Shown here piece by piece: positions 1-61,832 of a stretch of 61,832 bases of DNA. A model generated the notes under the pieces. That model saw only the letters and a list, made by a program, of their open reading frames with translations, was not told the origin of the DNA and ran no database searches. The translations under genes and the position numbers were made by a program. The DNA is from Methylomonas sp. (GTDB lineage: Bacteria > Pseudomonadota > Gammaproteobacteria > Methylococcales > Methylomonadaceae): positions 1 through 61,832 of the forward strand of contig PESC01000047.1 in the NCBI GenBank assembly GCA_002929135.1, written 5' to 3'. Numbering within the stretch: the first letter of the stretch is position 1; each line of letters opens with the position of its first letter.

Positions 1-495
1 AAGTGGCCCCATCAGCTTGAACAAAAAATCGATGATTTAAAGTGAAATCCCTGCCATGGTTTAGGCGGCCAATTTAAGGGTTAGCAAGCCATCGTTATAC
101 ACCTGATGCGGCGTTTTTCGGTTCAAGCTGGAATGGGGACGCTCGTGGTTGTACCACTGGAAATAATCCAGAATTGAAGCCCTCGCTTGGCCGACGGAAT
201 CGTAGGCATGCAGGTAAACCCGTTCGTACTTGACGGATCGCCACAGCCGTTCGACGAAGACATTATCCCGCCAGGCGCCGCGACCGTCCATGCTGAACTG
301 GCAACCCTGGCTCTTCACGGCATCGACAAAGGCCTTGGCGGTAAACTGGCTGCCTTGGTCGGTATTGACGATCTGGGGCCTGCCGTAGCGCTTGAAAGCC
401 TGCTCCAGCACGTCCACGGCATGACAGGCTTCCAGGGTGATCGCGACTTTGGCGGCCAGGACTTTGCGCGTGGCCCAGTCAACCACCGCTGTCAG
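1..495 (-). mobile_element. Truncated IS3-family insertion sequence
   Basis: The 3' part of an IS3-family element, read on the minus strand. It holds the catalytic C-terminal half of the transposase and about 60 bases beyond its stop, where the terminal inverted repeat should lie (probably near AGTGGCCCCATCAGC, not verified). The other end is missing: transposase homology stops abruptly near position 495, where a recombinase fragment on the opposite strand begins. No second inverted repeat or orfA is visible, so the element is a dead remnant rather than a clean insertion. Confidence 0.7.
61..495 (-). pseudogene. IS3-family transposase OrfB, C-terminal fragment
   Basis: Encodes about 145 residues of an rve-type DDE integrase core, which would cut and join DNA during IS3 transposition. 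The three acidic residues are visible: D in VVDWATR, D in NTDQGSQFT and E in FVERLWRSVKYE, followed by the family hallmark YNHERPHSSLNRKTP. Full-length OrfB is about 270-300 residues, so the N-terminal half is gone, as is any orfA. The coding sequence merges directly into unrelated DNA at about 495, so no functional start exists. Family assignment is firm; the IS3 subgroup is not determined. Confidence 0.85.
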
Positions 496-974
496 TGCAG
501 GTGCCGGAGCTTTGCACCAGCATCTTCATTACCCCAGGTCGAAAAAGAGCCTATGCGGATGGCGAGTGGCCGGGAGAAAAGAATAAGGAAGACCAATTGG
601 TGGTGTTGAACTCGACGGCGAAAGTCATTATCGAAACGCAACGACAGAATCCCCAAGTGGATTGTCCTTATGTTTTTCCCTACCGTGGTAAACGCGTTAG
701 CCGCCTGCACAACTCGGCCTGGAAGAAGGCTTGGCGAAAAGCAGGCTTACCGGTTTGTGATGAGTACACGCGAGGTCCGCATAATCTCAAGCATACGTTT
801 GGTCATAGACTAAGGGTTGCTGGGGTTTCGCTGGAAACACGCAAGAAGTTGCTGCATCACACCAATGGCGATATCACGACGCATTATTCGCCAGCGAGTG
901 TGGCAGAACTGCTGGAAGCGGTTGAAAAGATCGTCAACCTGAAGCCGGTGTCGATCTTGAGACGGGTGATTTAA
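495..974 (+). pseudogene. Tyrosine recombinase (phage integrase family), 5'-truncated
   Basis: About 159 residues of the C-terminal catalytic domain of a tyrosine recombinase. Recognisable parts are the beta region VPELCTSIFITPGRKR, the HxxR-box region GPHNLKHTFGHRLRVAG, the later LLHHTNGDITTHYS with the conserved His, and the nucleophilic Tyr. The N-terminal domain and the first catalytic Arg box are missing because the open frame starts at the junction with the IS3 remnant. The box-II position that is normally Arg (HDLRHTFG in relatives) is Lys here. Truncation plus loss of a catalytic Arg make this almost certainly inactive. The GTG at 495 is only the first possible start. Confidence 0.75.
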
Positions 975-1024
975 GTGAAGCTTGTAAAAGTTACCACAAA
1001 AATTACCCAGCAAACGTCAGGCAT

Positions 1025-1059
1025 AAAAAAACCACTTACCCAGATAAGGTTAAGTGGTT
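1025..1059 (-). terminator. Rho-independent terminator of tRNA-Lys
   Basis: Perfect 9-bp stem AACCACTTA / TAAGTGGTT (1030-1038 with 1051-1059) and a 12-base loop. On the minus strand it is followed by a run of Ts, directly downstream of the tRNA-Lys gene. On the plus strand the stem is followed by GATTTTTC, so it could also stop transcripts from the recombinase remnant. Confidence 0.8.
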
Positions 1060-1077
1060 GATTTTTCTAGCGTTTGA

Positions 1078-1153
1078 TGGTGGGTCGTGTGCGATTCGAA
1101 CGCACGACCATCGCATTAAAAGTGCGGTGCTCTACCGACTGAGCTAACGACCC
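1078..1153 (-). tRNA. tRNA-Lys (anticodon TTT)
   Basis: A 76-base cloverleaf on the minus strand. The acceptor stem is GGGTCGT pairing with ACGACCC and an encoded CCA follows. The D-loop AGCTCAGTCGGTAGAGC, an anticodon loop CTTTTAA with anticodon TTT (1118-1120) and the T-loop GTTCGAATC are all canonical. It lies between two mobile-element remnants. tRNA genes are common integration targets for tyrosine recombinases, but no duplicated 3' end (att repeat) is visible here. Confidence 0.97.
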
Positions 1154-1323
1154 TTCTTATCTGACCGAATTATACAGATTTATTTTTCTAATGCAATGAC
1201 CAGGACAATCGTATGAACAACAGCCTCGATGACCCATGAAATTGTCGTTCACGATCAATGGGTTGCAATGTGACCATTCACAGCACCTGATTTGTGCAAT
1301 TTTCTGTCTTTTTGGGGTGGCTC

Positions 1324-1461
1324 ATGGAGACGGAAAGCAAACTGCGATTGACGGACGTATTCGTATCGATCACCGACCCGAGACAGGCGGGTAAGGTCGA
1401 ACACGATCTGGTGGAACTGCTGGTGGTGGCGGTCAATGCGGTATTGGTTGGCGCGCGGGAA
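1324..1461 (+). pseudogene. ISAs1-family transposase, N-terminal fragment
   Basis: About 45 residues beginning METESKLRLTDVFVSITDPR and continuing QAGKVEHDLVELLVVAVNAV. This matches the start of ISAs1-family transposases (the DDE_Tnp_1-associated domain, consensus DPR..GKVRHPLVELL..AV.AV.AGA). Homology stops near 1460, just before the 3' end of waaA on the other strand, and the catalytic domain is absent. A decayed element abutting the waaA stop codon. Confidence 0.7.
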
Positions 1462-1474
1462 AAAGACAGAATCC

Positions 1475-2764
1475 TTAGATGTTGCCGATCCTGTTCTGTG
1501 ATTGGATGTAGGGCGCAATTACTGCCATCGTGCGTTCGACGGCACCCTGGTTGTCCTTGACGTAATTCAAGGCGTTATCAACCATCTGCTTTCTGTAAAC
1601 GGCGTCTTGATGGAGCTGGATCATGGCATGGCGTAGCTCGACCTGAGTCGCTGCCTGAATGGCACCGCCTCTGTGAAGTAGCTGATCGGCAATGTCCTGA
1701 AAGTTGAACATGAATGGCCCAAACAGGATGGGTACCTCGACCATGGCGGCTTCGATGACGTTGTGGCCACCCACAGCAACTAGGCTGCCGCCAACGAAAG
1801 CCACATCGGCTGCTTTGTAGAGCATTTTCAATTCGCCCATCGTATCGGCAAGATAGACGTCGGTTTCCGGCAATACACAGTCGCCCTGGCTGCGCACGGC
1901 AACTTTCAACCCCTGGGCTGCGCACAGCAGTCTGACAGTGTTGAAACGCTCAGGATGACGGGGTGCGATGACGACCAACAAATTAGTAATGACTGGCCTT
2001 AAATCGGTAGCGACACGAAGCAGGTGTTCTTCTTCGCCGTCGTGGGTGCTGGCCAGTATCCACACCCAGCGGTTTTCAAATAACGTGCGTTTCAAATGCA
2101 GGCCAGCGTTCACCATGGCCTGATCGACAGTCATGTCGAACTTTATATTGCCAAGCGCCAGCACTTTATGGGCTTCTGCGCCGATGGCGATGAAGCGCCG
2201 CCTGTCATCGTCGGTTTGGGCGCAGATGGTGTTGATGCATTGCAGGGCAGGTCGAGTCAGTGCAGCAATCGATTGGTAGGATTTTGCCGAGCGCCCGGAC
2301 AGCCTGGCATTGACGATAACGATGGGGATCGATCTTCGATGACACGCCGCGAATAAATTCGGCCACAGTTCCTTTTCCAGTACGATGGCCAATACCGGGC
2401 GAAAGCAGCGCAGGAAGCGGCTCACGACCCAGGGAATGTCGTAGGGCAAATAAACATGAAGCACCTGGCTGCCAAAAACCCGGTTGACACGGGCAGACGC
2501 CGTAGGAGTTGTTGTTGTAATCAATACGGCTGAGTCTGAAAACTGGTTCAGGCAACGCGTAATCAGAGGCAGCGCCGCTTCGAACTCACCGACCGAGACG
2601 GTGTGAAACCAGATGACGGGTATGTGGATGTTTTGTTCGGGATAAAAACCCAGGCGCTCCTGCCAGCGTAGCCTGTAAGCAGGCGCCTTGAAGCCCCGCC
2701 AATACAATCGGGCCAAAACGACGGGAATGGCCAGACAGAACAATGCCGAGTAAAAAAATCGCAT
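1475..2764 (-). CDS. waaA: 3-deoxy-D-manno-octulosonic acid (Kdo) transferase
   Basis: Transfers one or more Kdo sugars from CMP-Kdo to lipid IVA at the inner membrane, the first step of LPS core assembly. The 429 residues fit the family (about 425). An N-terminal membrane anchor (MRFFYSALFCLAIPVVL) is followed by the RWQERLGFYP and HTVSVGEFEAALPL motifs with the catalytic Glu of the GT-B N-domain. The C-terminal half carries the nucleotide-sugar signature GGSLVAVGGHNVIEAA. I place the start at the ATG at 2764; a TTG two codons upstream is less likely. The gene is monocistronic here and its stop abuts an ISAs1 remnant. Confidence 0.95.
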   Translation of the reverse strand: MRFFYSALFCLAIPVVLARLYWRGFKAPAYRLRWQERLGFYPEQNIHIPVIWFHTVSVGEFEAALPLITRCLNQFSDSAVLITTTTPTASARVNRVFGSQVLHVYLPYDIPWVVSRFLRCFRPVLAIVLEKELWPNLFAACHRRSIPIVIVNARLSGRSAKSYQSIAALTRPALQCINTICAQTDDDRRRFIAIGAEAHKVLALGNIKFDMTVDQAMVNAGLHLKRTLFENRWVWILASTHDGEEEHLLRVATDLRPVITNLLVVIAPRHPERFNTVRLLCAAQGLKVAVRSQGDCVLPETDVYLADTMGELKMLYKAADVAFVGGSLVAVGGHNVIEAAMVEVPILFGPFMFNFQDIADQLLHRGGAIQAATQVELRHAMIQLHQDAVYRKQMVDNALNYVKDNQGAVERTMAVIAPYIQSQNRIGNI

Positions 2765-2817
2765 GAGCAATCAATATGTGATGGGGAAAACAGGGCGCAC
2801 CGCCGGGCGACAGGCAC

Positions 2818-2840
2818 AAAAAAGCGCCGGTAAGGCGCTT
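2818..2840 (-). terminator. Rho-independent terminator downstream of the DUF882 gene
   Basis: Stem AAGCGCC / GGCGCTT (2822-2828 with 2834-2840) with a 5-base loop and a T-run on the minus strand, 25 bases beyond the stop of the peptidase gene at 2865. Confidence 0.8.
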
Positions 2841-2864
2841 GTTGAATGTCGTGACGTTCAGACG

Positions 2865-3809
2865 TTACAGCGTCCAGGTTCTGAACGTGCCGCTATCCAG
2901 GTGAATGAAGTTCGATTCAGGGTAATAGCCCACACCACCCCGATGCATGGCAACCGCTGCACTGCGTATCCGGCGAATGTCGAGACGTTCGATACGAATA
3001 TCGACGGCGCGGCCATGCATGTGGAAACTGTTGTTGGCTACGCCCGAATGCTCTGCATGCAGCCGCGCATTGGTCAGTGGCGAGCGGTAACCGCAGATGA
3101 CATCGAAAGGCCGGTTCAGGCCCAGCATTTGTTTGAGATCGTGCAGCTGATCCAGCAATTCGGTGTCGATATCGTGAACATCGCCCGTCCGATAGTCTCT
3201 CAGCAAAAAGCTGATTTCATCGATAGCATCATTCAGATAACGACCTTTCTCGAAATAGGTCAGACTCAGTTTGTCGCCCGTGTGCGGATTTTGTATGGCC
3301 AGCGAACGGTGCGAGGTCAGGCGACCGTGGTCGGACAAAAACGGCGATTCACGCAACGGCTCGATTATCGTCCCCCGCTGGCTGGGCTGAATGATTCTGG
3401 TTTCGTGGGTGCGGTTCGCCGAGACGTGACTCGTGTGCTTATTGCCATGATAGACATCGCGGACTCGCGCGTTGGCGACATGCGATTGACTCTCAGCATG
3501 TCGCGTCGCATGTTTTGCCTGAACCGATGCCCGTGTAGTTTGCAACCGGTTTGCCTGCGCTTTACCGTTCCTGAAAACCGTCTTGGCAGATTGGTTTGCA
3601 GGCTGTTTTGGCAAACGAGCCGTAGTTTTTCTTGCCTGTAGCCGTGTGTTTTTGTCCGCTTTGACATTGGCACTTTTTGCAGCCTGAACTACGCCAGGCA
3701 CACCGATAGAAAGCGCTGCGCCGATGGCAAGACGACCAAAAAAACTGCGACGGGATAATTCCACGGTCCCATGCCCCGTGCTCTTTTTTTCTATGTTACG
3801 TCTGAACAT
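2865..3809 (-). CDS. Tat-exported DUF882 / M15-family murein endopeptidase (MepK/YcbK-like)
   Basis: A 314-residue exported protein. The N-terminus has a twin-arginine motif SRRSFFGRLAIG and a hydrophobic stretch ending in VQAAKSA, so folded export to the periplasm is expected. Residues roughly 45-150 are a Lys/Thr/Ala/Gln-rich low-complexity linker. Residues about 170-314 form the peptidase_M15_2 domain with metal-ligand motifs NSFHMHGRAVDIRI (around 262) and FIHLDSG (around 303). E. coli YcbK/MepK cleaves meso-DAP cross-links in peptidoglycan, and the same role is inferred. Typical members are about 180 residues, so the long basic linker is a local addition. A promoter and a terminator bracket it, suggesting a single-gene unit. 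Confidence 0.85.
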   Translation of the reverse strand: MFRRNIEKKSTGHGTVELSRRSFFGRLAIGAALSIGVPGVVQAAKSANVKADKNTRLQARKTTARLPKQPANQSAKTVFRNGKAQANRLQTTRASVQAKHATRHAESQSHVANARVRDVYHGNKHTSHVSANRTHETRIIQPSQRGTIIEPLRESPFLSDHGRLTSHRSLAIQNPHTGDKLSLTYFEKGRYLNDAIDEISFLLRDYRTGDVHDIDTELLDQLHDLKQMLGLNRPFDVICGYRSPLTNARLHAEHSGVANNSFHMHGRAVDIRIERLDIRRIRSAAVAMHRGGVGYYPESNFIHLDSGTFRTWTL

Positions 3810-3895
3810 CCATAAACTCCCAATTCTGCACCCGAACAGTCATTCGGGTAGTCATTGATTCCGAAAGTGGAATAACCCAAAAGGGCAGGTTGGTC

Positions 3896-3925
3896 ATTAT
3901 AGGTGTTGTTACCTTTTTGTAACAA
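3896..3925 (-). promoter_or_regulatory. Predicted sigma70-type promoter for the DUF882 gene
   Basis: On the minus strand, TTGTTA (3920-3925), 18 bases, then a consensus TATAAT (3896-3901), about 85 bases upstream of the start at 3809. An inverted repeat GTTGTTAC / GTAACAAC covers the -35 and spacer and may be an operator. It lies in the gap downstream of guaA. Confidence 0.45.
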
Positions 3926-3964
3926 CCGTTGCAAGCCGATATTGTTGAGCCAACGTAGCGATTA

Positions 3965-5554
3965 TCATTCCCACTCTATCGTTGCCGGTGGCTTGCCGGA
4001 AATATCGTAAGTCACCCGTGAGATGCCTGGCACTTCGTTGATGATGCGCCGCGCGACCCGATCCAGAAAGTCGTAAGGCAGGTGCGCCCAGCGGGCGGTC
4101 ATGAAGTCCAGGGTTTCGACAGCGCGTAATGCCACGACGTAGTCGTATTTGCGGCCATCGCCCATGACGCCGACCGATTTGACCGGCAGGAATACCGCGA
4201 AAGCCTGACTGACCTTGTCGTACAGATCGTGCTGTCGCAGCTCTTCGATGAAAATGGCGTCGGCGCGGCGCAGCAAGTCGGCGTAGGTTTTTTTGACTTC
4301 ACCCAGGATGCGCACACCCAGGCCGGGGCCGGGGAACGGGTGGCGACGGATCATATCGGCGGGCAGTCCCAGTTGCAGGCCGAGCTGGCGCACCTCGTCC
4401 TTGAACAGTTCGCGCAGGGGTTCTATCAGCTTCAGTTTCATGTGTTCCGGCAGGCCACCGACATTGTGGTGCGATTTGATCAAATGCGCCTTGCCGCTTT
4501 TGGCACCGGCCGATTCGATGACATCGGGGTAGATCGTACCCTGGGCCAGCCATTTTGCATCGGTGAGCTTACTGGCTTCTTCGTCGAAAATCTCGATGAA
4601 CAGCTTGCCGATGATCTTGCGCTTTTGTTCCGGATCGCGGATGCCGGACAACGCCGTCATGTAGCGGGCTTCGGCATCGACGCGAATGACTTTGACACCC
4701 ATGTGCCGTGCGAACATGGCCATGACCTGATCGCCTTCATGCAGGCGCAGCAGGCCGGTATCGACGAAGACGCAGGTCAGTTGCGAAGCGATGGCCCGGT
4801 GCAGCAGCGCCGCAACCACCGAGGAATCGACGCCGCCGGACAGGCCGAGTATCACCTGTTCACCGCCGACTTTTTCGCGAACGGTTTGGATGCTGTCTTC
4901 GATGATGTTGCTGGCGTTCCACAAAGCCTGGCAGCCGCAGATGTCCAGCGCGAAGCGAGTGAGGATGCGGCCACCCTGCCGGGTGTGAGTGACTTCCGGG
5001 TGGAATTGCAGGGCGTAGAGGTTTTTGTCTTCGTTAGCGATACCGGCAATCGGTGCGCCGTCGGAACTGGCAATCCGCTTGAAACCGGTTGGCAGTTCGA
5101 CCACGCGGTCGCCGTGACTCATCCAGACATCGAGCAAACCGTGGCCTTCCGGCGAGACGTGATCTTCGATGTCTTTCAGCAATGCGGAATGGCCATGGGC
5201 GCGAACCTGGGCGTAACCGAATTCGCGATGTTCGGATGATTCGACCTTGCCGCCCAGTTGTTCGGTCATGGTTTGCATGCCGTAACAAATGCCCAGTACC
5301 GGTACGCCGAGTTCGAACACGACGCGGGGTGCGCGTGGCGTATCGCTACGGGTTACCGATTCCGGGCCGCCGGACAGGATGATGCCTTTGGCGCCGAAGC
5401 CTTTAATGTCATCGTCGCGGCTGTCGCAGGCGTAAATTTCGCAATAAACGCCGATTTCTCGAATACGGCGGGCAATCAACTGGGTGTATTGCGAGCCGAA
5501 ATCGAGAATCAGAAGTTTGTCGGAATGGATGTTGGTGGCGCTGGTTGGCGTCAT
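3965..5554 (-). CDS. guaA: GMP synthase (glutamine-hydrolysing)
   Basis: Converts XMP, glutamine and ATP to GMP, the last step of de novo GMP synthesis in the cytoplasm. The 529 residues show the class I amidotransferase domain ([17 protein letters not shown] at the start, nucleophile Cys in GICYGMQTM, and [10 protein letters not shown]). The ATP-pyrophosphatase loop [19 protein letters not shown] and the C-terminal dimerisation domain ending [10 protein letters not shown] follow. It is the third gene of a minus-strand group guaB, methyltransferase, guaA, only 27 bases behind the methyltransferase stop, so co-transcription is likely. Confidence 0.97.
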
Positions 5555-5581
5555 GCGAAAACTCGGGGTTGATGAAAAAAA

Positions 5582-6547
5582 TCAGCTTTGCTGGACGGAC
5601 TGATACAGCGCATCGAGCAAGGTACGATTGTTGGTGTAGCGCTTGATCGTCAGCCGTTCCTGAATGGAACGAAACTGGCGGCGGATGAAGCGTAAATAGG
5701 GTGTAACCGAACAATAATGCTTGCCATGGCTATGCGAACGCAAAATGCCGCTGATTTTGTCGGCATTGTCGGGAATGGCCAAATTCAGATGCGGGCTCGG
5801 ATTTGCGGCTTTCCTGAAAAACACCGTGACGTTGCCCTGATCGTCCGAAAACTGGTGCTGCTCGGCCCGCAATCCGGCTTTTTCACCCATCTTGCTCAAA
5901 CTGGCGAAATTGAAGTTGAACAAATGCGCCTCGTGGAAGGTGCTGTGCGGCGACTGGCAAGTGGCTTCGGCATTGGGTACCTCAACGACCAGACAGCCAT
6001 CGGGTTTCAGAAAACCGGCCAGTTTCTGCAAAACCAATGACGGATTTTCGGTGTGCTCCAACACATGCCAGATGGTGATGACGTCGAAACTGTCATTATC
6101 GAATACGGCATCCTGAATGAAGCCGGTTTGCAGATTCAAGCCGTATTGATTGCGGGAGTATTCGGCATACGCCGTGTTGGGTTCTATGCCGTGCATGTCA
6201 TGACCCAGCGACTGAATCAGGTAAGCGAATTCGCCGCCGCCTGTTCCCACATCGAGAAAACGACAGGGCTGCGCCAGCAAGTGCTTGATTTTATCGTGGC
6301 GTTCCAGTGCCACTTTGCCAGCGCGCAGAGCATGCCTGGGCTTGGGCGTGTAGCTGTTCTTGTAAGCCAGACGGTAGTCGTCCTGATAAAACTGCCGAGG
6401 ATCATGCGGGAACGGGTCACTCCAGATCAGGCCGCATTGCGTGCAGATCACGGTTTGCAGAGTGCCGCCGTTACGGCTTTGATTGGAGAGCAAGTCGACG
6501 TGCTGATTGCCACAGAGGTTGCAAGGCATGGATGAAGTCAAAGACAT
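5582..6547 (-). CDS. Class I SAM-dependent methyltransferase with N-terminal zinc-ribbon cysteines
   Basis: A 321-residue protein. Two CxxC pairs (C9/C12 and C35/C38) suggest a small zinc ribbon, and SAM motif I (FLDVGTGGGEF, about 97-107) is followed by FDVITIWHVLEHTENP and a hydrophobic KPDGCLVVEVPN strand. This matches the Methyltransf_23/13 type found among sugar and small-molecule C-methyltransferases with a zinc-binding N-terminus. The substrate cannot be told from sequence. It sits between guaB (18 bases upstream) and guaA (27 bases downstream) on the same strand. No guanine-related function is implied by the domain itself. Confidence 0.75.
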   Translation of the reverse strand: MSLTSSMPCNLCGNQHVDLLSNQSRNGGTLQTVICTQCGLIWSDPFPHDPRQFYQDDYRLAYKNSYTPKPRHALRAGKVALERHDKIKHLLAQPCRFLDVGTGGGEFAYLIQSLGHDMHGIEPNTAYAEYSRNQYGLNLQTGFIQDAVFDNDSFDVITIWHVLEHTENPSLVLQKLAGFLKPDGCLVVEVPNAEATCQSPHSTFHEAHLFNFNFASLSKMGEKAGLRAEQHQFSDDQGNVTVFFRKAANPSPHLNLAIPDNADKISGILRSHSHGKHYCSVTPYLRFIRRQFRSIQERLTIKRYTNNRTLLDALYQSVQQS

Positions 6548-6565
6548 GTTCAGCGTTACCTGGAT

Positions 6566-8077
<1,512 letters not shown>

Positions 8078-8149
8078 TTAAGCACTGTCGCGACAAAAGC
8101 CGGTCTTGCCGTCATCCTCACTCCCGGCAGAAGAGTGTGCTGTTATTTT

Positions 8150-9178
8150 TCAGCCCGATACTTCCGGCACGCTGCGCAATATCTCGCCGATCAACGCCGG
8201 GCCGCGATAGATCAAGCCGCTGTAAATCTGCACCAGGCTGGCACCGGCCGCCAGCTTTTCCTGAGCATCGTCCGCGCACAGTATGCCGCCGACGGCGATG
8301 ATGGGCAGGCGGTCATTCAGCTCGGTGGCCAACTGCTTGACGATCCGTGTCGACGCGGCTTTCACCGGCGCACCGCTCAAGCCGCCAGCTTCCTGGCCTA
8401 GCGGGTGACCCTGCACCTGGTCGCGAGTGAGGGTGGTGTTGGTGGCAATCACGCCGTCCATACCGAAATCGATCAGCAGGCTGGCGATATGACGCACCTC
8501 GTCTTCAGTCAAATCCGGCGCGATTTTCACCACGATCGGCGTGTACTTGCCGTGCTGCTTTGCCAATGCCGATTGTTCCTGCTTCAGCGCCTCCAGCAGG
8601 CGGCGGATGTCGTCGCCCTGTTGTAACTGCCGCAGGTTTTTGGTGTTGGGCGATGAAATGTTGATGGTGACGTAACTGGCGGCGGCATAGCTTTTGCGCA
8701 GGCCGATCAGATAATCGTCAGCGGCATTTTCCAGCGGCGTATCGGCATTTTTGCCGATATTGATGCCCAGCACACCGCGATACCGGCAATGCTCGACCTG
8801 CTTGAGCAAATGGTCGATGCCCAGATTATTGAAGCCCATGCGGTTGATGATGGCCTGATGCTCAGGCAAACGAAACAGCCGGGGCTTGGGATTGCCGGGT
8901 TGCGGGCGCGGGGTGACGGTGCCGATTTCGATGAAACCGAAACCCAGCGCCGCCAACGCGTCGATATGGTCGCCATTCTTGTCCAGACCGGCAGCCAGCC
9001 CCAGCGGATTGTCGAAAGTCAGCCCCATGAGCTTGACCGGCTTTTCGATACGGGCAGCACCCAGCAGGCCCGCGAGCCTGGTTTCTACAGTCAGATCGAG
9101 TAGTTTGAGCGTCAGCTCGTGTGCGGTTTCGGCGTCCAGTTGAAACAACAGCGGGCGAAGCAAGGCGTAGGCATTCAT
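8150..9178 (-). CDS. pyrD: Dihydroorotate dehydrogenase (quinone), class 2
   Basis: Oxidises dihydroorotate to orotate in pyrimidine synthesis, passing electrons to membrane quinones. The 342 residues include the class 2 N-terminal helical extension ([22 protein letters not shown]). The FMN barrel shows [34 protein letters not shown] and [14 protein letters not shown], with [16 protein letters not shown] and the C-terminal [21 protein letters not shown]. The catalytic base is expected to be the Ser in NISSPN. It starts 6 bases after the thiO stop, so the two are probably co-transcribed. Confidence 0.97.
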
Positions 9179-9184
9179 GGCGAT

Positions 9185-10294
9185 TCAAACCTGATCTATG
9201 GATTTGAGAGAGGTGGCATAAGGGGCTGGATCGAGCAGCGGCGGGCGTTTCAGGATCAGATCGGCCAGCAGCCGGGCCGATGCTGGCCCCATGACCAAGC
9301 CATTGCGGAAATGGCCGACGTTGACGCTCAGGTTGTCGAAATCCGGGTGAAAGCCGATCGACGGTATGCCCTGCGGTGAGCCGGGGCGAAGTCCGGCCCA
9401 GTGATGACTGATCGGGTAATGCTGCAATGCGGGCAGCAGCCGGGTGGCAAAGTGTTCCAGATGCTGGCGGATGTCGGTGGTGGTGCGCTTGTCGAAGCCG
9501 GTATGCTCAACCGAGCTACCGGCCAGGATTTTGCCATCGCGGCGGGGGATCAGGTAATGGGCGCCGTCGAGCACCATGCAGGCCAGCGTATCCGGTTCGG
9601 CATCGAACAGCAGCATCTGGCCGCGCACCGGCGCGACGGCGGGCGCCCATGGGCTGCCGGGCAGGCAGTGCTGCAATACCGGTGCCGTCCAGGCACCGGC
9701 ACAAACGATCAGATGGCTAAACACATAACGCTGGCTGGTCGTGTTCAAGGCCGTGATCTGGCGGCCCTGGGTTTCCAGACCGATGAGGTTGCAGTGTTCG
9801 ATTAGGTTGACGCCACGCTGGCGCAGAAAGGCTTGCAGGGATTTTAGCAAACGGGGGTTGCGCGCCTGTGCCACCTCTGGCAGCCAAAGCGGGTGGTCAT
9901 AGTCGGTATCGAATGATGCCAGCAGGCTGGGTGGCGGAGTGGAATGCTCGATGTCGTGTTCGCGGCACCAGCGTCGCGCCGTATCGTGGTCGGGATTCTT
10001 GCAGATCAACATGCCGCATGGCTGCCATTCCGGGTCGATACCGGTGGCGTCGTGCAATTCGCGGCTGAGATTGGGGTAACTGGCCAGGCTGGCCATCACC
10101 AATGTCGAAATGGCCTCGGGCTGACGCCAGGGGTAGATCGGTAGCAGAATGCCGCCGCCCGCCCAGGATGATTCCTGCCCGATCGCAGATTTTTCCAGTA
10201 TCGTCACGCTCAGCCCGGCCATGGCCAGCTCGCGCGCGGTGAGCAGGCCGCTGATGCCGCCACCGACGATCAAACTATCGCAATACTGGGTCAT
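9185..10294 (-). CDS. thiO: Glycine oxidase ThiO (FAD-dependent)
   Basis: An FAD amine oxidase of the DAAO family, 369 residues. The N-terminal dinucleotide fold is clear (SLIVGGGISGLLTARELA, then a Glu-ending strand VTILEK). ESSWAGGGILLPIYPWRQPEA and the C-terminal GLRPGSPQGIPSIG and VGHFRNGLVMGPASA signatures are those of ThiO, which oxidises glycine to iminoglycine for the thiazole ring of thiamine. No other thi genes are in the window, and no TPP riboswitch is seen upstream. It is followed closely by pyrD. Confidence 0.9.
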   Translation of the reverse strand: MTQYCDSLIVGGGISGLLTARELAMAGLSVTILEKSAIGQESSWAGGGILLPIYPWRQPEAISTLVMASLASYPNLSRELHDATGIDPEWQPCGMLICKNPDHDTARRWCREHDIEHSTPPPSLLASFDTDYDHPLWLPEVAQARNPRLLKSLQAFLRQRGVNLIEHCNLIGLETQGRQITALNTTSQRYVFSHLIVCAGAWTAPVLQHCLPGSPWAPAVAPVRGQMLLFDAEPDTLACMVLDGAHYLIPRRDGKILAGSSVEHTGFDKRTTTDIRQHLEHFATRLLPALQHYPISHHWAGLRPGSPQGIPSIGFHPDFDNLSVNVGHFRNGLVMGPASARLLADLILKRPPLLDPAPYATSLKSIDQV

Positions 10295-10408
10295 GACAGG
10301 TTATGGGGGGTGGCAAAAAAGCGGTGCAAGGTAACATGAAACGCCTGTGCCTTTGGGTTTTCCTCGTTCCCGTGCGTAGCAAAGGAACACATACCGCTCC
10401 GCCTTGAC

Positions 10409-11212
10409 CTACTGCCGGTCAAGCAGGCGATGCGCAATCATCAGCGGGCGCTCGGGATAGAGCGGGTGCGGGATGATTTCGGCAGGATGATCGAACACCT
10501 GACGAATCAGCTCGCTTGCCAGAATTTGCTCCGGCGGGCCGACGGCCATCAGATGGCCGTCGCGTAACAGCGCCATGCGATCGGCATACAGCGCAGCCAG
10601 GTTGAGGTCGTGCAATACCGCCAGCACACCGACGTGTTCCCGGTCGGCAAAATGCCGGGCAATGGCCAGCACCGCGTGCTGATGGGCCAAATCCAGCGCC
10701 GATGTCGGTTCATCCAGCAACAGGTAGCGTGTGCCGTCAGCGCTGGCTTGCCAGATTTGCGCCAGTACCCGGGCCAGATGCACGCGCTGACGTTCGCCGC
10801 CGGACAGCGTGGTGTAGATGCGCTCTGCCAGGTGCGTGGTGTCGGTCAGTGCCATTGCCTGTTCGACGATGTGCAGGTTTTGGCCGCTATCGTGACTATG
10901 GCGGTGCGGGCTGCGACCCATCAACACCACGTCGCGCACGATGAAGCGAAAACTCAGCGGCGAATGCTGCGGCAGCACAGCGCGCAGTCGGGCGATGCGT
11001 TGTGGTTGCCAGTCGGCCAGTAATCGGCCATTCAGGCGGATGTCACCACTAACCGGCGTCAGTTCGCCGCTCAGCGCCCGCAACAGGCTGGACTTGCCTG
11101 CACCGTTGGGGCCTGCCACTGCCAGCACCTCGCCGGGGTGCAGTTGCAGCGACACATCGGCTATCAGTCGTTTTTTTCCGGCGTGCAGCGTCAGGCCGCT
11201 GGTGCTCAGCAT
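10409..11212 (-). CDS. hmuV: Hemin ABC importer, ATP-binding protein
   Basis: A 267-residue ABC ATPase with Walker A GPNGAGKSSLLRAL, Q-loop LPQHSPLSFRF, signature LSGGERQRVHLARVL, Walker B RYLLLDEPTSALD and switch His in AVLHDLNLAALYAD. The RMALLRDGHLMAVGPPEQIL tail is typical of FecCD-type importers. It energises heme import across the inner membrane with HmuU and HmuT. It starts 4 bases after the hmuU stop and is the last gene of the heme locus. Confidence 0.93.
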   Translation of the reverse strand: MLSTSGLTLHAGKKRLIADVSLQLHPGEVLAVAGPNGAGKSSLLRALSGELTPVSGDIRLNGRLLADWQPQRIARLRAVLPQHSPLSFRFIVRDVVLMGRSPHRHSHDSGQNLHIVEQAMALTDTTHLAERIYTTLSGGERQRVHLARVLAQIWQASADGTRYLLLDEPTSALDLAHQHAVLAIARHFADREHVGVLAVLHDLNLAALYADRMALLRDGHLMAVGPPEQILASELIRQVFDHPAEIIPHPLYPERPLMIAHRLLDRQ

Positions 11213-11216
11213 GTCG

Positions 11217-12269
11217 TCAGCCCATCAAACGCTGGCGGAACAGCAACCACAGGAAAAACGGGCTGCCCAGCAAGCCGGTGATGATGCCGATGGGAATTTC
11301 AGCCGGTGCCGCCAGGGTACGGGCCAGCACATCGGCGCCGAGCAGCAACAGGGCACCGAGCAGGGCGGAACCCGGCAGCAACCAGCGGTGATCCGGGCCG
11401 ATGAGCAAACGCAGCAGATGCGGCACCACCAGACCCACGAAGCCGATGATGCCGCTCGATGCCACGGCAGCGCCGACGCCCAAGGCCACCAGACCCACCA
11501 CGGCGGTTTTGATGCGGGCCACGGCAAAACCCAGATGCCCGGCTTCGGCTTCGCCCAGCAGCAAGGCGTTCAGCGCTGTAGCCAGCAGCGGCAACAACAG
11601 TAGATTCAATGCCAGAAACGGTGCGGCCAGCATCACAGTTTGCCAGCTTGCACCGCCCAAACTCCCCAGGCTCCAGAAGGTGATGCTGCGTAGCTGATCG
11701 TCGTCGGCGATATAAACCAGCAAACCCGTCACCGAACCGGCCAAGGCATTGATGGCGATACCGGCCAGCAGCAAGGTGGCCACGTCGATAGAGCCGTCGC
11801 GACCGGCCAGACGGTACACCAGCCAGGTCATGGCGAAGCCGCCGCCTATGGCAGCGACCGGCAACAGCAGCGGGCCGAATGAGAGGGTCACGGCGGTAGG
11901 CAGGCTGGCTTGCAGCACGATGACCGCAACCGCTGCCAGCGCAGCGCCGCTGGCGATGCCGATCAGCGCCGGATCGGCCAAGGGATTGCGGAACAGGCCC
12001 TGGATGGCGCCGCCGGACATGGCCAGTGCTGCGCCGATGAGTAGGCCGAGCAGCAGCCTGGGTGCCCGGATCGACAGCAGTATGGTTTGCTGGCTGGGTT
12101 CGAACGTCCAGGGTAACGACAGCCCCACGCTGCGCCCGATGATGGCCGCCACCTGGCTGGGGCTGATGGCCACGGCACCGCTGCCCAGGCTCAGCAGGCA
12201 GGTCAGCACCAGCAGGCAGGCCAGCAGCCACAGCACGGTCGGCCCCTTGATGAGCGGCGCGGTTGACAT
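11217..12269 (-). CDS. hmuU: Hemin ABC importer, permease
   Basis: A 350-residue FecCD-family permease with about ten hydrophobic segments. Family motifs are RAPRLLLGLLIGAALAMSGGA, QGLFRNPLADPALIGIASGAAL and the cytoplasmic GLVVPHLLRLLIGPDHR loop that contacts the ATPase. I use the ATG at 12269, two bases after the hmuT stop; a TTG two codons upstream would overlap hmuT. It forms the membrane channel for heme handed over by HmuT. Confidence 0.93.
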   Translation of the reverse strand: MSTAPLIKGPTVLWLLACLLVLTCLLSLGSGAVAISPSQVAAIIGRSVGLSLPWTFEPSQQTILLSIRAPRLLLGLLIGAALAMSGGAIQGLFRNPLADPALIGIASGAALAAVAVIVLQASLPTAVTLSFGPLLLPVAAIGGGFAMTWLVYRLAGRDGSIDVATLLLAGIAINALAGSVTGLLVYIADDDQLRSITFWSLGSLGGASWQTVMLAAPFLALNLLLLPLLATALNALLLGEAEAGHLGFAVARIKTAVVGLVALGVGAAVASSGIIGFVGLVVPHLLRLLIGPDHRWLLPGSALLGALLLLGADVLARTLAAPAEIPIGIITGLLGSPFFLWLLFRQRLMG

Positions 12270-12271
12270 CC

Positions 12272-13132
12272 TCAAGGGGCCGGATGCAAGCGTTCGGCCA
12301 GGTTAAGAGCTGCCTGGCCGGTACGCAGGCCGAAACCGAGCAGCGCCAGGGTATCGACCACGATCAAGCGACGATTCTGCCCGGCGGGGGTCAGAGCGAT
12401 AGCCGACATTGCGTACCACTTTTCCAGACCACCCAAGGCATTGACGCTGATGTCGGTGAGCAGGATCACCTCGGGTGCGGTGGCGACTATGGCTTCGTTG
12501 CCCATGGTCTTGTTGCCCTGGATGGCGGCGGCCGCATTGCTGCCGCCAGCCAGTTGGATTACGGCGTCCGCTGCCGTGTCGCGCCCCGACACCATGGGTT
12601 CGCCGTTGGTGACGGCCATGATGAACAAGGTTTTGGGGCGTTCCGGCTGGCGTTCGCGCCATTCGGCGAGTTGGCGGAAATCATTGGCGACGGCGGTGCG
12701 GAGTTGTTCGCCTTGTTGCGGTTTGCCGAGCAGGGCGGCAACGGTGTCGATCTTGTCCAGAATGCCTTGTTCGGAATAGGTTTCGGCAACGCTGGATAGC
12801 TGCACTCCGGCGCTGCGTAGTTGTTCCAGCACGGCAGGCGGCCCGGCATGGGCGCTGGCTATCAGGGTGTCGGGAGCCAGTGACAGAATGCCTTCCGCCG
12901 ACAGGTTGCGCATGTACCCCACACGCGGCAGCGACTGGGTTGCGGCTGGCCACTGGCTGGTGGTATCGACGCCGACCAGGTGCGCCTGGCCATCGAGTGC
13001 GTAGACGATTTCGGTCAGCGCACCGCCAACGGCGACGATGCGTTGGGGCGGGGCGCTGGCGGCGATGACGGGTGCCAGCGCCAGTGTCAGTACCAGTGCA
13101 CAGCGTTGCATGAGCGAGGTGATGTTGAGCAT
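12272..13132 (-). CDS. hmuT: Periplasmic hemin-binding protein
   Basis: A 286-residue type III solute-binding protein with a signal peptide (about residues 1-25, ending IAASAPP). The two lobes start with QRIVAVGGALTEIVYALDG and VGVDTTSQWPAA, and include RVGYMRNLSAEGILSLAPD and TAPEVILLTDISVNALGG. This is the HmuT/ChuT/ShuT pattern; the heme-ligating Tyr of the ChuT group is not pinned down. It receives heme from the TonB receptor and passes it to HmuUV. Confidence 0.9.
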   Translation of the reverse strand: MLNITSLMQRCALVLTLALAPVIAASAPPQRIVAVGGALTEIVYALDGQAHLVGVDTTSQWPAATQSLPRVGYMRNLSAEGILSLAPDTLIASAHAGPPAVLEQLRSAGVQLSSVAETYSEQGILDKIDTVAALLGKPQQGEQLRTAVANDFRQLAEWRERQPERPKTLFIMAVTNGEPMVSGRDTAADAVIQLAGGSNAAAAIQGNKTMGNEAIVATAPEVILLTDISVNALGGLEKWYAMSAIALTPAGQNRRLIVVDTLALLGFGLRTGQAALNLAERLHPAP

Positions 13133-13160
13133 GAGCTTACAGTTGGGTTTGTGCTTTGCA

Positions 13161-13182
13161 TTCCCACGCGGAAGCGTGGGAA
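13161..13182. repeat. Dispersed palindrome, copy 1
   Basis: TTCCCACGC-GGAA-GCGTGGGAA: perfect 9-bp arms with a 4-base loop, in the gap between hmuT and the HutZ-like gene. One of a family of like copies listed separately. Confidence 0.85.
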
Positions 13183-13197
13183 TGAGGCAGTGGCAGT

Positions 13198-13737
13198 TCA
13201 GGCGTTGGCCCGCGATGGTTTGGCTTGCTCGCGGTGGCCTATGTCGTTGATGTGGCGCACCGTGGCCAGCTCGTCGCCCTCGATGGCGAAGGCTTTGGCG
13301 AAACCTTGCACGAAGCTGCCGCGTTCCGGGTGCAGCAGGAACAGGTGAAAGTCCTGCATGGCCTTCAACTGGCGGATGAAGGCACCGAATGTGTCCTCGA
13401 ACAGCGCCATGATGTGCTCGAAGTCGGCAGTGTCGCGGGCGACTTCATGGGCGGCGCAGTGATAAGTCACCCGCTGCCGGGCGAACAGGTGGGCGGCCTT
13501 GTCTTCGTCTTCGATGAACAGCAGGCAGGCACGGCCATTGGCCGACAGGTTGCGGGTGTGTGCCGACAGTTCGCTGATGTAGATGTAGTAATCGTCATCA
13601 TGGCGGACATAAGCGGCATAACTGGCTTCCGGTTCGCCGTCGGCGCTGACGGTTGCCATTAGCGTGGACTGGAATTTGTGCGTCAGAGCTTGGTAGTCGG
13701 CTCGGACTTGTTCGAGATCGATGGGTTTTGCGGTCAT
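13198..13737 (-). CDS. hutZ: Heme utilisation protein, HutZ/HugZ family
   Basis: A 179-residue split-barrel (pyridoxamine-phosphate-oxidase-like fold) protein. The core LMATVSADGEPEASYAAYVR, YIYISELSAHTRNLSANGRA and the C-terminal GSFVQGFAKAFAIEGDEL followed by HINDIGHR match HutZ/HugZ. HutZ binds and degrades heme and interacts with HutX/HmuS-type proteins in Vibrio and Campylobacter. The reading frame is open upstream, but I choose the ATG at 13737 with GAGAA nearby, because the upstream part is repeat-derived. It lies between hmuS and hmuT in the heme locus. Confidence 0.88.
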   Translation of the reverse strand: MTAKPIDLEQVRADYQALTHKFQSTLMATVSADGEPEASYAAYVRHDDDYYIYISELSAHTRNLSANGRACLLFIEDEDKAAHLFARQRVTYHCAAHEVARDTADFEHIMALFEDTFGAFIRQLKAMQDFHLFLLHPERGSFVQGFAKAFAIEGDELATVRHINDIGHREQAKPSRANA

Positions 13738-13800
13738 GGGGTTGTTCTCGCAATAAATGAAAAAAGAGTGTCGGGTTGTCAGGGTTTTTTCTGGTTTCTG

Positions 13801-13822
13801 GTTCCCACGGTCTCCGTGGGAA
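13801..13822. repeat. Dispersed palindrome, copy 2
   Basis: GTTCCCACGG-TC-TCCGTGGGAAC type hairpin in the gap between hmuS and the HutZ-like gene; a variant of the same family with CGG/CCG at the centre. Confidence 0.8.
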
Positions 13823-13868
13823 CCCATACCGGGCGAGGATGAAACCCGAGCTTCTAGTCCGGTACGCA

Positions 13869-13889
13869 TTCCCACGCGGAGCGTGGGAA
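13869..13889. repeat. Dispersed palindrome, copy 3
   Basis: TTCCCACGC-GGA-GCGTGGGAA, perfect 9-bp arms, 47 bases from copy 2 in the same gap. Confidence 0.85.
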
Positions 13890-13929
13890 CGAGGGTGCGA
13901 GGGTAACGCAACCAGTGCGGTTCCTTTCG

Positions 13930-14937
13930 TCACGGCACTCGCTCGGCCATTGTCGCCAGCAGGCTTTGCCAGAACGGGCTGTCGTGACTGGCATCGTCGC
14001 TGTAGTCGCACAATGTCATGACCGTGCGCCCGCCATGGTCGCGCAGAACCACGGCCTGGCGTTGCGTGGTGTCTACCGTGTAATCGCTGATGTCGTGCCG
14101 GGCAATGGCGGTTTCATTCAAATGCAGATTGAATCCGGCATCCAGCACGTTGAACCACGGCCCGGTGATGCGTAGTGTGTGGATGGGGCCGCGGTGCAGT
14201 TGCAAGGCGCCAGGGTTGGCAACCAGCAGGCTGATGGGATGGCTGGCCTCGGCAAGGTGCTGCATCAGATCGCGGAAGCCTTGTGCTGTCAGGCGGGCGC
14301 TGGCACCGGTATCGGTCGCCGTCTGCCAGGCCGTTACATCAGGCTGCCAGGCGGCGGGCAAGGTTGGCGGCAGTCGGCAATGGGCGGAATCGGCGTTGTG
14401 CTCGATGCCGATCTCGGGCGATTGCTCGTGGCTCTGAAACTGGCCTGTCAGTTGCCGCCAGGCGTCGATGTTCGAATCTGCCGTCAAATAGATTTTGTGC
14501 AACGCCAGGCCGTCGTAGCCGAAGAATTGCAGACTGTGGCGCGGGCCGTGTGTCGTGGTTTCCGTCACCGCAAAACCGAATGCCCAGTGTTCCAGCAGCA
14601 GGCACAGGTCGATGTGGGCGCCTGACACCAGCAGATGATGATCGACTTCGGCCAATGTACTGTAACAGCCATGTTTTTCATGAACGGCGTAGTCGTTGCG
14701 GGTCAGTGCCATCACGCTGCCGAGGCTGTGCATGTCGGCCAGCAAATCGGGCCAGTGGCCATCGAGCCGGATCACCTGGCTGCCACAACCGGTTGCCAGC
14801 AATTCGGCTTCGCTGACGCCGAGGTGGGCGGCGGCTTCGCGGATGCGGGTCTGTGGTTTTTCTGCCAGAAGACTGTACCAGGCGTGTTTCAGGATTTCCG
14901 GCGACGGCTTGGCGATCGATTCAAGCGTTAATGACAT
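13930..14937 (-). CDS. hmuS: Hemin-degrading/trafficking protein HmuS (HemS/ChuS family)
   Basis: A 335-residue cytoplasmic protein made of two similar HemS halves. The N-terminal segment RIREAAAHLGVSEAELLATG and the second-half sequence AQGFRDLMQHLAEASHPI and VANPGALQLHRGPIHTLRITGPW are characteristic. Members bind imported heme and either pass it on or open the ring (ChuS). Position between the anchored-protein gene and HutZ supports a role in handling imported heme. Confidence 0.9.
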   Translation of the reverse strand: MSLTLESIAKPSPEILKHAWYSLLAEKPQTRIREAAAHLGVSEAELLATGCGSQVIRLDGHWPDLLADMHSLGSVMALTRNDYAVHEKHGCYSTLAEVDHHLLVSGAHIDLCLLLEHWAFGFAVTETTTHGPRHSLQFFGYDGLALHKIYLTADSNIDAWRQLTGQFQSHEQSPEIGIEHNADSAHCRLPPTLPAAWQPDVTAWQTATDTGASARLTAQGFRDLMQHLAEASHPISLLVANPGALQLHRGPIHTLRITGPWFNVLDAGFNLHLNETAIARHDISDYTVDTTQRQAVVLRDHGGRTVMTLCDYSDDASHDSPFWQSLLATMAERVP

Positions 14938-15020
14938 GGTGGTTCCGGTATTGAAAGGTTGGCGGCCAAAAGGCCATGGCTAAAATAGCGTTTCCGCCGG
15001 ATTAGGGCTGGGCGCGCTCG

Positions 15021-15042
15021 TTCCCACGCCGGAGCGTGGGAA
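15021..15042. repeat. Dispersed palindrome, copy 4
   Basis: TTCCCACGCC-GG-AGCGTGGGAA type hairpin upstream of hmuS. Confidence 0.8.
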
Positions 15043-15070
15043 TGCATACCCGGCGTCGGGTGCGGTATGC

Positions 15071-15092
15071 GTTCCCACGGAGACCGTGGGAA
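15071..15092. repeat. Dispersed palindrome, copy 5
   Basis: GTTCCCACGG-AG-ACCGTGGGAAC hairpin, 28 bases from copy 4. Copies 2/3 and 4/5 both occur as close pairs. Confidence 0.8.
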
Positions 15093-15193
15093 CGAGAAAT
15101 GGGACACGGCGTTTCGTTGGGCTGACGCAGTGGCGCCACCCCGGCTTGCTTGGGCGCGGGGTGACGCATTTTAACGTCAACTGCCTGCGAGAT

Positions 15194-15898
15194 TTAAGCG
15201 CGGCGACGACGGTTGAAGGCCAGAAGACCGCTCAAACCCGCACCGAACATCCAGATTGCGCCCGGCAGTGGCACGGGACCAATGTCGATGGCAACTTGCG
15301 CCAGGCTCTGGTGCGCCGGGCTGTTGAAGCTGAACTGGTAGCTGGTCGCCGCACCAGGTAAATCCCAATAAGCCAGGTATTGGACGAGTGTAACCGGGCC
15401 GAACGAGGTTTGATAACTGCCTTCGGTGTAGGTTGGGGCGGAAAACGTGGGTGCCAGTCCGTTCAGCAGCAGCGAGGCGTAGTTCATTTCTATGCCCCAG
15501 GTTTCGAATTGCAGCGCGGCGCGTACCGGGCCTGCCAGCGGCGCGGTGGGGGTCAGTGTAGCGGTGTAACGTTGTGGCACGGTGAAGCTGTACAGGTTGC
15601 CAGAACCGGCGCGGAACACGCCTGCATTCCAGGTCATGTGGGTGTGGGCGGTGCCGAACTGGCCGACATCGGGGGCGGCAGTCCGCAGTCCAGGGAAGCT
15701 GGCATCGACGAAGGTGTCCCATTCGGCGTACAGGGTGCCGACATCGCCCCGGTTCCAGATGGACCAGGAGGCTTCGGTGGGTGTGTCGAAGCCGTAGCCT
15801 GCGGCGTAAGGGTTGGGGCCGTGGGTCAAATCCGCCTTGGCGGTAGCGGTGATGGCGAGCAAGCCGGTGATGAGTGTCAGTGTTTTTAGTGCGTTCAT
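15194..15898 (-). CDS. Secreted protein with exosortase-type (PEP-CTERM-like) anchor, heme locus
   Basis: A 234-residue protein with an N-terminal signal peptide (MNALKTLTLITGLLAITATAK). The C-terminal sorting tail is VPLPGAIWMFGAGLSG plus a short hydrophobic run and RRRR, the VPLP..W variant of PEP-CTERM signals recognised by exosortases. The middle is beta-rich with no family I recognise; it contains GTAHTHMTW with closely spaced His residues. The start at 15898 was chosen for the signal peptide. It lies within the heme locus, same strand, between the 87-residue protein and hmuS. A role in extracellular heme capture is a guess from position only. Confidence 0.75.
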   Translation of the reverse strand: MNALKTLTLITGLLAITATAKADLTHGPNPYAAGYGFDTPTEASWSIWNRGDVGTLYAEWDTFVDASFPGLRTAAPDVGQFGTAHTHMTWNAGVFRAGSGNLYSFTVPQRYTATLTPTAPLAGPVRAALQFETWGIEMNYASLLLNGLAPTFSAPTYTEGSYQTSFGPVTLVQYLAYWDLPGAATSYQFSFNSPAHQSLAQVAIDIGPVPLPGAIWMFGAGLSGLLAFNRRRRA

Positions 15899-16045
15899 GG
15901 TGGATTTACCTGGTAAAAAAGAGTGATCCAGCCTCTTCTCCTCGAAGACGAACAGGGTTTGCTGTGTCGATGAAGTGCATCGTTTCGGCGCCATGCCGAC
16001 AATTGGCCCGACGTAAAACGTCGGCAGTGATGCGGGGGTTCGTGG

Positions 16046-16309
16046 TCATTCGGCGTAATCCGGCGACGGTTCGTTTGTCTCGCGCTCGCCATCCGCATCG
16101 CCTTGGTCGTCCTTGCCGAACGGACGCGGGAAGTCGATGACATAGCGATACTGTTTGCCGCAGTAGAGGATCACTTCCTTTTGCCCGCGCTTGAGCAAAC
16201 GCATTTCGAGTTTCAGGTCGGCATAGCCTGGGTGGTTCAGCAAGTCGTCGAACAGGGTTTGCAATTGTCTGCGGCAACTTTGGTAGCTGTGTTCGGGGCT
16301 GGTTTTCAT
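16046..16309 (-). CDS. Small heme-locus protein, weakly HemP-like
   Basis: An 87-residue protein of unknown function whose ATG lies 3 bases after the stop of the TonB receptor gene, so translation is probably coupled. The middle RLLKRGQKEVILYCGKQYRY weakly recalls HemP/HmuP (G.REV.I.H.G..YRLR), a small regulator or accessory in many heme loci, but the typical ..KLILTK ending is absent and the tail is acidic. No signal peptide or membrane segment, so cytoplasmic. The HemP suggestion is tentative. Confidence 0.6.
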   Translation of the reverse strand: MKTSPEHSYQSCRRQLQTLFDDLLNHPGYADLKLEMRLLKRGQKEVILYCGKQYRYVIDFPRPFGKDDQGDADGERETNEPSPDYAE

Positions 16310-16312
16310 GAG

Positions 16313-18727
16313 TCAGTACGCGATTCTCAGGGTAACGCCCAGGTTGCGACCGGGGCGGGAAAAACGGTCGGCCCAGAATTCTGCCGCCGCGAAATTGCCC
16401 AGGGTGGCATGCGGGTCGCCTGCGCGGGTGTTGGTGTCTTCCCAGTCGATGTACTTTTTGTCGAACAGGTTGAACACGCCGACGTTCAGGCTGATGTGGC
16501 GGTCGATGTTGTAATAGGCGTTGAAATCGACCACGCCGTAGCCGTCGGGCAGATACTGAACGTCGGCGGGGGCGGTCGAAGCGCGTTTGGCCGTCACCAG
16601 TGTCAGCATGGTTTCGGTGCCCCAGTCGCCATCGGGTTGGTCGTAGCGCAGCCCGATCACCGCCTTGATCGGGCTGATGGCGCGCAAGGCTTCGTCGTCG
16701 GCGCGGCCTGTCGCCAGGTTAGAGCCTTCGATGTGAGCGGCGCTGAACAGCAGGCTGGCACCGAGCAGCGAAGGCGACAGGGTGTCGAGGTTGAGACGGC
16801 TTTTGATTTCGATGCCCTGGATGCGTATCTCATCCTGGCTGTTGACGGTCTGCATGGTCAGAAAACCCAGCGGTGGACAGGATGATGTCGCCGGGTCGCA
16901 GATGACATCGCCGAAAATAAAGTTCTGGTAATCGTTGCGGAACACGGTGATGTCGAATTCGCCGCTGTCGCTTTGGCCGCGCACGCCGACTTCGGCATCG
17001 ACACTGGTTTCCGGCACGATGTTGTAATTGGGCACGACGCTGTAACCGAAGTTGGCGTTGGTGAAGCCCAGGTTGCTTTCACTGAAATTGGGGCCACGAA
17101 AGCCGTGGGTGTAGCGGCCATGCACGCTGAATACGTCGTCGACATGCAGCAGGGCGCCGAAGCGTGGCAGAAAGTCGTAGCGATCGATAATGCTGGGAAT
17201 GATGGGGTCTGCACCGCTGAGGACGGCTTCTTTCGACACTTTTTCGAACAGGTGATCCGGGTGCGGACGCAGCCGGAAGTATTCCCAGCGTCCGCCGGGT
17301 ATCAGTTCGATGCGGCGTTGCAACAGCTCGATACGATCTTCGACATAAGCGCCAGCCTTGGTGACGGTACTCAGCGGAAAATCGCGTACCGGAAAATCGT
17401 CTGGAATGACGGCTTTAGTGATTTTGCCTTTGGGACAAACCTGTGTCGGTTGGCCACGAAAATTGACGCTGCCGGATACACATTCGAAGCTGCCGTCGCG
17501 CAACTGGGCGATGCGGTTCTGATTGATTTGGCCGCCATATTGCAGGGCATGGCGACTGCCCCACAGCTCGAAGCGGCGATTTAGTTTCAATTCGCCGCCG
17601 ATGTCGTCGTTGTCGTACTGGAAAATGCGGCGGGTCAGCGTGTTGCCGTCGACGGGGCTCGTCCTGTCCTGAACGGTGAGCTGACCGGTGGCGGTTGTCT
17701 GGGTGTAAATCCGCCACAAGGCCTCGTCGAACAGTGGCGTGGCCAGGTTTTTCAGGGTGTGATCCAGGCTGATGCGCCAGCGGCTCTGGTCGTCTGTGGT
17801 CAGCATTTGGTTGACGTTGCGCAGGCTGATGTCAGGGCCACGCGCGAACAGGGCGTCCAGCTCGGATTGGGTTTGCAACCATTCGCCGGTCAGCCGCAAC
17901 ACATTGTCGTCGTTGAAACGGTACAGCAGTTTCGACAGGACGTTATAGCTCTGGTTGTCTTGTGGACTGGGCGTGGTGCGGCTGCCGCCCAGGCTGTCGT
18001 TGGTGCCCATGTTGTCGGTTTCGTTGCTTTGGCTGTGGGTGAACAGCACCATGCTCTCCCAGTTGTCCAGCGCACCGGCCAGCGTCGCCGTCTGCACCAG
18101 GCCGTTGTCGGTGGTGTTGTAATTGAGCTTGGCGCTGCCGTAATAGTCGTTGCCGAATACTTTCAGGTAGTCGGTCGGGTCTTTGGTGACGAAGTTGACG
18201 CTGCCGCCCATGGCATCGCCGCCATAGTAGGCCGAGCCTGTACCGCGCACGATCTCGACCGCCTTGAGAGCATCCATGTCGACCATGTTGCGAGTGGCAT
18301 TGGAGAACGAGCCGATGCGAAAGGCTTCGGGCAGGCGAACGCCATCGACCTGCATCAAAACGCGGTTGCCACCCAAGCCACGAATAGTGATGCCGCTGGC
18401 ACCGAAACGTTGCGGGTCGTTGCCGACATTGACGCCGGGTTCGTAGCGGATCAAATCCTTGAGGTTGCGGATCATGCGTTGCTCTATGGTTGCGGCGTCG
18501 ATGACCGACTGGGTACCCGGCTGGTTGTGGCTGTCGTCGGGTTTGTCGGGTTTTTCTGTTACTTCGATCATGTCCAGTTCGGTGTCGTCGGCTTCGGTTT
18601 TTTTCGTGTCTTCGGTTTTTGCTTTGGTGTCAGGCTGGCTGTTGCCGCTTACCGGGTTCATCGCAATGACGGCGGTCAACAGCAGCGCGTGAAGCCGCAA
18701 CAGGCATCGATGCGAAGAAGGATTCAT
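16313..18727 (-). CDS. TonB-dependent heme/hemoglobin receptor
   Basis: An 804-residue outer-membrane receptor. An N-terminal signal peptide is followed by an acidic/Lys linker and a TonB box (MIEVTE, about 53-58). The plug domain (LKDLIRYEPGVNV, ITIRGLGGNRVLMQVDGVRLP, VEIVRGTGSAYYGGDAMGG) and a 22-strand barrel follow. GFRGPNFSESNLGF near residue 545 corresponds to the FRAP box of heme receptors, where a His usually lies nearby; the NPNL motif is altered. The C-terminus ends in aromatic-rich LGVTLRIAY. Position at the head of the HmuTUV locus supports heme as substrate. It is transcribed from a Fur-type promoter 250 bases upstream. Confidence 0.9.
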   Translation of the reverse strand: MNPSSHRCLLRLHALLLTAVIAMNPVSGNSQPDTKAKTEDTKKTEADDTELDMIEVTEKPDKPDDSHNQPGTQSVIDAATIEQRMIRNLKDLIRYEPGVNVGNDPQRFGASGITIRGLGGNRVLMQVDGVRLPEAFRIGSFSNATRNMVDMDALKAVEIVRGTGSAYYGGDAMGGSVNFVTKDPTDYLKVFGNDYYGSAKLNYNTTDNGLVQTATLAGALDNWESMVLFTHSQSNETDNMGTNDSLGGSRTTPSPQDNQSYNVLSKLLYRFNDDNVLRLTGEWLQTQSELDALFARGPDISLRNVNQMLTTDDQSRWRISLDHTLKNLATPLFDEALWRIYTQTTATGQLTVQDRTSPVDGNTLTRRIFQYDNDDIGGELKLNRRFELWGSRHALQYGGQINQNRIAQLRDGSFECVSGSVNFRGQPTQVCPKGKITKAVIPDDFPVRDFPLSTVTKAGAYVEDRIELLQRRIELIPGGRWEYFRLRPHPDHLFEKVSKEAVLSGADPIIPSIIDRYDFLPRFGALLHVDDVFSVHGRYTHGFRGPNFSESNLGFTNANFGYSVVPNYNIVPETSVDAEVGVRGQSDSGEFDITVFRNDYQNFIFGDVICDPATSSCPPLGFLTMQTVNSQDEIRIQGIEIKSRLNLDTLSPSLLGASLLFSAAHIEGSNLATGRADDEALRAISPIKAVIGLRYDQPDGDWGTETMLTLVTAKRASTAPADVQYLPDGYGVVDFNAYYNIDRHISLNVGVFNLFDKKYIDWEDTNTRAGDPHATLGNFAAAEFWADRFSRPGRNLGVTLRIAY

Positions 18728-18817
18728 GTGGGTCGGCGGTAACCGGGGTGTCGTTCATGGTCGATGCAGCTTGCCGGGCTACCAGGCCCGTTCGGGTTTC
18801 ACAACGCATTCATCAAA

Positions 18818-18966
18818 CCGCTTGAAAAGGGTCGATCCCAACCTGCCTGGGCGAGGAGTCATCACGCCAGGGCTGTGTCAGCATCCGTGCCAAATCCTTG
18901 GCGTGGTGTTTTATGTCTAGTGCTGAGTTTGTGGACATTCGGCGAGGATCGGCCCTTTTCAAGCGG
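18818..18966. repeat. MITE-like element in the leader of the heme receptor gene
   Basis: A 149-bp segment bounded by 21-bp terminal inverted repeats with one mismatch (left CCGCTTGAAAAGGGTCGATC.., right its complement with one C/T change). A nested inverted repeat lies inside: CATCACGCCA (18860-18869) against TGGCGTGGTG (18899-18908). No open frame and no clear target-site duplication. It lies wholly in the transcribed leader between the promoter at about 19000 and the receptor start at 18727. Confidence 0.6.
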
Positions 18967-18983
18967 CGCGAAGCTTGAGAGAA

Positions 18984-19012
18984 ATAATAATGATTCGCAT
19001 TTATAAAGTCAA
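18984..19012 (-). promoter_or_regulatory. Predicted promoter of the heme locus
   Basis: On the minus strand, TTGACT (19007-19012), 17 bases, TATTAT (18984-18989). Transcription should start near 18977, giving a leader of about 250 bases before the receptor gene. A Fur-like box overlaps the -10 element. Confidence 0.65.
18985..18999. promoter_or_regulatory. Candidate Fur box
   Basis: TAATAATGATTCGCA matches the 7-1-7 Fur consensus TGATAATNATTATCA at 11 of 14 positions and overlaps the -10 element of the heme-locus promoter. This is the expected place for iron repression. Confidence 0.6.
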
Positions 19013-19053
19013 AAAAAATTTGCTCCCCTTCGCAAATCCTTGCTTGCTTTCTT

Positions 19054-19076
19054 GTTCCCACGCTCCGCTTGGGAAC
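19054..19076. repeat. Dispersed palindrome, copy 6
   Basis: GTTCCCACGCTCCGCTTGGGAAC, one arm slightly degenerate, between lysC and the heme receptor promoter. Confidence 0.75.
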
Positions 19077-19187
19077 GCATACGGACGTTGGGGCTGAAGC
19101 CGATGCGTTTGTAATACGCCAGTTCGTGCGTCAGCGCGGCAATCTTGCAACGCAACACTGACCGGCAAACCACCGATCGACGCCCAC

Positions 19188-19226
19188 AAAAAAGCCCGGA
19201 TGGCGCATCGCCACCCGGGCTTTTTT
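19188..19226. terminator. Bidirectional terminator between lysC and the heme locus
   Basis: AAAAAAGCCCGG .. CCGGGCTTTTTT with an inner GGCG/CGCC stem: a long GC-rich hairpin with A-run and T-run on both sides, 21 bases beyond the lysC stop on the minus strand. Confidence 0.9.
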
Positions 19227-19246
19227 GTGCGGATCAGACCGCGCGT

Positions 19247-20467
19247 CTATTCCTGATCCAATCCAAACGCGCTATGCAAGGCACGCACGGCCAGTTCCAG
19301 GTATTTCTCGTCGATGACGACGGAAATTTTTATCTCGGACGTGGAAATCATCTGAATGTTGATGCCTTCGTCGGCCAGAACCTTAAACATGGTGCTGGCG
19401 ATACCGGCATGTGAGCGCATACCGACGCCGACGATGGATACCTTGACGATGCTGCTGTCGCCGATGATTTCGGTAGTACCGCCAAAATCGGCTTTCAAAC
19501 GCGCCAGTACCGCTTTGGCACGGGCAAAGTCGTTGCGGTTGACGGTGAAGGTGAAGTCGGTGTTGCCGTGCGCCGAAATGTTCTGCACGATCATGTCGAC
19601 TTCGATGTTCTCGTCGGCGATCGGTCCCAGAATCCTGGACGCCACGCCCGGCAAATCCGGTACACCGGTCAGGGTCAGTTTGGCCTCGTCGCGGTTGAAG
19701 GCGATGCCTGAAATCAATGCTTTTTCCATATCCGATTCCTCGTAGCTGATGAGTGTGCCATTGCCTTCGATGAACGACGACAACACGCGCAATTTGACGT
19801 TGTATTTGCCAGCGAATTCGACCGAACGGATCTGCAATACTTTAGAACCCAGGCTGGCCATTTCCAGCATTTCCTCGAAGGTGATGCGTTCCAGACGGCG
19901 GGCCTTGGCCACCACGCGCGGATCGGTAGTGTAAACACCGTCGACGTCGGTGTAGATGTGACATTCATCGGCTTTCAATGCCGCCGCCAACGCCACGCCC
20001 GTGGTGTCGGAGCCGCCGCGCCCCAGAGTAGTGATGTTGCCATCTTCGTCCACACCCTGAAAACCGGCAACCACCACGACACGGCCTGCGGCGAGGTCGG
20101 CGCGCAGGTGACGCTCGTCGATTTCCCGAATCCTGGCTTTGGTATGCGCATTGTCGGTCAGAATGCGCACCTGGCTACCGGTGTAGGAACGCGCATCGAC
20201 ACCGACATGGTGCAAAGCCATCGCCAGCAGCGCGATGGTGACCTGCTCGCCGGTGGACAGCAGCACATCCAGCTCGCGATCGGTCGGCTGCGGCTGCATG
20301 TCTTTCGCCAGCGCCAGCAGGCGGTTGGTTTCGCCACTCATCGCCGACACCACCACCACGATCTGATCGCCTGCATCGTGGGCTTTTTTGACTTTTTCGG
20401 CCACCGCCTTGATGCGCTCGACCGAACCCACCGACGTGCCGCCAAACTTATAAACGTACAATGTCAT
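19247..20467 (-). CDS. lysC: Aspartate kinase
   Basis: Phosphorylates aspartate at the head of the lysine/threonine/methionine pathway. The 406 residues show the kinase start [15 protein letters not shown], then [34 protein letters not shown] and [13 protein letters not shown]. Two ACT domains follow (FTVNRNDF region and [19 protein letters not shown]), as in feedback-regulated bacterial enzymes. An internal start for a separate regulatory beta subunit, known in some LysC genes, is possible but not shown. Single-gene unit with a strong terminator. Confidence 0.96.
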
Positions 20468-20628
20468 GTTTTTATTGGCCTTTTTATTCTCTCATGTCAT
20501 TTAGCTTTGCTTCTGAGTCGGAAAAGCGAAACCTAGAGGACAATGTGTCACTACCACGGCGGCTAAATACAATGCCGATCCGCAGGATAAATTAGGGAAT
20601 GAATCGATAAATGCCTAAAGCCTTCCCA

Positions 20629-20991
20629 TCACTTTTTCGGAAAATACCTTACGTCAGGCAAATTTTCGAAATGGTTATCCGACGTCACCAATTCGGCATT
20701 CAGTTGCTGCGCCAATGCAATCACTTCAGCCTGGTGAGTGAGCGCAACAACTTGCAAGGCAACCACCTCGTTTTTCTCGCGGCAAATCCATTTATGCAAT
20801 TCATACTGAATGGAGGTGAGAACGACTAAACGATGCGCCAACGTTGCATGATTCCGGTGCGTTGCGTAGTATTCATGGCGGGCGTCGATGAGGTTTTCAG
20901 AACCTTGATCTTGCCAGCAATGGCCGCCCGCTTCTACCTTTTTTACCAGCCCATCCGGTGGCTGATTCCATTCAGACGCTGAAATTTGCAA
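20629..20991 (-). pseudogene. Degraded PIN-domain (VapC-like) toxin remnant
   Basis: The last 60 residues (VVLTSIQYELHKW, then EVIALAQQLNAELVTSDNHFENLP) resemble the second half of a VapC PIN nuclease, with the conserved Glu and the TSD..F strand. The N-terminal DTN/DTS segment with the first Asp is missing and the central portion is too short. The first 40 residues have no recognisable origin. Probably a deleted toxin gene. It overlaps the end of the DUF4160 frame by 20 bases. Confidence 0.45.
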
Positions 20992-21151
20992 GTGCCTCCT
21001 GAATAAGTCTTTTAGCCGTTCTGGAACTGATATTGCCCTTTATCATGATGCCATCCATGCCGCACAAACCTCTCTGCCCTTGATACTTCGCATGAAAATG
21101 CGGCGGGTTATGTTCGTTATGAAACATCCGAATGATGATTCCGAAAAACAT
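20972..21151 (-). pseudogene. DUF4160-family protein, probably frameshifted
   Basis: The frame carries FFGIIIRMFHNEHNPPHFHAKY, the hallmark N-terminus of DUF4160 proteins, which are often encoded in pairs with DUF2442 in toxin-antitoxin-like loci. The expected start MP(T/E)IS..FFGI is split: ATG CCT TAT ATC at 21164 lies in another frame from ATGTTTTTCGGA at 21151, so one or two bases have been lost or gained. The C-terminal EWA.LH..EL..NW block is also missing. Either a short product starts at 21151 (or TTG 21169) or the gene is dead. Confidence 0.55.
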
Positions 21152-21187
21152 GGATATAAGGCATGACAATTCACTGCTTAAAAGCTA

Positions 21188-23797
21188 TCAAATCAACCTG
21201 TCCTTCACCCATGCAGCAACCGCCGCCAATGCCGCTGGCAGTCGATCCGGCTCGTTGCCGCCCGCTTGCGCCATGTCTGGTCTGCCGCCGCCTTTGCCAC
21301 CCACTTGCGTGGCAACGAAGTTCACCAAGTCGCCCGCTTTTACCTTGTCCATCACGTCTTTCGATACGCTGGCGATCAGGCTGACCTTGTCGTCGCTGAC
21401 AACTGCCAGTACCAGCGCGGCGCTGCCCAGTTTGTTTTTCAACTGATCGGCCAGGTCGCGCAAGGCTTTGGGATCGACATCGTCCAGCTTCACCGCCAGC
21501 ACGTTGACACCATTGACATCGACTGCCTGGCGAGTCAATTCGTCGCCCGCCGAGCTGGCCAGTTTGCCTTTGAGTTTTTCCAGTTCCTTTTCCAGGTTTC
21601 GGCTTTTCTCCAGCAACTGCATCACCTTGTCGGCGGTTTTGTCCGGCGCGGCTTTCAACAGGCTGGCGATGCTCAGCAGGGCTTGCTCGCGCTGGCCTAT
21701 CCAGGCCAGTGCACCTTCGCCCGTAACGGCTTCGACACGACGCACCCCGGCAGCGACACCGGTTTCGGCAATGATCTTGAACACGCCGATGTCGCCGGTG
21801 CGCTGAACATGGGTGCCGCCGCACAGTTCGGTCGAGAACTCGCCCATGGTCAATACCCGCACCTCGTCGCCGTATTTCTCGCCGAACAAGGCCATGGCAC
21901 CGGCTTTGACGGCATCGTCTTTGGCCATGATTTGCGCACAGACGGCATTATTGGCGCGGATTTGCTGGTTGACCAGGTGTTCGACGCCCGCTTTTTGTGC
22001 GTCCGTCATGGGTTCAAAATGGGAAAAATCGAAACGCAGTTTTTCGCTATCCACCAACGAACCTTTTTGCTGGACGTGCTCGCCCACTACGCTACGCAAG
22101 GCGGCATGGAGCAAATGCGTGGCGGAGTGGTTACGCTCGACGGCCTTACGGATTTCAGTGTCGACACTGACTTCGCAAGCCATGCCTGCGCCGATCACGC
22201 CTTGAACGACGCGGCCCTTGTGCAGGAACAACTGGCCACCCTGTTTTTGGGTATCGGTCACTTCGAACCTGCCGTCGGCGCATTCGATGCTGCCGCTGTC
22301 GCCGACTTGCCCGCCGGATTCGGCATAGAACGGGGTTTGATCGAGTATCACCACGCCTTCGTCGCCCGCTTCTAGGCTTTCGATCGGCTGGCCTTTTTTG
22401 AACAAGCCCAAAATCTGTACCGAACCGTCCAGATGTGAATAACCGGTGAAGTTTGTGGCGCTGTCGTGCCTGATGTCCTGGTCGTAATCGGCAGCGAACT
22501 GACCACCTGCGCGGGCACGGTCGCGTTGGGCGCTCATCTCCACTTCAAAACCGGCGTGATCGACGCTCAGCTCGTGTTCACGCGCGAAGTCGGCGGTCAA
22601 ATCCACCGGAAAGCCGTAAGTGTCGTACAGCAAGAACACCACCTCACCGGGAATGACATGGCCTTCCAGCTTGGCGATGCAGTTTTCCAGCACTTTCATG
22701 CCTTGGCTCAGGGTTTCAGCGAAGCGCTCTTCCTCTTTTTTCAGAACCCGTTCAACCTGGTCTTGCGCCCTGACCAGTTCAGGATAAGCCTCACCCATTG
22801 CCGCCACCAGCGGCGCGACCAGTTTGTAGAAGAAGGTGTCTTGAATGCCTAGGCGGTAGCCGTGGCGGATGGCACGGCGGACAATGCGGCGCAACACGTA
22901 GCCCCTGCCCTCGTTGGACGGCAACACACCGTCGGCCACCAGAAACGCGCAGGCACGAATATGGTCGGCAATAACCCGTAGCGAGCTGTTGTTCAAATCG
23001 CTGGTACCCGCCAGGCTGGCAGCGGTTTTGACCAGATTCTGGAAAATGTCGATGTCGTAATTGCTGTGTACACCCTGCATGACCGCAGCGATGCGCTCCA
23101 GCCCCATGCCGGTATCGACCGACGGCGCAGGCAACGGCGTCAGCTTGCCGTCCTTGTCGCGCTCGTATTGCATGAACACCAGGTTCCAGATTTCGATGTA
23201 ACGGTCGCCATCCTCATCGGGGCTACCCGGTGGGCCGCCTGCAACGTCTTCGCCGTGGTCGTAGAAAATCTCGGTGCATGGGCCGCATGGGCCGACATCG
23301 CCCATAGACCAGAAATTATCCTTGGCGCCGATACGCGATAAACGGGCTGGATCGATCTTCACCTCGTCCAGCCAGATGGCTTCGGCTTCAGAATCTTCAT
23401 TGAATACCGTTACCCACAATTTCGACGGCGGAATGCCCATTTCCTGGGTCAGAAAGTCCCAGGCGTAATGAATGGCGTCTTTTTTGAAATAATCGCCGAA
23501 GCTGAAATTGCCCAGCATTTCGAAGAACGTATGGTGGCGGGCGGTGTAACCGACGTTTTCCAGATCGTTATGCTTGCCGCCGGCACGGACGCAACGCTGA
23601 CTGGTGGCGGCACGATGGAAATCGACTTTCTCCCGCCCTAGAAATACATCTTTGAACTGCACCATACCGGCATTGGTGAACAGCAGAGTTGGGTCATTGC
23701 CCGGTACCAGCGTACTGGACGAACGCACGGCATGACCGCGCTGGCGAAAAAATTCCAAAAAAGCGGCACGAATGTCGGCGCTGGTCATGTGTTTCAT
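21188..23797 (-). CDS. alaS: Alanine-tRNA ligase
   Basis: Charges tRNA-Ala and edits Ser/Gly mischarging. The 869 residues carry the class II catalytic domain ([46 protein letters not shown]), the tRNA-recognition region and the editing domain. The editing-site zinc motifs are [12 protein letters not shown] and [13 protein letters not shown]. The C-Ala tail ends [14 protein letters not shown]. An alternative start three codons downstream is possible. Apparently transcribed alone. Confidence 0.97.
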
Positions 23798-24144
23798 GAT
23801 AAATGCTTCAATTGATGTAAATTTTGTTCGGGTAAATACGGCGAAATGATGCCCAAGAGTTATGGATGCTTATGGCTTTGCGAAAGATGTTGACGAATCC
23901 AGGCTGGATTACGCCTTACATCCAGGACGGCTAACACGATAATAAATTCCTCTGTTAGTTGGCATTGGTGCCTAAATGAAGTCTGGGCTTGAATGTCCCT
24001 TACCCCAATTAGGCTCAAGGCAAAGCATCCCCTATCCGGATCGACACTAGCATGCCGAAGTAGGTCATGACATTGAACGCGGCGACGCGCACATGAACTT
24101 CCGTTACCTGGCTCTCAAATTGTGCCGTACCAAGCAGGGCGCAG
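23798..24144. other. Intergenic region with a possible gene remnant
   Basis: 347 bases between alaS and deaD. On the minus strand, 24015-24119 stays open and reads AQFESQVTEVHVRVAAFN followed by MTYFGMLVSIRIGDALP and a stop. This looks like the last 35 codons of a lost gene, perhaps a transposase tail (RVA.FN.M..F), but I cannot place it. At 23905-23930 CTGGAT..ATCCAG forms a small inverted repeat. No intact gene or RNA is recognised. Confidence 0.35.
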
Positions 24145-25872
24145 CTATTCTTTGCTGCGCTTCGATGTCGATGACATGCGTTTTTTGCTTTTGGCTTTTT
24201 TGATCGATTCCGGGTCGAAGTGCGAGATGTTCAGCGGCTTGCCGACGACGCGGACTTTTTTCAGGGCCTGGAACACATCCTTGGGCATACCGGCGGGCAG
24301 TTCTACGGTGCTGTAGGTTTCTTCGATGGTGATGCGGGCGATGTGGTCGCCGTCTATGCCGGTTTCGTTGGCGATGGCACCGACGATGTTGCCGGGTTTT
24401 ACGCCGTCGTTACGGCCAACCTCGATACGGAACAGTTCCATTTCCACCTGGCTGGCGCGATGTTTTTCACGTTTGCCGGATGAGGACTTGTCGCGTTGTT
24501 TGTCGTGGCGGTCGTCGCTGTGTTCCTTGGTAGGTTTTTTGCCACCCTCTTTCAGCAGCAGCGGCTCGTCGCCCTGGAGCAGTCTGGCCAGGGCCGCTGC
24601 AATGTCCAGCGCGGGTACGTCGTGCTCCATCTGGTACTGATTGATGAGCTGTATGTAAAAACTCAGTTCGTCCGCAGCCAATGTATCGGTAATTTTTTGT
24701 TTGAAACGGATGATGCGGGCGTTGTTGATGAATTCGGTCGACGGCAGTTGCATTTCATCGACTTTCTGTTTGGTGGCTTGTTCGATGTTGCTGAGCAGGC
24801 GCTTTTCGCGCGGTGATACGAACAAGATGGCATCGCCGGTACGACCGGCGCGACCGGTGCGACCAATGCGATGGACGTAGGATTCGGTGTCGTAGGGAAT
24901 GTCGTAGTTGACGACGTGGGTGATGCGGTCGACATCAAGGCCACGGGCGGCAACGTCGGTGGCGATGAGGATATCCAACTTGCCGCTTTTCAGGTTGTCG
25001 ATGGCGCGTTCGCGCAAGTTTTGCGACATGTCGCCGTTGATCGCGGCGGCGGAAAAGCCGCGCGCCTCCAGTTTTTCGGCCACTTCGACCGTCGCGGTCT
25101 TGGTGCGCACGAAGATAATCATGCCATCGAAGCTTTCTGCTTCCAGGATGCGGGTGAGCGCATCCATTTTGTGCGGGCCGCTGACGAACAGATAGCGTTG
25201 GCGAATGTTTTCAGCGGTTGCGGTTTTGACCTTGATCGTGATCTGTTCGGGGTCGTTGAGGTAGCGGCTGGCGATTTTGCGGATTTCGCTTGGCATAGTG
25301 GCCGAGAACAGCGCCGTCTGCCGGTCGGCTGGCGTTTGTTCCAGTATCCATTCAACATCGTCGATGAAACCCATGCGCAGCATTTCGTCGGCTTCGTCCA
25401 GCACCAGGCTCTTGAGGTTGTCGAGCACCAGCGTGCCGCGTCGCATGTGGTCGATGACGCGGCCCGGCGTGCCGACGATGACGTGAGCGCCGCGATTCAA
25501 CTGGCGTAATTGAGTAGAGTAATCCTGGCCGCCGTAAATCGGCAACACATGAAAGCCTTTGATGTGAGCGGCATAACGTTGAAAGGCTTCGGCAACCTGA
25601 ATGGCCAGTTCCCGGGTGGGTGCCAGTACCAGGGCTTGCGGTTGTTTCTGCTTGACGTCGAGGCGGGCGAGTATCGGCAGCGCGAATGCAGCGGTTTTGC
25701 CGGTGCCGGTTTGAGCCTGGCCGAGAACGTCGCGTCCGTCCAAAATGAAGGGAATGATTTGTGCCTGAATGGGAGACGGGGTTTCGTAGCCGATGCTTTT
25801 CAGCGATTTGAGCAGAGATTCTGGAAGCGCCAGGTCTTCGAACGAGGGGATTGCCGATAGGGCGTTGGACAT
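24145..25872 (-). CDS. deaD: ATP-dependent DEAD-box RNA helicase (DeaD/CsdA)
   Basis: A 575-residue helicase with Q motif LPESLLKSLKSIGYETPSPIQ, motif I AQTGTGKTAAFALP, PTRELAIQ, DEAD in LVLDEADEMLRMGF, SAT, and motif VI HRIGRTGRAGRTGD. The C-terminus (about 490-560, ELFRIEVGRNDGVKPGNIVG) is the DbpA-type RNA-binding domain, and Lys/Arg-rich tails follow. This is the DeaD group that helps ribosome assembly and mRNA decay, notably in the cold. AAGG lies before the ATG. No neighbour in the same operon. Confidence 0.93.
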   Translation of the reverse strand: MSNALSAIPSFEDLALPESLLKSLKSIGYETPSPIQAQIIPFILDGRDVLGQAQTGTGKTAAFALPILARLDVKQKQPQALVLAPTRELAIQVAEAFQRYAAHIKGFHVLPIYGGQDYSTQLRQLNRGAHVIVGTPGRVIDHMRRGTLVLDNLKSLVLDEADEMLRMGFIDDVEWILEQTPADRQTALFSATMPSEIRKIASRYLNDPEQITIKVKTATAENIRQRYLFVSGPHKMDALTRILEAESFDGMIIFVRTKTATVEVAEKLEARGFSAAAINGDMSQNLRERAIDNLKSGKLDILIATDVAARGLDVDRITHVVNYDIPYDTESYVHRIGRTGRAGRTGDAILFVSPREKRLLSNIEQATKQKVDEMQLPSTEFINNARIIRFKQKITDTLAADELSFYIQLINQYQMEHDVPALDIAAALARLLQGDEPLLLKEGGKKPTKEHSDDRHDKQRDKSSSGKREKHRASQVEMELFRIEVGRNDGVKPGNIVGAIANETGIDGDHIARITIEETYSTVELPAGMPKDVFQALKKVRVVGKPLNISHFDPESIKKAKSKKRMSSTSKRSKE

Positions 25873-25984
25873 GAATGATTACCTTATGAGAAAAACAGGA
25901 GGCGCGCCGAGGCGGCACGACGCCCGGCATTCTACCTTAATTTGTTGCTATGTTTTTGATTAGGCGTGAAAAAGTCTTGTTTTC

Positions 25985-26959
25985 TCAGGCCTGAGCCGTT
26001 GCCGAATAGCGACGGCAGACCAGCAGAAAACATTGCGCACCGAAGATCAGATTGGCCATCAGCAGATGTATGGGTTGAGCCATGGCCGGGAAGCCCAGCC
26101 TATCCAGGCTGACACCGGCCAGTATGGCGATGACGATCAGGCCCGCCAGGGCGTAGCCGGTTTTCAGCAGCAGGTTGGACGAATCGGCCTGACGGCGAAT
26201 CTGCCAGACCAGCCAGAGATTGGTGAACAGGATCAGTGATGAAAACGAGCGGTGAACGTAAAAAATCACGGGAAAACTGTCGCGCCAGTATTGCCGGTCG
26301 ATGTAGCCGTGCTGGTGGGCGATGAAGTCGATAGACTCCCTGACCTGTGTACCCATGACGATTTGCAGCAAGCTCATGGCCATGGCAATTTTCAACACCG
26401 TATCGAAGCGCACTGTCAGCCCGTGGCTGTCGATTTGACTCAGTAACGGTTTTTGCGAGCGGGCGATGCCATAAATCAGCAGGGCGACGATCAGCAAGGC
26501 CAGCAGCATGTGCAGGGTAATCATCAGCGGCTTGAGGTTACTGGCGACGACAGCCGACCCCAGCCAACCCTGAAAGCCCACCAGGCCCAGCACGAACAGG
26601 CTCAAAATGAAAATTCCCGGATCGTGCCTGCGGTAGATGCGCGATGCCCAGGCGGTCAGCAGAACCAAGAAGCCCGTGCTGGCGCCAATCAAGCGGTTGG
26701 AGTATTCGGTCCAGGTCTTGACCGGGTTGAAGGCAGTGTTTTCATAACCCCTCGCGGCATAGATTTGCTGATAGTTCGCTGGCAGTTGCGATTCGTGGGT
26801 GGGGGGTATCCATTGGCCGAAGCAGGTTGGCCAGTCGGGGCAGCCCATGCCGGCCCCCGAAGCGCGGACGATGCCGCCGGCCAGAATCACGCAATAAACG
26901 GCAACGATGGTCAGGATGCCGAGTCGGCGAAAACGGGTGGCAGCGATGGAATCGATCAT
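25985..26959 (-). CDS. ctaA: Heme A synthase (COX15/CtaA family)
   Basis: Converts heme O to heme A for cytochrome c oxidase in the inner membrane. The ATG at 26959 (MIDSIAATRFRRLG) gives 324 residues with about eight membrane helices. Motifs are GGIVRASGAGMGCPDWPTCFG in the first loop, WTEYSNRLIGASTG with the Glu and the downstream His helices, and the second half HQHGYIDRQYWRD .. VHRSFSSLILF. The frame is open for another 79 codons upstream, but that part overlaps the HDOD gene. It follows the HDOD gene by 16 bases. Confidence 0.93.
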   Translation of the reverse strand: MIDSIAATRFRRLGILTIVAVYCVILAGGIVRASGAGMGCPDWPTCFGQWIPPTHESQLPANYQQIYAARGYENTAFNPVKTWTEYSNRLIGASTGFLVLLTAWASRIYRRHDPGIFILSLFVLGLVGFQGWLGSAVVASNLKPLMITLHMLLALLIVALLIYGIARSQKPLLSQIDSHGLTVRFDTVLKIAMAMSLLQIVMGTQVRESIDFIAHQHGYIDRQYWRDSFPVIFYVHRSFSSLILFTNLWLVWQIRRQADSSNLLLKTGYALAGLIVIAILAGVSLDRLGFPAMAQPIHLLMANLIFGAQCFLLVCRRYSATAQA

Positions 26960-26975
26960 GACGGGTGGTCTAGTG

Positions 26976-27818
26976 TCAACGCAGGAGTGAGCGGGTAAGT
27001 TCGATGTCTTCCGAAATGCCTTCGATTTCAAGGATTTCGGCATCGGGCTGGAAGCCAGTCTTGCTGAACGCAGGTACGCTGCTCCAATCGACACGACAGG
27101 CCGGGTGATCGCTGCCTGCAACACTTTGCAGGAAGGCCACCTGCACCAGATCGACATAGTCGGCGGAGCCGTCGTGGCTTCTTTGAAAGTCCGCATACTC
27201 GGACGCCACCGATTTCAGTTCGTTGGGGAAGTTCCAAGTGTCCATGATCATTCTGCCGATGTGCGGATGGGCTTTTTCCAGCAGCTTGTCCAGCCGGGAC
27301 GGGCTGTCGCGAAATTCGGGGATTTTTTCGACCAGGGTCAGGATGGGCAGCTTGCCTATCTGATGAATCAGACCGGCCAGCATGGCTTCGTCGGCGTTCA
27401 GATTCGGCACGAAATTACCCAGCGCCCGGCAGATGGCCGAGACGTTGACACCCTGTTCCCAGATGGCGCGGAAATGGTTTTCCAGCGTGGAACTGCCAGA
27501 TTTGTACATCTGCTGCATCACCAGACTGGTGACCAGAGTGCGGATGGTGGAGTTGCCCAGCCGGGTGACCGCCATCTGAATGTTGCTAACCTCGCTGGCA
27601 CCCCGGTACAGCGGGCTGTTGGCAACCTGAATCAAGCGCGCCGACAAGGCAGCGTCCGAGGCAATCATCCCGGCCAGTTTTTCGGCGGAGGTATCGCCCT
27701 TGCTGACGGCATCGCGCACTTTCAAGGCGACATCCGGCAGTGTCGGCAGCACCAGACGGTTGGCATCGAGTTCGCTTTGTACGTGGTTCAGGAAATCTTG
27801 GACGGATTTGAATTGCAT
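26976..27818 (-). CDS. HDOD-domain signalling protein
   Basis: A 280-residue protein consisting mainly of an HDOD domain: LPTLPDVALKVRDAV, MIASDAALSARLIQVANSPLY, NIQMAVTRLGNSTIRTLV and EAMLAGLIHQIGKLPIL. These domains are degenerate HD folds used in bacterial signalling; here the catalytic HD is replaced (LIHQIG). No other output domain is present. It sits between ygfZ (14 bases upstream) and ctaA, so it is likely co-transcribed with them. The signal and partners are unknown. Confidence 0.85.
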   Translation of the reverse strand: MQFKSVQDFLNHVQSELDANRLVLPTLPDVALKVRDAVSKGDTSAEKLAGMIASDAALSARLIQVANSPLYRGASEVSNIQMAVTRLGNSTIRTLVTSLVMQQMYKSGSSTLENHFRAIWEQGVNVSAICRALGNFVPNLNADEAMLAGLIHQIGKLPILTLVEKIPEFRDSPSRLDKLLEKAHPHIGRMIMDTWNFPNELKSVASEYADFQRSHDGSADYVDLVQVAFLQSVAGSDHPACRVDWSSVPAFSKTGFQPDAEILEIEGISEDIELTRSLLR

Positions 27819-27832
27819 GGTTCTGACGCAGG

Positions 27833-28723
27833 TTACTGAAACGGGATGATACGAACCGGGCTGTTGGCGGCGTCGTTCAGTATAAGGCATTTGGCCATGT
27901 CGTCCGCCGAGTGAAAGGCAACAAGCAGACGGCAGGTTTGCTGATGGGTCTGCATGGCCACGATGTCGCCGACTCTGACCGCATCGCTGGCTGATAAAAT
28001 GGCCAGATCAGCATGCGTTGTCATGTCGGCATTGCATTCGGCCAGCCCGAGGCAGCGTTTGGCTTTCCCCAGATAATGGGTGCGGGCGATGATTTCCTGA
28101 CCGGTATAACAGCCTTTTTCGAAACTGATGCCACCGAGAGCGTCGAGATTGAGGGTTTGCGGAATGTGTTGCTCGGATTGCGCCTCATCGAACCAAGGCA
28201 AGCCAGCCGAGATGTCCAGATAGCGCCATTCCGCCATCGTGCCAGATAGATCATCGGCAGCGGCTTTGCCCTGTTCCAGCAAGCCGAAGTAACGCTGTCC
28301 GCCTGGCAACTTCACCCAGATTATCCCGGCTTGCAGTACGCCGAAGTCGGCAGTCGGCAGCGGTGGCTGGTGAGCGTCTGCTGCGGTAATTTGCAGGCCA
28401 ACGAGTTGCAGGTGCTCTGGGTCTGGCGTCAACGTCACTTTCGAACGCAAGACATACATGCGCAGTTTGTCGTAAACCTTGGTCAGCAGACTGCGCGGCA
28501 GTATCAGCACGAATTCGCCGTCGCGTTCGATGAGGGTCAATACGCTGATGACACGGCCCTTGGCATTGCAGAACGCGGCAATGCTGGCACGGGTTGGATT
28601 TAACGTTCTGACGTCGCAAGTCAGTTGGCCCTGCAGAAAGCGGGCGGCGTCCTCGCCTGTCACCGACAGCAATGAAAAACCGTCGAGTTCGAAGCATGTG
28701 TCGGCAATTGTCGGCTGAGTCAT
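27833..28723 (-). CDS. ygfZ: tRNA-modifying / Fe-S assembly protein YgfZ (folate-binding)
   Basis: A 296-residue member of the GcvT-like YgfZ family that binds tetrahydrofolate and aids repair or assembly of certain Fe-S enzymes such as MiaB. The diagnostic K-G-C-Y-x-G-Q-E motif is present as FEKGCYTGQEIIARTHYLGKAKR. The N-terminal domain shows GEDAARFLQGQLTCDVR and FCNAKGRVIS. I use the ATG at 28723. The genes downstream are HDOD and ctaA, and ygfX is divergent, an arrangement related to the sdhE-ygfX-ygfZ area of many gammaproteobacteria. Confidence 0.92.
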   Translation of the reverse strand: MTQPTIADTCFELDGFSLLSVTGEDAARFLQGQLTCDVRTLNPTRASIAAFCNAKGRVISVLTLIERDGEFVLILPRSLLTKVYDKLRMYVLRSKVTLTPDPEHLQLVGLQITAADAHQPPLPTADFGVLQAGIIWVKLPGGQRYFGLLEQGKAAADDLSGTMAEWRYLDISAGLPWFDEAQSEQHIPQTLNLDALGGISFEKGCYTGQEIIARTHYLGKAKRCLGLAECNADMTTHADLAILSASDAVRVGDIVAMQTHQQTCRLLVAFHSADDMAKCLILNDAANSPVRIIPFQ

Positions 28724-28815
28724 GAGTGGCGATACACTGTGAAATATTCGGGATGGGCGGCAACAGACTTGATTGTTCACACCCGGTTTTTGACAAAAAT
28801 CAGTGGCCATTTTAC

Positions 28816-29358
28816 ATGCCGTCAGCCAGCACAGAATTTAAAACCGGTCACACCTCGCTGGTGTTTGCCTGCAAGCCGTCGCGAATACGTCGATGGCTAA
28901 CCGTGGTTTTGCACACCCTTGCCTTTGCATCCATCTGGCTGAGCAGCCTGCCGCCGCTGGTGTGCATGGGCTTGTCGGGCCTGTTGCCTGGGCTTTACTG
29001 GATGGGGTTGCGTGCCTCCGGGCGCACCAATGTCTTGCGCTATACGGCATCGGCGGCTTGGGAGCATGGCCTTGCCGATGATAGATTTGAACCTGTGGTC
29101 ATCACCCAATTCACCATCATGGGGCCGATTGCCGTTTTTTTGTGTTATCGCACAACCTTGGGTGAGCATGGCGCGGCCATGGTGGTTTGCGATGAGCTGC
29201 CCCCGGATGAATTCCGGCGTTTGATGGTCTGGCTGCGCATAACCGGGCAAGAACATGGCGACGGCAAGCAGAATCGGCTAAAACTCGCCGGTTTGCTTGC
29301 AAAGCGCTACAGTACACAACTTGCCGATTTCGTCCGGCGTGGACAGCCGCCGCTTTGA
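28816..29358 (+). CDS. YgfX/CptA-like membrane protein
   Basis: A 180-residue protein with two adjacent hydrophobic segments near the N-terminus (WLTVVLHTLAFASIWLSSLP and LVCMGLSGLLPGLYWMGLR) and a soluble C-terminal part ending its core in LPPDEFRRLMVWLRITG. This matches the YgfX (CptA, DUF1434) family, first described as an inhibitor of FtsZ/MreB polymerisation and linked to SdhE. Similarity is to layout and the short C-terminal motif, so moderate. It is divergent from ygfZ with 92 bases between. The start at 28816 gives the expected length. Confidence 0.65.
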   Translation: MPSASTEFKTGHTSLVFACKPSRIRRWLTVVLHTLAFASIWLSSLPPLVCMGLSGLLPGLYWMGLRASGRTNVLRYTASAAWEHGLADDRFEPVVITQFTIMGPIAVFLCYRTTLGEHGAAMVVCDELPPDEFRRLMVWLRITGQEHGDGKQNRLKLAGLLAKRYSTQLADFVRRGQPPL

Positions 29359-29438
29359 TACGGGGGGATTGATTAGTCGGCATGGAGTCGCCGGTCATCG
29401 CACTGGCGAATGAGGAAACATTGGGAACGAGGTGTGCC

Positions 29439-29777
29439 ATGTATCTGTTACCTGCTCAAAAACCGGGGGCGCTGTGTCTGTTGTCGTTGTCGTTGTCGAT
29501 GCTGTTAGCCACCACCACCGTGTCGGCGGAATCGGTCGCCGACATTCAAAAAAGGCTGAATGAAGAGGTTCTGCAAAAACCGTTCAGCGCAGAAACCGAG
29601 GCCAATCTGAATGCCTATATCCAGGAGGCCACCAAGCGCGGTACGCCGCCAAAAACGGAACCGAGCCGGTTCTGGCGGCGCGGTTATACCTGCGCCGACC
29701 TTCGCCGCCATTCCTGGACAGACTATCGGGATTGCAGCTATTACCACAGGTTTTATGGCCGCTACTGGCCGTATTGA
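29439..29777 (+). CDS. Small secreted protein of unknown function
   Basis: 112 residues with a signal peptide (LCLLSLSLSMLLATTTVSAE) and a short mature domain: an acidic/amphipathic helix (SVADIQKRLNEEVLQKPFSA) and an aromatic-rich tail with two Cys (YTCADLRRHSWTDYRDCSYY .. YWPY). I do not recognise the family. The start at 29439 is preceded by GAACGAGG. It is 32 bases upstream of the TraT-like lipoprotein, so a shared envelope role is possible. Confidence 0.6.
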   Translation: MYLLPAQKPGALCLLSLSLSMLLATTTVSAESVADIQKRLNEEVLQKPFSAETEANLNAYIQEATKRGTPPKTEPSRFWRRGYTCADLRRHSWTDYRDCSYYHRFYGRYWPY

Positions 29778-29809
29778 ACACAAATCCATAAAAAAAACAG
29801 GAGACACAC

Positions 29810-30577
29810 ATGAAACCCAAGCATCGAACCTTCAAGGCGCTAAGCCTGGTGACCGCCTTGACATTGACGGCTGTGCTGGCCGGTTGCGCCGCAGTACACA
29901 CTTCGATTGCCAAGCGAGAGCTGGATGTTCAGACCAAGATGAGCGACACCATCTTTCTCGACCCGGTCGGGGCTGACAAACGCACGATTTTTCTCGATGT
30001 GCGCAACACCTCCGACAAAACCAACTTCGACATCGTGTTGCCAATCAAACAAGCCTTGCAGTCCAAAGGCTACATCGTTTCCACCGACCCCGACACCGCA
30101 CATTACTGGCTGAGAGCCAATGTGCTGAGTGTCGACAAAGCCAGCCCGACGGCGGCCGAGTCGGCCTTGCATTCGGGCTATGGCGGCTCCCTGGCCGGTA
30201 TTGCGGCGGGCGCTGCGATTGGCGGCGGCCTGGGCGGCTGGTCGGGCGCCGGCATCGGTGGCCTGGCGGGCGCCGTGGTGGGTGGCGCTGTCGAAACCAT
30301 CGCCGACGCCGCAGTCAAAGACGTCACCTACATGGTGGTGACCGATATCGAAATCGCCGAGAGAGCCAAACAAGGCGTCATCGTGCGCCAGGACAATCAG
30401 CAAGATGCCAAACAAGGCATAGGCGGCTCGCTCAGACAAACCTCATCGGAAGTCACCGACCGCAAACGCTACCGCAGCCGTATCGTCAGCACCGCCAACC
30501 AGGTCAACCTCGAATACAACGACGCCGTCCCGGCGTTGACGGGCGGTCTGGTACGTTCGATCTCGGGCATGTTCTGA
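29810..30577 (+). CDS. TraT-family outer-membrane lipoprotein
   Basis: 255 residues with a lipobox (VLAGCAAV) and then [20 protein letters not shown], closely resembling the conserved N-terminus of TraT complement-resistance/surface-exclusion lipoproteins. A Gly/Ala-rich stretch ([15 protein letters not shown] and [15 protein letters not shown], about 125-165) is probably membrane-associated. AGGAG precedes the ATG. Chromosomal TraT homologues without conjugation genes are common in proteobacteria, and no tra genes are here, so exclusion activity should not be assumed. Confidence 0.85.
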
Positions 30578-30713
30578 CAAATTCGACACGTCCGCCATGC
30601 GGCTAACGCGATTGCGGACGATTTCAATTCGGTTTGCGCCCGCGCTTGACGGTATAATTTTTGCCTTCTTTCCCGTTCCTTCCTGGGCACAGCCCGTATC
30701 TCTCGCAAATTTT

Positions 30714-31805
30714 ATGGCACTACACTGTGGAATCGTCGGTCTTCCCAACGTGGGTAAATCGACCCTGTTCAATGCACTCACCCAAGCCACCATCGCGGCT
30801 GAAAACTACCCCTTCTGCACCATAGACCCCAATGTCGGGGTTGTTGCCGTGCCCGACCCTCGCCTGGATACACTGGCGGCCATCGTAAAACCCGAGCGGA
30901 TTTTGCCCACAACCATCGAATTCGTCGATATTGCAGGCCTGGTGGCCGGTGCGTCGAAAGGCGAAGGACTGGGCAATCAGTTCCTCGGCAACATCCGCGA
31001 AACCGACGCCATCGTTCATGTGGTTCGCTGCTTTGACGACGACAACGTCATTCACGTTGCGGGCAAGGTCGACCCCATCAACGATATTGAAATCATCAAC
31101 ACCGAGCTGGCACTGGCCGACATGGCGTCCGTTGAAAAAGCCTTGCAAAAGTCGGCCAAACTCACCAAATCGGGCAACAAGGATGAATTGGCCAGAAAGC
31201 AGGTGCTGGAAAAAGTGTTGACCCATCTGAACGCGGGCCAACCGGTGCGGACGCTGGGCCTGAGCGAGGAAGAAACCAAGTCGATCAGGGAACTGTGTCT
31301 GATCACCCTCAAGCCGACACTCTACGTCGCCAATGTTCAGGACGACGGCTTCAACGACAACCCACTGCTCGACCAGGTTCGCCGCTTTGCCGAAAACGAA
31401 GGTTCCAGCGTCGTGCCGATATGCGCAGCCATCGAAGCGGAAATCGTCCAACTGGAAGACGATGAAAAACAGGTATTCCTGAACGATCTCGGCCTGGACG
31501 AACCTGGCCTCGACCGCCTGGTCAGGGCGGGCTACCAGTTGCTCAACCTGTCCACCTACTTTACCGCCGGCCCCAAGGAAGTACGGGCCTGGACCATTCC
31601 GGTCAACGCACTGGCACCGCAAGCCGCCGGCGTCATTCACTCCGATTTCGAACGCGGCTTCATTCGTGCCGAAGTCATTGCCTACCGCGACTTCGTCCAC
31701 CACAACGGCGAACAAGGCGCCAAAGACGCCGGAAAATGGCGCTTGGAAGGCAAGGAATACAAAGTTCAGGATGGCGACGTCATGCACTTTCGGTTCAACG
31801 TCTAG
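30714..31805 (+). CDS. ychF: Redox-regulated ATPase YchF
   Basis: A 363-residue OBG-family P-loop protein with G1 [17 protein letters not shown]2/G3 region ([20 protein letters not shown]) and the altered G4 that makes YchF prefer ATP over GTP. The coiled-coil insert and the C-terminal TGS-like domain ending [20 protein letters not shown] then MHFRFNV are standard. It associates with ribosomes and is tied to oxidative-stress responses. Start at 30714 (MALHCGIVG); the frame is open upstream but without family similarity. Confidence 0.96.
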
Positions 31806-31876
31806 CAGGGCCTCTCTGACTTCCGCGAACCGTAAGTGAAACCATGAATACTACATTGCGAACTTTTAAGCCGGTG

Positions 31877-31902
31877 CCGCGTAGCCTCGACGATCTACGC
31901 GG
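31877..31902. other. Hairpin between convergent ychF and nrdJb
   Basis: CCGCGTAG / CTACGCGG, perfect 8-bp arms with a 10-base loop, in the 136-base gap between the two convergent stops. No T-run on either side, so not a classic intrinsic terminator. Confidence 0.4.
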
Positions 31903-31941
31903 CCACGCACCGTGGATGCGTCTGCCCTATGCTTTCTTAGG

Positions 31942-32622
31942 CTAGCCACATTTGCTTTCGCCGCAATTCAGACATGTCATGCAGCCGTCCATCAAGACCA
32001 TCGCTTTGGTGGAGCATTTGTTGCACAACACTGCTTTTTCCGGGAATGCCTGGTCGTCGCTGCGGCCGTGTAACAGTTCGAATTCGCGGCGCTTTTCGTT
32101 CAGCAATTGCAGGTGTATATCGCTGAGTTGCTCCGGTTTTATCATGCCGATGTGCTTTAGGTGCGATTCGATGGCGTGGCCGATTTCGGCAACCAGCGAC
32201 GGCATGAACAAGCCGCCTTTCTTGAAGTAACCCCCGCGCGGGTCGAAAACCGCTTTCAACTCCTCGACCAGAAAACAGGCATCGCCGCCTTTGCGGAACA
32301 CGGCCGATATAACGCGGGTCAAGGCCAGCACCCATTGGAAATGCTCCATGTTCTTGGAGTTGATGAAAATTTCGTAGGGTCTGCGTTCCTCGTGGCTGGT
32401 GCCTTGGTTGAGGATGATGTCGTTGATGGTGATGTACAAGGCGTGTTCAGACTGCGGGGTTTTGATTTTGTAGGTTGAACCCATCAATAATTCCGGGCGT
32501 TCGACGTTTTCGTGCATCGATTCCAGCGAAAGCGGTTCTGCTTCTGCCACTACGGTTTCGCCGTTGTCTTTGGCCAGCACTTTGTAGCCGACGATTTTTT
32601 GGGTGATTTTGTGTAGGGTCAT
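31942..32622 (-). CDS. nrdJb: Class II ribonucleotide reductase, small partner NrdJb
   Basis: 226 residues matching the C-terminal partner of split B12-dependent reductases known from Pseudomonas (NrdJa/NrdJb). A TSCPD domain (YEIFINSKNMEHFQWVLALT, DPRGGYFKKGGLFMPSLVAE) is followed by a cysteine-rich tail (CNKC .. GCMTCLNCGESKCG). The final cysteines probably shuttle electrons to the active site. GAGACACAGAG precedes the ATG at 32622. It lies 104 bases downstream of nrdJa on the same strand. Confidence 0.85.
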   Translation of the reverse strand: MTLHKITQKIVGYKVLAKDNGETVVAEAEPLSLESMHENVERPELLMGSTYKIKTPQSEHALYITINDIILNQGTSHEERRPYEIFINSKNMEHFQWVLALTRVISAVFRKGGDACFLVEELKAVFDPRGGYFKKGGLFMPSLVAEIGHAIESHLKHIGMIKPEQLSDIHLQLLNEKRREFELLHGRSDDQAFPEKAVLCNKCSTKAMVLMDGCMTCLNCGESKCG

Positions 32623-32726
32623 CTCTGTGTCTCGTTTTGGACAGCCTCCTGGGCTGTCGTGTGTCGGTTCCTGATTATGGGTTCCCACGGATACCATGGA
32701 AACCAGAAACGTTTCTCTAGTCGGGA

Positions 32727-34877
32727 TTAAAACTTCCCGTAATAACCCTCTTTCAGCGCATCGAATAAATTGGCGGCGGTATGGATTTCGCCGTCGTATT
32801 CCACTTCATCGTTGCCTTTGTATTCGACCACATGACCATCTTCCAGCGTGAACTGGTAGGTGGTGTTTTCCAGATCGGACTCTTTCACCAACACACCCTG
32901 GAACACTTCCGGGTTGAAGCGGAAAGTGGTGCAGCCTTTCAGGCCTTGTTCGTAGGCATATTCATAAATCGACTTGAAGTCTTCGTAGGGGTAATCGGTT
33001 GGTACATTGGCGGTTTTGGAAATCGACGAGTCGATCCATTTCTGCGCAGCGGCCTGGATGTCGACATGTTGCTTAGGGCTGATGTCGTCGGCGGCGATGA
33101 AATAATCCGGCAGTTGTTGCGCCGGGTTGTCGCTGTACGGCATGGCATCGGGATTGACCAGATGGCGATAGGCCAACAGCTCGAACGAGAATACGTCGAT
33201 TTTTTCCTTGGATTTCTTGCCTTCGCGAATGACGTTGCGCGAGTAGTGATGGGCAAAGCTCGGCTCAATGCCATTGCTGGCGTTGTTGGCCAGCGACAAT
33301 GAAATGGTACCGGTCGGCGCGATCGAACTGTGATGGGTAAAGCGGCAACCCACCTCGGCCAGTTCTGCCACTAGCTCCGGTTCCGCTTGCGCCAGTTTCT
33401 GCATGTAGCGGCTGTACTTGGCATGCAACACTTTGCCGGACACCTCGTCACCAACCTTGTAGCCGTCGGTCTTCATTTCCGGGCGCTTGTGCAGCATTTC
33501 ACCGGTCACGGTGAACATGCGCTCCATGATCGGCGCCGGGCCTTTTTCCTTCGCCAGTTCCAGACCGGTTTTCCAGCCCTCGACCGCCATGACCTGGGTA
33601 ACTTCCTCGGTGAATACCAGTGACTCGGCATTGCCGTATTTCATGCCCAGCAGCGTAATGGTCGAACCCAGCCCCAGATACCCCATGCCATGACGACGTT
33701 TGCCGGTGATTTCCTCGCGCTGCTTTTCCAGCGGCAGGCCGTTGATTTCGACCACGTTGTCCAGCATGCGGGTGAAGATGCGCACGGTTTTGCGAAAATC
33801 GTCCCAGTTGAAGCGGGCGTCCTTGCTGAACGGTTTTTCGACGAAGCGGGTGAGGTTGATCGATCCCAGCAAGCAGGAACCATAAGGCGGCAAGGGCTGC
33901 TCGCCACAGGGATTGGTGGCGCGGATGTGTTCGCAGAACCAGTTGTTGTTCATCTCGTTGACCTTGTCGATCAGGATGAAGCCGGGTTCGGCGTAGTCGT
34001 ACGTCGATGACATGATGATGTCCCACAAACGACGGGCTGGCATGACTTTGCTGATGCGACAGGCTACCAAGCCATCATCGTTGACGACATAACCTGTTTT
34101 GTTGGGCAGATCGCGCCAGATCACGCGGGAGCTATCGTTGATGTCGATCTTGTCGGCGGCGAACTCGCGTTCGCTGAGCGGGAACGACAACGGCCATTGC
34201 GCATTGTTTTTCACGGCTTCGACGAATTCGCCGGTAATCAGTAGCGACAGGTTGAACTGGCGCAAACGGCCATCTTCGCGCTTGGCGCGGATGAAATCGA
34301 CCACATCGGGATGAGCCACATCGAAGGTGGCCATTTGCGCACCACGGCGGCCACCGGCCGACGACACGGTGAAGCACATTTTGTCGTAGATGTCCATGAA
34401 CGACAAAGGCCCCGATGTGTAGGCCCCGGCGCCGGACACATAGGCGTTGCGCGGTCGGAGTGTGGAAAATTCGTAACCGATGCCGCAACCGGCTTTCAAG
34501 GTCAGACCGGCTTCGTGTACCTTGCGCAGAATGTCGTCCATCGAGTCTTCGATGATGCCGGACACGGTGCAGTTGATGGTCGACGTGGCCGGTTTGTGCG
34601 CCAGCGCACCGGCATTGGAAACGATGCGCCCGGCCGGAATCGCACCCTGCCGCAAGGCCCAGAGAAATTCTTTGTAATAGCTGTCTTGCAATGCTTTGGT
34701 TTTTTCCACGCCGGACAAGGCTTTGGCGACGCGCTGATAGGTAGCATCGATGGTGTTGTCGACAGCCTGGCCATCCTTGGTTTTCAGACGGTATTTGCTG
34801 TCCCAGATATCCAGCGAAGCGCTTTGTAGCGGAATATCGACATGGATGGGTGTCACGACATGAAGTTTTGCGGTCAT
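32727..34877 (-). CDS. nrdJa: Adenosylcobalamin-dependent (class II) ribonucleotide reductase, NrdJa
   Basis: Makes deoxyribonucleotides using a B12-generated thiyl radical, so it works with or without oxygen. The 716 residues start with the region IPAGRIVSNAGALAHKPATS and include EAGLTLKAGCGIGYEFSTLR, ATNPCGEQPLPPYGSCLLGS (family hallmark) and GRRHGMGYLGLGSTITLLGM. The barrel ends QGLKGCTTFRFNPEVFQGVL. The C-terminal active-site cysteines are supplied by NrdJb. The frame is open 14 codons further, but ATG 34877 has AAGAGA upstream. A pair of NrdR boxes precedes it. Confidence 0.93.
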   Translation of the reverse strand: MTAKLHVVTPIHVDIPLQSASLDIWDSKYRLKTKDGQAVDNTIDATYQRVAKALSGVEKTKALQDSYYKEFLWALRQGAIPAGRIVSNAGALAHKPATSTINCTVSGIIEDSMDDILRKVHEAGLTLKAGCGIGYEFSTLRPRNAYVSGAGAYTSGPLSFMDIYDKMCFTVSSAGGRRGAQMATFDVAHPDVVDFIRAKREDGRLRQFNLSLLITGEFVEAVKNNAQWPLSFPLSEREFAADKIDINDSSRVIWRDLPNKTGYVVNDDGLVACRISKVMPARRLWDIIMSSTYDYAEPGFILIDKVNEMNNNWFCEHIRATNPCGEQPLPPYGSCLLGSINLTRFVEKPFSKDARFNWDDFRKTVRIFTRMLDNVVEINGLPLEKQREEITGKRRHGMGYLGLGSTITLLGMKYGNAESLVFTEEVTQVMAVEGWKTGLELAKEKGPAPIMERMFTVTGEMLHKRPEMKTDGYKVGDEVSGKVLHAKYSRYMQKLAQAEPELVAELAEVGCRFTHHSSIAPTGTISLSLANNASNGIEPSFAHHYSRNVIREGKKSKEKIDVFSFELLAYRHLVNPDAMPYSDNPAQQLPDYFIAADDISPKQHVDIQAAAQKWIDSSISKTANVPTDYPYEDFKSIYEYAYEQGLKGCTTFRFNPEVFQGVLVKESDLENTTYQFTLEDGHVVEYKGNDEVEYDGEIHTAANLFDALKEGYYGKF

Positions 34878-34915
34878 TCGAAGTCTCTTGGCGTTAGGTG
34901 GATTCGTCGACATAA

Positions 34916-34962
34916 ACACTACATGTAGTGTTTTTTTCGAATTCTAACACGACATATTGCGA
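34916..34962. promoter_or_regulatory. Tandem NrdR boxes upstream of nrdJa
   Basis: Box 1 (34916-34931) ACACTACATGTAGTGT is a perfect palindrome matching the NrdR consensus acaCwAtATaTwGtgt at 14 of 16 positions. Box 2 (34947-34962) ACACGACATATTGCGA matches at about 12 of 16. The two starts are 31 bp apart, three helical turns, the spacing known for NrdR pairs. Repression of nrdJ by NrdR is inferred. Confidence 0.8.
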
Positions 34963-35175
34963 TAGCCGCCGTTTTTTTCGAGCCACCGCCTGACCGTGTC
35001 AACCATGACTGACGGACTTGTTTTTCAAACTCAAGGCTTTAGCCAACATTCACGCCGTCGGCAGGAATAACGCAATGTAACGGTTCAGCGTCACGAGTGA
35101 ATTGCAAATTGCACGAACCAATCTTCCCGCTCCACCGGAAAGTCTTGCGAAAGAAGGGCACGGTTGCTGAACCGA

Positions 35176-36015
35176 TCAGATTTTTTGGAAGGGATTGTCA
35201 GCCGGATTTTTTTCTGGCGGGATCGGGTGTGTGGTTTTTTGATAGGACGCCAGAATTTTTTTGACGTAATGCTGGGTTTCCTGATAGGGCGGTATGCCCT
35301 TGTAGCGTTCGACTGCTTTTTCACCGGCGTTATAAGCCGCCAGCACCCAGTCGACCTTGCCGTCGAAATGGCGCATCAGCCAGTGCAAATACGCCACGCC
35401 GCCTTTGATGTTCTGTACCGGATTCCAACTGTCTTTCACGCCAAAACGCGCGGCGGTTTCCGGGATCAGCTGCATCAAACCTTGGGCGTTCTTGTTGGAC
35501 AGGGCGGCAATTGTGAACGCCGACTCTGCCTGAATCACCGCCATTACCAGTTGAGGGTCTATGCCATAAACCGGCGCGATCTGGTTGACCCAGGTTTCGA
35601 TTACCTGGCGGTTGGGGTTGGGGACATCGGCCAGATGAATTTCCGGCAGTTTTTTGTGTTCGCAGGCGGGGTCCGGTATGTCGCCCTGAGTATCGAACTT
35701 GGCCAGCATGATGCGACCGTGAGCATCACCGGCGTTGGCCGCCTCACGGAACCAGCGACCTGCCAGCGGCAGATCCTTTTGCACGCCACGACCATTGAAA
35801 TACATGAAGCCCAGGCCGTAGGCCGCTTCGGCATCGCCCATCAGTGCAGCCTGGCAATACATGGCGAAGGCTTGCGGGTAGTCCTGCTTTACATCCAGAC
35901 CACGTTCGTAACTGATGGCGATTTGCCGAAACAGTTGGGCGGTTTCGCTCTGATCGTCTGCCAGTGCCGGGCAGGCTGTGAGTGCAAGGCTTAGAAAAAT
36001 CAATTTTTTCAGCAT
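35176..36015 (-). CDS. Lytic transglycosylase with Sel1-type repeats
   Basis: 279 residues with a signal peptide (MLKKLIFLSLALTACPALAD). Two Sel1/TPR-like repeats (AFAMYCQAALMGDAEAAYGL, AGRWFREAANAGDAHGRIML, about 48-105) precede a C-terminal SLT domain (about 140-260). The catalytic Glu is in VIQAESAF, followed by NKNAQGLMQLIPETAARFGV, NIKGGVAYLHWLM and VLAAYNAGEKAVERYKGIPP. It would cleave the murein glycan to 1,6-anhydro ends in the periplasm. Pairing Sel1 repeats with SLT suggests a scaffolded enzyme. Confidence 0.9.
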   Translation of the reverse strand: MLKKLIFLSLALTACPALADDQSETAQLFRQIAISYERGLDVKQDYPQAFAMYCQAALMGDAEAAYGLGFMYFNGRGVQKDLPLAGRWFREAANAGDAHGRIMLAKFDTQGDIPDPACEHKKLPEIHLADVPNPNRQVIETWVNQIAPVYGIDPQLVMAVIQAESAFTIAALSNKNAQGLMQLIPETAARFGVKDSWNPVQNIKGGVAYLHWLMRHFDGKVDWVLAAYNAGEKAVERYKGIPPYQETQHYVKKILASYQKTTHPIPPEKNPADNPFQKI

Positions 36016-36122
36016 GTTACGAAATCCGAAAACAAGTGTGGCGCCAATTTACCCTAATTTGGCTTTTCGGAGCAATGAACCAATGGGCAAACACCATTCA
36101 ACCTTGCACATCGTAAGGAACG

Positions 36123-37262
36123 CTACGCGGCAACCTCCATGTCATGCAGGTAGCAACCGGGGTCCTCCGCCCAGACATTGCCACTGACCTGCTGTGCCCG
36201 AACCCGGGTGTTGCCGTTGCAAATGGCTTGGTAATGACAGGTGCCGCAACGCCCCTGTAAAGGCCGTGGCGTGGCTTTCAAACCCGCCATCAACGGGTCG
36301 GATACGTCCTGCCAGATTTGCGAAAACGCCCTGTGGCGCACATTGCCCAGACCGTAATGCCACCAGAAGGTGTCGGGGTGGACATTGCCGAGGTTGTCGA
36401 TGTTGGCGACATTGACACCAGAGGCATTGCCGCCCCATTGCTGCAATTTGGCCTGAATATGATCGGCGCGTTCGGGAAAATGACGCTTGACCCAATGCAG
36501 AAAATACACGGCATCGGCATCGTTGTTGCCGGTGACCACTTCCCGATGCAACCCCTGGCGTTCCCAGTCCAGGCAACGTTCGAACAGGCTATCCATCAGG
36601 CTGCGTGTCAATTGAAAAGTGGCATCGTCCTTGCGATTGCGGTTGCCGCGTCCGCCATAGTTAAGGTGCGAGAGATAAAACTTGTCGATGTCCTCGTCAT
36701 CCATCAATTGCAGCAGGGCGTTGAAGTCGTGGGCGTTATCCTGGGTCAGGGTGAAGCGCACGCCCGCTTTGATGTCATGGTTGCGGCACAGCCTGATGCC
36801 CGCCAGCGCGGCATCGAACGAACCCTGTTTCTGGCGGAATTTGTCGTGTGCGTCTGCCATGCCGTCCAGGCTGACGCCGATGTATTGGTAGCCTATCGCG
36901 GCGATTTGTTCGATGTTGCGCTCGGTAATCAGCGTGCCGTTGCTGGACAGTGCCACGTAAAAGCCCAGGTCGCGGGCACGTTGCGAGATGGCGAAAATGT
37001 CGGGATGCAGCAGCGGCTCGCCGCCGGACAGGATCAGTACCGGCACCTTGAAGGCTTTGAGGTCGTCCATCACCGCATGGATTTCCGCTGTGGATAATTC
37101 GCCGGGGAAATTGATGTCGGCGGAAGTGGTATAGCAGTGCTTGCAGGTCAGGTTGCAGCGGCGGATCAGATTCCAGATCACTACCGGGCCAGGGGGTTTG
37201 CGTGGCGCCGTCAACGGCGTGGGTTGCACGATTTCGCGCATGTACTGGCTGAGTCTGAACAT
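36123..37262 (-). CDS. nirJ: Heme d1 biosynthesis radical SAM protein NirJ
   Basis: 379 residues. The radical SAM cluster motif is IRRCNLTCKHCYTTSADINF (CxxxCxxC), followed by VLILSGGEPLLHPDIF. The C-terminal SPASM-like cysteines are CGTCHYQAIC and EDPGCYLHD. NirJ removes two propionate side chains from 12,18-didecarboxysiroheme and installs the oxo groups on the way to heme d1. It is the last gene of the cluster, 3 bases after nirH. Confidence 0.93.
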   Translation of the reverse strand: MFRLSQYMREIVQPTPLTAPRKPPGPVVIWNLIRRCNLTCKHCYTTSADINFPGELSTAEIHAVMDDLKAFKVPVLILSGGEPLLHPDIFAISQRARDLGFYVALSSNGTLITERNIEQIAAIGYQYIGVSLDGMADAHDKFRQKQGSFDAALAGIRLCRNHDIKAGVRFTLTQDNAHDFNALLQLMDDEDIDKFYLSHLNYGGRGNRNRKDDATFQLTRSLMDSLFERCLDWERQGLHREVVTGNNDADAVYFLHWVKRHFPERADHIQAKLQQWGGNASGVNVANIDNLGNVHPDTFWWHYGLGNVRHRAFSQIWQDVSDPLMAGLKATPRPLQGRCGTCHYQAICNGNTRVRAQQVSGNVWAEDPGCYLHDMEVAA

Positions 37263-37265
37263 GGT

Positions 37266-37745
37266 TTATCCTCCGATGCGCAAGCCGGTTTTTTTCAGAA
37301 TCCGACTGCTGTACAGCACGTCGTGACAACGTGCGTATTTGCCCAGCTGTTCGGCAATGATGGCAACCTGGGCGCTGGCTTCGGCCTCGGTTTTGCCGTG
37401 CACCATGGCGAACAGATTGTAGGGCCAGTCCGGCAAGTGTCGGGGGCGCTGGTAACAATGGCTGACGAAGACCAGCTCGGCAACCTTAGGCCCCAGGACA
37501 TCGATTTGGCTGTCATCGATATCCCACACCGTCATGCCGTTGTAGCGATAACCCAGTTTGTAGTGGTTGGGTACGGCTGCGATGCGGCGAATGACGCCGG
37601 TTTGCTGCATCTGCGCCATGCGCTGCATGACTTCTTGCGCAGTCAGGCCCAATCGTTCGGCCACGGCCTGGTAAGGTTCGGCCACCAGCGGCAGCCCGGA
37701 CTGGGTGGCCTGGATGATTTGGCGGTCGATGGTGTCAAGGGACAT
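37266..37745 (-). CDS. nirH: Siroheme decarboxylase subunit NirH
   Basis: 159 residues of the Lrp/AsnC-like siroheme decarboxylase family. An N-terminal winged helix (DRQIIQATQSGLPLVAEPYQ, ERLGLTAQEVMQRMAQM) and an effector-like domain (RRIAAVPNHYKLGYRYNGMT, LPDWPYNLFAMVHGKTEAEA) are visible. NirDLGH together decarboxylate siroheme to 12,18-didecarboxysiroheme. Assigned as NirH by position (fourth of the set, before nirJ) and the WPYNLF type. Start taken at ATG 37745, not the TTG at 37757. Confidence 0.88.
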   Translation of the reverse strand: MSLDTIDRQIIQATQSGLPLVAEPYQAVAERLGLTAQEVMQRMAQMQQTGVIRRIAAVPNHYKLGYRYNGMTVWDIDDSQIDVLGPKVAELVFVSHCYQRPRHLPDWPYNLFAMVHGKTEAEASAQVAIIAEQLGKYARCHDVLYSSRILKKTGLRIGG

Positions 37746-38081
37746 GACGGATTGCAATCAAACGCAATAGCAATTATTCAGCGTCCGCCTGCGTTCCCAC
37801 GCGGAGCGTGGGAACGAGAAGAAACCGGCAACCATGCCCACGAAGCCCAGTGCTGTGACGAATAGCGCCACATCCTTGAACAATCGCCCCCGTCGTTCGC
37901 CGTCGGTTTCCTCGCGGTCGACCGATACGCTGAAGGTGTGGTTGGGTGGAGGTAGATTGAGATCGATTCAGGCAATACAGCATTGAAACGGACAGACATG
38001 GCAGGCTCCTAAAAATCAGACAATGTGCGTTTTATGCGTTTTATTTACACATCAGACCATCGCATCTTACTTGGCAATCGC
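37746..38081. other. Intergenic region inside the nir cluster, with a membrane-protein fragment
   Basis: 336 bases separate nirG from nirH, while the other nir genes nearly touch. One palindromic repeat lies at 37793-37815. On the minus strand about 50 codons (roughly 37815-37960) read NHTFSVSVDREETDGERRGR then LFKDVALFVTALGFVGMVAG, a basic segment plus one membrane helix. There is no usable start, and a stop lies just upstream in frame. It looks like the remains of a small membrane protein disrupted by the repeat. Confidence 0.4.
37793..37815. repeat. Dispersed palindrome, copy 7
   Basis: GTTCCCACGC-GGA-GCGTGGGAAC, perfect 10-bp arms, between nirG and nirH. Confidence 0.85.
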
Positions 38082-38543
38082 TCACGCTTCCAACTGCAAG
38101 CCGACATAGTATTCGCTGATTTTCGGCATGTTGAATACTTTCAGCCCGGTCAGCCGTTCGATGTCGGCAATGACTGCGGCAATCTGCTCTGGCTTTTCGG
38201 TAGCCAGCACGAACCACATGTTCAGCGCATGGTTGCGGGCGTAGTTGTGGGCGACTTCCGGAAAGGCGTTGACGATGGTAGCAACGTCGTCGAAACGGTC
38301 AGCGGGGATTTTCATCGCCGCCAGCGTCAGGGCACCGCCCATGTGTTCGGCGTGATACATCGGGCCGAAGCGTGATAACACGCCGTCTGCCAGCAAGGCT
38401 TTCAGCCGTGCGAGCAAATCCTGCTCGCTGATGGCCAGATCCTCAGCGACTTGCGCGTAAGGTGCAGCGCAAATCGGCAGGCCGCGTTGCAGGCGGTTGA
38501 CGATGCGCTTGCCGATATCATCCAGGCTGTCGATGTCATCCAT
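38082..38543 (-). CDS. nirG: Siroheme decarboxylase subunit NirG
   Basis: 153 residues, same AsnC-like family. LDDIGKRIVNRLQRGLPICA forms the start of the winged helix. The second domain carries LSRFGPMYHAEHMGGALTLA and HNYARNHALNMWFVLATEKP, the HNY.R.....NMWFV type that marks the D/G half of the NirDL-GH pairs. Three bases separate it from the nirL stop. Confidence 0.88.
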   Translation of the reverse strand: MDDIDSLDDIGKRIVNRLQRGLPICAAPYAQVAEDLAISEQDLLARLKALLADGVLSRFGPMYHAEHMGGALTLAAMKIPADRFDDVATIVNAFPEVAHNYARNHALNMWFVLATEKPEQIAAVIADIERLTGLKVFNMPKISEYYVGLQLEA

Positions 38544-38546
38544 GGC

Positions 38547-39086
38547 TCATACCTCCTGCTGGTCATGTTCGACCAGTGCCTCGGCTGTTTGCCGGGACGA
38601 CAAGCCGTTATTGCGCCTTCCGTACAGGGCACCGCGCTGTTTGAAACAGCGTTTGCTGAACAGCACATCGAAGCCGTAAGCCTCAAGGCCACAGCGTTGC
38701 CGCAGTTCCGCCCACTGCTGCAAGACAATGTCGCGATTGGTGCCGTGTATCATGCAGTACAGGTTGTACGGCCAAATCTCGCCCTGACGCGGGCGGCGGT
38801 AGCAAAGATTGACGCAAGGCTGGCGACTGAGGCGGGCGCCCGCTTCGGCAACTTGCTCATCCGGCACATCGATGACGATCATGGCATTGGCGCGATAACC
38901 CAGCTCACGATGTTTGACGACGACGCCCCAGCGTTTAATCAAGCCATGCGCCTTGAGCCGGGCCAGTCGTTCGATCACGCTCGTTTCGCTGGTGCCCAGA
39001 TGCACGGCAATCAGCGCGTAAGGCTGTTCGACCAGGGGCAAGCCCTGCTGTACGCTAGCTATCAGTTGAAAATCGAGGCTGTCCAT
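38547..39086 (-). CDS. nirL: Siroheme decarboxylase subunit NirL
   Basis: 179 residues. DFQLIASVQQGLPLVEQPYA, then IKRWGVVVKHRELGYRANAM and EIWPYNLYCMIHGTNRDIVL, the WPYNLYCMIHG type of the L/H half. The C-terminal KRCFKQRGALYG matches NirL. The ATG (39086) overlaps the nirD stop by one base (TGATG), so the two are translationally coupled and likely form one complex. Confidence 0.9.
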   Translation of the reverse strand: MDSLDFQLIASVQQGLPLVEQPYALIAVHLGTSETSVIERLARLKAHGLIKRWGVVVKHRELGYRANAMIVIDVPDEQVAEAGARLSRQPCVNLCYRRPRQGEIWPYNLYCMIHGTNRDIVLQQWAELRQRCGLEAYGFDVLFSKRCFKQRGALYGRRNNGLSSRQTAEALVEHDQQEV

Positions 39087-39538
39087 CACGGCAAATTCAG
39101 ATCGAAACCCAGGTTGATGAAATAATCGGCCAACATCGGCAGGCGCATGGCCGGATAGCCGGTTTGCCGTTCGATGTCGGTAATCACCGATTGCAAATGC
39201 TCGTCGTTGTCGCCAACGGCAACAAACCACAGGTTGAAGCGATTTTCCCGCTCGTAATTGTGGTTGATTTCCGCATAGCGGCTCACCAGACCGGCCACGC
39301 GCTCCAGATCGTCGTCAGGAATCGCCATGGCCACCAGACTGCTGCTGCCGATCAGATTAGGCGCAATCACAGGGCCAATCCGGCTGATCATTTGCCGATC
39401 CGACAATTCACGCAGCGCCGTCAAAACATCGTGCTCGGCAACGCCCAGTTGCTCGGCGATGTCGCGGAAGGGTCGGCTGCTCAGTGGGAATGCCTGCTGG
39501 TAATCGTTGAGCAGGCGTTTTTGCAGAGAGGTCAGCAT
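39086..39538 (-). CDS. nirD: Siroheme decarboxylase subunit NirD
   Basis: 150 residues. LTSLQKRLLNDYQQAFPLSS then FRDIAEQLGVAEHDVLTALR (winged helix), ISRIGPVIAPNLIGSSSLVA and NHNYERENRFNLWFVAVGDN. This is the D/G type of the family. It begins one base after the nirF stop (TGACATG) and overlaps nirL, fitting the canonical order F-D-L-G-H-J. Confidence 0.9.
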   Translation of the reverse strand: MLTSLQKRLLNDYQQAFPLSSRPFRDIAEQLGVAEHDVLTALRELSDRQMISRIGPVIAPNLIGSSSLVAMAIPDDDLERVAGLVSRYAEINHNYERENRFNLWFVAVGDNDEHLQSVITDIERQTGYPAMRLPMLADYFINLGFDLNLP

Positions 39539-39539
39539 G

Positions 39540-40718
39540 TCACCAGCCAATGCGATTGGCGCGATCGGTAAAGAAAATGCCACTAGGTTTTTGCGCAGGC
39601 AGGCGGGCGATTTCGCTGAAGGTTGCGGTGTCGTACACCAACACCCTGTCGTCGTCGCGTACCGCCAGCCATACCGCTTCGCCGCGCGGGCTGAATTCCA
39701 TGTGCAACACCGCCTTGCCGGGTTGCAAGGTTTTGACCAGGCTGAAATCCTTGACGTCGATGACCTGCACGATCTGGTTGTCGGGGAAGGCGAAGTTCAC
39801 CCAGATGTGGCGTCCGTCTGGCCGGGCGCTAACGAACACCGGCTGACCGGCGACGGCAATGCGTTTGGCTAGTTGCCCGTTTTTCCTGTCAACCACCAGC
39901 ACCTCGTGCTGACCGATGGCAGGCACCAGCAGCCAGTCGCCCGCCACCGTCCAGCCTTCCAGATGCGGCATTTTATAAACCGGCAGTTGCGCGTCGTCCT
40001 TGCCGTAGTCGGCCAGGATGCGTATTACGCCCAGTTCCGGCTGCCACAAATCCAGCAAGGCCAGGCCTTTTTCGCCGAACAGGCCGGCGGCGTAGAAGCG
40101 GCCATCCGGTGTCAGCAGGCCATCGTAAGGCTGTTTGCCGATGTTTTTGAATGCTTGTACCTGCGGCTGACGCGGGTTTTTGGCGTCGATCAGCCAGATT
40201 TGATCGGCATCGAACAGGCTGCACACGAAACGCTGGCCCGGCGCATCGACCAGACCGACTACCTTGGACAGTTTGCCATCATCGCCGTAAACAGCGGGAA
40301 TATCCGCCAGTGGCGCAAGGGTTTCAGCATCGAACAGCTTGACGCCACCCGGCGTGTAATTGGACACGGCAATGATTTTGCCGTCCTGGGAAATAGCCCC
40401 GCCTATGCTGTTGCCCGCCTGGACGATGCGTTTGGCTATCTCGTCTTGCAGCAAGTCGATCTTGCTCAGACCGCCGTCGCGACCGAACACATAGGCATAA
40501 CGCTGATCACGGGAAAACACCACCGAGGCGTGGGACAAGTCGCCCAGGCCTTCGACGCGGCTGAGCATGGCCGGTTTTGTGGTGTTGACGATCTGTACAC
40601 TGCCGGTTTCCCGCTCGATGATGACGCCGAGGTCGCCGGTGGGGCGTGGGGTGGTGGCTTGGTTACAGGCGGTCAAGCAAAAAACGGCGGCTAAAAAATA
40701 CAATTTGATGTTTATCAT
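39540..40718 (-). CDS. nirF: Heme d1 biosynthesis dehydrogenase-like protein NirF
   Basis: 392 residues with a lipoprotein signal (MINIKLYFLAAVFCLTAC), so probably tethered to the periplasmic side of a membrane. The mature part is an eight-bladed cytochrome d1-type propeller without the heme c domain: GDLGVIIERETGSVQIVN, DLSHASVVFSRDQRYAYVFG, GKQPYDGLLTPDGRFYAAGL, YKMPHLEGWTVAGDWLLVPA, ending PSGIFFTDRANRIGW. NirF acts late in heme d1 synthesis in the periplasm. A start at 40739 adds seven residues. The gene is 67 bases behind the Fic gene. Confidence 0.92.
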   Translation of the reverse strand: MINIKLYFLAAVFCLTACNQATTPRPTGDLGVIIERETGSVQIVNTTKPAMLSRVEGLGDLSHASVVFSRDQRYAYVFGRDGGLSKIDLLQDEIAKRIVQAGNSIGGAISQDGKIIAVSNYTPGGVKLFDAETLAPLADIPAVYGDDGKLSKVVGLVDAPGQRFVCSLFDADQIWLIDAKNPRQPQVQAFKNIGKQPYDGLLTPDGRFYAAGLFGEKGLALLDLWQPELGVIRILADYGKDDAQLPVYKMPHLEGWTVAGDWLLVPAIGQHEVLVVDRKNGQLAKRIAVAGQPVFVSARPDGRHIWVNFAFPDNQIVQVIDVKDFSLVKTLQPGKAVLHMEFSPRGEAVWLAVRDDDRVLVYDTATFSEIARLPAQKPSGIFFTDRANRIGW

Positions 40719-40785
40719 GCGGGTAGTGTTTCGGTTCATAGCGTAGGAATGATCGAAATCGCGTTTATTCACTGACGAAGGCAGG

Positions 40786-41391
40786 TTACAAATCCTCAAC
40801 CCTGAATTTGCTATAGCCTTCGTAGTAATAGCTGATGTCGATACCCTTCATGAATAATTCGCGGTCGTTGACTTTTTCAGTCAAGGCGGCTTTCAGCAGG
40901 TGTTTGATTTCCACATCTTTCACCACGCTGCGCTCCATGGCCGAAAGATAATCGGCCTTGTCCACGCCATTCCAGTCAATCACGCGGTTGATTTCATTTT
41001 TGAGGATCAAATCCAGCCAGATGCGCGTCGCGCGGCCATTACCCTCACGAAAGGGGTGAGCAATATTCATCTCGACATATTTCTCAATGATTTCCTCAAA
41101 CGACTGTTGCGGCATGGCGCTGATGTGCTCTAACGATTGCGGCAAGTACATGATGGGTGCAAATCGGAAATTGCCTTTGGCGATATTGACATCGCGGATT
41201 GTTCCTGCAAATTCATAAATATCACCAAACAAATACGCATGAATTTGTGCAAGCCCCTTGAAGGTGCCAATCTCCATACGGTTAATGTCGCCGCTTTCAA
41301 ATAGCCGCTTGGCCTTCTGCTTGCTGATTTTTTCTTCGGCTTTATTCAGTTCGATTTGATCGGTGATATTCAATTTGTTCTGCAACACCAT
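40786..41391 (-). CDS. Fic-domain protein, class III (C-terminal self-inhibition)
   Basis: 201 residues. The Fic core includes [20 protein letters not shown], the flap region [16 protein letters not shown] and the catalytic loop [12 protein letters not shown], which normally transfers AMP (or another nucleotide moiety) to a target hydroxyl. Near the C-terminus, S187-YYY-E191-G192 matches the inhibitory helix motif (S/T)xxxE(G/N), as in Neisseria Fic, so the enzyme should be self-restrained and need no separate antitoxin. It lies inside the heme d1 cluster in the same orientation. Targets are unknown. Confidence 0.9.
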
Positions 41392-41509
41392 GTTATGTGT
41401 TCCTGATCTGTGTACGCAGTCAATGTATTCAACCCGGCTTGCAGCTTAACCCCATTGAACTCCTTGCTATGACTCCTGTTCCCGGACAGCCTCCCAGGGA
41501 GGATATTGT

Positions 41510-42115
41510 TCATTCGGCAAACACTTCCTGCAAATCGATAGTGCAATCGGAGAACAGGTTCGGGGTGGCCAAGTCCTCGCCGGAGAACATGTTCAGCAAT
41601 CGGTAAATGTCGTATTCCTCGTCGAGCACGAACTGATGCACCGCTTGTTCGAACGGGTAGACGATCCAGTATTCCTTGACGCCACTTTCCCGGTACAACT
41701 CGAACTTGGTCTGCATTTCCTTTTTGGAATTGCCCTTGGACAGAATCTCGATGATCCAGTCCGGTGCACCCAGGCAGCCGTGTGGATCGAGTTTGGCGGT
41801 ATCGCAAATCACGCATAAATCGGGCTGGACGACGGTATAAATATCCTGGTTGGCAACCACTGATTTGCGGCGGTCGTACAGGCGGACATCGAAGGGAGCG
41901 GCGAAGGCCCGACAAGGTTTTTTTCTGAAGTACTCGAACAGGTAGCCGGTCAATTGCCAGGACACCCGCTGATGATCCAGACTCGGTGCCGGACTCATCA
42001 AGCTGATTTTGCCTCTAATCAGCTCAATAGCGGCATCAAACCGCCAGTTCAGGTAGTCGGCGTAAGAATAATGGCCGTTCGGGTCGAGTTGCGATAAATC
42101 GGTAATCGTGGTCAT
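41510..42115 (-). CDS. Uma2-family (DUF820) endonuclease-like protein
   Basis: 201 residues of the Uma2/DUF820 family, which has a PD-(D/E)XK nuclease fold of unknown role and is very abundant in cyanobacteria and some methanotrophs. Visible parts are ELIRGKISLMSPAPSLDHQR, VVQPDLCVICD and GAPDWIIEILSKGNSKKEMQ then TKFELYRESGVKEYWIVYP, giving the PD...E..S..N...D/K pattern. Start taken at ATG 42115. It sits between the cytochrome genes and Fic in the nir cluster, same strand. Whether it has a link to heme d1 is doubtful. Confidence 0.85.
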   Translation of the reverse strand: MTTITDLSQLDPNGHYSYADYLNWRFDAAIELIRGKISLMSPAPSLDHQRVSWQLTGYLFEYFRKKPCRAFAAPFDVRLYDRRKSVVANQDIYTVVQPDLCVICDTAKLDPHGCLGAPDWIIEILSKGNSKKEMQTKFELYRESGVKEYWIVYPFEQAVHQFVLDEEYDIYRLLNMFSGEDLATPNLFSDCTIDLQEVFAE

Positions 42116-42173
42116 CGTCGTACCTTGCGCAGTGATTTGCAGCGATTCTAGCCTGATGAACGGGTATTGCTGA

Positions 42174-42479
42174 TTACGGCTGTCGCAAGCGCTCAATCAA
42201 CCAGCGACTGTCTTCGATACTCAGGAATGGTTTCCACGGCGGCATCGCCGTGCCGGATCGACCGTTCTGAATGGCATCCAGCAACAACGCGTCGCTTTTG
42301 CCTGCCAGTGCATCCGGCATCAGTGATGGCCCTAAGCCGCCTTTTGGCGGCAGGCCGTGGCAGGAACCGCAGTCGTGTTTCAGCAGATTCAGCAACACCT
42401 GTTGCCGCTGCGGACTCGGTTCATCCGCAACGGCAACACTGCAAACCAGGGCAATCAGCCAGCGATAACCCGTACTCAA
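42174..42479 (-). CDS. Small c-type cytochrome (NirC-like)
   Basis: 101 residues with a signal peptide (WLIALVCSVAVA) and one heme c site CGSCH, then PPKGGLGPSLMPDALAGKSD and a Met ligand candidate in GTAMPPWKPFL. Size and position suggest the NirC (cytochrome c55X) type that can donate electrons during heme d1 maturation or to nitrite reductase. The start is a TTG overlapping the stop of the preceding cytochrome gene (TTGA), so coupled translation is likely; no better ATG exists. Confidence 0.75.
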   Translation of the reverse strand: MSTGYRWLIALVCSVAVADEPSPQRQQVLLNLLKHDCGSCHGLPPKGGLGPSLMPDALAGKSDALLLDAIQNGRSGTAMPPWKPFLSIEDSRWLIERLRQP

Positions 42480-42850
42480 GGTTTGACGCTGCCGTAATAA
42501 TGGGCAATGTCATTGATTTCGGCATCGGTCAGCGAGCCTGCCATCGCGTTCATGATGTCGGATTTTCGGGTTTTATCGCGATATTGCTTGATGGCTTTTT
42601 TCAGATACTCGGGATCGCGGCCACCTAGGGGCGGGAATGGTGCGTCGGCACTGGGACTGCGGATGCCGTGGCATTGTGCGCACACCGCCGCTGCTTTTGC
42701 TTGGCCGACGTACAGGCTGGCGGCCTGCGCCGAACCGGATGCGATCGCGCCCATCAGCAACCACGAGAATGTGTACACCACCCTACCCTCTCTCACTGGC
42801 GAGGGGTTATTGCGCTTCGCGCCCAATAGATCGGAAAATTTCAGCTTCAT
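42476..42850 (-). CDS. Class I c-type cytochrome
   Basis: 124 residues with heme site CAQCHG, LGGRDPEYLKKAIKQYRDKT and Met-ligand region MNAMAGSLTDAEINDIAHYY, a cytochrome c553/c4-half pattern. It may donate electrons to the cd1-type protein, filling the NirM role. The ATG overlaps the stop of the cd1-like gene (ATGA). The N-terminal region (GAKRNNPSPVREGRVV, residues 10-25) is oddly hydrophilic before the signal-type helix and looks derived from a CCCTC..GAGGG palindromic repeat; a start at GTG 42781 or 42778 would give a normal signal peptide. Confidence 0.82.
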   Translation of the reverse strand: MKLKFSDLLGAKRNNPSPVREGRVVYTFSWLLMGAIASGSAQAASLYVGQAKAAAVCAQCHGIRSPSADAPFPPLGGRDPEYLKKAIKQYRDKTRKSDIMNAMAGSLTDAEINDIAHYYGSVKP

Positions 42851-44427
42851 TGGCCTTGCTCCATTTCATCGGGTGACAAACCACGGGTCATGTATTTGAC
42901 CCGGCCACGCGAGAAAATCCCCGCCGGGCTTTCCATGGCAATGCTGGCGACTTTTTGCAAGCTGTTGGCATCGTACACCACCACTTCATCGCCGTTGTAG
43001 CCTGCGGAAATGTACAAAAACTTGCCGTCGGCGCTGTATTCCGGGAAGTAGGCGTGGCCGCCGACATCCAGGGTTTTGACGACATCCAGGGTTTTCTTGT
43101 CGATGAGTTGCACGGTGCGGGCGCGTCTGTCCTTGCTGATGATGTCTACTGCCACGTAAGGTGCGTTGGCATGGGCGGCGGGCGATTCAGTGCCGCCGGA
43201 TACCGGAATTTGCTTGACAACTTCCATTTTGTCCAAGTCCCAGACACTGACCACGGTCTTGTCGCAATCGCCGAAGTTGGTGCCAAAGCCCAGGGTGCGG
43301 CCATCGACCACCACCGCCGAGCCACCGCCGACATGCGGTACGCAACCGGCTTCCAGTTTTTTGATGAGCTTACGCTCTTCCAGGTCGATGGCGGCGACGA
43401 TGCTGTCGTCATACGAGGCCACCATCAATTTCTTGCCGCCGTGAGTCAGGAAAGCGTCGTGCAAATGCCTGCCGACGTTGGTGATTTTGGTGACTGGGAA
43501 GCCGTCCTTGTTGTAATCGATGATCCACACCTGACCGGCGTTTTCCAGCGCAATGGCGAAGATGTCGGCATAAGGCGTGCCGATGATCATGCCGGAGTCG
43601 GAGGAGACATGCTTGCCGTCGGGGTCTATGCCTTCCAGTTCGAAGGTTTTCAAAGGTTCCAGGGTATCGGCGTCCAAAATCACGGCGTTATGCGGCACGA
43701 AGGAGCCGGCCATGATGTATTTGCCATCGCGCGACACGCCCATGCCGGGGCCGTTCCAGCCGGTCTTGATGCTGCGGGTGGCCTGCATCGAATACAGATC
43801 GACCTTGAAAATCTCGGCGGTGTCGGTTTTGACGTAAGCCCAGCGCGGGTTGGCCGGGTTGAAGTCGATGATGTGGGCGGCGGTGCCGGTGGCGATTTCG
43901 CCGACTTTCTGATGGGTGGCACTGTTGATGAAAATGGCTCGGGAACCTTCGCCCCGGCCATATTTGCCACGGGCGGCGACACCGATCAGGTTTTCAAACT
44001 TGTCGTCGATCGCAAACGCAGGCTTGGCGGGCAGCGTGGTTTCATCCTTGACGTAGACCTTGAGCGACTTTTTCATGTCGTCGATAGTCCAGGCCGGATT
44101 GGGCTGTTTGGGGGTTGTTTGCAAATGCTTGACGACACCGCGAATCTCGTCGTCGGTCAATCTGCCGTAGAACGGCGGCATCAAGGTGTCGAAGCTGCCG
44201 GCCATGACGATGGTGCGCAAGGCGGTGGGGCTGCGGCCTTTCAAGGTGTCGGCGTTCAGCGCCGGTGCCAGATAGCCGCCGTGATCGGCACCATGACAAC
44301 TGGCGCAGTTGTTCATGTAAATGTCGTGCGGGCTGTCGGATTTTGCCCAAGTTGCACCGGAAGCCAGCAGCAAGGCCATCGAACTGGCCAGCAGGGATAG
44401 ATTCAGTCGTCTCATCGTTGTTTTCAT
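42847..44427 (-). CDS. Cytochrome cd1-type protein (nitrite reductase NirS-like or NirN-like)
   Basis: 526 residues: signal peptide (LLASSMALLLASGATWAKS), an N-terminal heme c domain (NNCASCHGADHGG, Met region FDTLMPPFYGRLTD), then an eight-bladed heme d1 propeller. Candidate d1 histidines are in GTAAHIIDF, RHLHDAFLT and CVPHVGGG. True NirS has FLHDGG and TPHPGRG at the last two, and usually ends in KFNVYNTQHDVY; this one ends SPAGIFSRGRVKYM, so it is divergent. NirS reduces nitrite to NO, while NirN is the last dehydrogenase of heme d1 synthesis. Its place at the head of the cluster favours a NirS role; the sequence does not settle it. Confidence 0.8.
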   Translation of the reverse strand: MKTTMRRLNLSLLASSMALLLASGATWAKSDSPHDIYMNNCASCHGADHGGYLAPALNADTLKGRSPTALRTIVMAGSFDTLMPPFYGRLTDDEIRGVVKHLQTTPKQPNPAWTIDDMKKSLKVYVKDETTLPAKPAFAIDDKFENLIGVAARGKYGRGEGSRAIFINSATHQKVGEIATGTAAHIIDFNPANPRWAYVKTDTAEIFKVDLYSMQATRSIKTGWNGPGMGVSRDGKYIMAGSFVPHNAVILDADTLEPLKTFELEGIDPDGKHVSSDSGMIIGTPYADIFAIALENAGQVWIIDYNKDGFPVTKITNVGRHLHDAFLTHGGKKLMVASYDDSIVAAIDLEERKLIKKLEAGCVPHVGGGSAVVVDGRTLGFGTNFGDCDKTVVSVWDLDKMEVVKQIPVSGGTESPAAHANAPYVAVDIISKDRRARTVQLIDKKTLDVVKTLDVGGHAYFPEYSADGKFLYISAGYNGDEVVVYDANSLQKVASIAMESPAGIFSRGRVKYMTRGLSPDEMEQGQ

Positions 44428-44572
44428 TTGCAATTCCTGTCATCCGTCGTGAAATAAAGCATTCGAGGCTGGTCTGCCGAAACTGGTCTGCCGAAAAACA
44501 CACCGCCAAATCCTTGGAAACTCACGCTCTCGTTTGGCCAAGCGTCGAATGCCATGAAAAACTTTCGAGTCG

Positions 44573-44603
44573 ATATTAGACGCAGCACGGCCTGGCTTGT
44601 CAA
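44573..44603 (-). promoter_or_regulatory. Possible promoter of the cd1/nir cluster
   Basis: On the minus strand, TTGACA (44598-44603), 19 bases, TAATAT (44573-44578), about 145 bases before the cd1-like start. The -35 is part of TTGACAAGCC just upstream of the divergent MarR gene, so the regulator could control both. No clear FNR box TTGAT-N4-ATCAA was found. Confidence 0.35.
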
Positions 44604-44630
44604 CCCAATCAGGAGTGATACCATTGCGCC

Positions 44631-45200
44631 ATGCCTGATACCGACATCTATGAATTGATCGAATGCATGACCGCCCTCATCCGCTCGGAAGAGCGCAAAA
44701 AGTGCACTGAACTGAATTTGCAACCCGTGCATTTTCAAGCGCTCAACTATCTGGCCAGGGCCAACAAGTACAGCAACACCCCCGCTGCCGTGGCCAACTA
44801 CCTCGGTGTCACCCGGGGCACGGTGTCACAGTCGCTCATCGTCCTCGAAAAAAAAGGCCTGATCGAAAAAAAACAGGGCACCAGCGACAAACGTGTCGTT
44901 CATCTCTACCTGTTGCCCGAAGGCCGCCGCCTGCTCCAGCAGGCTCGTCCCTCCAACCTGTTCGAAACCGCAACGGCCATTTTGCACACCCACGACCAGC
45001 CGCCCTCCCCTTCCGATGCCAACGTTTTCCAGCAGGCCTTGACTGCACTGCAAAAAGCCAACCAGTCGCAATCCTTCGGTGTGTGTAAAACCTGTCGCAA
45101 TTTCAGTGAAAAAGACGGCGAATTTTTCTGTTTGCTGACTCAGGAAAAGCTCAGCGCCAGTGACAGCGAACAAATCTGCCAGGAACACATTCCGATTTGA
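44631..45200 (+). CDS. MarR-family regulator with C-terminal four-cysteine motif
   Basis: 189 residues. The winged-helix domain (about 25-110) is clear: LQPVHFQALNYLARANKYSN, AAVANYLGVTRGTVSQSLIV, EKKGLIEKKQGTSDKRVVHL. Beyond the usual domain, the last 40 residues carry C152-x2-C155-x11-C167-x15-C183 and His186 (CKTCRNFSEKDGEFFC), which could bind zinc or an Fe-S cluster and sense redox state or NO. It is divergent from the cd1/heme d1 cluster with 200 bases between, so it probably regulates it. AGGAG lies 15 bases before the ATG. Confidence 0.85.
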   Translation: MPDTDIYELIECMTALIRSEERKKCTELNLQPVHFQALNYLARANKYSNTPAAVANYLGVTRGTVSQSLIVLEKKGLIEKKQGTSDKRVVHLYLLPEGRRLLQQARPSNLFETATAILHTHDQPPSPSDANVFQQALTALQKANQSQSFGVCKTCRNFSEKDGEFFCLLTQEKLSASDSEQICQEHIPI

Positions 45201-45221
45201 GCGGTATACCCGCAGCCCCTT

Positions 45222-46214
45222 ATGACCCCACGCCCCCGCATCGCACTGACCGCCGGTGAACCGGCCGGCATAGGTCCCGACCTCTGCATTCAACTAGCAC
45301 AGCACGAAATCGCCTGCCAGCTCACCGTCATTGCCGACCCCGAGCTGCTGGCTGAACGCGCTAACATGCTGCGTCTGCCGCTGCGCATCGATTGTGCTGA
45401 CGCAGTAGAATCGCCAGCCAGCCACAAACCAGGCCGACTCCGTGTCTTGCCGGTAAAACGTGCGCAAGCCACCCGCTGCGGCCACCCCGACCCGGCCAAC
45501 AGCGGCTACGTGCTGGACACCCTGCGGCTGGCCACCCGTCACTGCATGGCCGGTTTTTTCGATGCCATGGTCACCGCGCCGGTTCACAAAGGCGTCATCA
45601 ACGACGCCGGCATCGCCTTCAGCGGCCATACCGAGTTCATCGCCGACATTACCGGCGGCGCTCCGGTGATGCTGCTGGCCACTCCTGGCCTTCGTGTCGC
45701 CCTGGCCACCACCCATCTGCCGCTGCGTGACGTCAGCGCCGCTATCACCGCCGACTCGTTGACCCGCGTCATCCGCATTCTGCACCGGGACTTGCATCAC
45801 CGCTTCTCTATCCCGCAACCAAACATCCTGGTATGCGGCCTGAACCCCCATGCGGGTGAAGGCGGCCATCTGGGCCGCGAGGAAATCGACATCATCGAAC
45901 CCGTGTTGCAGCATTTGCGCAGCGTAGGCCTGTCGCTTCAAGGCCCGCTGCCTGCCGACACCCTGTTCACCCCCAAATATCTCGACCAGGCCGACGCCGT
46001 ACTGGCGATGTACCACGACCAGGGCCTGCCGGTGCTGAAGTACAAAGGCTTCGGCCAGGCCGTCAACATCACCCTCGGCCTGCCCATCATCCGCACCTCG
46101 GTCGATCACGGCACCGCACTCGACCTAGCGGGCAGCGGTAAGGCCAACCTGGGCAGTTTGCGGTTTGCCATTGAAACCGCCATCGCCATGACATCAACCC
46201 ATTCCCCCTCATGA
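45222..46214 (+). CDS. pdxA: 4-hydroxythreonine-4-phosphate dehydrogenase
   Basis: Catalyses the NAD-dependent step feeding pyridoxal phosphate ring formation. The 330 residues start [20 protein letters not shown]; metal-binding His residues are in [29 protein letters not shown] and [20 protein letters not shown]. The ending [20 protein letters not shown] is typical. The stop overlaps the rsmA start (ATGA), an arrangement also seen in E. coli (pdxA-rsmA). Confidence 0.96.
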
Positions 46215-46993
46215 CTCATCAGCCCCGTAAACGCTTCGGCCAGAATTTTTTGCACGACGACCGCGTGATCCGCGACATTCTCGATTTCGCCAATCCGCAA
46301 CCCGGCGAGCATTGGGTGGAAATCGGCCCCGGCCTTGGTGCATTGACCGGGCCGTTGCTGGCGCATGGCGTCAGACTGGATGTAGTGGAGCTGGATCGGG
46401 ACTTGGTCGCCCACTTGCAAAAGCGCTACGCAGACAACGCCAGCATCCGCATTCATGGCGCCGATGCCTTGCAGTTCGATTTTGGCCTATTGGCTGAGAC
46501 GGGCGAAAAACTGCGACTGATCGGCAACCTGCCGTACAACATTTCGACACCGCTGATGTTTCATTTGCTGGAAACCACGCGCTGCATCGAGGACATGCAC
46601 GTCATGCTGCAAAAAGAGGTGGTCAACCGCATTTGCGCTGCGCCTGGCAGCAAGCAATACGGTCGCCTCAGCGTGATGATGCAGTATCACTGCGAAGCCG
46701 AATGGCTGTTCGATGTACCACCGGACAGTTTCGACCCGCCACCCAAGGTAATGTCGTCCATCCTGCGCCTGACACCCCACGCTCAACCACCGGTCGAACT
46801 GCGCGATTTCAACCATTTCAGCCAACTGGTGACCCAGGCGTTTTCACAGCGGCGCAAAACCTTGCGCAATGCCTTGCGCGATTTTCTGACAGCCGACGAC
46901 TTCGAAACCCTGGCCATCGACGCCAATCTGCGAGCCGAATCGGTGTCACTGGAAATGTATGCACGCATGGCTAATTTAGGTTCTGGCCCCTGA
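46211..46993 (+). CDS. rsmA: 16S rRNA dimethyladenosine transferase
   Basis: Dimethylates two adjacent adenosines near the 3' end of 16S rRNA. The 260 residues show [22 protein letters not shown] motif [15 protein letters not shown], the catalytic [16 protein letters not shown] and the C-terminal [15 protein letters not shown]. It overlaps pdxA by 4 bases and is followed after 9 bases by the chromate transporter. Confidence 0.97.
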
Positions 46994-47002
46994 AAAAATA
47001 CG

Positions 47003-48340
47003 ATGACCACCAACACGCCCCAACCACCTGCCGCACCCAGTCTGGCCGAAGCCAGCCGCTTCTGGCTGAAGCTGGGCTTCATCAGCTTTGGTGGCCCGGC
47101 CGGGCAGATTGCCATCCTGCATCAGGAGTTGGTGGAACGCCGACGCTGGATCAGCGAAAACCGTTATCTGCACGCATTGAATTACTGCATGATCCTGCCA
47201 GGGCCGGAAGCTCAGCAGCTTGCCACCTACATCGGCTGGCTGCTGCACAAAACGCCGGGCGCGCTGATTGCAGGTGGCCTGTTCGTGCTGCCTTCGCTGC
47301 TGATTCTGATCGGCCTGGGCTGGGTGTACATGCGCTTTGGCGACCTGCCCGCCGTGGCCGGTTTGTTGTACGGCATCAAACCGGCTGTCACCGCCATCGT
47401 GCTGTTTGCCGCCTACCGCATCGGCAGGCGTGTGCTGAAAAACCGCTGGTTGTGGGCCATGGCGGCGGTGGCCTTCATCGCGATTTTTGCACTGCATCTG
47501 CCGTTTCCGCTGATTGTCATTACTGCCGGTTTGCTGGGTGCCGCCGGTGGCAGATGGATGCCGGACAGGTTTGCTGTCGGGGGTGGCCATGGCAAGGCGA
47601 TGGCAAATTCTGGCCCGGCGGTGATCGATGACGACACGCCGCCGCCCGCTCATGCCGTGTTCAGCCGCCAGCGGTTCTACCGTTTGTTGGGCATAGGCTT
47701 TGGCTTGTGGGCCGTCGTGCTGGGCGGGTTGTGTGCCGGATACGGCTGGCAGAACGGTCTGACGCAAATGGCCTGGTTCTTCACCAAGGCCGCCTGGCTG
47801 ACCTTTGGTGGCGCCTACGCCGTCTTGCCTTACGTTTATGAAGCAGCGGTCGAGCATTACCGCTGGCTGACGCCACAGCAAATGATGGACGCCCTGGCGC
47901 TCGGTGAAACCACGCCGGGGCCTTTGGTCATGATCAACGCCTTTGTCGGTTTCGTCGCCGGTTGGGGGCAGGCCGGGCTGGTGACGGATTCGCCATTTTG
48001 GGCCGGTGTACTGGCGGCAGTCGTCGTCACTTATTTCACCTTTTTGCCCAGTTTTCTGTTCATTCTGGCCGGTGGCCCGCTGGTGGAAACCACGCACGGC
48101 AATGTGAGCTTTACCGCCCCGCTGACTGCGGTTACCGCTGCCGTGGTCGGTGTCATCGTCAATCTGGCGGTATTTTTTGCCTATCACGTATTCTGGCCAC
48201 ACGGCTGGGGTGGCGGATTCGATGGCTTTTCCGCCTTATTGAGCTTGTTGGCACTGCTGGCGCTGTTGCGTTTCAAGACAGGCATCATTCCGGTCATTGC
48301 CGCATCCGCTGTCGCTGGCGGGTTGTGGTCGTTCCTATAA
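47003..48340 (+). CDS. chrA: Chromate transporter ChrA (CHR family, two-domain)
   Basis: 445 residues with two related CHR domains, the long-chain type. The first shows FWLKLGFISFGGPAGQIAIL then RRRWISENRYLHALNYCMIL and PGPEAQQLATYIGWL; the second FFTKAAWLTFGGAYAVLPYV then QQMMDALALGETTPGPLVMI. About ten to twelve membrane helices. Members export chromate and confer resistance, although chromosomal copies are often of unknown substrate. Its placement behind pdxA-rsmA is probably incidental. Confidence 0.92.
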   Translation: MTTNTPQPPAAPSLAEASRFWLKLGFISFGGPAGQIAILHQELVERRRWISENRYLHALNYCMILPGPEAQQLATYIGWLLHKTPGALIAGGLFVLPSLLILIGLGWVYMRFGDLPAVAGLLYGIKPAVTAIVLFAAYRIGRRVLKNRWLWAMAAVAFIAIFALHLPFPLIVITAGLLGAAGGRWMPDRFAVGGGHGKAMANSGPAVIDDDTPPPAHAVFSRQRFYRLLGIGFGLWAVVLGGLCAGYGWQNGLTQMAWFFTKAAWLTFGGAYAVLPYVYEAAVEHYRWLTPQQMMDALALGETTPGPLVMINAFVGFVAGWGQAGLVTDSPFWAGVLAAVVVTYFTFLPSFLFILAGGPLVETTHGNVSFTAPLTAVTAAVVGVIVNLAVFFAYHVFWPHGWGGGFDGFSALLSLLALLALLRFKTGIIPVIAASAVAGGLWSFL

Positions 48341-48359
48341 TTTGTTTTTATCGCATTTT

Positions 48360-48410
48360 TCGATAACAAAATTGGTTTTTGCATATAGCAATTTTCGAAC
48401 CAATTATCGA
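48360..48410. promoter_or_regulatory. Nested inverted repeats upstream of the YezD-like gene
   Basis: AATTGGTT (48370-48377) pairs with AACCAATT (48398-48405), and outside it TCGATAA (48360-48366) pairs with TTATCGA (48404-48410, sharing two bases). The segment is AT-rich and lies 80-125 bases before the YezD-like start. Looks like an operator; the regulator is unknown. Confidence 0.4.
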
Positions 48411-48486
48411 TATTCTGCGTTTCCCCTGCTATTCCAATTCCTCTACCATCTTGCCATCGTCACATCCCGTATCGATAGAGGCATTT

Positions 48487-48672
48487 ATGATTGAGCAGAG
48501 CGAAAACCCATCAGCGACGGCGGATGAAGCACAGACCATCGCCAGTCAAATCGTGTCGCTGCTCAAAAATCTTCGTTTTGGCTCTATTGAAATCCTGGTG
48601 CACGAAGGTCGTATCGTGCAAATCGACAGACACGAAAAGTTTCGAATCAGAACCGGCCCAAACAAATACTGA
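48487..48672 (+). CDS. YezD-like small protein (DUF2292)
   Basis: 61 residues. LLKNLRFGSIEILVHEGRIV followed by QIDRHEKFRI matches the DUF2292 family (L..LRYGSVEI..H.G.VVQI...EK.R), known as YezD in Bacillus and often next to sulfur-assimilation or porin genes. Cytoplasmic and of unknown function. It is upstream of the porin gene on the same strand with 92 bases between. Confidence 0.75.
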   Translation: MIEQSENPSATADEAQTIASQIVSLLKNLRFGSIEILVHEGRIVQIDRHEKFRIRTGPNKY

Positions 48673-48764
48673 ATCCACCGAACCATCGGCGATATCCAAT
48701 TAGGAGACAGTTCTGACCTGCACCATGCGGAAGACACTGTCGTGAGAATCCAAGGAAAACTACC

Positions 48765-50312
48765 ATGACGCATTCTACAAAAACCGCGCTGGCATTCGCG
48801 GTGGGGTATTTATTGTTTCAGCCGCTGCAAGCCATTGCCGGTTCCTCGAACGGCAACGCGAGTTCATCCGGAAAGCTGCCGGTTCCGGCTGCGGGCCGCC
48901 CCATCCACTGCAACGCGGCGGTACAAGACGACTGGATAGGCAGGCGCAACCCATACAAACCAGTTTATAGCCTGCACGATACCTCGAAACTGCCTGACTG
49001 GCTGTCGTTCTCGGTCGAACAGCGTACCCGTTACGAGGGACAGGATGGCGCCTTTCGCTTCGGCGCCGAAGGCGGCGATCAAGCCCTGCCGATACAAAAT
49101 TGCGCCTGGCTGGAGGTGCGTCATCAGGGCTTCCGCGCCGGCGTGGAGTTTTTGGATGCCCGGCAATTCCTGTACGACGAAGGTTCGGCCGCCATTTCAC
49201 GGGTCGGCAGCCGCATACCCGTCACCAACACCCAGGTCAACGAGGCAGATTTTCTTCAGGTTTATGGTGCCTGGGCCGCCGAAAACGTCGGTGGCAGCGG
49301 TGTGGACGCCGAAGTGAAGCTGGGCCGACAAACGCTGGATCTGGGCTACATGAACGGACGGCGGCTGGTGGCACGCAACGTGTTCCGTAACACCGTCAAC
49401 GCCTTTACCGGTGCCTTGATTCGGCTGCGCGATCATGACGATCACTGGCAGATGAAGTTTTTCGGCTTTCAGCCGGTGGGTCGCAATCCTTCAGCAGCAG
49501 ACGACATCATGGCCGGCCAACACGATTCCGACGAAGAGGAATCCCGCACCTTTTTCTCGGGCGGCCATGTCGAGTGGTTCAACGTCCTGCCCACAATGCA
49601 CGCCGAAGCCTACCTATTGCACTTGGACGAACATGATCGCCCCGGCGGCGACACCGCCAACCGCCGCCTGTACACGCCCGGGGTGCGCACTTACCGCCAA
49701 CCGGCCAAGGGGCATTGGGATTTCGAAACGGAGACCATAGGCCAGATAGGCTCATCGCGCGCATCGGCGGGGGCAAACGACACCCGCGACCTCGATCACC
49801 GGGCCTGGTTTCAGCATGTGCAACTGGGCTATACCTTCGATTTGCCGTGGGCACCGCGTTTCCATGCCATGTACGACTACGCCAGTGGCGACAGCAATTC
49901 GCGGGATGGCGAGAACAACCGTTTCGACACGCTTTATGGTGCTCGGCGCTGGGAACTGGGGCCTACCGGCACTTTTGGTGCGTTGGCCCGCGCCAATATC
50001 AACACGCCGGGTTATCGCCTGTCGCTGGCTCCCCGTGACAACATAACCACGTTTTTTCAGCATCGTTTGGTGTGGCTGGCGGAAGGCCAGGATGAATGGG
50101 TGGGTACCGGCTTGCGGGACAGAACAGGGCGTTCGGGAGATTTCGTCGGCCACACCTTCGAAGTCTCGGCGCGCTGGGATGTCAACAACAGCCTGACGCT
50201 GGATAGCGGATGGACACGCATAGCCAAGGGCGAATTTGCGATGAATGCGCCGGGTGCACCGGATGGCAACGATGTCGATTACTTCTACGTTCAGAGCCTG
50301 GTGCGGTTTTAG
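48765..50312 (+). CDS. Outer-membrane porin of the alginate-export (AlgE-like) family
   Basis: 515 residues with a signal peptide (ALAFAVGYLLFQPLQAIAG) and a beta-barrel matching Alginate_exp: LSFSVEQRTRYEGQDGAFRF, AEVKLGRQTLDLGYMNGRRL, FRNTVNAFTGALIRLRD, FHAMYDYASGDSNSRDGENN. It ends in alternating hydrophobics and Phe (DYFYVQSLVRF). In many bacteria these are general or sulfonate/organic-anion porins unrelated to alginate; no alginate genes are here. AAGGAAAA precedes the ATG. Paired with the YezD-like gene. Confidence 0.85.
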   Translation: MTHSTKTALAFAVGYLLFQPLQAIAGSSNGNASSSGKLPVPAAGRPIHCNAAVQDDWIGRRNPYKPVYSLHDTSKLPDWLSFSVEQRTRYEGQDGAFRFGAEGGDQALPIQNCAWLEVRHQGFRAGVEFLDARQFLYDEGSAAISRVGSRIPVTNTQVNEADFLQVYGAWAAENVGGSGVDAEVKLGRQTLDLGYMNGRRLVARNVFRNTVNAFTGALIRLRDHDDHWQMKFFGFQPVGRNPSAADDIMAGQHDSDEEESRTFFSGGHVEWFNVLPTMHAEAYLLHLDEHDRPGGDTANRRLYTPGVRTYRQPAKGHWDFETETIGQIGSSRASAGANDTRDLDHRAWFQHVQLGYTFDLPWAPRFHAMYDYASGDSNSRDGENNRFDTLYGARRWELGPTGTFGALARANINTPGYRLSLAPRDNITTFFQHRLVWLAEGQDEWVGTGLRDRTGRSGDFVGHTFEVSARWDVNNSLTLDSGWTRIAKGEFAMNAPGAPDGNDVDYFYVQSLVRF

Positions 50313-50321
50313 AGCGGAATG

Positions 50322-51038
50322 TTAAATTTCACCGTTATCGACAACCGGGGTGAACCAATAGCGTATGCCCCGACCGGCAAATTCATTACGTAATGAGTCA
50401 ACCAGTGCAACAATGTCTTGTTTGCGGGCGTATATCTGGAAACAGCGGTTGCCCGCTTCCGCGCTTTCGTGCTCCAGCAGATAGCGCGTGATGACGCGGT
50501 CATTAGGGTTGTCAGTGGTTTGCGATACCTGTTGTTCGAATCGCACGAAGCAATCGGCGACCAAGACATCCAAGGTGGATGGCACGATGAAGGTGGCGAA
50601 AAACTGCTGCTGGTTGACGGTATTGAAAAAGTCGTTTTCGCTATTGAAGCGGTCAGACACATTCTTGATGGCTTCCAGATAATGCCCGCGTCGGCGGTCA
50701 GCCTTGCGCTTTTCGATGATCGATGGTTCAACAGGCTGCCGGTTTTGCCGGGGATCGTTGTACCAACTGCGATGATGATACGGTCTGACTACAACAACAC
50801 GGCCATTCAGCCGCCGATTTTTCAAGCTAGTAACGGCTCGCTGCACCGACCATTCCGAATCCAGAGTCACCAGACCGTGAAATTCCAATGAGCCGAACCG
50901 TATGTCGCGCAATGCCATAATTTCAACATCGACGACATGACCTCTACGAAAAAAACCACTTTTCAGTACAGGCGCAACGAACTCGGCTATGTCGGAATGC
51001 TGCGTATTGACGGGAATTCTTCGCAAAAAAATATTCAT
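50322..51038 (-). CDS. RRM-like RNA-binding protein of unknown function
   Basis: 238 residues. The first 90 (MNIFLRRIPVNTQHSDIAEF .. GSLEFHGLVTLDSEWSVQRA .. LKNRRLNGRVVVVRPYHHRS) have the beta-alpha-beta layout and RNP-like spacing of an RNA recognition motif, followed by an Arg-rich linker (EKRKADRRRG). The C-terminal half (about 125-238) is a separate alpha/beta domain I do not recognise. Convergent with the porin gene, 9 bases between stops. Confidence 0.6.
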   Translation of the reverse strand: MNIFLRRIPVNTQHSDIAEFVAPVLKSGFFRRGHVVDVEIMALRDIRFGSLEFHGLVTLDSEWSVQRAVTSLKNRRLNGRVVVVRPYHHRSWYNDPRQNRQPVEPSIIEKRKADRRRGHYLEAIKNVSDRFNSENDFFNTVNQQQFFATFIVPSTLDVLVADCFVRFEQQVSQTTDNPNDRVITRYLLEHESAEAGNRCFQIYARKQDIVALVDSLRNEFAGRGIRYWFTPVVDNGEI

Positions 51039-51214
51039 GGCGCAGGCTAGATTGGCTTAGGTCAGGTAAACAAAGGCAAAAATACGCAGGACAGGCGCCT
51101 AGTTTACCCACGAAAACACCGTCTTACCATTCTTTCGCCGTAACTATACAGCGTCCAATCGACTCCTGGTTTCCAACGCTTTATCACGCATCCGTGGATT
51201 CCGCTGAATAATCA

Positions 51215-51955
51215 CTATTGTTTGCGCGTGAGCATTTGCCGGAAAACAAGCCCCAAGCCCAGCAGGAACGACCAGACTGCCGGTGGCAGCGGAACGACGG
51301 CACTACCGTTGACCACAACATCGACATTAAAGGTGCGCGACTGCCCCGGACTCAATGAAAAAGCCTGAATCATGCTGTTCTGTACCTGCACCGATGACAA
51401 TGCGAATGCACTCGCCTCGATGTCGGCGAAACCATCGAACGCCGGAACCTCATCGGAAAAACGGGTCAGCGACACGACCACCTGGCTGAAATCACCGGCA
51501 GTCGCCGCGTCGAGCAGATAACTGAAATTCAAATCCAGCGAAAACGTGTCGGTCGCGCTGTTATTGCTCACCGTCCAGCTATACCAGCCCAACTGGTGGG
51601 TAACCAGCTCACCGCTGCCGCTGTTGCCCAACACATTGAACGAGTGATTGAAAACGCGGGTATCGTCAGCATAAGGCCCAGTCAGTGACACCGGCGCATC
51701 CGGCACCGATACCGATGCACCGCCGCTACCGATCAGCCACGAGCGAAAAGGCTCAGGCTTCAGGCTGTCGCGATACTCGTAGCTGGCATCGATGAAAACA
51801 TCGCTGAAAACCACAGACGTTGGCGAGGATTGGTTACGCAGATTCTGCACAACGAATTGGATGCTTGCCCGGGTATCGAACGACGAGGCTGCGTTCGCCA
51901 GATTTGAAAAAACAATCAGCGGGCAGGCAAGCAGTGCAAATTGAACAGGTTTCAT
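51215..51955 (-). CDS. Secreted protein with exosortase-type anchor (VPLPPAVW), near the di-heme peroxidase
   Basis: 246 residues with signal peptide (FALLACPLIVFSNLANAASS). The body is beta-rich (ASIQFVVQNLRNQSSPTSVV, HQLGWYSWTVSNNSATDTFS) and the C-terminal sorting tail VPLPPAVWSFLLGLGLVF plus RKQ belongs to the PEP-CTERM-like group. AAGGAAAAC precedes the ATG at 51955. It is downstream of the di-heme peroxidase on the same strand (158 bases, with a palindromic repeat between). No family recognised for the mature domain. Confidence 0.72.
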   Translation of the reverse strand: MKPVQFALLACPLIVFSNLANAASSFDTRASIQFVVQNLRNQSSPTSVVFSDVFIDASYEYRDSLKPEPFRSWLIGSGGASVSVPDAPVSLTGPYADDTRVFNHSFNVLGNSGSGELVTHQLGWYSWTVSNNSATDTFSLDLNFSYLLDAATAGDFSQVVVSLTRFSDEVPAFDGFADIEASAFALSSVQVQNSMIQAFSLSPGQSRTFNVDVVVNGSAVVPLPPAVWSFLLGLGLVFRQMLTRKQ

Positions 51956-52070
51956 GATTTTGTTTTCCTTTTTCAATAGGTTGCGTCTGGTTAAAACTAA
52001 AATTCCGGAGTTCGTAGGCGGCAAGCAACGCGCGGCACAAGCGTTCGGTACGCAGCGCGTCCCGTCTGCA

Positions 52071-52091
52071 TTCCCACGCAGAGCGTGGGAA
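52071..52091. repeat. Dispersed palindrome, copy 8
   Basis: TTCCCACGC-AGA-GCGTGGGAA, perfect 9-bp arms, between the di-heme peroxidase stop and the anchored-protein gene. Confidence 0.85.
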
Positions 52092-52113
52092 CGAGAGACC
52101 AGAAATCGATCAG

Positions 52114-54483
52114 TTAGTTAGCGTCTGGCAAATGCCGGTCAAATGGCAGAAGCGCTTTGGGCGTTACACCATCGCTCTCCACCGCGCCGCCAGCACCCAC
52201 TGCGGGTATCACCAGCATGTCATCGGCTGCCAGTTTGCTGTCTACAGGGTTGCCCGACTCGACCGACTGGGTATTGCCTTTGTGTCCATGCGGAATGGCG
52301 ATTTCCGGATGATCGAAGGGTGCCCGCTCGAAACGGACGCGGTCATCGGTCAACGACTTGAGAAACTCGACCAGATCGGCCCGGTTTCTCTGTGAACTCA
52401 GATCGGAACCGAGCGGCAAGGCATTGCCCACCAGATTGATGCCATCGAGGAAGTGGTGCTGGTTTTCATTGATGAAATTACCTTTACGGGCGTAGAACTC
52501 AACTACCTGCTCCAGCGTTGCCATGCCACCGTTGTGCATGAACGGCCCGGTCAGTTCGACATTGCGCAACGTCGGAATCTTGAACGCCGCCTTGTCGCCT
52601 ATCGCCATTTTCTGCATGCCTAATGCTGCTCTGGCAGCCGCCACGGTCGGAATTTTCGGCACATTGGTTTCGCCGGTAAGATCGGAGACGATACAGCCGG
52701 TTGACTTGTTTACCCCGTCACGCACACCGTCGACCTCAAGCTGATCGGCATCGTTGAAATACTCGGTGTCAGGCGTCGTGGAACCGGACGGATCGACCAG
52801 ATGGGCGATGAAATCGCAGGCCCGGATGCGATACACAACCGAATCGACGACGTTCTGGGTGTAGCCTGCCAGATATTGCTGGTATTGGTAACTGAATGAC
52901 AGGGGGTTGCCGAAATCATCGACATCCATCAAACCGCGATCGTTATCGGGATGGGTCACGCCGGTATTGGCGAAATCGATGTCGCGGAAACGTGCCGAAT
53001 TCGGGGGTAGCGTAACGGTAAGATCGCGGGTCACCACGTTGGCGAACTCGGTCAGCCCCGCCACATGACCGCCCCTGAATGGTCCCAGCGCATTGAGGCC
53101 AAAAGGAATTCTGCTGACTTCAGGCCCATAAAAAGCACCGGCCACGGGTTTCATCACCATGCTGTAAGGCACGATGGCTGCTGATGTGGCCAACGGCCCG
53201 GCATGACAGGTGGAACAATGATTCGCCATGAAAACGTTGAAACCATTGGTCAAGCGGGCAGCTCTTTGCAAATCGTTCGGATACAGCAGATTCCACCTTG
53301 GATTGAGATAGGTACCGCCGGTGGTCAGAACGCGCGGCACCTGATCGATCGGCGCCTGATCGGAAACCAGGGTAGCTTGGTACATCTGCAAGGCGATGCC
53401 GAAAAACAGCGAAAAATTGACTTCAGCCTGCGAGAAAGGTGCTTCACCCGGACGCGGTGCCGGAAACCCTCTGACGCCTGCGGTGCTGAACGACCAGTAT
53501 TTGGGATTGAATGCTTGAGTAACCAAAGTGCGATACGTGGTTTTCAACCCCGGCAATTGTGCGCTTGCCGTGCTGTTGGTTAAACCCAGTGGCCCGAAGA
53601 CACTGTCCTGATGATGAACTTTCTGGTGCTGCAAGGGTGGGCGCGACAACAGCTTGCGGCCAATATCGGCCCAGCGCCGCTGCCGACAGGCCATTTCGGT
53701 ATCGCTGAACGGCGGTGCCATGGCCAGCGAGGCCAGCGAGGCGTTTTCCAGGCGCAAACGCTGTTTGGCGATACTACGAGCGCCGGTTCTGACCCAGATG
53801 CCCGCATCCGGATCCCGGTCGCCCCACAGGCTGACGCCGTTGTAAACATTGTTGGCCCTGCCATCCCAGAAGTTGCGGAAGGTGAATATGGTGTTGATGA
53901 CCGTGGGCGCGTTGCGCGGCTCTACCCGGCGGGTGTTGGTATGGCCGACATTGAAAACGTCGTCGGCATCCCGGCTGCATACATCGCTGCTGCCGGTGAA
54001 ACGGGACGCACCTCTGAATTCGCCGCTAAAGGTGCCGGACGAGGCAATCACGTCATCGGTGTCGCGAATGGCGGTCGCGTTTCTGTCGAACGGATTGGTT
54101 CTTTCGTGCAGCGGAAAATCCTGTTTGGTCAAGCTGTGATTGGGGCCGCCATCACCCGAGCCGAGGGTGCTGAAGGTCAAGCCGGTGGCCGTATGGGCTT
54201 TCAGGCCGGGGTCGACCTGGTTCTTGACGCGCACATCGGCACCGGCATGAAAATGGCACGATCCACAAGCCATGCCGTCGCTGCCGACGTTGATGTCCCA
54301 GAACAAGGCCTTGCCCAAGGCAATCGCCCGTTCCTTGTTGATGACGATGGGGTCACTGCCGTCCAGCAAACCCGGCACGTCGGGTAGCGGCAAGCCCATC
54401 AGCGGCCCAGGTTTGGGGCCGTGTCCGTGTGCGAATTGCATTGCCAACAGCAATGCAATCGACGCGAGATAACTGTTTTTCAT
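52114..54483 (-). CDS. Large di-heme cytochrome c peroxidase/MauG-family protein (SACCP-like)
   Basis: 789 residues with a signal peptide (SYLASIALLLAMQFAHGHG). Two heme c sites: CGSCH at 73-77 (GMACGSCHFHAGADV) and CSTCH at 423-427 (NHCSTCHAGPLATS). The first has the peroxidase context LGKALFWDINVGSDGMACGS, and IPTLRNVELTGPFMHNGGMA sits near residue 655. Ordinary di-heme peroxidases have about 330-450 residues; this size resembles the surface-associated cytochrome c peroxidase of Methylococcus capsulatus, a copper-responsive surface protein. Relatives either reduce peroxide or, as MauG/MbnH, oxidise residues of a partner protein. The tail is His-rich (PEIAIPHGHKG). Flanked by two anchored secreted proteins on the same strand. 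Confidence 0.85.
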   Translation of the reverse strand: MKNSYLASIALLLAMQFAHGHGPKPGPLMGLPLPDVPGLLDGSDPIVINKERAIALGKALFWDINVGSDGMACGSCHFHAGADVRVKNQVDPGLKAHTATGLTFSTLGSGDGGPNHSLTKQDFPLHERTNPFDRNATAIRDTDDVIASSGTFSGEFRGASRFTGSSDVCSRDADDVFNVGHTNTRRVEPRNAPTVINTIFTFRNFWDGRANNVYNGVSLWGDRDPDAGIWVRTGARSIAKQRLRLENASLASLAMAPPFSDTEMACRQRRWADIGRKLLSRPPLQHQKVHHQDSVFGPLGLTNSTASAQLPGLKTTYRTLVTQAFNPKYWSFSTAGVRGFPAPRPGEAPFSQAEVNFSLFFGIALQMYQATLVSDQAPIDQVPRVLTTGGTYLNPRWNLLYPNDLQRAARLTNGFNVFMANHCSTCHAGPLATSAAIVPYSMVMKPVAGAFYGPEVSRIPFGLNALGPFRGGHVAGLTEFANVVTRDLTVTLPPNSARFRDIDFANTGVTHPDNDRGLMDVDDFGNPLSFSYQYQQYLAGYTQNVVDSVVYRIRACDFIAHLVDPSGSTTPDTEYFNDADQLEVDGVRDGVNKSTGCIVSDLTGETNVPKIPTVAAARAALGMQKMAIGDKAAFKIPTLRNVELTGPFMHNGGMATLEQVVEFYARKGNFINENQHHFLDGINLVGNALPLGSDLSSQRNRADLVEFLKSLTDDRVRFERAPFDHPEIAIPHGHKGNTQSVESGNPVDSKLAADDMLVIPAVGAGGAVESDGVTPKALLPFDRHLPDAN

Positions 54484-54680
54484 AACTTGAATCCTTGAAT
54501 TGCGACTATCAAAAAACACACGGCTACCAGATGGTAATGCGGTTGACTTCACAACGAATCGTACTGAGGTCGAAGCCCTGGCGGTAAGGCGGCATCGGCC
54601 CCTGCGCAAACCGTGCCATTCAATCCGCTACCCCCCCCGCCGACGCGGGAATGCACAGCCTGGCCTGCTGGCCAGGCAAT

Positions 54681-54715
54681 AAAAAAGGCTGCGGCGATCG
54701 AAGATCACCGCAGCC
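54681..54715 (-). terminator. Rho-independent terminator of the HLHRGG anchored-protein gene
   Basis: GGCTGCGGTGATC-TTC-GATCGCCGCAGCC on the minus strand (one mismatch, 54687-54715) followed by TTTTTT, 16 bases beyond the stop at 54732. It implies that the peroxidase downstream has its own promoter. Confidence 0.9.
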
Positions 54716-54731
54716 TCAGGTTCAGGCAAAA

Positions 54732-55532
54732 TCAGGCCGTTAGCTTGAATCTACGCTTTGCGCCTGCGGCAAAGGCCATCAGTGCCGAACCGAATAGCCA
54801 AGCGGCGGCTGGAACGGGCACGACGGTTATCCTAAGATTGTCATATCTGACATCGAAATCGCGCAGTCCCGCAAGTGCGGTGTTATGACGTCCGACGGGA
54901 TGTATCCAGACAGCCTTGACATTGGCAAATCCTGCGTGTGCCGCTATGGCATCGAATGTGCCGTTGAAACCGATATCGACGAAGGCTTCCGCAACCAGGC
55001 TGGTTGGGGTTGGGTCGGACCACAGGGTGGGGTTGTAGGCGGCACTGAAGCCCTTGATGTGGAAACGATCCTGTACGCTGTCCCAATCCGGATTCGGTGT
55101 ACCGTCAGGTAAGAATTTGGCATGAGGATTGAGATCGCTGAAGGGCGATATGATGCTAAGCGAATCAAAACTGAAGCTGAACGGCGAGCTGTCGGCGCTC
55201 GTCAAGCGGATATAGAAACCGGACGCATCACCCTTGGTGTGGATATTGCGATTGCCAGGCGCTCCCCCACGATGCAGGTGGGCACCTGCCGAAGTTTGAT
55301 CGAAAACGGTTGAAACCACCACATCATTTTTGACGTAGCACACCCCTTCGACGCAATTGGTGCTAAGGATGCCGTTGGACGTGACGGGGCCATTGATGGT
55401 GTTGCTTTTGCCGTAAGTGATGATGGGATGATCCTGAAAATCAAGCGTACGCGGGCCAATGACGACCGCATTGGCCGCGCCGGATGCCACCAGCATTGCG
55501 GGAATTGCCATTAGTTTTAATGTGTTGATCAT
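54732..55532 (-). CDS. Secreted HLHRGG-domain protein with exosortase-type anchor
   Basis: 266 residues: signal peptide (LMAIPAMLVASGAANAVV), one beta-rich domain, and a sorting tail VPVPAAAWLFGSALMAFAAG plus KRR. The domain has a Cys pair (C60, C65; NCVEGVCYVKND), the motif AHLHRGGAPGNRNIH (HLHRGG at 85-90), FNGTFDAIAAHAGFANVKAV and DFDVRYDNLRI. The same motifs in the same order occur inside the 1262-residue protein at 57031-60819, so the two domains are homologous. AAGGAAA precedes the ATG at 55532. It lies upstream of the di-heme peroxidase and divergent from the thioredoxin operon. Function unknown. Confidence 0.8.
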   Translation of the reverse strand: MINTLKLMAIPAMLVASGAANAVVIGPRTLDFQDHPIITYGKSNTINGPVTSNGILSTNCVEGVCYVKNDVVVSTVFDQTSAGAHLHRGGAPGNRNIHTKGDASGFYIRLTSADSSPFSFSFDSLSIISPFSDLNPHAKFLPDGTPNPDWDSVQDRFHIKGFSAAYNPTLWSDPTPTSLVAEAFVDIGFNGTFDAIAAHAGFANVKAVWIHPVGRHNTALAGLRDFDVRYDNLRITVVPVPAAAWLFGSALMAFAAGAKRRFKLTA

Positions 55533-55930
55533 TGCTATTTCCTTATTGACGAGTTGAACGAAAATTGACGAATCTAAATGCCCCAAAACGAATAAGCAAT
55601 TATCGGGCCATGACTTTGGTCTTGCCCGATTCCGCGTTTTGGCGTAGCAGCGCACGGGGAGCCGGGTTTATGCTCGTTCGGCATGGGCGGCTACAGACAC
55701 AATGGAACAGCGATGGTTGTTTGTTGGGGCTGCGCCTGTCTGCTTTCGATTGTGGCCGTGTATGCGTTAAAAACTGTGTTAAATAACGCTAACTGTGGCA
55801 AACACCACAATTTATGGTTACGCACCCACAAACCGTTAACTGGCTATCAGACTTGTCGGCGTGATTATGCTGGCAAATGCACGGCGACTGCAAATGTGGC
55901 TTGCCTGTGCCCGGCCGCTGGGTATGGGAT

Positions 55931-55950
55931 CCCACGCGGAGCGTGGGAAC
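55931..55950. repeat. Dispersed palindrome, copy 9
   Basis: TCCCACGC-GGA-GCGTGGGA core; the outer arm is slightly degenerate (GAT instead of GTT). Confidence 0.8.
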
Positions 55951-55971
55951 CAGAAACGTCTCGTACTCCTC

Positions 55972-55994
55972 GTTCCCACGCTCCGCGTGGGAAC
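55972..55994. repeat. Dispersed palindrome, copy 10
   Basis: GTTCCCACGC-TCC-GCGTGGGAAC, perfect 10-bp arms, opposite loop orientation to copy 9 and 22 bases from it. Confidence 0.85.
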
Positions 55995-56137
55995 GCATAC
56001 CAGGCTCAGATGAAGCACAAGGCCAGACCTGCACCCCGGTCTATGGAAAACCAGTCCTCGTTGCCATGCTCCGGGTGGCATACGTATCGGGTCTGTTCCT
56101 TCCTCAGGCGCTGTCCTGTGCATCGGGCTTGGTATGG

Positions 56138-56160
56138 GTTCCCACGCAGAGCGTGGGAAC
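56138..56160. repeat. Dispersed palindrome, copy 11
   Basis: GTTCCCACGC-AGA-GCGTGGGAAC, perfect 10-bp arms. Confidence 0.85.
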
Positions 56161-56344
56161 CAGAAGCCACCCTCGCCCGGACTTACTCATCCTCGTTCCC
56201 GCACGCCGGAGTTTCTCGCTCCCACGCTGACGGCTGGAGCCAGCCAAACAACAAACTGGCACCAAATTTGCTAAAAATCTCGCTCAAATGGCAACATAGC
56301 CGGTTTTCGCTGAAAACGCCCCCTCCCTCAACCTCTGGAGCCTT

Positions 56345-56839
56345 ATGACACGATCGTTCATAGCCGCTGTTCTGGTTTGTTCTTTCGCCGCCAGCCCGGT
56401 GTCTGCAACCAACGTCGGCGACGCAGCACCGGCGTGCGAGTCGGCCCGTTCGCTGACCCAGCAAGCGCTTGCTCCGGCCCATTTCAGTGGCAAGGTGGTG
56501 CTGATCGATTTCTGGGCCACCTGGTGTCCGCCCTGCAAGCAATCCATGCCGTTTCTCAACAGCACCCGCAACGCGCTGCAAGCCCAGGGCTTTGAAGTGA
56601 TTGCCGTCAATGTCGATGAAGACAGCGGCGAGGCGCAGGCTTTTCTTAACCGCAACCCGGTCGATTACCCGCAGTTTTTCGATGCCACGGGCGGCTGCCC
56701 GCAAATTTACGCAGTCAAGGCCATGCCATCGTCGTATCTCGTTGATAAGAGCGGAAAAATCCGCATGATCCACAAAGGCTTCCGCGACGAGGACAAGGCC
56801 GACATCGAAAAAGCCATCCATGACTTGTTGACGGAATAA
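56345..56839 (+). CDS. Periplasmic TlpA-like thioredoxin
   Basis: 164 residues with a signal peptide (FIAAVLVCSFAASPVSAT). The thioredoxin fold is standard: VVLIDFWATWCPPCKQSMPF with active site C61-PP-C64, VIAVNVDEDSGEAQAF, cis-Pro loop VKAMPSSYLVDKSGKI. TlpA/ResA-type proteins reduce disulfides, often in cytochrome c or copper-site maturation. It is the first gene of a three-gene operon with a DUF4266 lipoprotein (4 bases later) and the large DUF3570 fusion, so it probably keeps cysteines of those partners reduced. Confidence 0.88.
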   Translation: MTRSFIAAVLVCSFAASPVSATNVGDAAPACESARSLTQQALAPAHFSGKVVLIDFWATWCPPCKQSMPFLNSTRNALQAQGFEVIAVNVDEDSGEAQAFLNRNPVDYPQFFDATGGCPQIYAVKAMPSSYLVDKSGKIRMIHKGFRDEDKADIEKAIHDLLTE

Positions 56840-56843
56840 CACG

Positions 56844-57065
56844 ATGTTCAAAACGCTACGTATCGCCCTAGTCATGGCGCTGGTTTGTTCAGGCTTGAGC
56901 GGCTGCGCCCAGGTCGCGCCGTGGGAGCGCGGCAACCTGGCCAAGCCCAAGATGGCCATAGACCCGCACCCCAACTTCAACGGTTTCCGCGACCACACGT
57001 TTACCAGCAAGGCGGCCACCCAGGGCGGCCATGGCGGCGGCGGGGGTGGCTGTGGCTGCAACTAG
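56844..57065 (+). CDS. DUF4266 lipoprotein with C-terminal Gly6-CGCN tail
   Basis: 73 residues. A lipobox (CSGLSGCAQV) makes the mature form about 54 residues and lipid-anchored. The core VAPWERGNLAKPKMAIDPHP, FRDHTFTSKAA and the tail GGHGGGGGGCGCN are diagnostic of DUF4266, a family of unknown function that regularly accompanies DUF3570 proteins. The two tail cysteines follow the lipid-anchor Cys by about 50 residues and are candidates for metal binding, cofactor attachment or disulfide exchange with the thioredoxin. The 3' end overlaps the next gene by 35 bases in another frame. Confidence 0.85.
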   Translation: MFKTLRIALVMALVCSGLSGCAQVAPWERGNLAKPKMAIDPHPNFNGFRDHTFTSKAATQGGHGGGGGGCGCN

Positions 57066-60000
57066 AACAGGACAGGGCAAGGCACTTGCCGCGCTGACTT
57101 CGGCTGCCCTGGGCCTGCCGGGAATAAGTAGCCAGGCCGCCATACCGGCCAGCACCATCATCGGCAACGCCAGTTATGGTCATTACCAGGAAAGTGACAA
57201 CCGCATGCAGGTGTCGGTTTACCGCGCTGACGCTGTCATACCGTTGACAGATCGCCTGGAACTGGCCTTCAGTCTGGACAGGGATACTTATTCCGGTGCC
57301 ACCCCGGCATTCAGCCTGCCCAGCTCGCTGGCGTTGTTACCGGCCACGGAATATCTTACGGGGCGAACGGTATTCAGGGATTTGGTGTCTGCCGCGACCG
57401 GCATGTTTGACGCCAGCACCATCACCTTCAAGGGGGGGCTTGAGACCTTCCACGCGGTTTCCGCCCGGCGCAGCCAGCTTGCCAACGAGATTGCAAATGC
57501 CCTGAACGAGCGCCGTACCGCGATAGACAGCAGCCACCAGGCAGCCGAATCGAGCCGTACCGCAGCTCACCAAGGCGACATCGCCAATGCCGGAATAACA
57601 CACCAGGCCACACTAAATGCGATATCTGCTGGCCTGTCGGCGGTGCAAACCGCCTACAGCACTGACATCACACAACTCAACCAACAAAGAGCCAGCGCCG
57701 AGGCCGACTATCTTGCGCTAAACCCCAGGCCCAGCAGCATAGAGTTTTCCACGACAGTGGACTTTGGAACCGGTACTGCCGTTCTGAACGCAGGGGCTTT
57801 CTATGGCAAAGCCAACGAACCCGCGATTGCCGGTGGTCTGTGCCCTAGCGGTAGCTGTATCGTCCAGAACGGCATGGTGGTCGGCACTCCTTCCGATATT
57901 AGTCAGCAACCCAACGACCAGGGCCACCTGCACCGGGGCGGCTCTGGTAGCAACCGGGCAATCAACTATCATCAGGATGCTCCCGGCATTTACATCCGCG
58001 CCCTGGATTCATCCGCCTTCAGTCTGAATTCGATCCGGGTCGATACCCGCTACCATGACGCCAATAATCCGTACACCCCAGGCCAACCGGGTTACGACCC
58101 CGCTTTGCACAATTGGCACATGCTAGGGTTCAATTCTGCGGTCAATCGCGATCTTTCCGACCTCAACAAAAATCCCATCTGTGCCAATTTCTCGACCTGC
58201 GTTACCAGTTTGAGCTTCGCCAATGGCTTCAATGGCACCTTGACACTGGACAATACCTGGCAAAACATCAGCGCCGCCTGGATTGTTTTTTCCAATTTCA
58301 ACAGCGTCAGCAAGATCACAGCTGATCCACTCGATCCCAGCAGCATCATACCGTTCGACATCCAGCTCGACGATATCAACGTGTCGCCTAGCGCTGTCTT
58401 TGTCAACTGGAATTCCAGCCTGAGCACTTTCCGCAGCAATCTCAACGCTCAGTACGATGGGCTGATTGCCGCCCGCACTACCCGGTTAAACCAGGACATC
58501 GCCAACCTCAATCTCGACCAGAATGCCATCAATACGGCCAACAACCAACACGCAGCAGCACTCGCGGCACTGACGACAACTTACAACAATGACCTGGCTG
58601 CCCTGCAACAGAATCGCCTGACTGCGCTGGCCGACATACCCAACCTGGAACGACAGTTGCAGTACAACGCCCATGTCGCCCGTTACGCAGCAATACTGAA
58701 CGCCGTCACGCCCAGCGACACCCCGGCCTTGCAGCGCTTCGCCATGCAACCGCAGGAAACCCGGACCATGCCGCAGTTTGCCGCACGCTACTATTTCGAC
58801 GCCACCACGCTGAGTTTCAACGGTGGTCTGTCCGACGAACCGGATTTTCTGTCCAACTTCGGCTCGGTCAATGTCAATCATGAATTCAACGACAAGCTGA
58901 CCACACTGTCTTTTGGTTACGGCAAAACCAGCAACCATATCAGCCGCGCCATGCCTCGCCATACGGCCGCTGGTCACGTTCATGGCGGTGTGGCCTACGC
59001 CTCGCCCAAATACCCGCAGCTTGATGAAACCAGCCAGTTCGACAACGTCAACCTGGGGTTGTCGCATGTGTTGAGCAAGAACACGCTGTTGCAGACGACA
59101 CTGAATTACAGCCATCAGCGTGGTTATTTGAGCAACCCGTACAAATTCGTTTACGTGCGCGGTGAAGTTTCGCCCGAAGAATATGTTGCCATCGAAAACA
59201 CCATCGGCGATCCGGTTAAATCAGTCAATTTCGACTGGAACGCCATTACCCATCTGGAAATGGTCGGCATCGAGCTGTTTCGCGATCACAGGCCGCGGCA
59301 GCGCAATATGTTGTCGTGGTCCAACCGTATCAACCAGTACCTGCCCAGCCTGGATGCCGCCGTGCATGCCGATTACCGCTTTTTTGCCGACGACTGGGAC
59401 ATCAATTCACACACCTTTGAATTACGCTGGCTGCAATCGCTGCCCAACGGCTGGACGGTGACGCCGGGTTTGCGCTACTACTCGCAATCACAGGCCGAGT
59501 TTTTTGCGCCGTATTTTCTGGCACCGCGTGCCGATGGTTTCTATTCCAGCGACTTCCGGCTGTCGGGTTTCGGCACGGTGGGCGGTGGCATCACCATAGG
59601 CAAAGAATTTGCCCGTGGCATCCGGCTGCAAACCAGTTTCGAATACACCAGCCATTCGGGCAATTTCAAGCTGGGCGGTGGTGGCGTGGGCGATTACGCC
59701 GATTTCGATTATTTCATGGCCCACGCCAACCTCAGTGTCGATCTGTCGGCGCGTAGCCTGGGCATGATGGGTGGTGGCGGCAGTGACCACAGTCATCACC
59801 GCCATCACCACAGTGCTGTGATACCGGCCGGTCTGTTGTGCAACGGTCATTTGCTGGGGGCTGCCGATGATTTCATGGTGGGCTACATCTTTTCCCACAC
59901 AGCACAAAGCAGCCCCATGTACCACGGCACCTCGCCGGTCGATGACGCCACGTTGGTGAATAATGCCTGTCCTGGCGGGGCGAATGGCTGTCTTTACAAA

Positions 60001-60819
60001 CCCACTTATATGACCATGCAGATGCACATGCTGGACATAATGTACGCGCCAACGGACTGGATGACGCTGATGCTTATGCCACAACTGATGAGTATGGAGA
60101 TGGGCATGAGCAGCGCGTTGCGCCGACCGGTTACCGGCGAAATGTCCCACGGCGCCGCCGGTCATGCTAGCAACGACATCGGCGATACCATCGTCACCGC
60201 GCTGGTCAAGGTTGCCGAAGAAGGCAATCACACCGTGTTTGCCGGTATCGGTGCCAGCGCGCCAACCGGCAGCATTGATGCACAGATGTCACCCCCCCGT
60301 CTGGTATCGACCACCGGCACCGCAACCGAACCCGGTAGCGCCAATTTGCAAGATTACGGCATGCAACTGGGTAGCGGCACCTGGGATTTTAAGCCCAGTT
60401 TGACCTATACCGGGCACCTCGACGACTGGGGCTGGGGCTTGCAAGCCAGTGGCACCAAACGGCTTGAGTACAACAAGTATGCCTACGCCTTGGGCGACCA
60501 GTTGCAGGTTTCGGGCTGGGGTAGTTATGCGCTGTTCGATTGGCTGTCCGCGACCGTGAGAGGCGCATACACTTGGCAAGACCAAATTCAGGGTCGCCAC
60601 AACCAGGCGCTGGACACAACGGCACCGATGTATTTTCCCAGTAATTACGGCGGCAAGTTCTGGGATGTCGGCATGGGTTTGAGCACGACCATCCAAGATG
60701 GCAAATTTGCCGGTCACGGCCTGGCAGTGGAATGGTTGCAGCCGGTGCATTCCGATTTCAACGGCTACCAACTAGATCGCGTTGGCGCTTTGACGGCAAC
60801 CTGGAGTTTCATGTTTTGA
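57031..60819 (+). CDS. Giant DUF3570 outer-membrane protein with inserted HLHRGG ectodomain and second barrel
   Basis: 1262 residues. Layout: leader (AALTSAALGLPGISSQA); DUF3570 strands (about 40-140, SYGHYQESDNRMQVSVYRAD); helical segment 145-232; HLHRGG domain about 240-455 (C271/C276, HLHRGG 299-304, FNG 400-402); helical segment 458-555; rest of DUF3570 about 565-910 (DDWDINSHTFELRWLQSLPN); His cluster 919-927; second barrel 930-1262 with twelve Met in residues 994-1026. DUF3570 proteins alone have about 400 residues and lack the insert. It overlaps the DUF4266 gene by 35 bases; start at ATG 57031 or an in-frame GTG shortly after. Function unknown; an outer-membrane metal or redox role is inferred from partners. 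Confidence 0.8.
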   Translation: MAAAGVAVAATRTGQGKALAALTSAALGLPGISSQAAIPASTIIGNASYGHYQESDNRMQVSVYRADAVIPLTDRLELAFSLDRDTYSGATPAFSLPSSLALLPATEYLTGRTVFRDLVSAATGMFDASTITFKGGLETFHAVSARRSQLANEIANALNERRTAIDSSHQAAESSRTAAHQGDIANAGITHQATLNAISAGLSAVQTAYSTDITQLNQQRASAEADYLALNPRPSSIEFSTTVDFGTGTAVLNAGAFYGKANEPAIAGGLCPSGSCIVQNGMVVGTPSDISQQPNDQGHLHRGGSGSNRAINYHQDAPGIYIRALDSSAFSLNSIRVDTRYHDANNPYTPGQPGYDPALHNWHMLGFNSAVNRDLSDLNKNPICANFSTCVTSLSFANGFNGTLTLDNTWQNISAAWIVFSNFNSVSKITADPLDPSSIIPFDIQLDDINVSPSAVFVNWNSSLSTFRSNLNAQYDGLIAARTTRLNQDIANLNLDQNAINTANNQHAAALAALTTTYNNDLAALQQNRLTALADIPNLERQLQYNAHVARYAAILNAVTPSDTPALQRFAMQPQETRTMPQFAARYYFDATTLSFNGGLSDEPDFLSNFGSVNVNHEFNDKLTTLSFGYGKTSNHISRAMPRHTAAGHVHGGVAYASPKYPQLDETSQFDNVNLGLSHVLSKNTLLQTTLNYSHQRGYLSNPYKFVYVRGEVSPEEYVAIENTIGDPVKSVNFDWNAITHLEMVGIELFRDHRPRQRNMLSWSNRINQYLPSLDAAVHADYRFFADDWDINSHTFELRWLQSLPNGWTVTPGLRYYSQSQAEFFAPYFLAPRADGFYSSDFRLSGFGTVGGGITIGKEFARGIRLQTSFEYTSHSGNFKLGGGGVGDYADFDYFMAHANLSVDLSARSLGMMGGGGSDHSHHRHHHSAVIPAGLLCNGHLLGAADDFMVGYIFSHTAQSSPMYHGTSPVDDATLVNNACPGGANGCLYKPTYMTMQMHMLDIMYAPTDWMTLMLMPQLMSMEMGMSSALRRPVTGEMSHGAAGHASNDIGDTIVTALVKVAEEGNHTVFAGIGASAPTGSIDAQMSPPRLVSTTGTATEPGSANLQDYGMQLGSGTWDFKPSLTYTGHLDDWGWGLQASGTKRLEYNKYAYALGDQLQVSGWGSYALFDWLSATVRGAYTWQDQIQGRHNQALDTTAPMYFPSNYGGKFWDVGMGLSTTIQDGKFAGHGLAVEWLQPVHSDFNGYQLDRVGALTATWSFMF

Positions 60820-60868
60820 TGCAGTGAGCGAGCTGGGTTTCTTGCGATTTCTGCTTCCTACGTTTCTC

Positions 60869-60890
60869 GTTCCCACGCTCCGCGGGGGAA
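60869..60890. repeat. Dispersed palindrome, copy 12 (degenerate)
   Basis: GTTCCCACGCTCCGCGGGGGAA, one mismatch in the right arm, between the DUF3570 fusion and VapC. Confidence 0.7.
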
Positions 60891-60954
60891 TGCAGCTCAG
60901 AACGCTCTGCGTCCCGAAGGTTTACACCGCACAGAACACTCAGGTTCCTACCCA

Positions 60955-61341
60955 CTACACTTTGATAATGCTTTCGCCATACCGAGCCACTTGTGGATCG
61001 TGGGTTATCAACCGCATCGGTTCAACCAGTGCCTGAGCAACTAGGATGCGATCAAACGGGTCTTGATGATGGTTGGGCAAGTTTTCGACGGCAATCGCAT
61101 GTTCAGCTTCGATTGACAGCAAGCGATAACCGGATTCACGAAAGTAATGCACGGCGTCCTGGCTTGACACGGGCATATCGCCTCGACCGAGCGCAAACTT
61201 GATCGCAATTTCCCAGACACTGGCAGTACTGATCCAGACGGTTGCCCTGGGTGACTGAATCATATCCCGCACCGGTTTTGGCAGCTTTGGATTATCCGTG
61301 ATGGCCCATAAGGCAACATGGGTGTCGAGCAATAAATTCAA
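60955..61341 (-). CDS. vapC: VapC-type PIN-domain ribonuclease toxin
   Basis: 128 residues of a PIN nuclease. First Asp in LLLDTHVALWAITDNPKLPK, Glu in SVWEIAIKFALGRG, and the C-terminal HHQDPFDRILVAQALVEPM with paired Asp, then LITHDPQVARYG. Relatives cut tRNA or rRNA when the antitoxin is lost. The start overlaps the antitoxin stop by 4 bases, the usual toxin-antitoxin arrangement. Confidence 0.92.
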   Translation of the reverse strand: MNLLLDTHVALWAITDNPKLPKPVRDMIQSPRATVWISTASVWEIAIKFALGRGDMPVSSQDAVHYFRESGYRLLSIEAEHAIAVENLPNHHQDPFDRILVAQALVEPMRLITHDPQVARYGESIIKV

Positions 61342-61586
61342 GCGGACTCTCCGCTAATGAACAGCCGTGCTACGTCCTCGTTATACGTATCAATGGTGTC
61401 AGGCACTTCAAACTTGCCTTTGGCAACCCCAATGCGCTGTCCCGCCGCTACGGTATCCATCGGGACAAGCTTGGCGACCGGGCGGCCATTACGGGCAATG
61501 ATAATTTCATGTTCCTCCCCTTGTTCAATGGATTCGACCAAGCGGGACAATGAAGACTTGGCCTGTAACATGTTGACGGTTTGCAT
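61338..61586 (-). CDS. vapB: Phd/YefM-type antitoxin (VapB partner)
   Basis: 82 residues. VNMLQAKSSLSRLVESIEQG followed by EEHEIIIARNGRPVAKLVPM is the classic Phd/YefM fold that binds its own promoter; the flexible C-terminal half (DTYNEDVARLF) would wrap the PIN toxin. The ATG at 61586 is preceded by GGAGGT on the minus strand (plus strand ACCTCC), a strong ribosome site. Upstream and co-transcribed with vapC. Confidence 0.9.
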   Translation of the reverse strand: MQTVNMLQAKSSLSRLVESIEQGEEHEIIIARNGRPVAKLVPMDTVAAGQRIGVAKGKFEVPDTIDTYNEDVARLFISGESA

Positions 61587-61707
61587 GACGACCTCCAGAA
61601 GTGCGCAACTTAGTCTAGTCTGGCCAGATTTGAAAAACAATCGGCATTCCCGCGCAGGAACGTGGAAATAAGAACAACCTGGCCTTCGGCAACCACTGTG
61701 CGTCGAT

Positions 61708-61832
61708 TCATTTATAAATGTCGCCCCGGCTACCCGCCGTCATCAAGAAAATAACCAGTTCGCCTTCAATAAATTTGGTAAATCAAACGGTATTGTCCTA
61801 CTTCTACTTTGTCAGACTAGGCTAATCCATTG
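61708..61832 (-). pseudogene. RelE/ParE-type toxin remnant, cut by the window edge
   Basis: Read on the minus strand, two frames together give DKVEVGQYRLIYQI and then IEGELVIFLMTAGSRGDIYK and a stop. This matches the C-terminal half of RelE/ParE toxins (R.G.YR.IY.I..G.L.I..L..G.R...Y). A shift between the two pieces and a TAG just upstream of the first (NGLA-stop-SDK) show the gene is broken. Its 5' part lies outside the window. Confidence 0.6.

Follow-up and report, generated by a model that had tools for sequence, protein, structure and literature searches.

An Outer-Membrane DUF3570 Barrel Fusion Sharing an Inserted Domain with a Neighbouring PEP-CTERM-Like Protein in Methylomonas

The sequence motif [ST]GA[ST] marks ApbE-type flavinylation, and a DUF3570 protein of Chlorobium luteolum has been shown to be an ApbE substrate (PMC8238504, available portion). 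The same source describes flavinylated clusters composed of ApbE, DUF3570, a thioredoxin, and DUF4266. The locus presented here shares with these clusters the DUF3570 family (PF12094), a thioredoxin, a DUF4266 protein with a CxC motif, and one intact flavinylation motif. It lies within the window, the whole stretch of 61,832 nucleotides of Methylomonas DNA that was analyzed.

The Hop adhesins of Helicobacter pylori present a head on a helical handle attached to an outer-membrane barrel. Their paralogues (BabA/BabB, SabA, and LabA) undergo intragenomic recombination (PMC3444412, in part). The MopE/SACCP and CorA/CorB systems of methanotrophs place a surface-type protein near a MauG-like di-haem gene, as is the case here (PMC3621798, part of the text). 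PEP-CTERM/exosortase matrix proteins share their tail pattern with one protein of the locus, and the genome contains two exosortase genes (PF09721 over cut-off).

The split barrel and its gene neighborhood

The central gene (57031..60819, plus strand) was delimited by its ORF, Pfam, and AlphaFold2 and encodes a 1262-residue fusion of a DUF3570 barrel, a putatively stalked insert, and a second C-terminal barrel. The initial annotation had proposed that the DUF3570 barrel is split by the insert, and Pfam indeed recognizes DUF3570 in two stretches (E 4.8e-78), with the fusion scoring 263.3 bits against PF12094, above the gathering score of 25. The best stretch, residues 557-895, corresponds to profile positions 102-426, and a genome scan aligns nucleotides 57088-57336 with profile positions 2-91 and 58699-59715 with positions 102-426. 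The positions of the two matched stretches therefore show the profile to be broken at 91-102 by about 455 residues.

In an AlphaFold2 model of low confidence (7 sequences, pLDDT 58.8, pTM 0.34), a helix, a beta domain, and further helices sit between strands 3 and 4 of the barrel. Predicted strands 1-3 make up the N-terminal part of DUF3570 (57139..57330; model residues 13-62, +35). They are followed on the same plus strand by helical arm 1 (residues 137-228, 57439..57714; model helix 102-193), the inserted beta head domain (residues 238-453, 57742..58389; delimited by comparison of copies and by the model), and helical arm 2 (residues 463-559, 58417..58707; model helices within 428-524). Pfam and the model assign the remainder of DUF3570, from predicted strand 4 onward, to residues 557-895 (58699..59715). 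A fold search of the barrel model with Foldseek pointed to generic outer-membrane barrels, the 50 listed matches being outer-membrane barrels or their complexes.

DUF3570 proteins are generally shorter and uninterrupted, as had been claimed. A search of 249 genomes of the phylum found 17 other genomes with DUF3570, of which 16 have ORFs of 389-467 residues and one an ORF of 912 residues; these lengths rule out the insert as a general feature of DUF3570. Behind this domain, the fusion continues with a His-rich linker (DHSHHRHHH, residues 919-927, 59785..59811), seen in the sequence and alignment, and a Met/His-rich C-terminal part (residues 936-1262, 59836..60816). This part, proposed to be a second barrel, is barrel-like, and its relatives are annotated as "transporter", "outer membrane beta-barrel protein", or "alpha-amylase". 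It has no Pfam match at E<=0.01. Its relatives lie on alphaproteobacterial plasmids in eight of the ten records matched, and there is no single theme among the plasmid contexts.

The insert had further been proposed to form a stalk rising from an extracellular loop, which is supported by strand parity in the weak barrel model and by covarying flank lengths. Strand parity, in the author's reading and with three short strands counted as loop, places the insert on the long-loop side. A hairpin stalk would need matched arms, and the lengths of the two flanks around the head covary (rho 0.94, 24 rows and 18 distinct length pairs), which supports an antiparallel stalk. This test covered 24 of the 27 fusions; two were cut (L043, L052) and one was missed (L104, motif TGAT). 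A simple Fourier scan of arm periodicity was uninformative. The helical arms of the insert would thus form an extracellular antiparallel stalk.

At the foot of the insert, residues 88-91 (57292..57303) read SGAT, a candidate ApbE-type flavinylation motif at the stalk base that the initial annotation had missed. SGAT is invariant in a 7-row alignment, and the [ST]GA[ST] motif is kept in 24 of the 25 fusions with an intact N-terminal end; in genome G181 (L099) it is altered to GGAS. At the second motif position, the window has SAAT and the six aligned relatives have SAAS. ApbE is present in 12 of the 27 insert loci, and two ApbE genes of this genome lie on other contigs than the window locus. 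The barrel is thus a predicted flavinylated protein.

On the plus strand, 5' of the fusion, a TlpA/ResA-type thioredoxin recognized by profile matches (56345..56839; present in 23/27 insert loci) precedes a DUF4266 lipoprotein-like peptide that ends in CGCN (56844..57065; PF14086, E 1.2e-20) and whose gene end overlaps the start of the fusion ORF at 57031. The minus strand carries the free copy of the head, a MauG/MbnH-like di-haem protein also recognized by profile matches (52114..54609, ORF extent), and a second small protein with a PEP-CTERM-like tail (51215..52024), which adjoins the di-haem gene and is a conserved neighbor. The full locus is present on the chromosome of Methylomonas sp. 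LW13 (L033).

The shared head domain and its free copy

The free copy (54735..55532, minus strand) is a 266-residue protein with a signal-peptide-like start and a PEP-CTERM-like tail. The initial annotation was right that its domain is homologous to the insert, but the gene lies on the minus strand, and its plus-strand reading is broken by stops. The two window copies are about 35-36% identical (E 5e-13) and form the second least alike of 24 within-locus pairs; when a profile of the insert copies (23 rows) is compared with one of the free copies (26 rows), the probability is 100 and the E 9e-73. The motif set said to be shared survives in part. Its last member is DxxxDxxxV in the insert but DxxxDxxxI in the free copy, and across 49 copies Y-x-R and other motifs are near-invariant, whereas the exact strings HLHRGG and FNGT are not. 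The near-invariant positions include HxH, D, G, Y-x-R, A-x-W, and a late D.

The inserted head has no Pfam match, the head alone has no NCBIfam match, and its best sequence match among solved structures has an E of 0.76. The model of the free-copy domain is all-beta (pLDDT 83) and weakly matches the ligand-binding sandwiches BtuJ1/DUF4465 and CBM22 in Foldseek (E 2.8e-4 to 1.3e-3, TM to query 0.35-0.43, identity 7-10%); such matches are not evidence of family membership. The head also occurs in a third architecture that the initial annotation had missed, a giant 2325-residue protein (L095) that joins it to DUF4347 and cadherin/Ig repeats. It is found as well in a cut 1618-residue ORF (L097), and twice in series within one protein in L043.

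The tail of the free copy (54747..54827, minus strand; VPVPAAAWLFGSALMAF...KRR) scores 15.5 bits against the NCBIfam VPLPA-CTERM model TIGR03370, below the cut-off of 25.35. Among 25 free copies scanned, TIGR03370 is matched at E<=0.01 by 17 and Pfam PEP-CTERM by six; of five scanned singly, only L108 tops the TIGR03370 cut-off. All 24 insert loci that have free copies contain at least one with an open frame and a PEP-CTERM-like tail. The free copy of G140 (L100) has no tail, and that of G009 (L040) is very divergent. Of the two display forms originally envisaged, the domain does occur both free and barrel-borne, while exosortase anchoring of the free copy is a prediction from a tail that scores below threshold.

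The free protein matches NF033554 (PepA) with an E of 2.7e-4. A search for this family gave matches in 90 of 274 genomes, five over the cut-off and many in the tail region only. The flocculation protein PepA was rejected as a homologue by a tail-less profile comparison with the head (probability 0.1%; seven rows, five over the family cut-off, and so diverse that power is limited). NF038120 (QFxxD) is matched at E<=0.01 by 20 of the 25 free copies, in some cases across the domain, at scores far under the curated cut-off (28.4 vs 80 bits in L034), and two heads without tails gave no match to it. The free copies may be distantly related to NF038120 PEP-CTERM proteins.

Distribution and sequence exchange

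Insert-bearing fusions occur in 27 of 311 genomes of the order and span five genera in two families. Any match to the head was obtained in 31 of the 311 genomes, with up to 10 candidates scored per genome, so copies may have been missed; in G042, G085, G140, and G275, the matches are limited to free or distant copies. In a class sample of 368 other genomes, one genome outside the order (G522) has a free copy, which lies next to a thioredoxin and to DUF3570 in broken pieces. The head recurs beside the DUF3570 barrel, as had been anticipated: a free copy is present in 24 of the 27 insert loci and in only three of 26 insert-less barrel loci, the subset that was fetched (Fisher p 9e-9, a value that ignores kinship among loci that are not independent by descent). 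The fetched stretches are about 8-20 kb and some stop at contig ends, which affects neighbor counts. In G181 (L099), an insert was found and no free copy.

A tree of 49 heads from 24 loci, drawn up before later loci were added, mingles insert and free copies, and its starred branches force at least nine changes of label. Even so, the labels cluster more than chance would predict (12 changes vs a shuffled mean of about 16.6), and 9 and 4 of 500 shuffles are as low as observed. In G041/G148, the copies are 88/83% identical within each genome vs 78% between inserts, and the barrels are 96% identical. The clearest pairs have quartet sites of 57:14:3 and 83:5:1, within-genome sites exceed orthologous sites in 9/16 pairs, and exchange sites cluster in tracts in 7/9 pairs tested. 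At 11 of 26 sites, both G031 copies carry a tract state that is absent from the insert and free copies of two outgroup genomes. These sequence comparisons, which add to the initial annotation, indicate that in several relatives sequence has been exchanged between the insert and the free copy. Exchange is not universal, with quartet sites of 1:149:1 in G178/G187. For the window and its nearest relative, the quartet count is 27:29:17 and no exchange was detected; the window's two copies have no DNA match at E 1e-3.

In five of seven genome pairs, divergence is clearly higher in the insert region than in the barrel. One head window of G178/G187 is 84% identical in nucleotides vs 98-100% in the barrel after the insert, and G025/G023 and G024/G011 have little or no excess divergence. 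The head shows elevated synonymous divergence in G011/G031 and G178/G187; this was dropped as proof of import, some G041/G148 barrel windows being equally low. At all nine loci where the copies are more than 70% identical, the free copy is inverted, and the three loci with only same-orientation copies (L040, L045, L047) have 31-41% identity. Orientation alone is insufficient for copy likeness because several inverted copies are dissimilar (35% in the window, 47% in L042).

Interpretation and relation to known systems

The preferred reading, held tentatively and with somewhat less than even confidence, is that a stalked binding head ties a flavin-type barrel to the matrix ligand of its PEP-CTERM partner, or to the partner. 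A loop of the outer-membrane DUF3570 barrel would bear a stalk of antiparallel helices with a beta-sandwich head at its end, and the barrel would serve as the flavinylated outer-membrane element of a thioredoxin-DUF4266-DUF3570 redox chain. The head would act as a binding module that fastens the barrel to the extracellular matrix ligand of the PEP-CTERM protein, or to that protein itself. Exchange would keep the two copies similar to each other even as the head changes from one species to the next. Both the tethering function and the matrix ligand are guesses. A bolder version, unlikely to hold, is a two-part matching system in which the surface redox barrel uses a stalk whose length varies to display a copy of the matrix protein that belongs to it. 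Heads would drift apart from one cell line to another, but within a line recombination would keep the barrel-borne and matrix-borne forms similar. A cell would then couple its electron exit through flavin (or its metal intake) to its own matrix only, and the domain would have entered the barrel from a pre-existing neighboring partner gene.

Capture of a metal or small ligand, in place of adhesion, is an unlikely competitor. Free and stalked heads would bind the same scarce ligand (copper, an iron chelate, or a corrinoid), the adjacent MauG-like enzyme would modify a Trp that is nearly invariant in the head, following the pattern of the MopE/CorA systems, and the Met/His-rich second barrel would take the ligand in. 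This reading draws on the MauG-like gene, present in 23/27 insert loci vs 8/26 insert-less loci, on an HxH that is invariant and a Trp that is nearly so across the 49 copies, on the Met- and His-rich second barrel and linker, and on a weak top fold match to a B12-binding protein. As far as the available excerpts go, MopE binds copper via two His and kynurenine (PMC3423442), and SACCP/MopE and CorB/CorA are pairs of a di-haem enzyme and its partner (PMC3621798). However, the NCBIfam matches of the free copies and heads include no MbnP-type or other metal-binding model, the MauG-like gene also occurs at loci with neither head nor free copy (L041, L055, L118, L119, L121, L123), and the small protein at 51215-52024 adjoins it. 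Polymorphic self-recognition, or escape from phages or predators, is doubtful: the head would differ between strains, with the free gene as recombination donor in the manner of babA/babB. The excess divergence of the insert region in five of seven pairs, the exchange tracts, and the new G031 tract state fit this reading, but the free gene is unlike a silent cassette, with its open frame and PEP-CTERM-like tail in 24/24 loci; moreover, the excess is small or absent in G025/G023 and G024/G011, and the genomes searched represent one per species.

Little weight is given to a lack of functional coupling, in which a single chance insertion from the neighboring gene was followed by incidental conversion between nearby inverted copies. 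The inverted orientation at all nine loci of high identity agrees with it, whereas the retention of the insert in 27 genomes of five genera and two families, the same core residues in both copies, the covarying flank lengths, and the two heads in series in L043 argue against it. The thioredoxin and DUF4266 partners belong to families expected in the periplasm, and the long helical arms could span that compartment. A periplasmic insert bridging the barrel to inner-envelope partners is nevertheless very improbable in view of strand parity (author's reading) and of the same head in exosortase-type and giant repeat proteins, which are kinds expected outside the cell.

By domain-fusion logic, the locus hints that a PEP-CTERM protein has a receptor in the outer membrane, and it would link exosortase-sorted proteins with surface redox chemistry in methanotrophs. 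The sequence swap between copies in some species hints at a matched surface-attachment pair. Methylomonas sp. LW13 can be manipulated genetically, and there is an assay for its matrix phenotype (PMC11072679, available section); because it also carries the full locus, the idea is directly testable.

Compared with the DUF3570 flavinylated clusters, the window has about 455 extra residues inserted at the loop that bears the motif, a degenerate second motif, a second barrel fused behind, and an ApbE that is in the genome but not on the window contig. Unlike PEP-CTERM/exosortase matrix proteins, the free copy has a domain that also lies inside a barrel; it is not of the PepA family, and its tail is under the curated cut-off. 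The window head differs from MopE/SACCP and CorA/CorB in having no match to MbnP-type models. The best Foldseek matches to the free domain include the BtuJ1/DUF4465 and CBM22 beta-sandwiches, but with a TM to query of only about 0.35-0.43. The Hop adhesins resemble the fusion in their way of working, through handle, head, barrel, and recombination between copies, but the Hop partner is another barrel adhesin, whereas here it is an exosortase-type protein, and the barrel is presumed to be a flavin protein.

Architecture and predicted fold of the fusion protein

The fusion protein is the 1262-residue translation product of the forward-strand ORF at 57031-60819. The window is one entire contig from a 2.57-Mb draft genome. 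The best named relatives of the window are Methylomonas, Methylobacter, and Methylicorpusculum, which points to a Methylococcales methanotroph as its source. The protein matches PF12094 (DUF3570) in two stretches with about 455 residues between them, which bears out the initial annotation's claim of a DUF3570 barrel split by an inserted segment. The insert consists of a beta domain (the head) flanked by helical segments (the arms), and a second, Met/His-rich barrel follows at the C-terminus. Relatives of this second barrel occur on plasmid records L131 and L130, near PepSY-type and FeoB genes (Methylosinus sp. C49) and near DsbD-domain and cytochrome-c-biogenesis genes (Ruegeria sp. B32), respectively.

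The AlphaFold2 model of residues 36-935, built on an alignment of 7 sequences, is of low confidence (pLDDT 58.8, pTM 0.34) and contains, in order, three strands, a 92-residue helix, the beta domain, helices within 97 residues, and more strands. The 50 listed Foldseek matches to this model are outer-membrane barrels or complexes thereof, with low TM scores. Counting backwards from the last strand and assigning the short strands at model positions 671-678, 706-713, and 803-809 to loops leaves 16 strands, by our own reading of the model and not by tool output. In the same reading of this low-confidence model, all connections on one side of the barrel are 2-4 residues long, while the other side carries every connection of at least 10 residues, the insert included, plus three of 3-5. 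In outer-membrane barrels, the side with long loops is usually the outside. The insert shares its side with all of the long connections and by this rule would sit on the outer side of the barrel.

Arm lengths were measured in 24 fusions, on one side as the distance between the SGAT-type motif and the head and on the other as that between the head and the QPxETR motif, with non-helical parts counted in. The two distances span 82/49 to 223/193 residues and covary (rho 0.94; also 0.94 for the 18 distinct pairs), with p-values that are too small because the sequences are related. Such covariation is what an antiparallel hairpin stalk would need and, with the placement of the insert on the long-loop side of a weak model, it favors the earlier proposal that the helices form a projecting stalk. 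Two heads follow one another, with helical-looking spacers between them, in a fusion of at least 2005 residues (L043:13463-19477, minus strand) that has lost its 5' end where the contig stops.

The head domain, its free copy, and their recurrence

The free copy is a 266-residue protein encoded at 54735-55532 on the minus strand, with a signal-peptide-like start and the tail VPVPAAAWLFG...KRR. Its head is homologous to that of the fusion by sequence and profile comparison, as expected from the initial suggestion that the insert and the nearby anchored protein share one domain. The free domain has an all-beta predicted fold (pLDDT 83) with weak structural matches to the B12-binding protein BtuJ1, a phage tail fibre, SUN domains, and CBM22. 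No NCBIfam model matched two heads scanned alone, and no Pfam model matched the head region of the fusion. Full-length free copies give sub-threshold matches to several PEP-CTERM families, and NF038120 spans the domain in some. Clustered REP-like palindromic repeats (GTTCCCACGC...GCGTGGGAAC, 55917-56228) separate the free-copy and thioredoxin genes.

A search of 311 genomes of the order detected the head in 31, and a search of 368 other genomes in the class sample detected it in one (G522), where a free copy adjoins broken DUF3570 pieces and a thioredoxin (L109:9319-11448, minus strand). It lies within a DUF3570 fusion in 27 of the 31 head-bearing genomes, across five genera and two families. 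All 27 of these insert loci were fetched, and 24 include a free copy in the fetched stretch; in every one of the 24, one or more of the copies has a PEP-CTERM-like tail. The display of one domain in both free and barrel-inserted forms is thus a recurring arrangement. The remaining three are G029 (contig end), G028 (free copy at the end of another contig, L105), and G181. Among 26 fetched loci with insert-less DUF3570 barrels, three have a free copy: G140 (without a tail) and G275 and G042 (distant). The pairing of insert and free copy gives a Fisher p of 9e-9, which relatedness makes too small. As a free partner accompanies some barrels that lack the insert, the free gene may have come first, with the domain later captured by the barrel. 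Three loci (L033, L035, and L046) each combine one fusion with three free copies, of which two are inverted and the third shares the orientation of the fusion.

A third type of head-bearing protein is seen in two genomes. One example is a 2325-residue protein (L095:2071-9045, minus strand, G187) with DUF4347 ahead of the head and cadherin/Ig-like repeats after it. A 1618-residue product cut by its contig (L097:3-4856, minus strand, G178) has the head at the same near-N-terminal place.

Sequence exchange between insert and free copies

Insert and free copies are intermixed in the tree built from 49 heads, which has 12 label changes, at least nine of them forced by starred branches. Labels nevertheless cluster more strongly than in most shuffles, which average about 16.6 changes, with 9 and 4 of 500 as low. 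For 9 of 24 loci, the nearest free copy across all compared loci is that of the same genome. Quartet site counts (within-genome : orthologous : crossed) were taken for 16 genome pairs, with genomes shared between pairs; within-genome sites exceed orthologous sites in nine and crossed sites in 13. The clearest exchange is in G041/G148 (57:14:3) and G090/G112 (83:5:1), whereas G178/G187 (1:149:1), G024/G011 (3:94:3), and the window against G027 (27:29:17) give no such signal in these counts. Within-genome sites are grouped in tracts in seven of nine tested pairs (permutation p 0.016 or less), and the other two have almost none.

Insert and free copy reach 88% DNA identity over 561 nt (L036). Wherever protein identity between copies exceeds 70% (nine loci), the free copy is inverted relative to the fusion, whereas three loci with same-orientation copies only show 31-41% identity; several inverted pairs, including that of the window, also fall below 50%. 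By these quartet, tract, and identity results, exchange is real in several lineages and is old or absent in the window. A search of the open-access literature for PEP-CTERM with gene conversion found nothing.

Redox setting and candidate functions

Upstream of the fusion are a thioredoxin gene (56345-56839) and a gene for a DUF4266 protein with a C-terminal CGCN (56844-57065), which the fusion start overlaps. PMC8238504 shows ApbE flavinylating a DUF3570 protein at two [ST]GA[ST] motifs and reports 316 clusters that combine ApbE, DUF3570, thioredoxin, and DUF4266 without DsbD. The first motif is SGAT at fusion residues 88-91, at the foot of the insert. Of the 25 fusions whose N-terminal end is complete, 24 retain a [ST]GA[ST] motif at this place (21 SGAT, two SGAS, one TGAT), the exception being GGAS in L099; at the second motif position, the seven aligned rows show SAAT or SAAS. 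An ApbE gene is found in 12 of 27 insert loci versus 10 of 26 insert-less loci; the two ApbE and two exosortase genes of the window's genome are all on other contigs.

Several further genes accompany these loci. A second protein with a PEP-CTERM-like tail (51215-52024, minus strand) adjoins the MauG-like gene and is kept in 20 of 25 loci by clustering and 10 of 27 insert loci by direct search. A TPR-sulfotransferase gene (L053:13582-15228 and relatives) occurs in 21 of 27 insert loci versus 6 of 26 insert-less loci. The window also encodes a chromate transporter (47003-48337, plus strand), an alginate-export-type porin (48765-50309, plus strand), and a PIN-domain toxin with a Phd/YefM antitoxin (60958-61640, minus strand).

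The predicted beta-sandwich head occurs in three settings, namely an exosortase-type protein, a probable barrel stalk, and a giant repeat protein, and would most simply be a binding module for something extracellular. That barrel-borne and free copies are kept alike is consistent with their binding either one common ligand or each other. On these grounds, the preferred reading of the locus is a proposed tether joining a flavin-type barrel to the matrix. The main rival to this tether is a role in metal handling, because a MauG-like gene is present in 23 of 27 insert loci versus 8 of 26 insert-less loci, and MopE-type systems pair MauG-like enzymes with surface copper proteins.

Open-access titles and abstract openings on DUF3570/DUF4266, PEP-CTERM, and exosortase contain no description of a barrel insert with a free PEP-CTERM partner. 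For electrogenic Methylobacter, a multihaem porin-cytochrome complex is proposed in PMC13322032 (2026), a paper in which the term DUF3570 does not occur. In Methylomonas sp. LW13, which carries this locus on its chromosome (L033), disrupting the exosortase gene epsH is reported to lower matrix polysaccharide, in earlier work cited in the discussion of PMC11072679; the relevant passages of that paper do not deal with the head locus.
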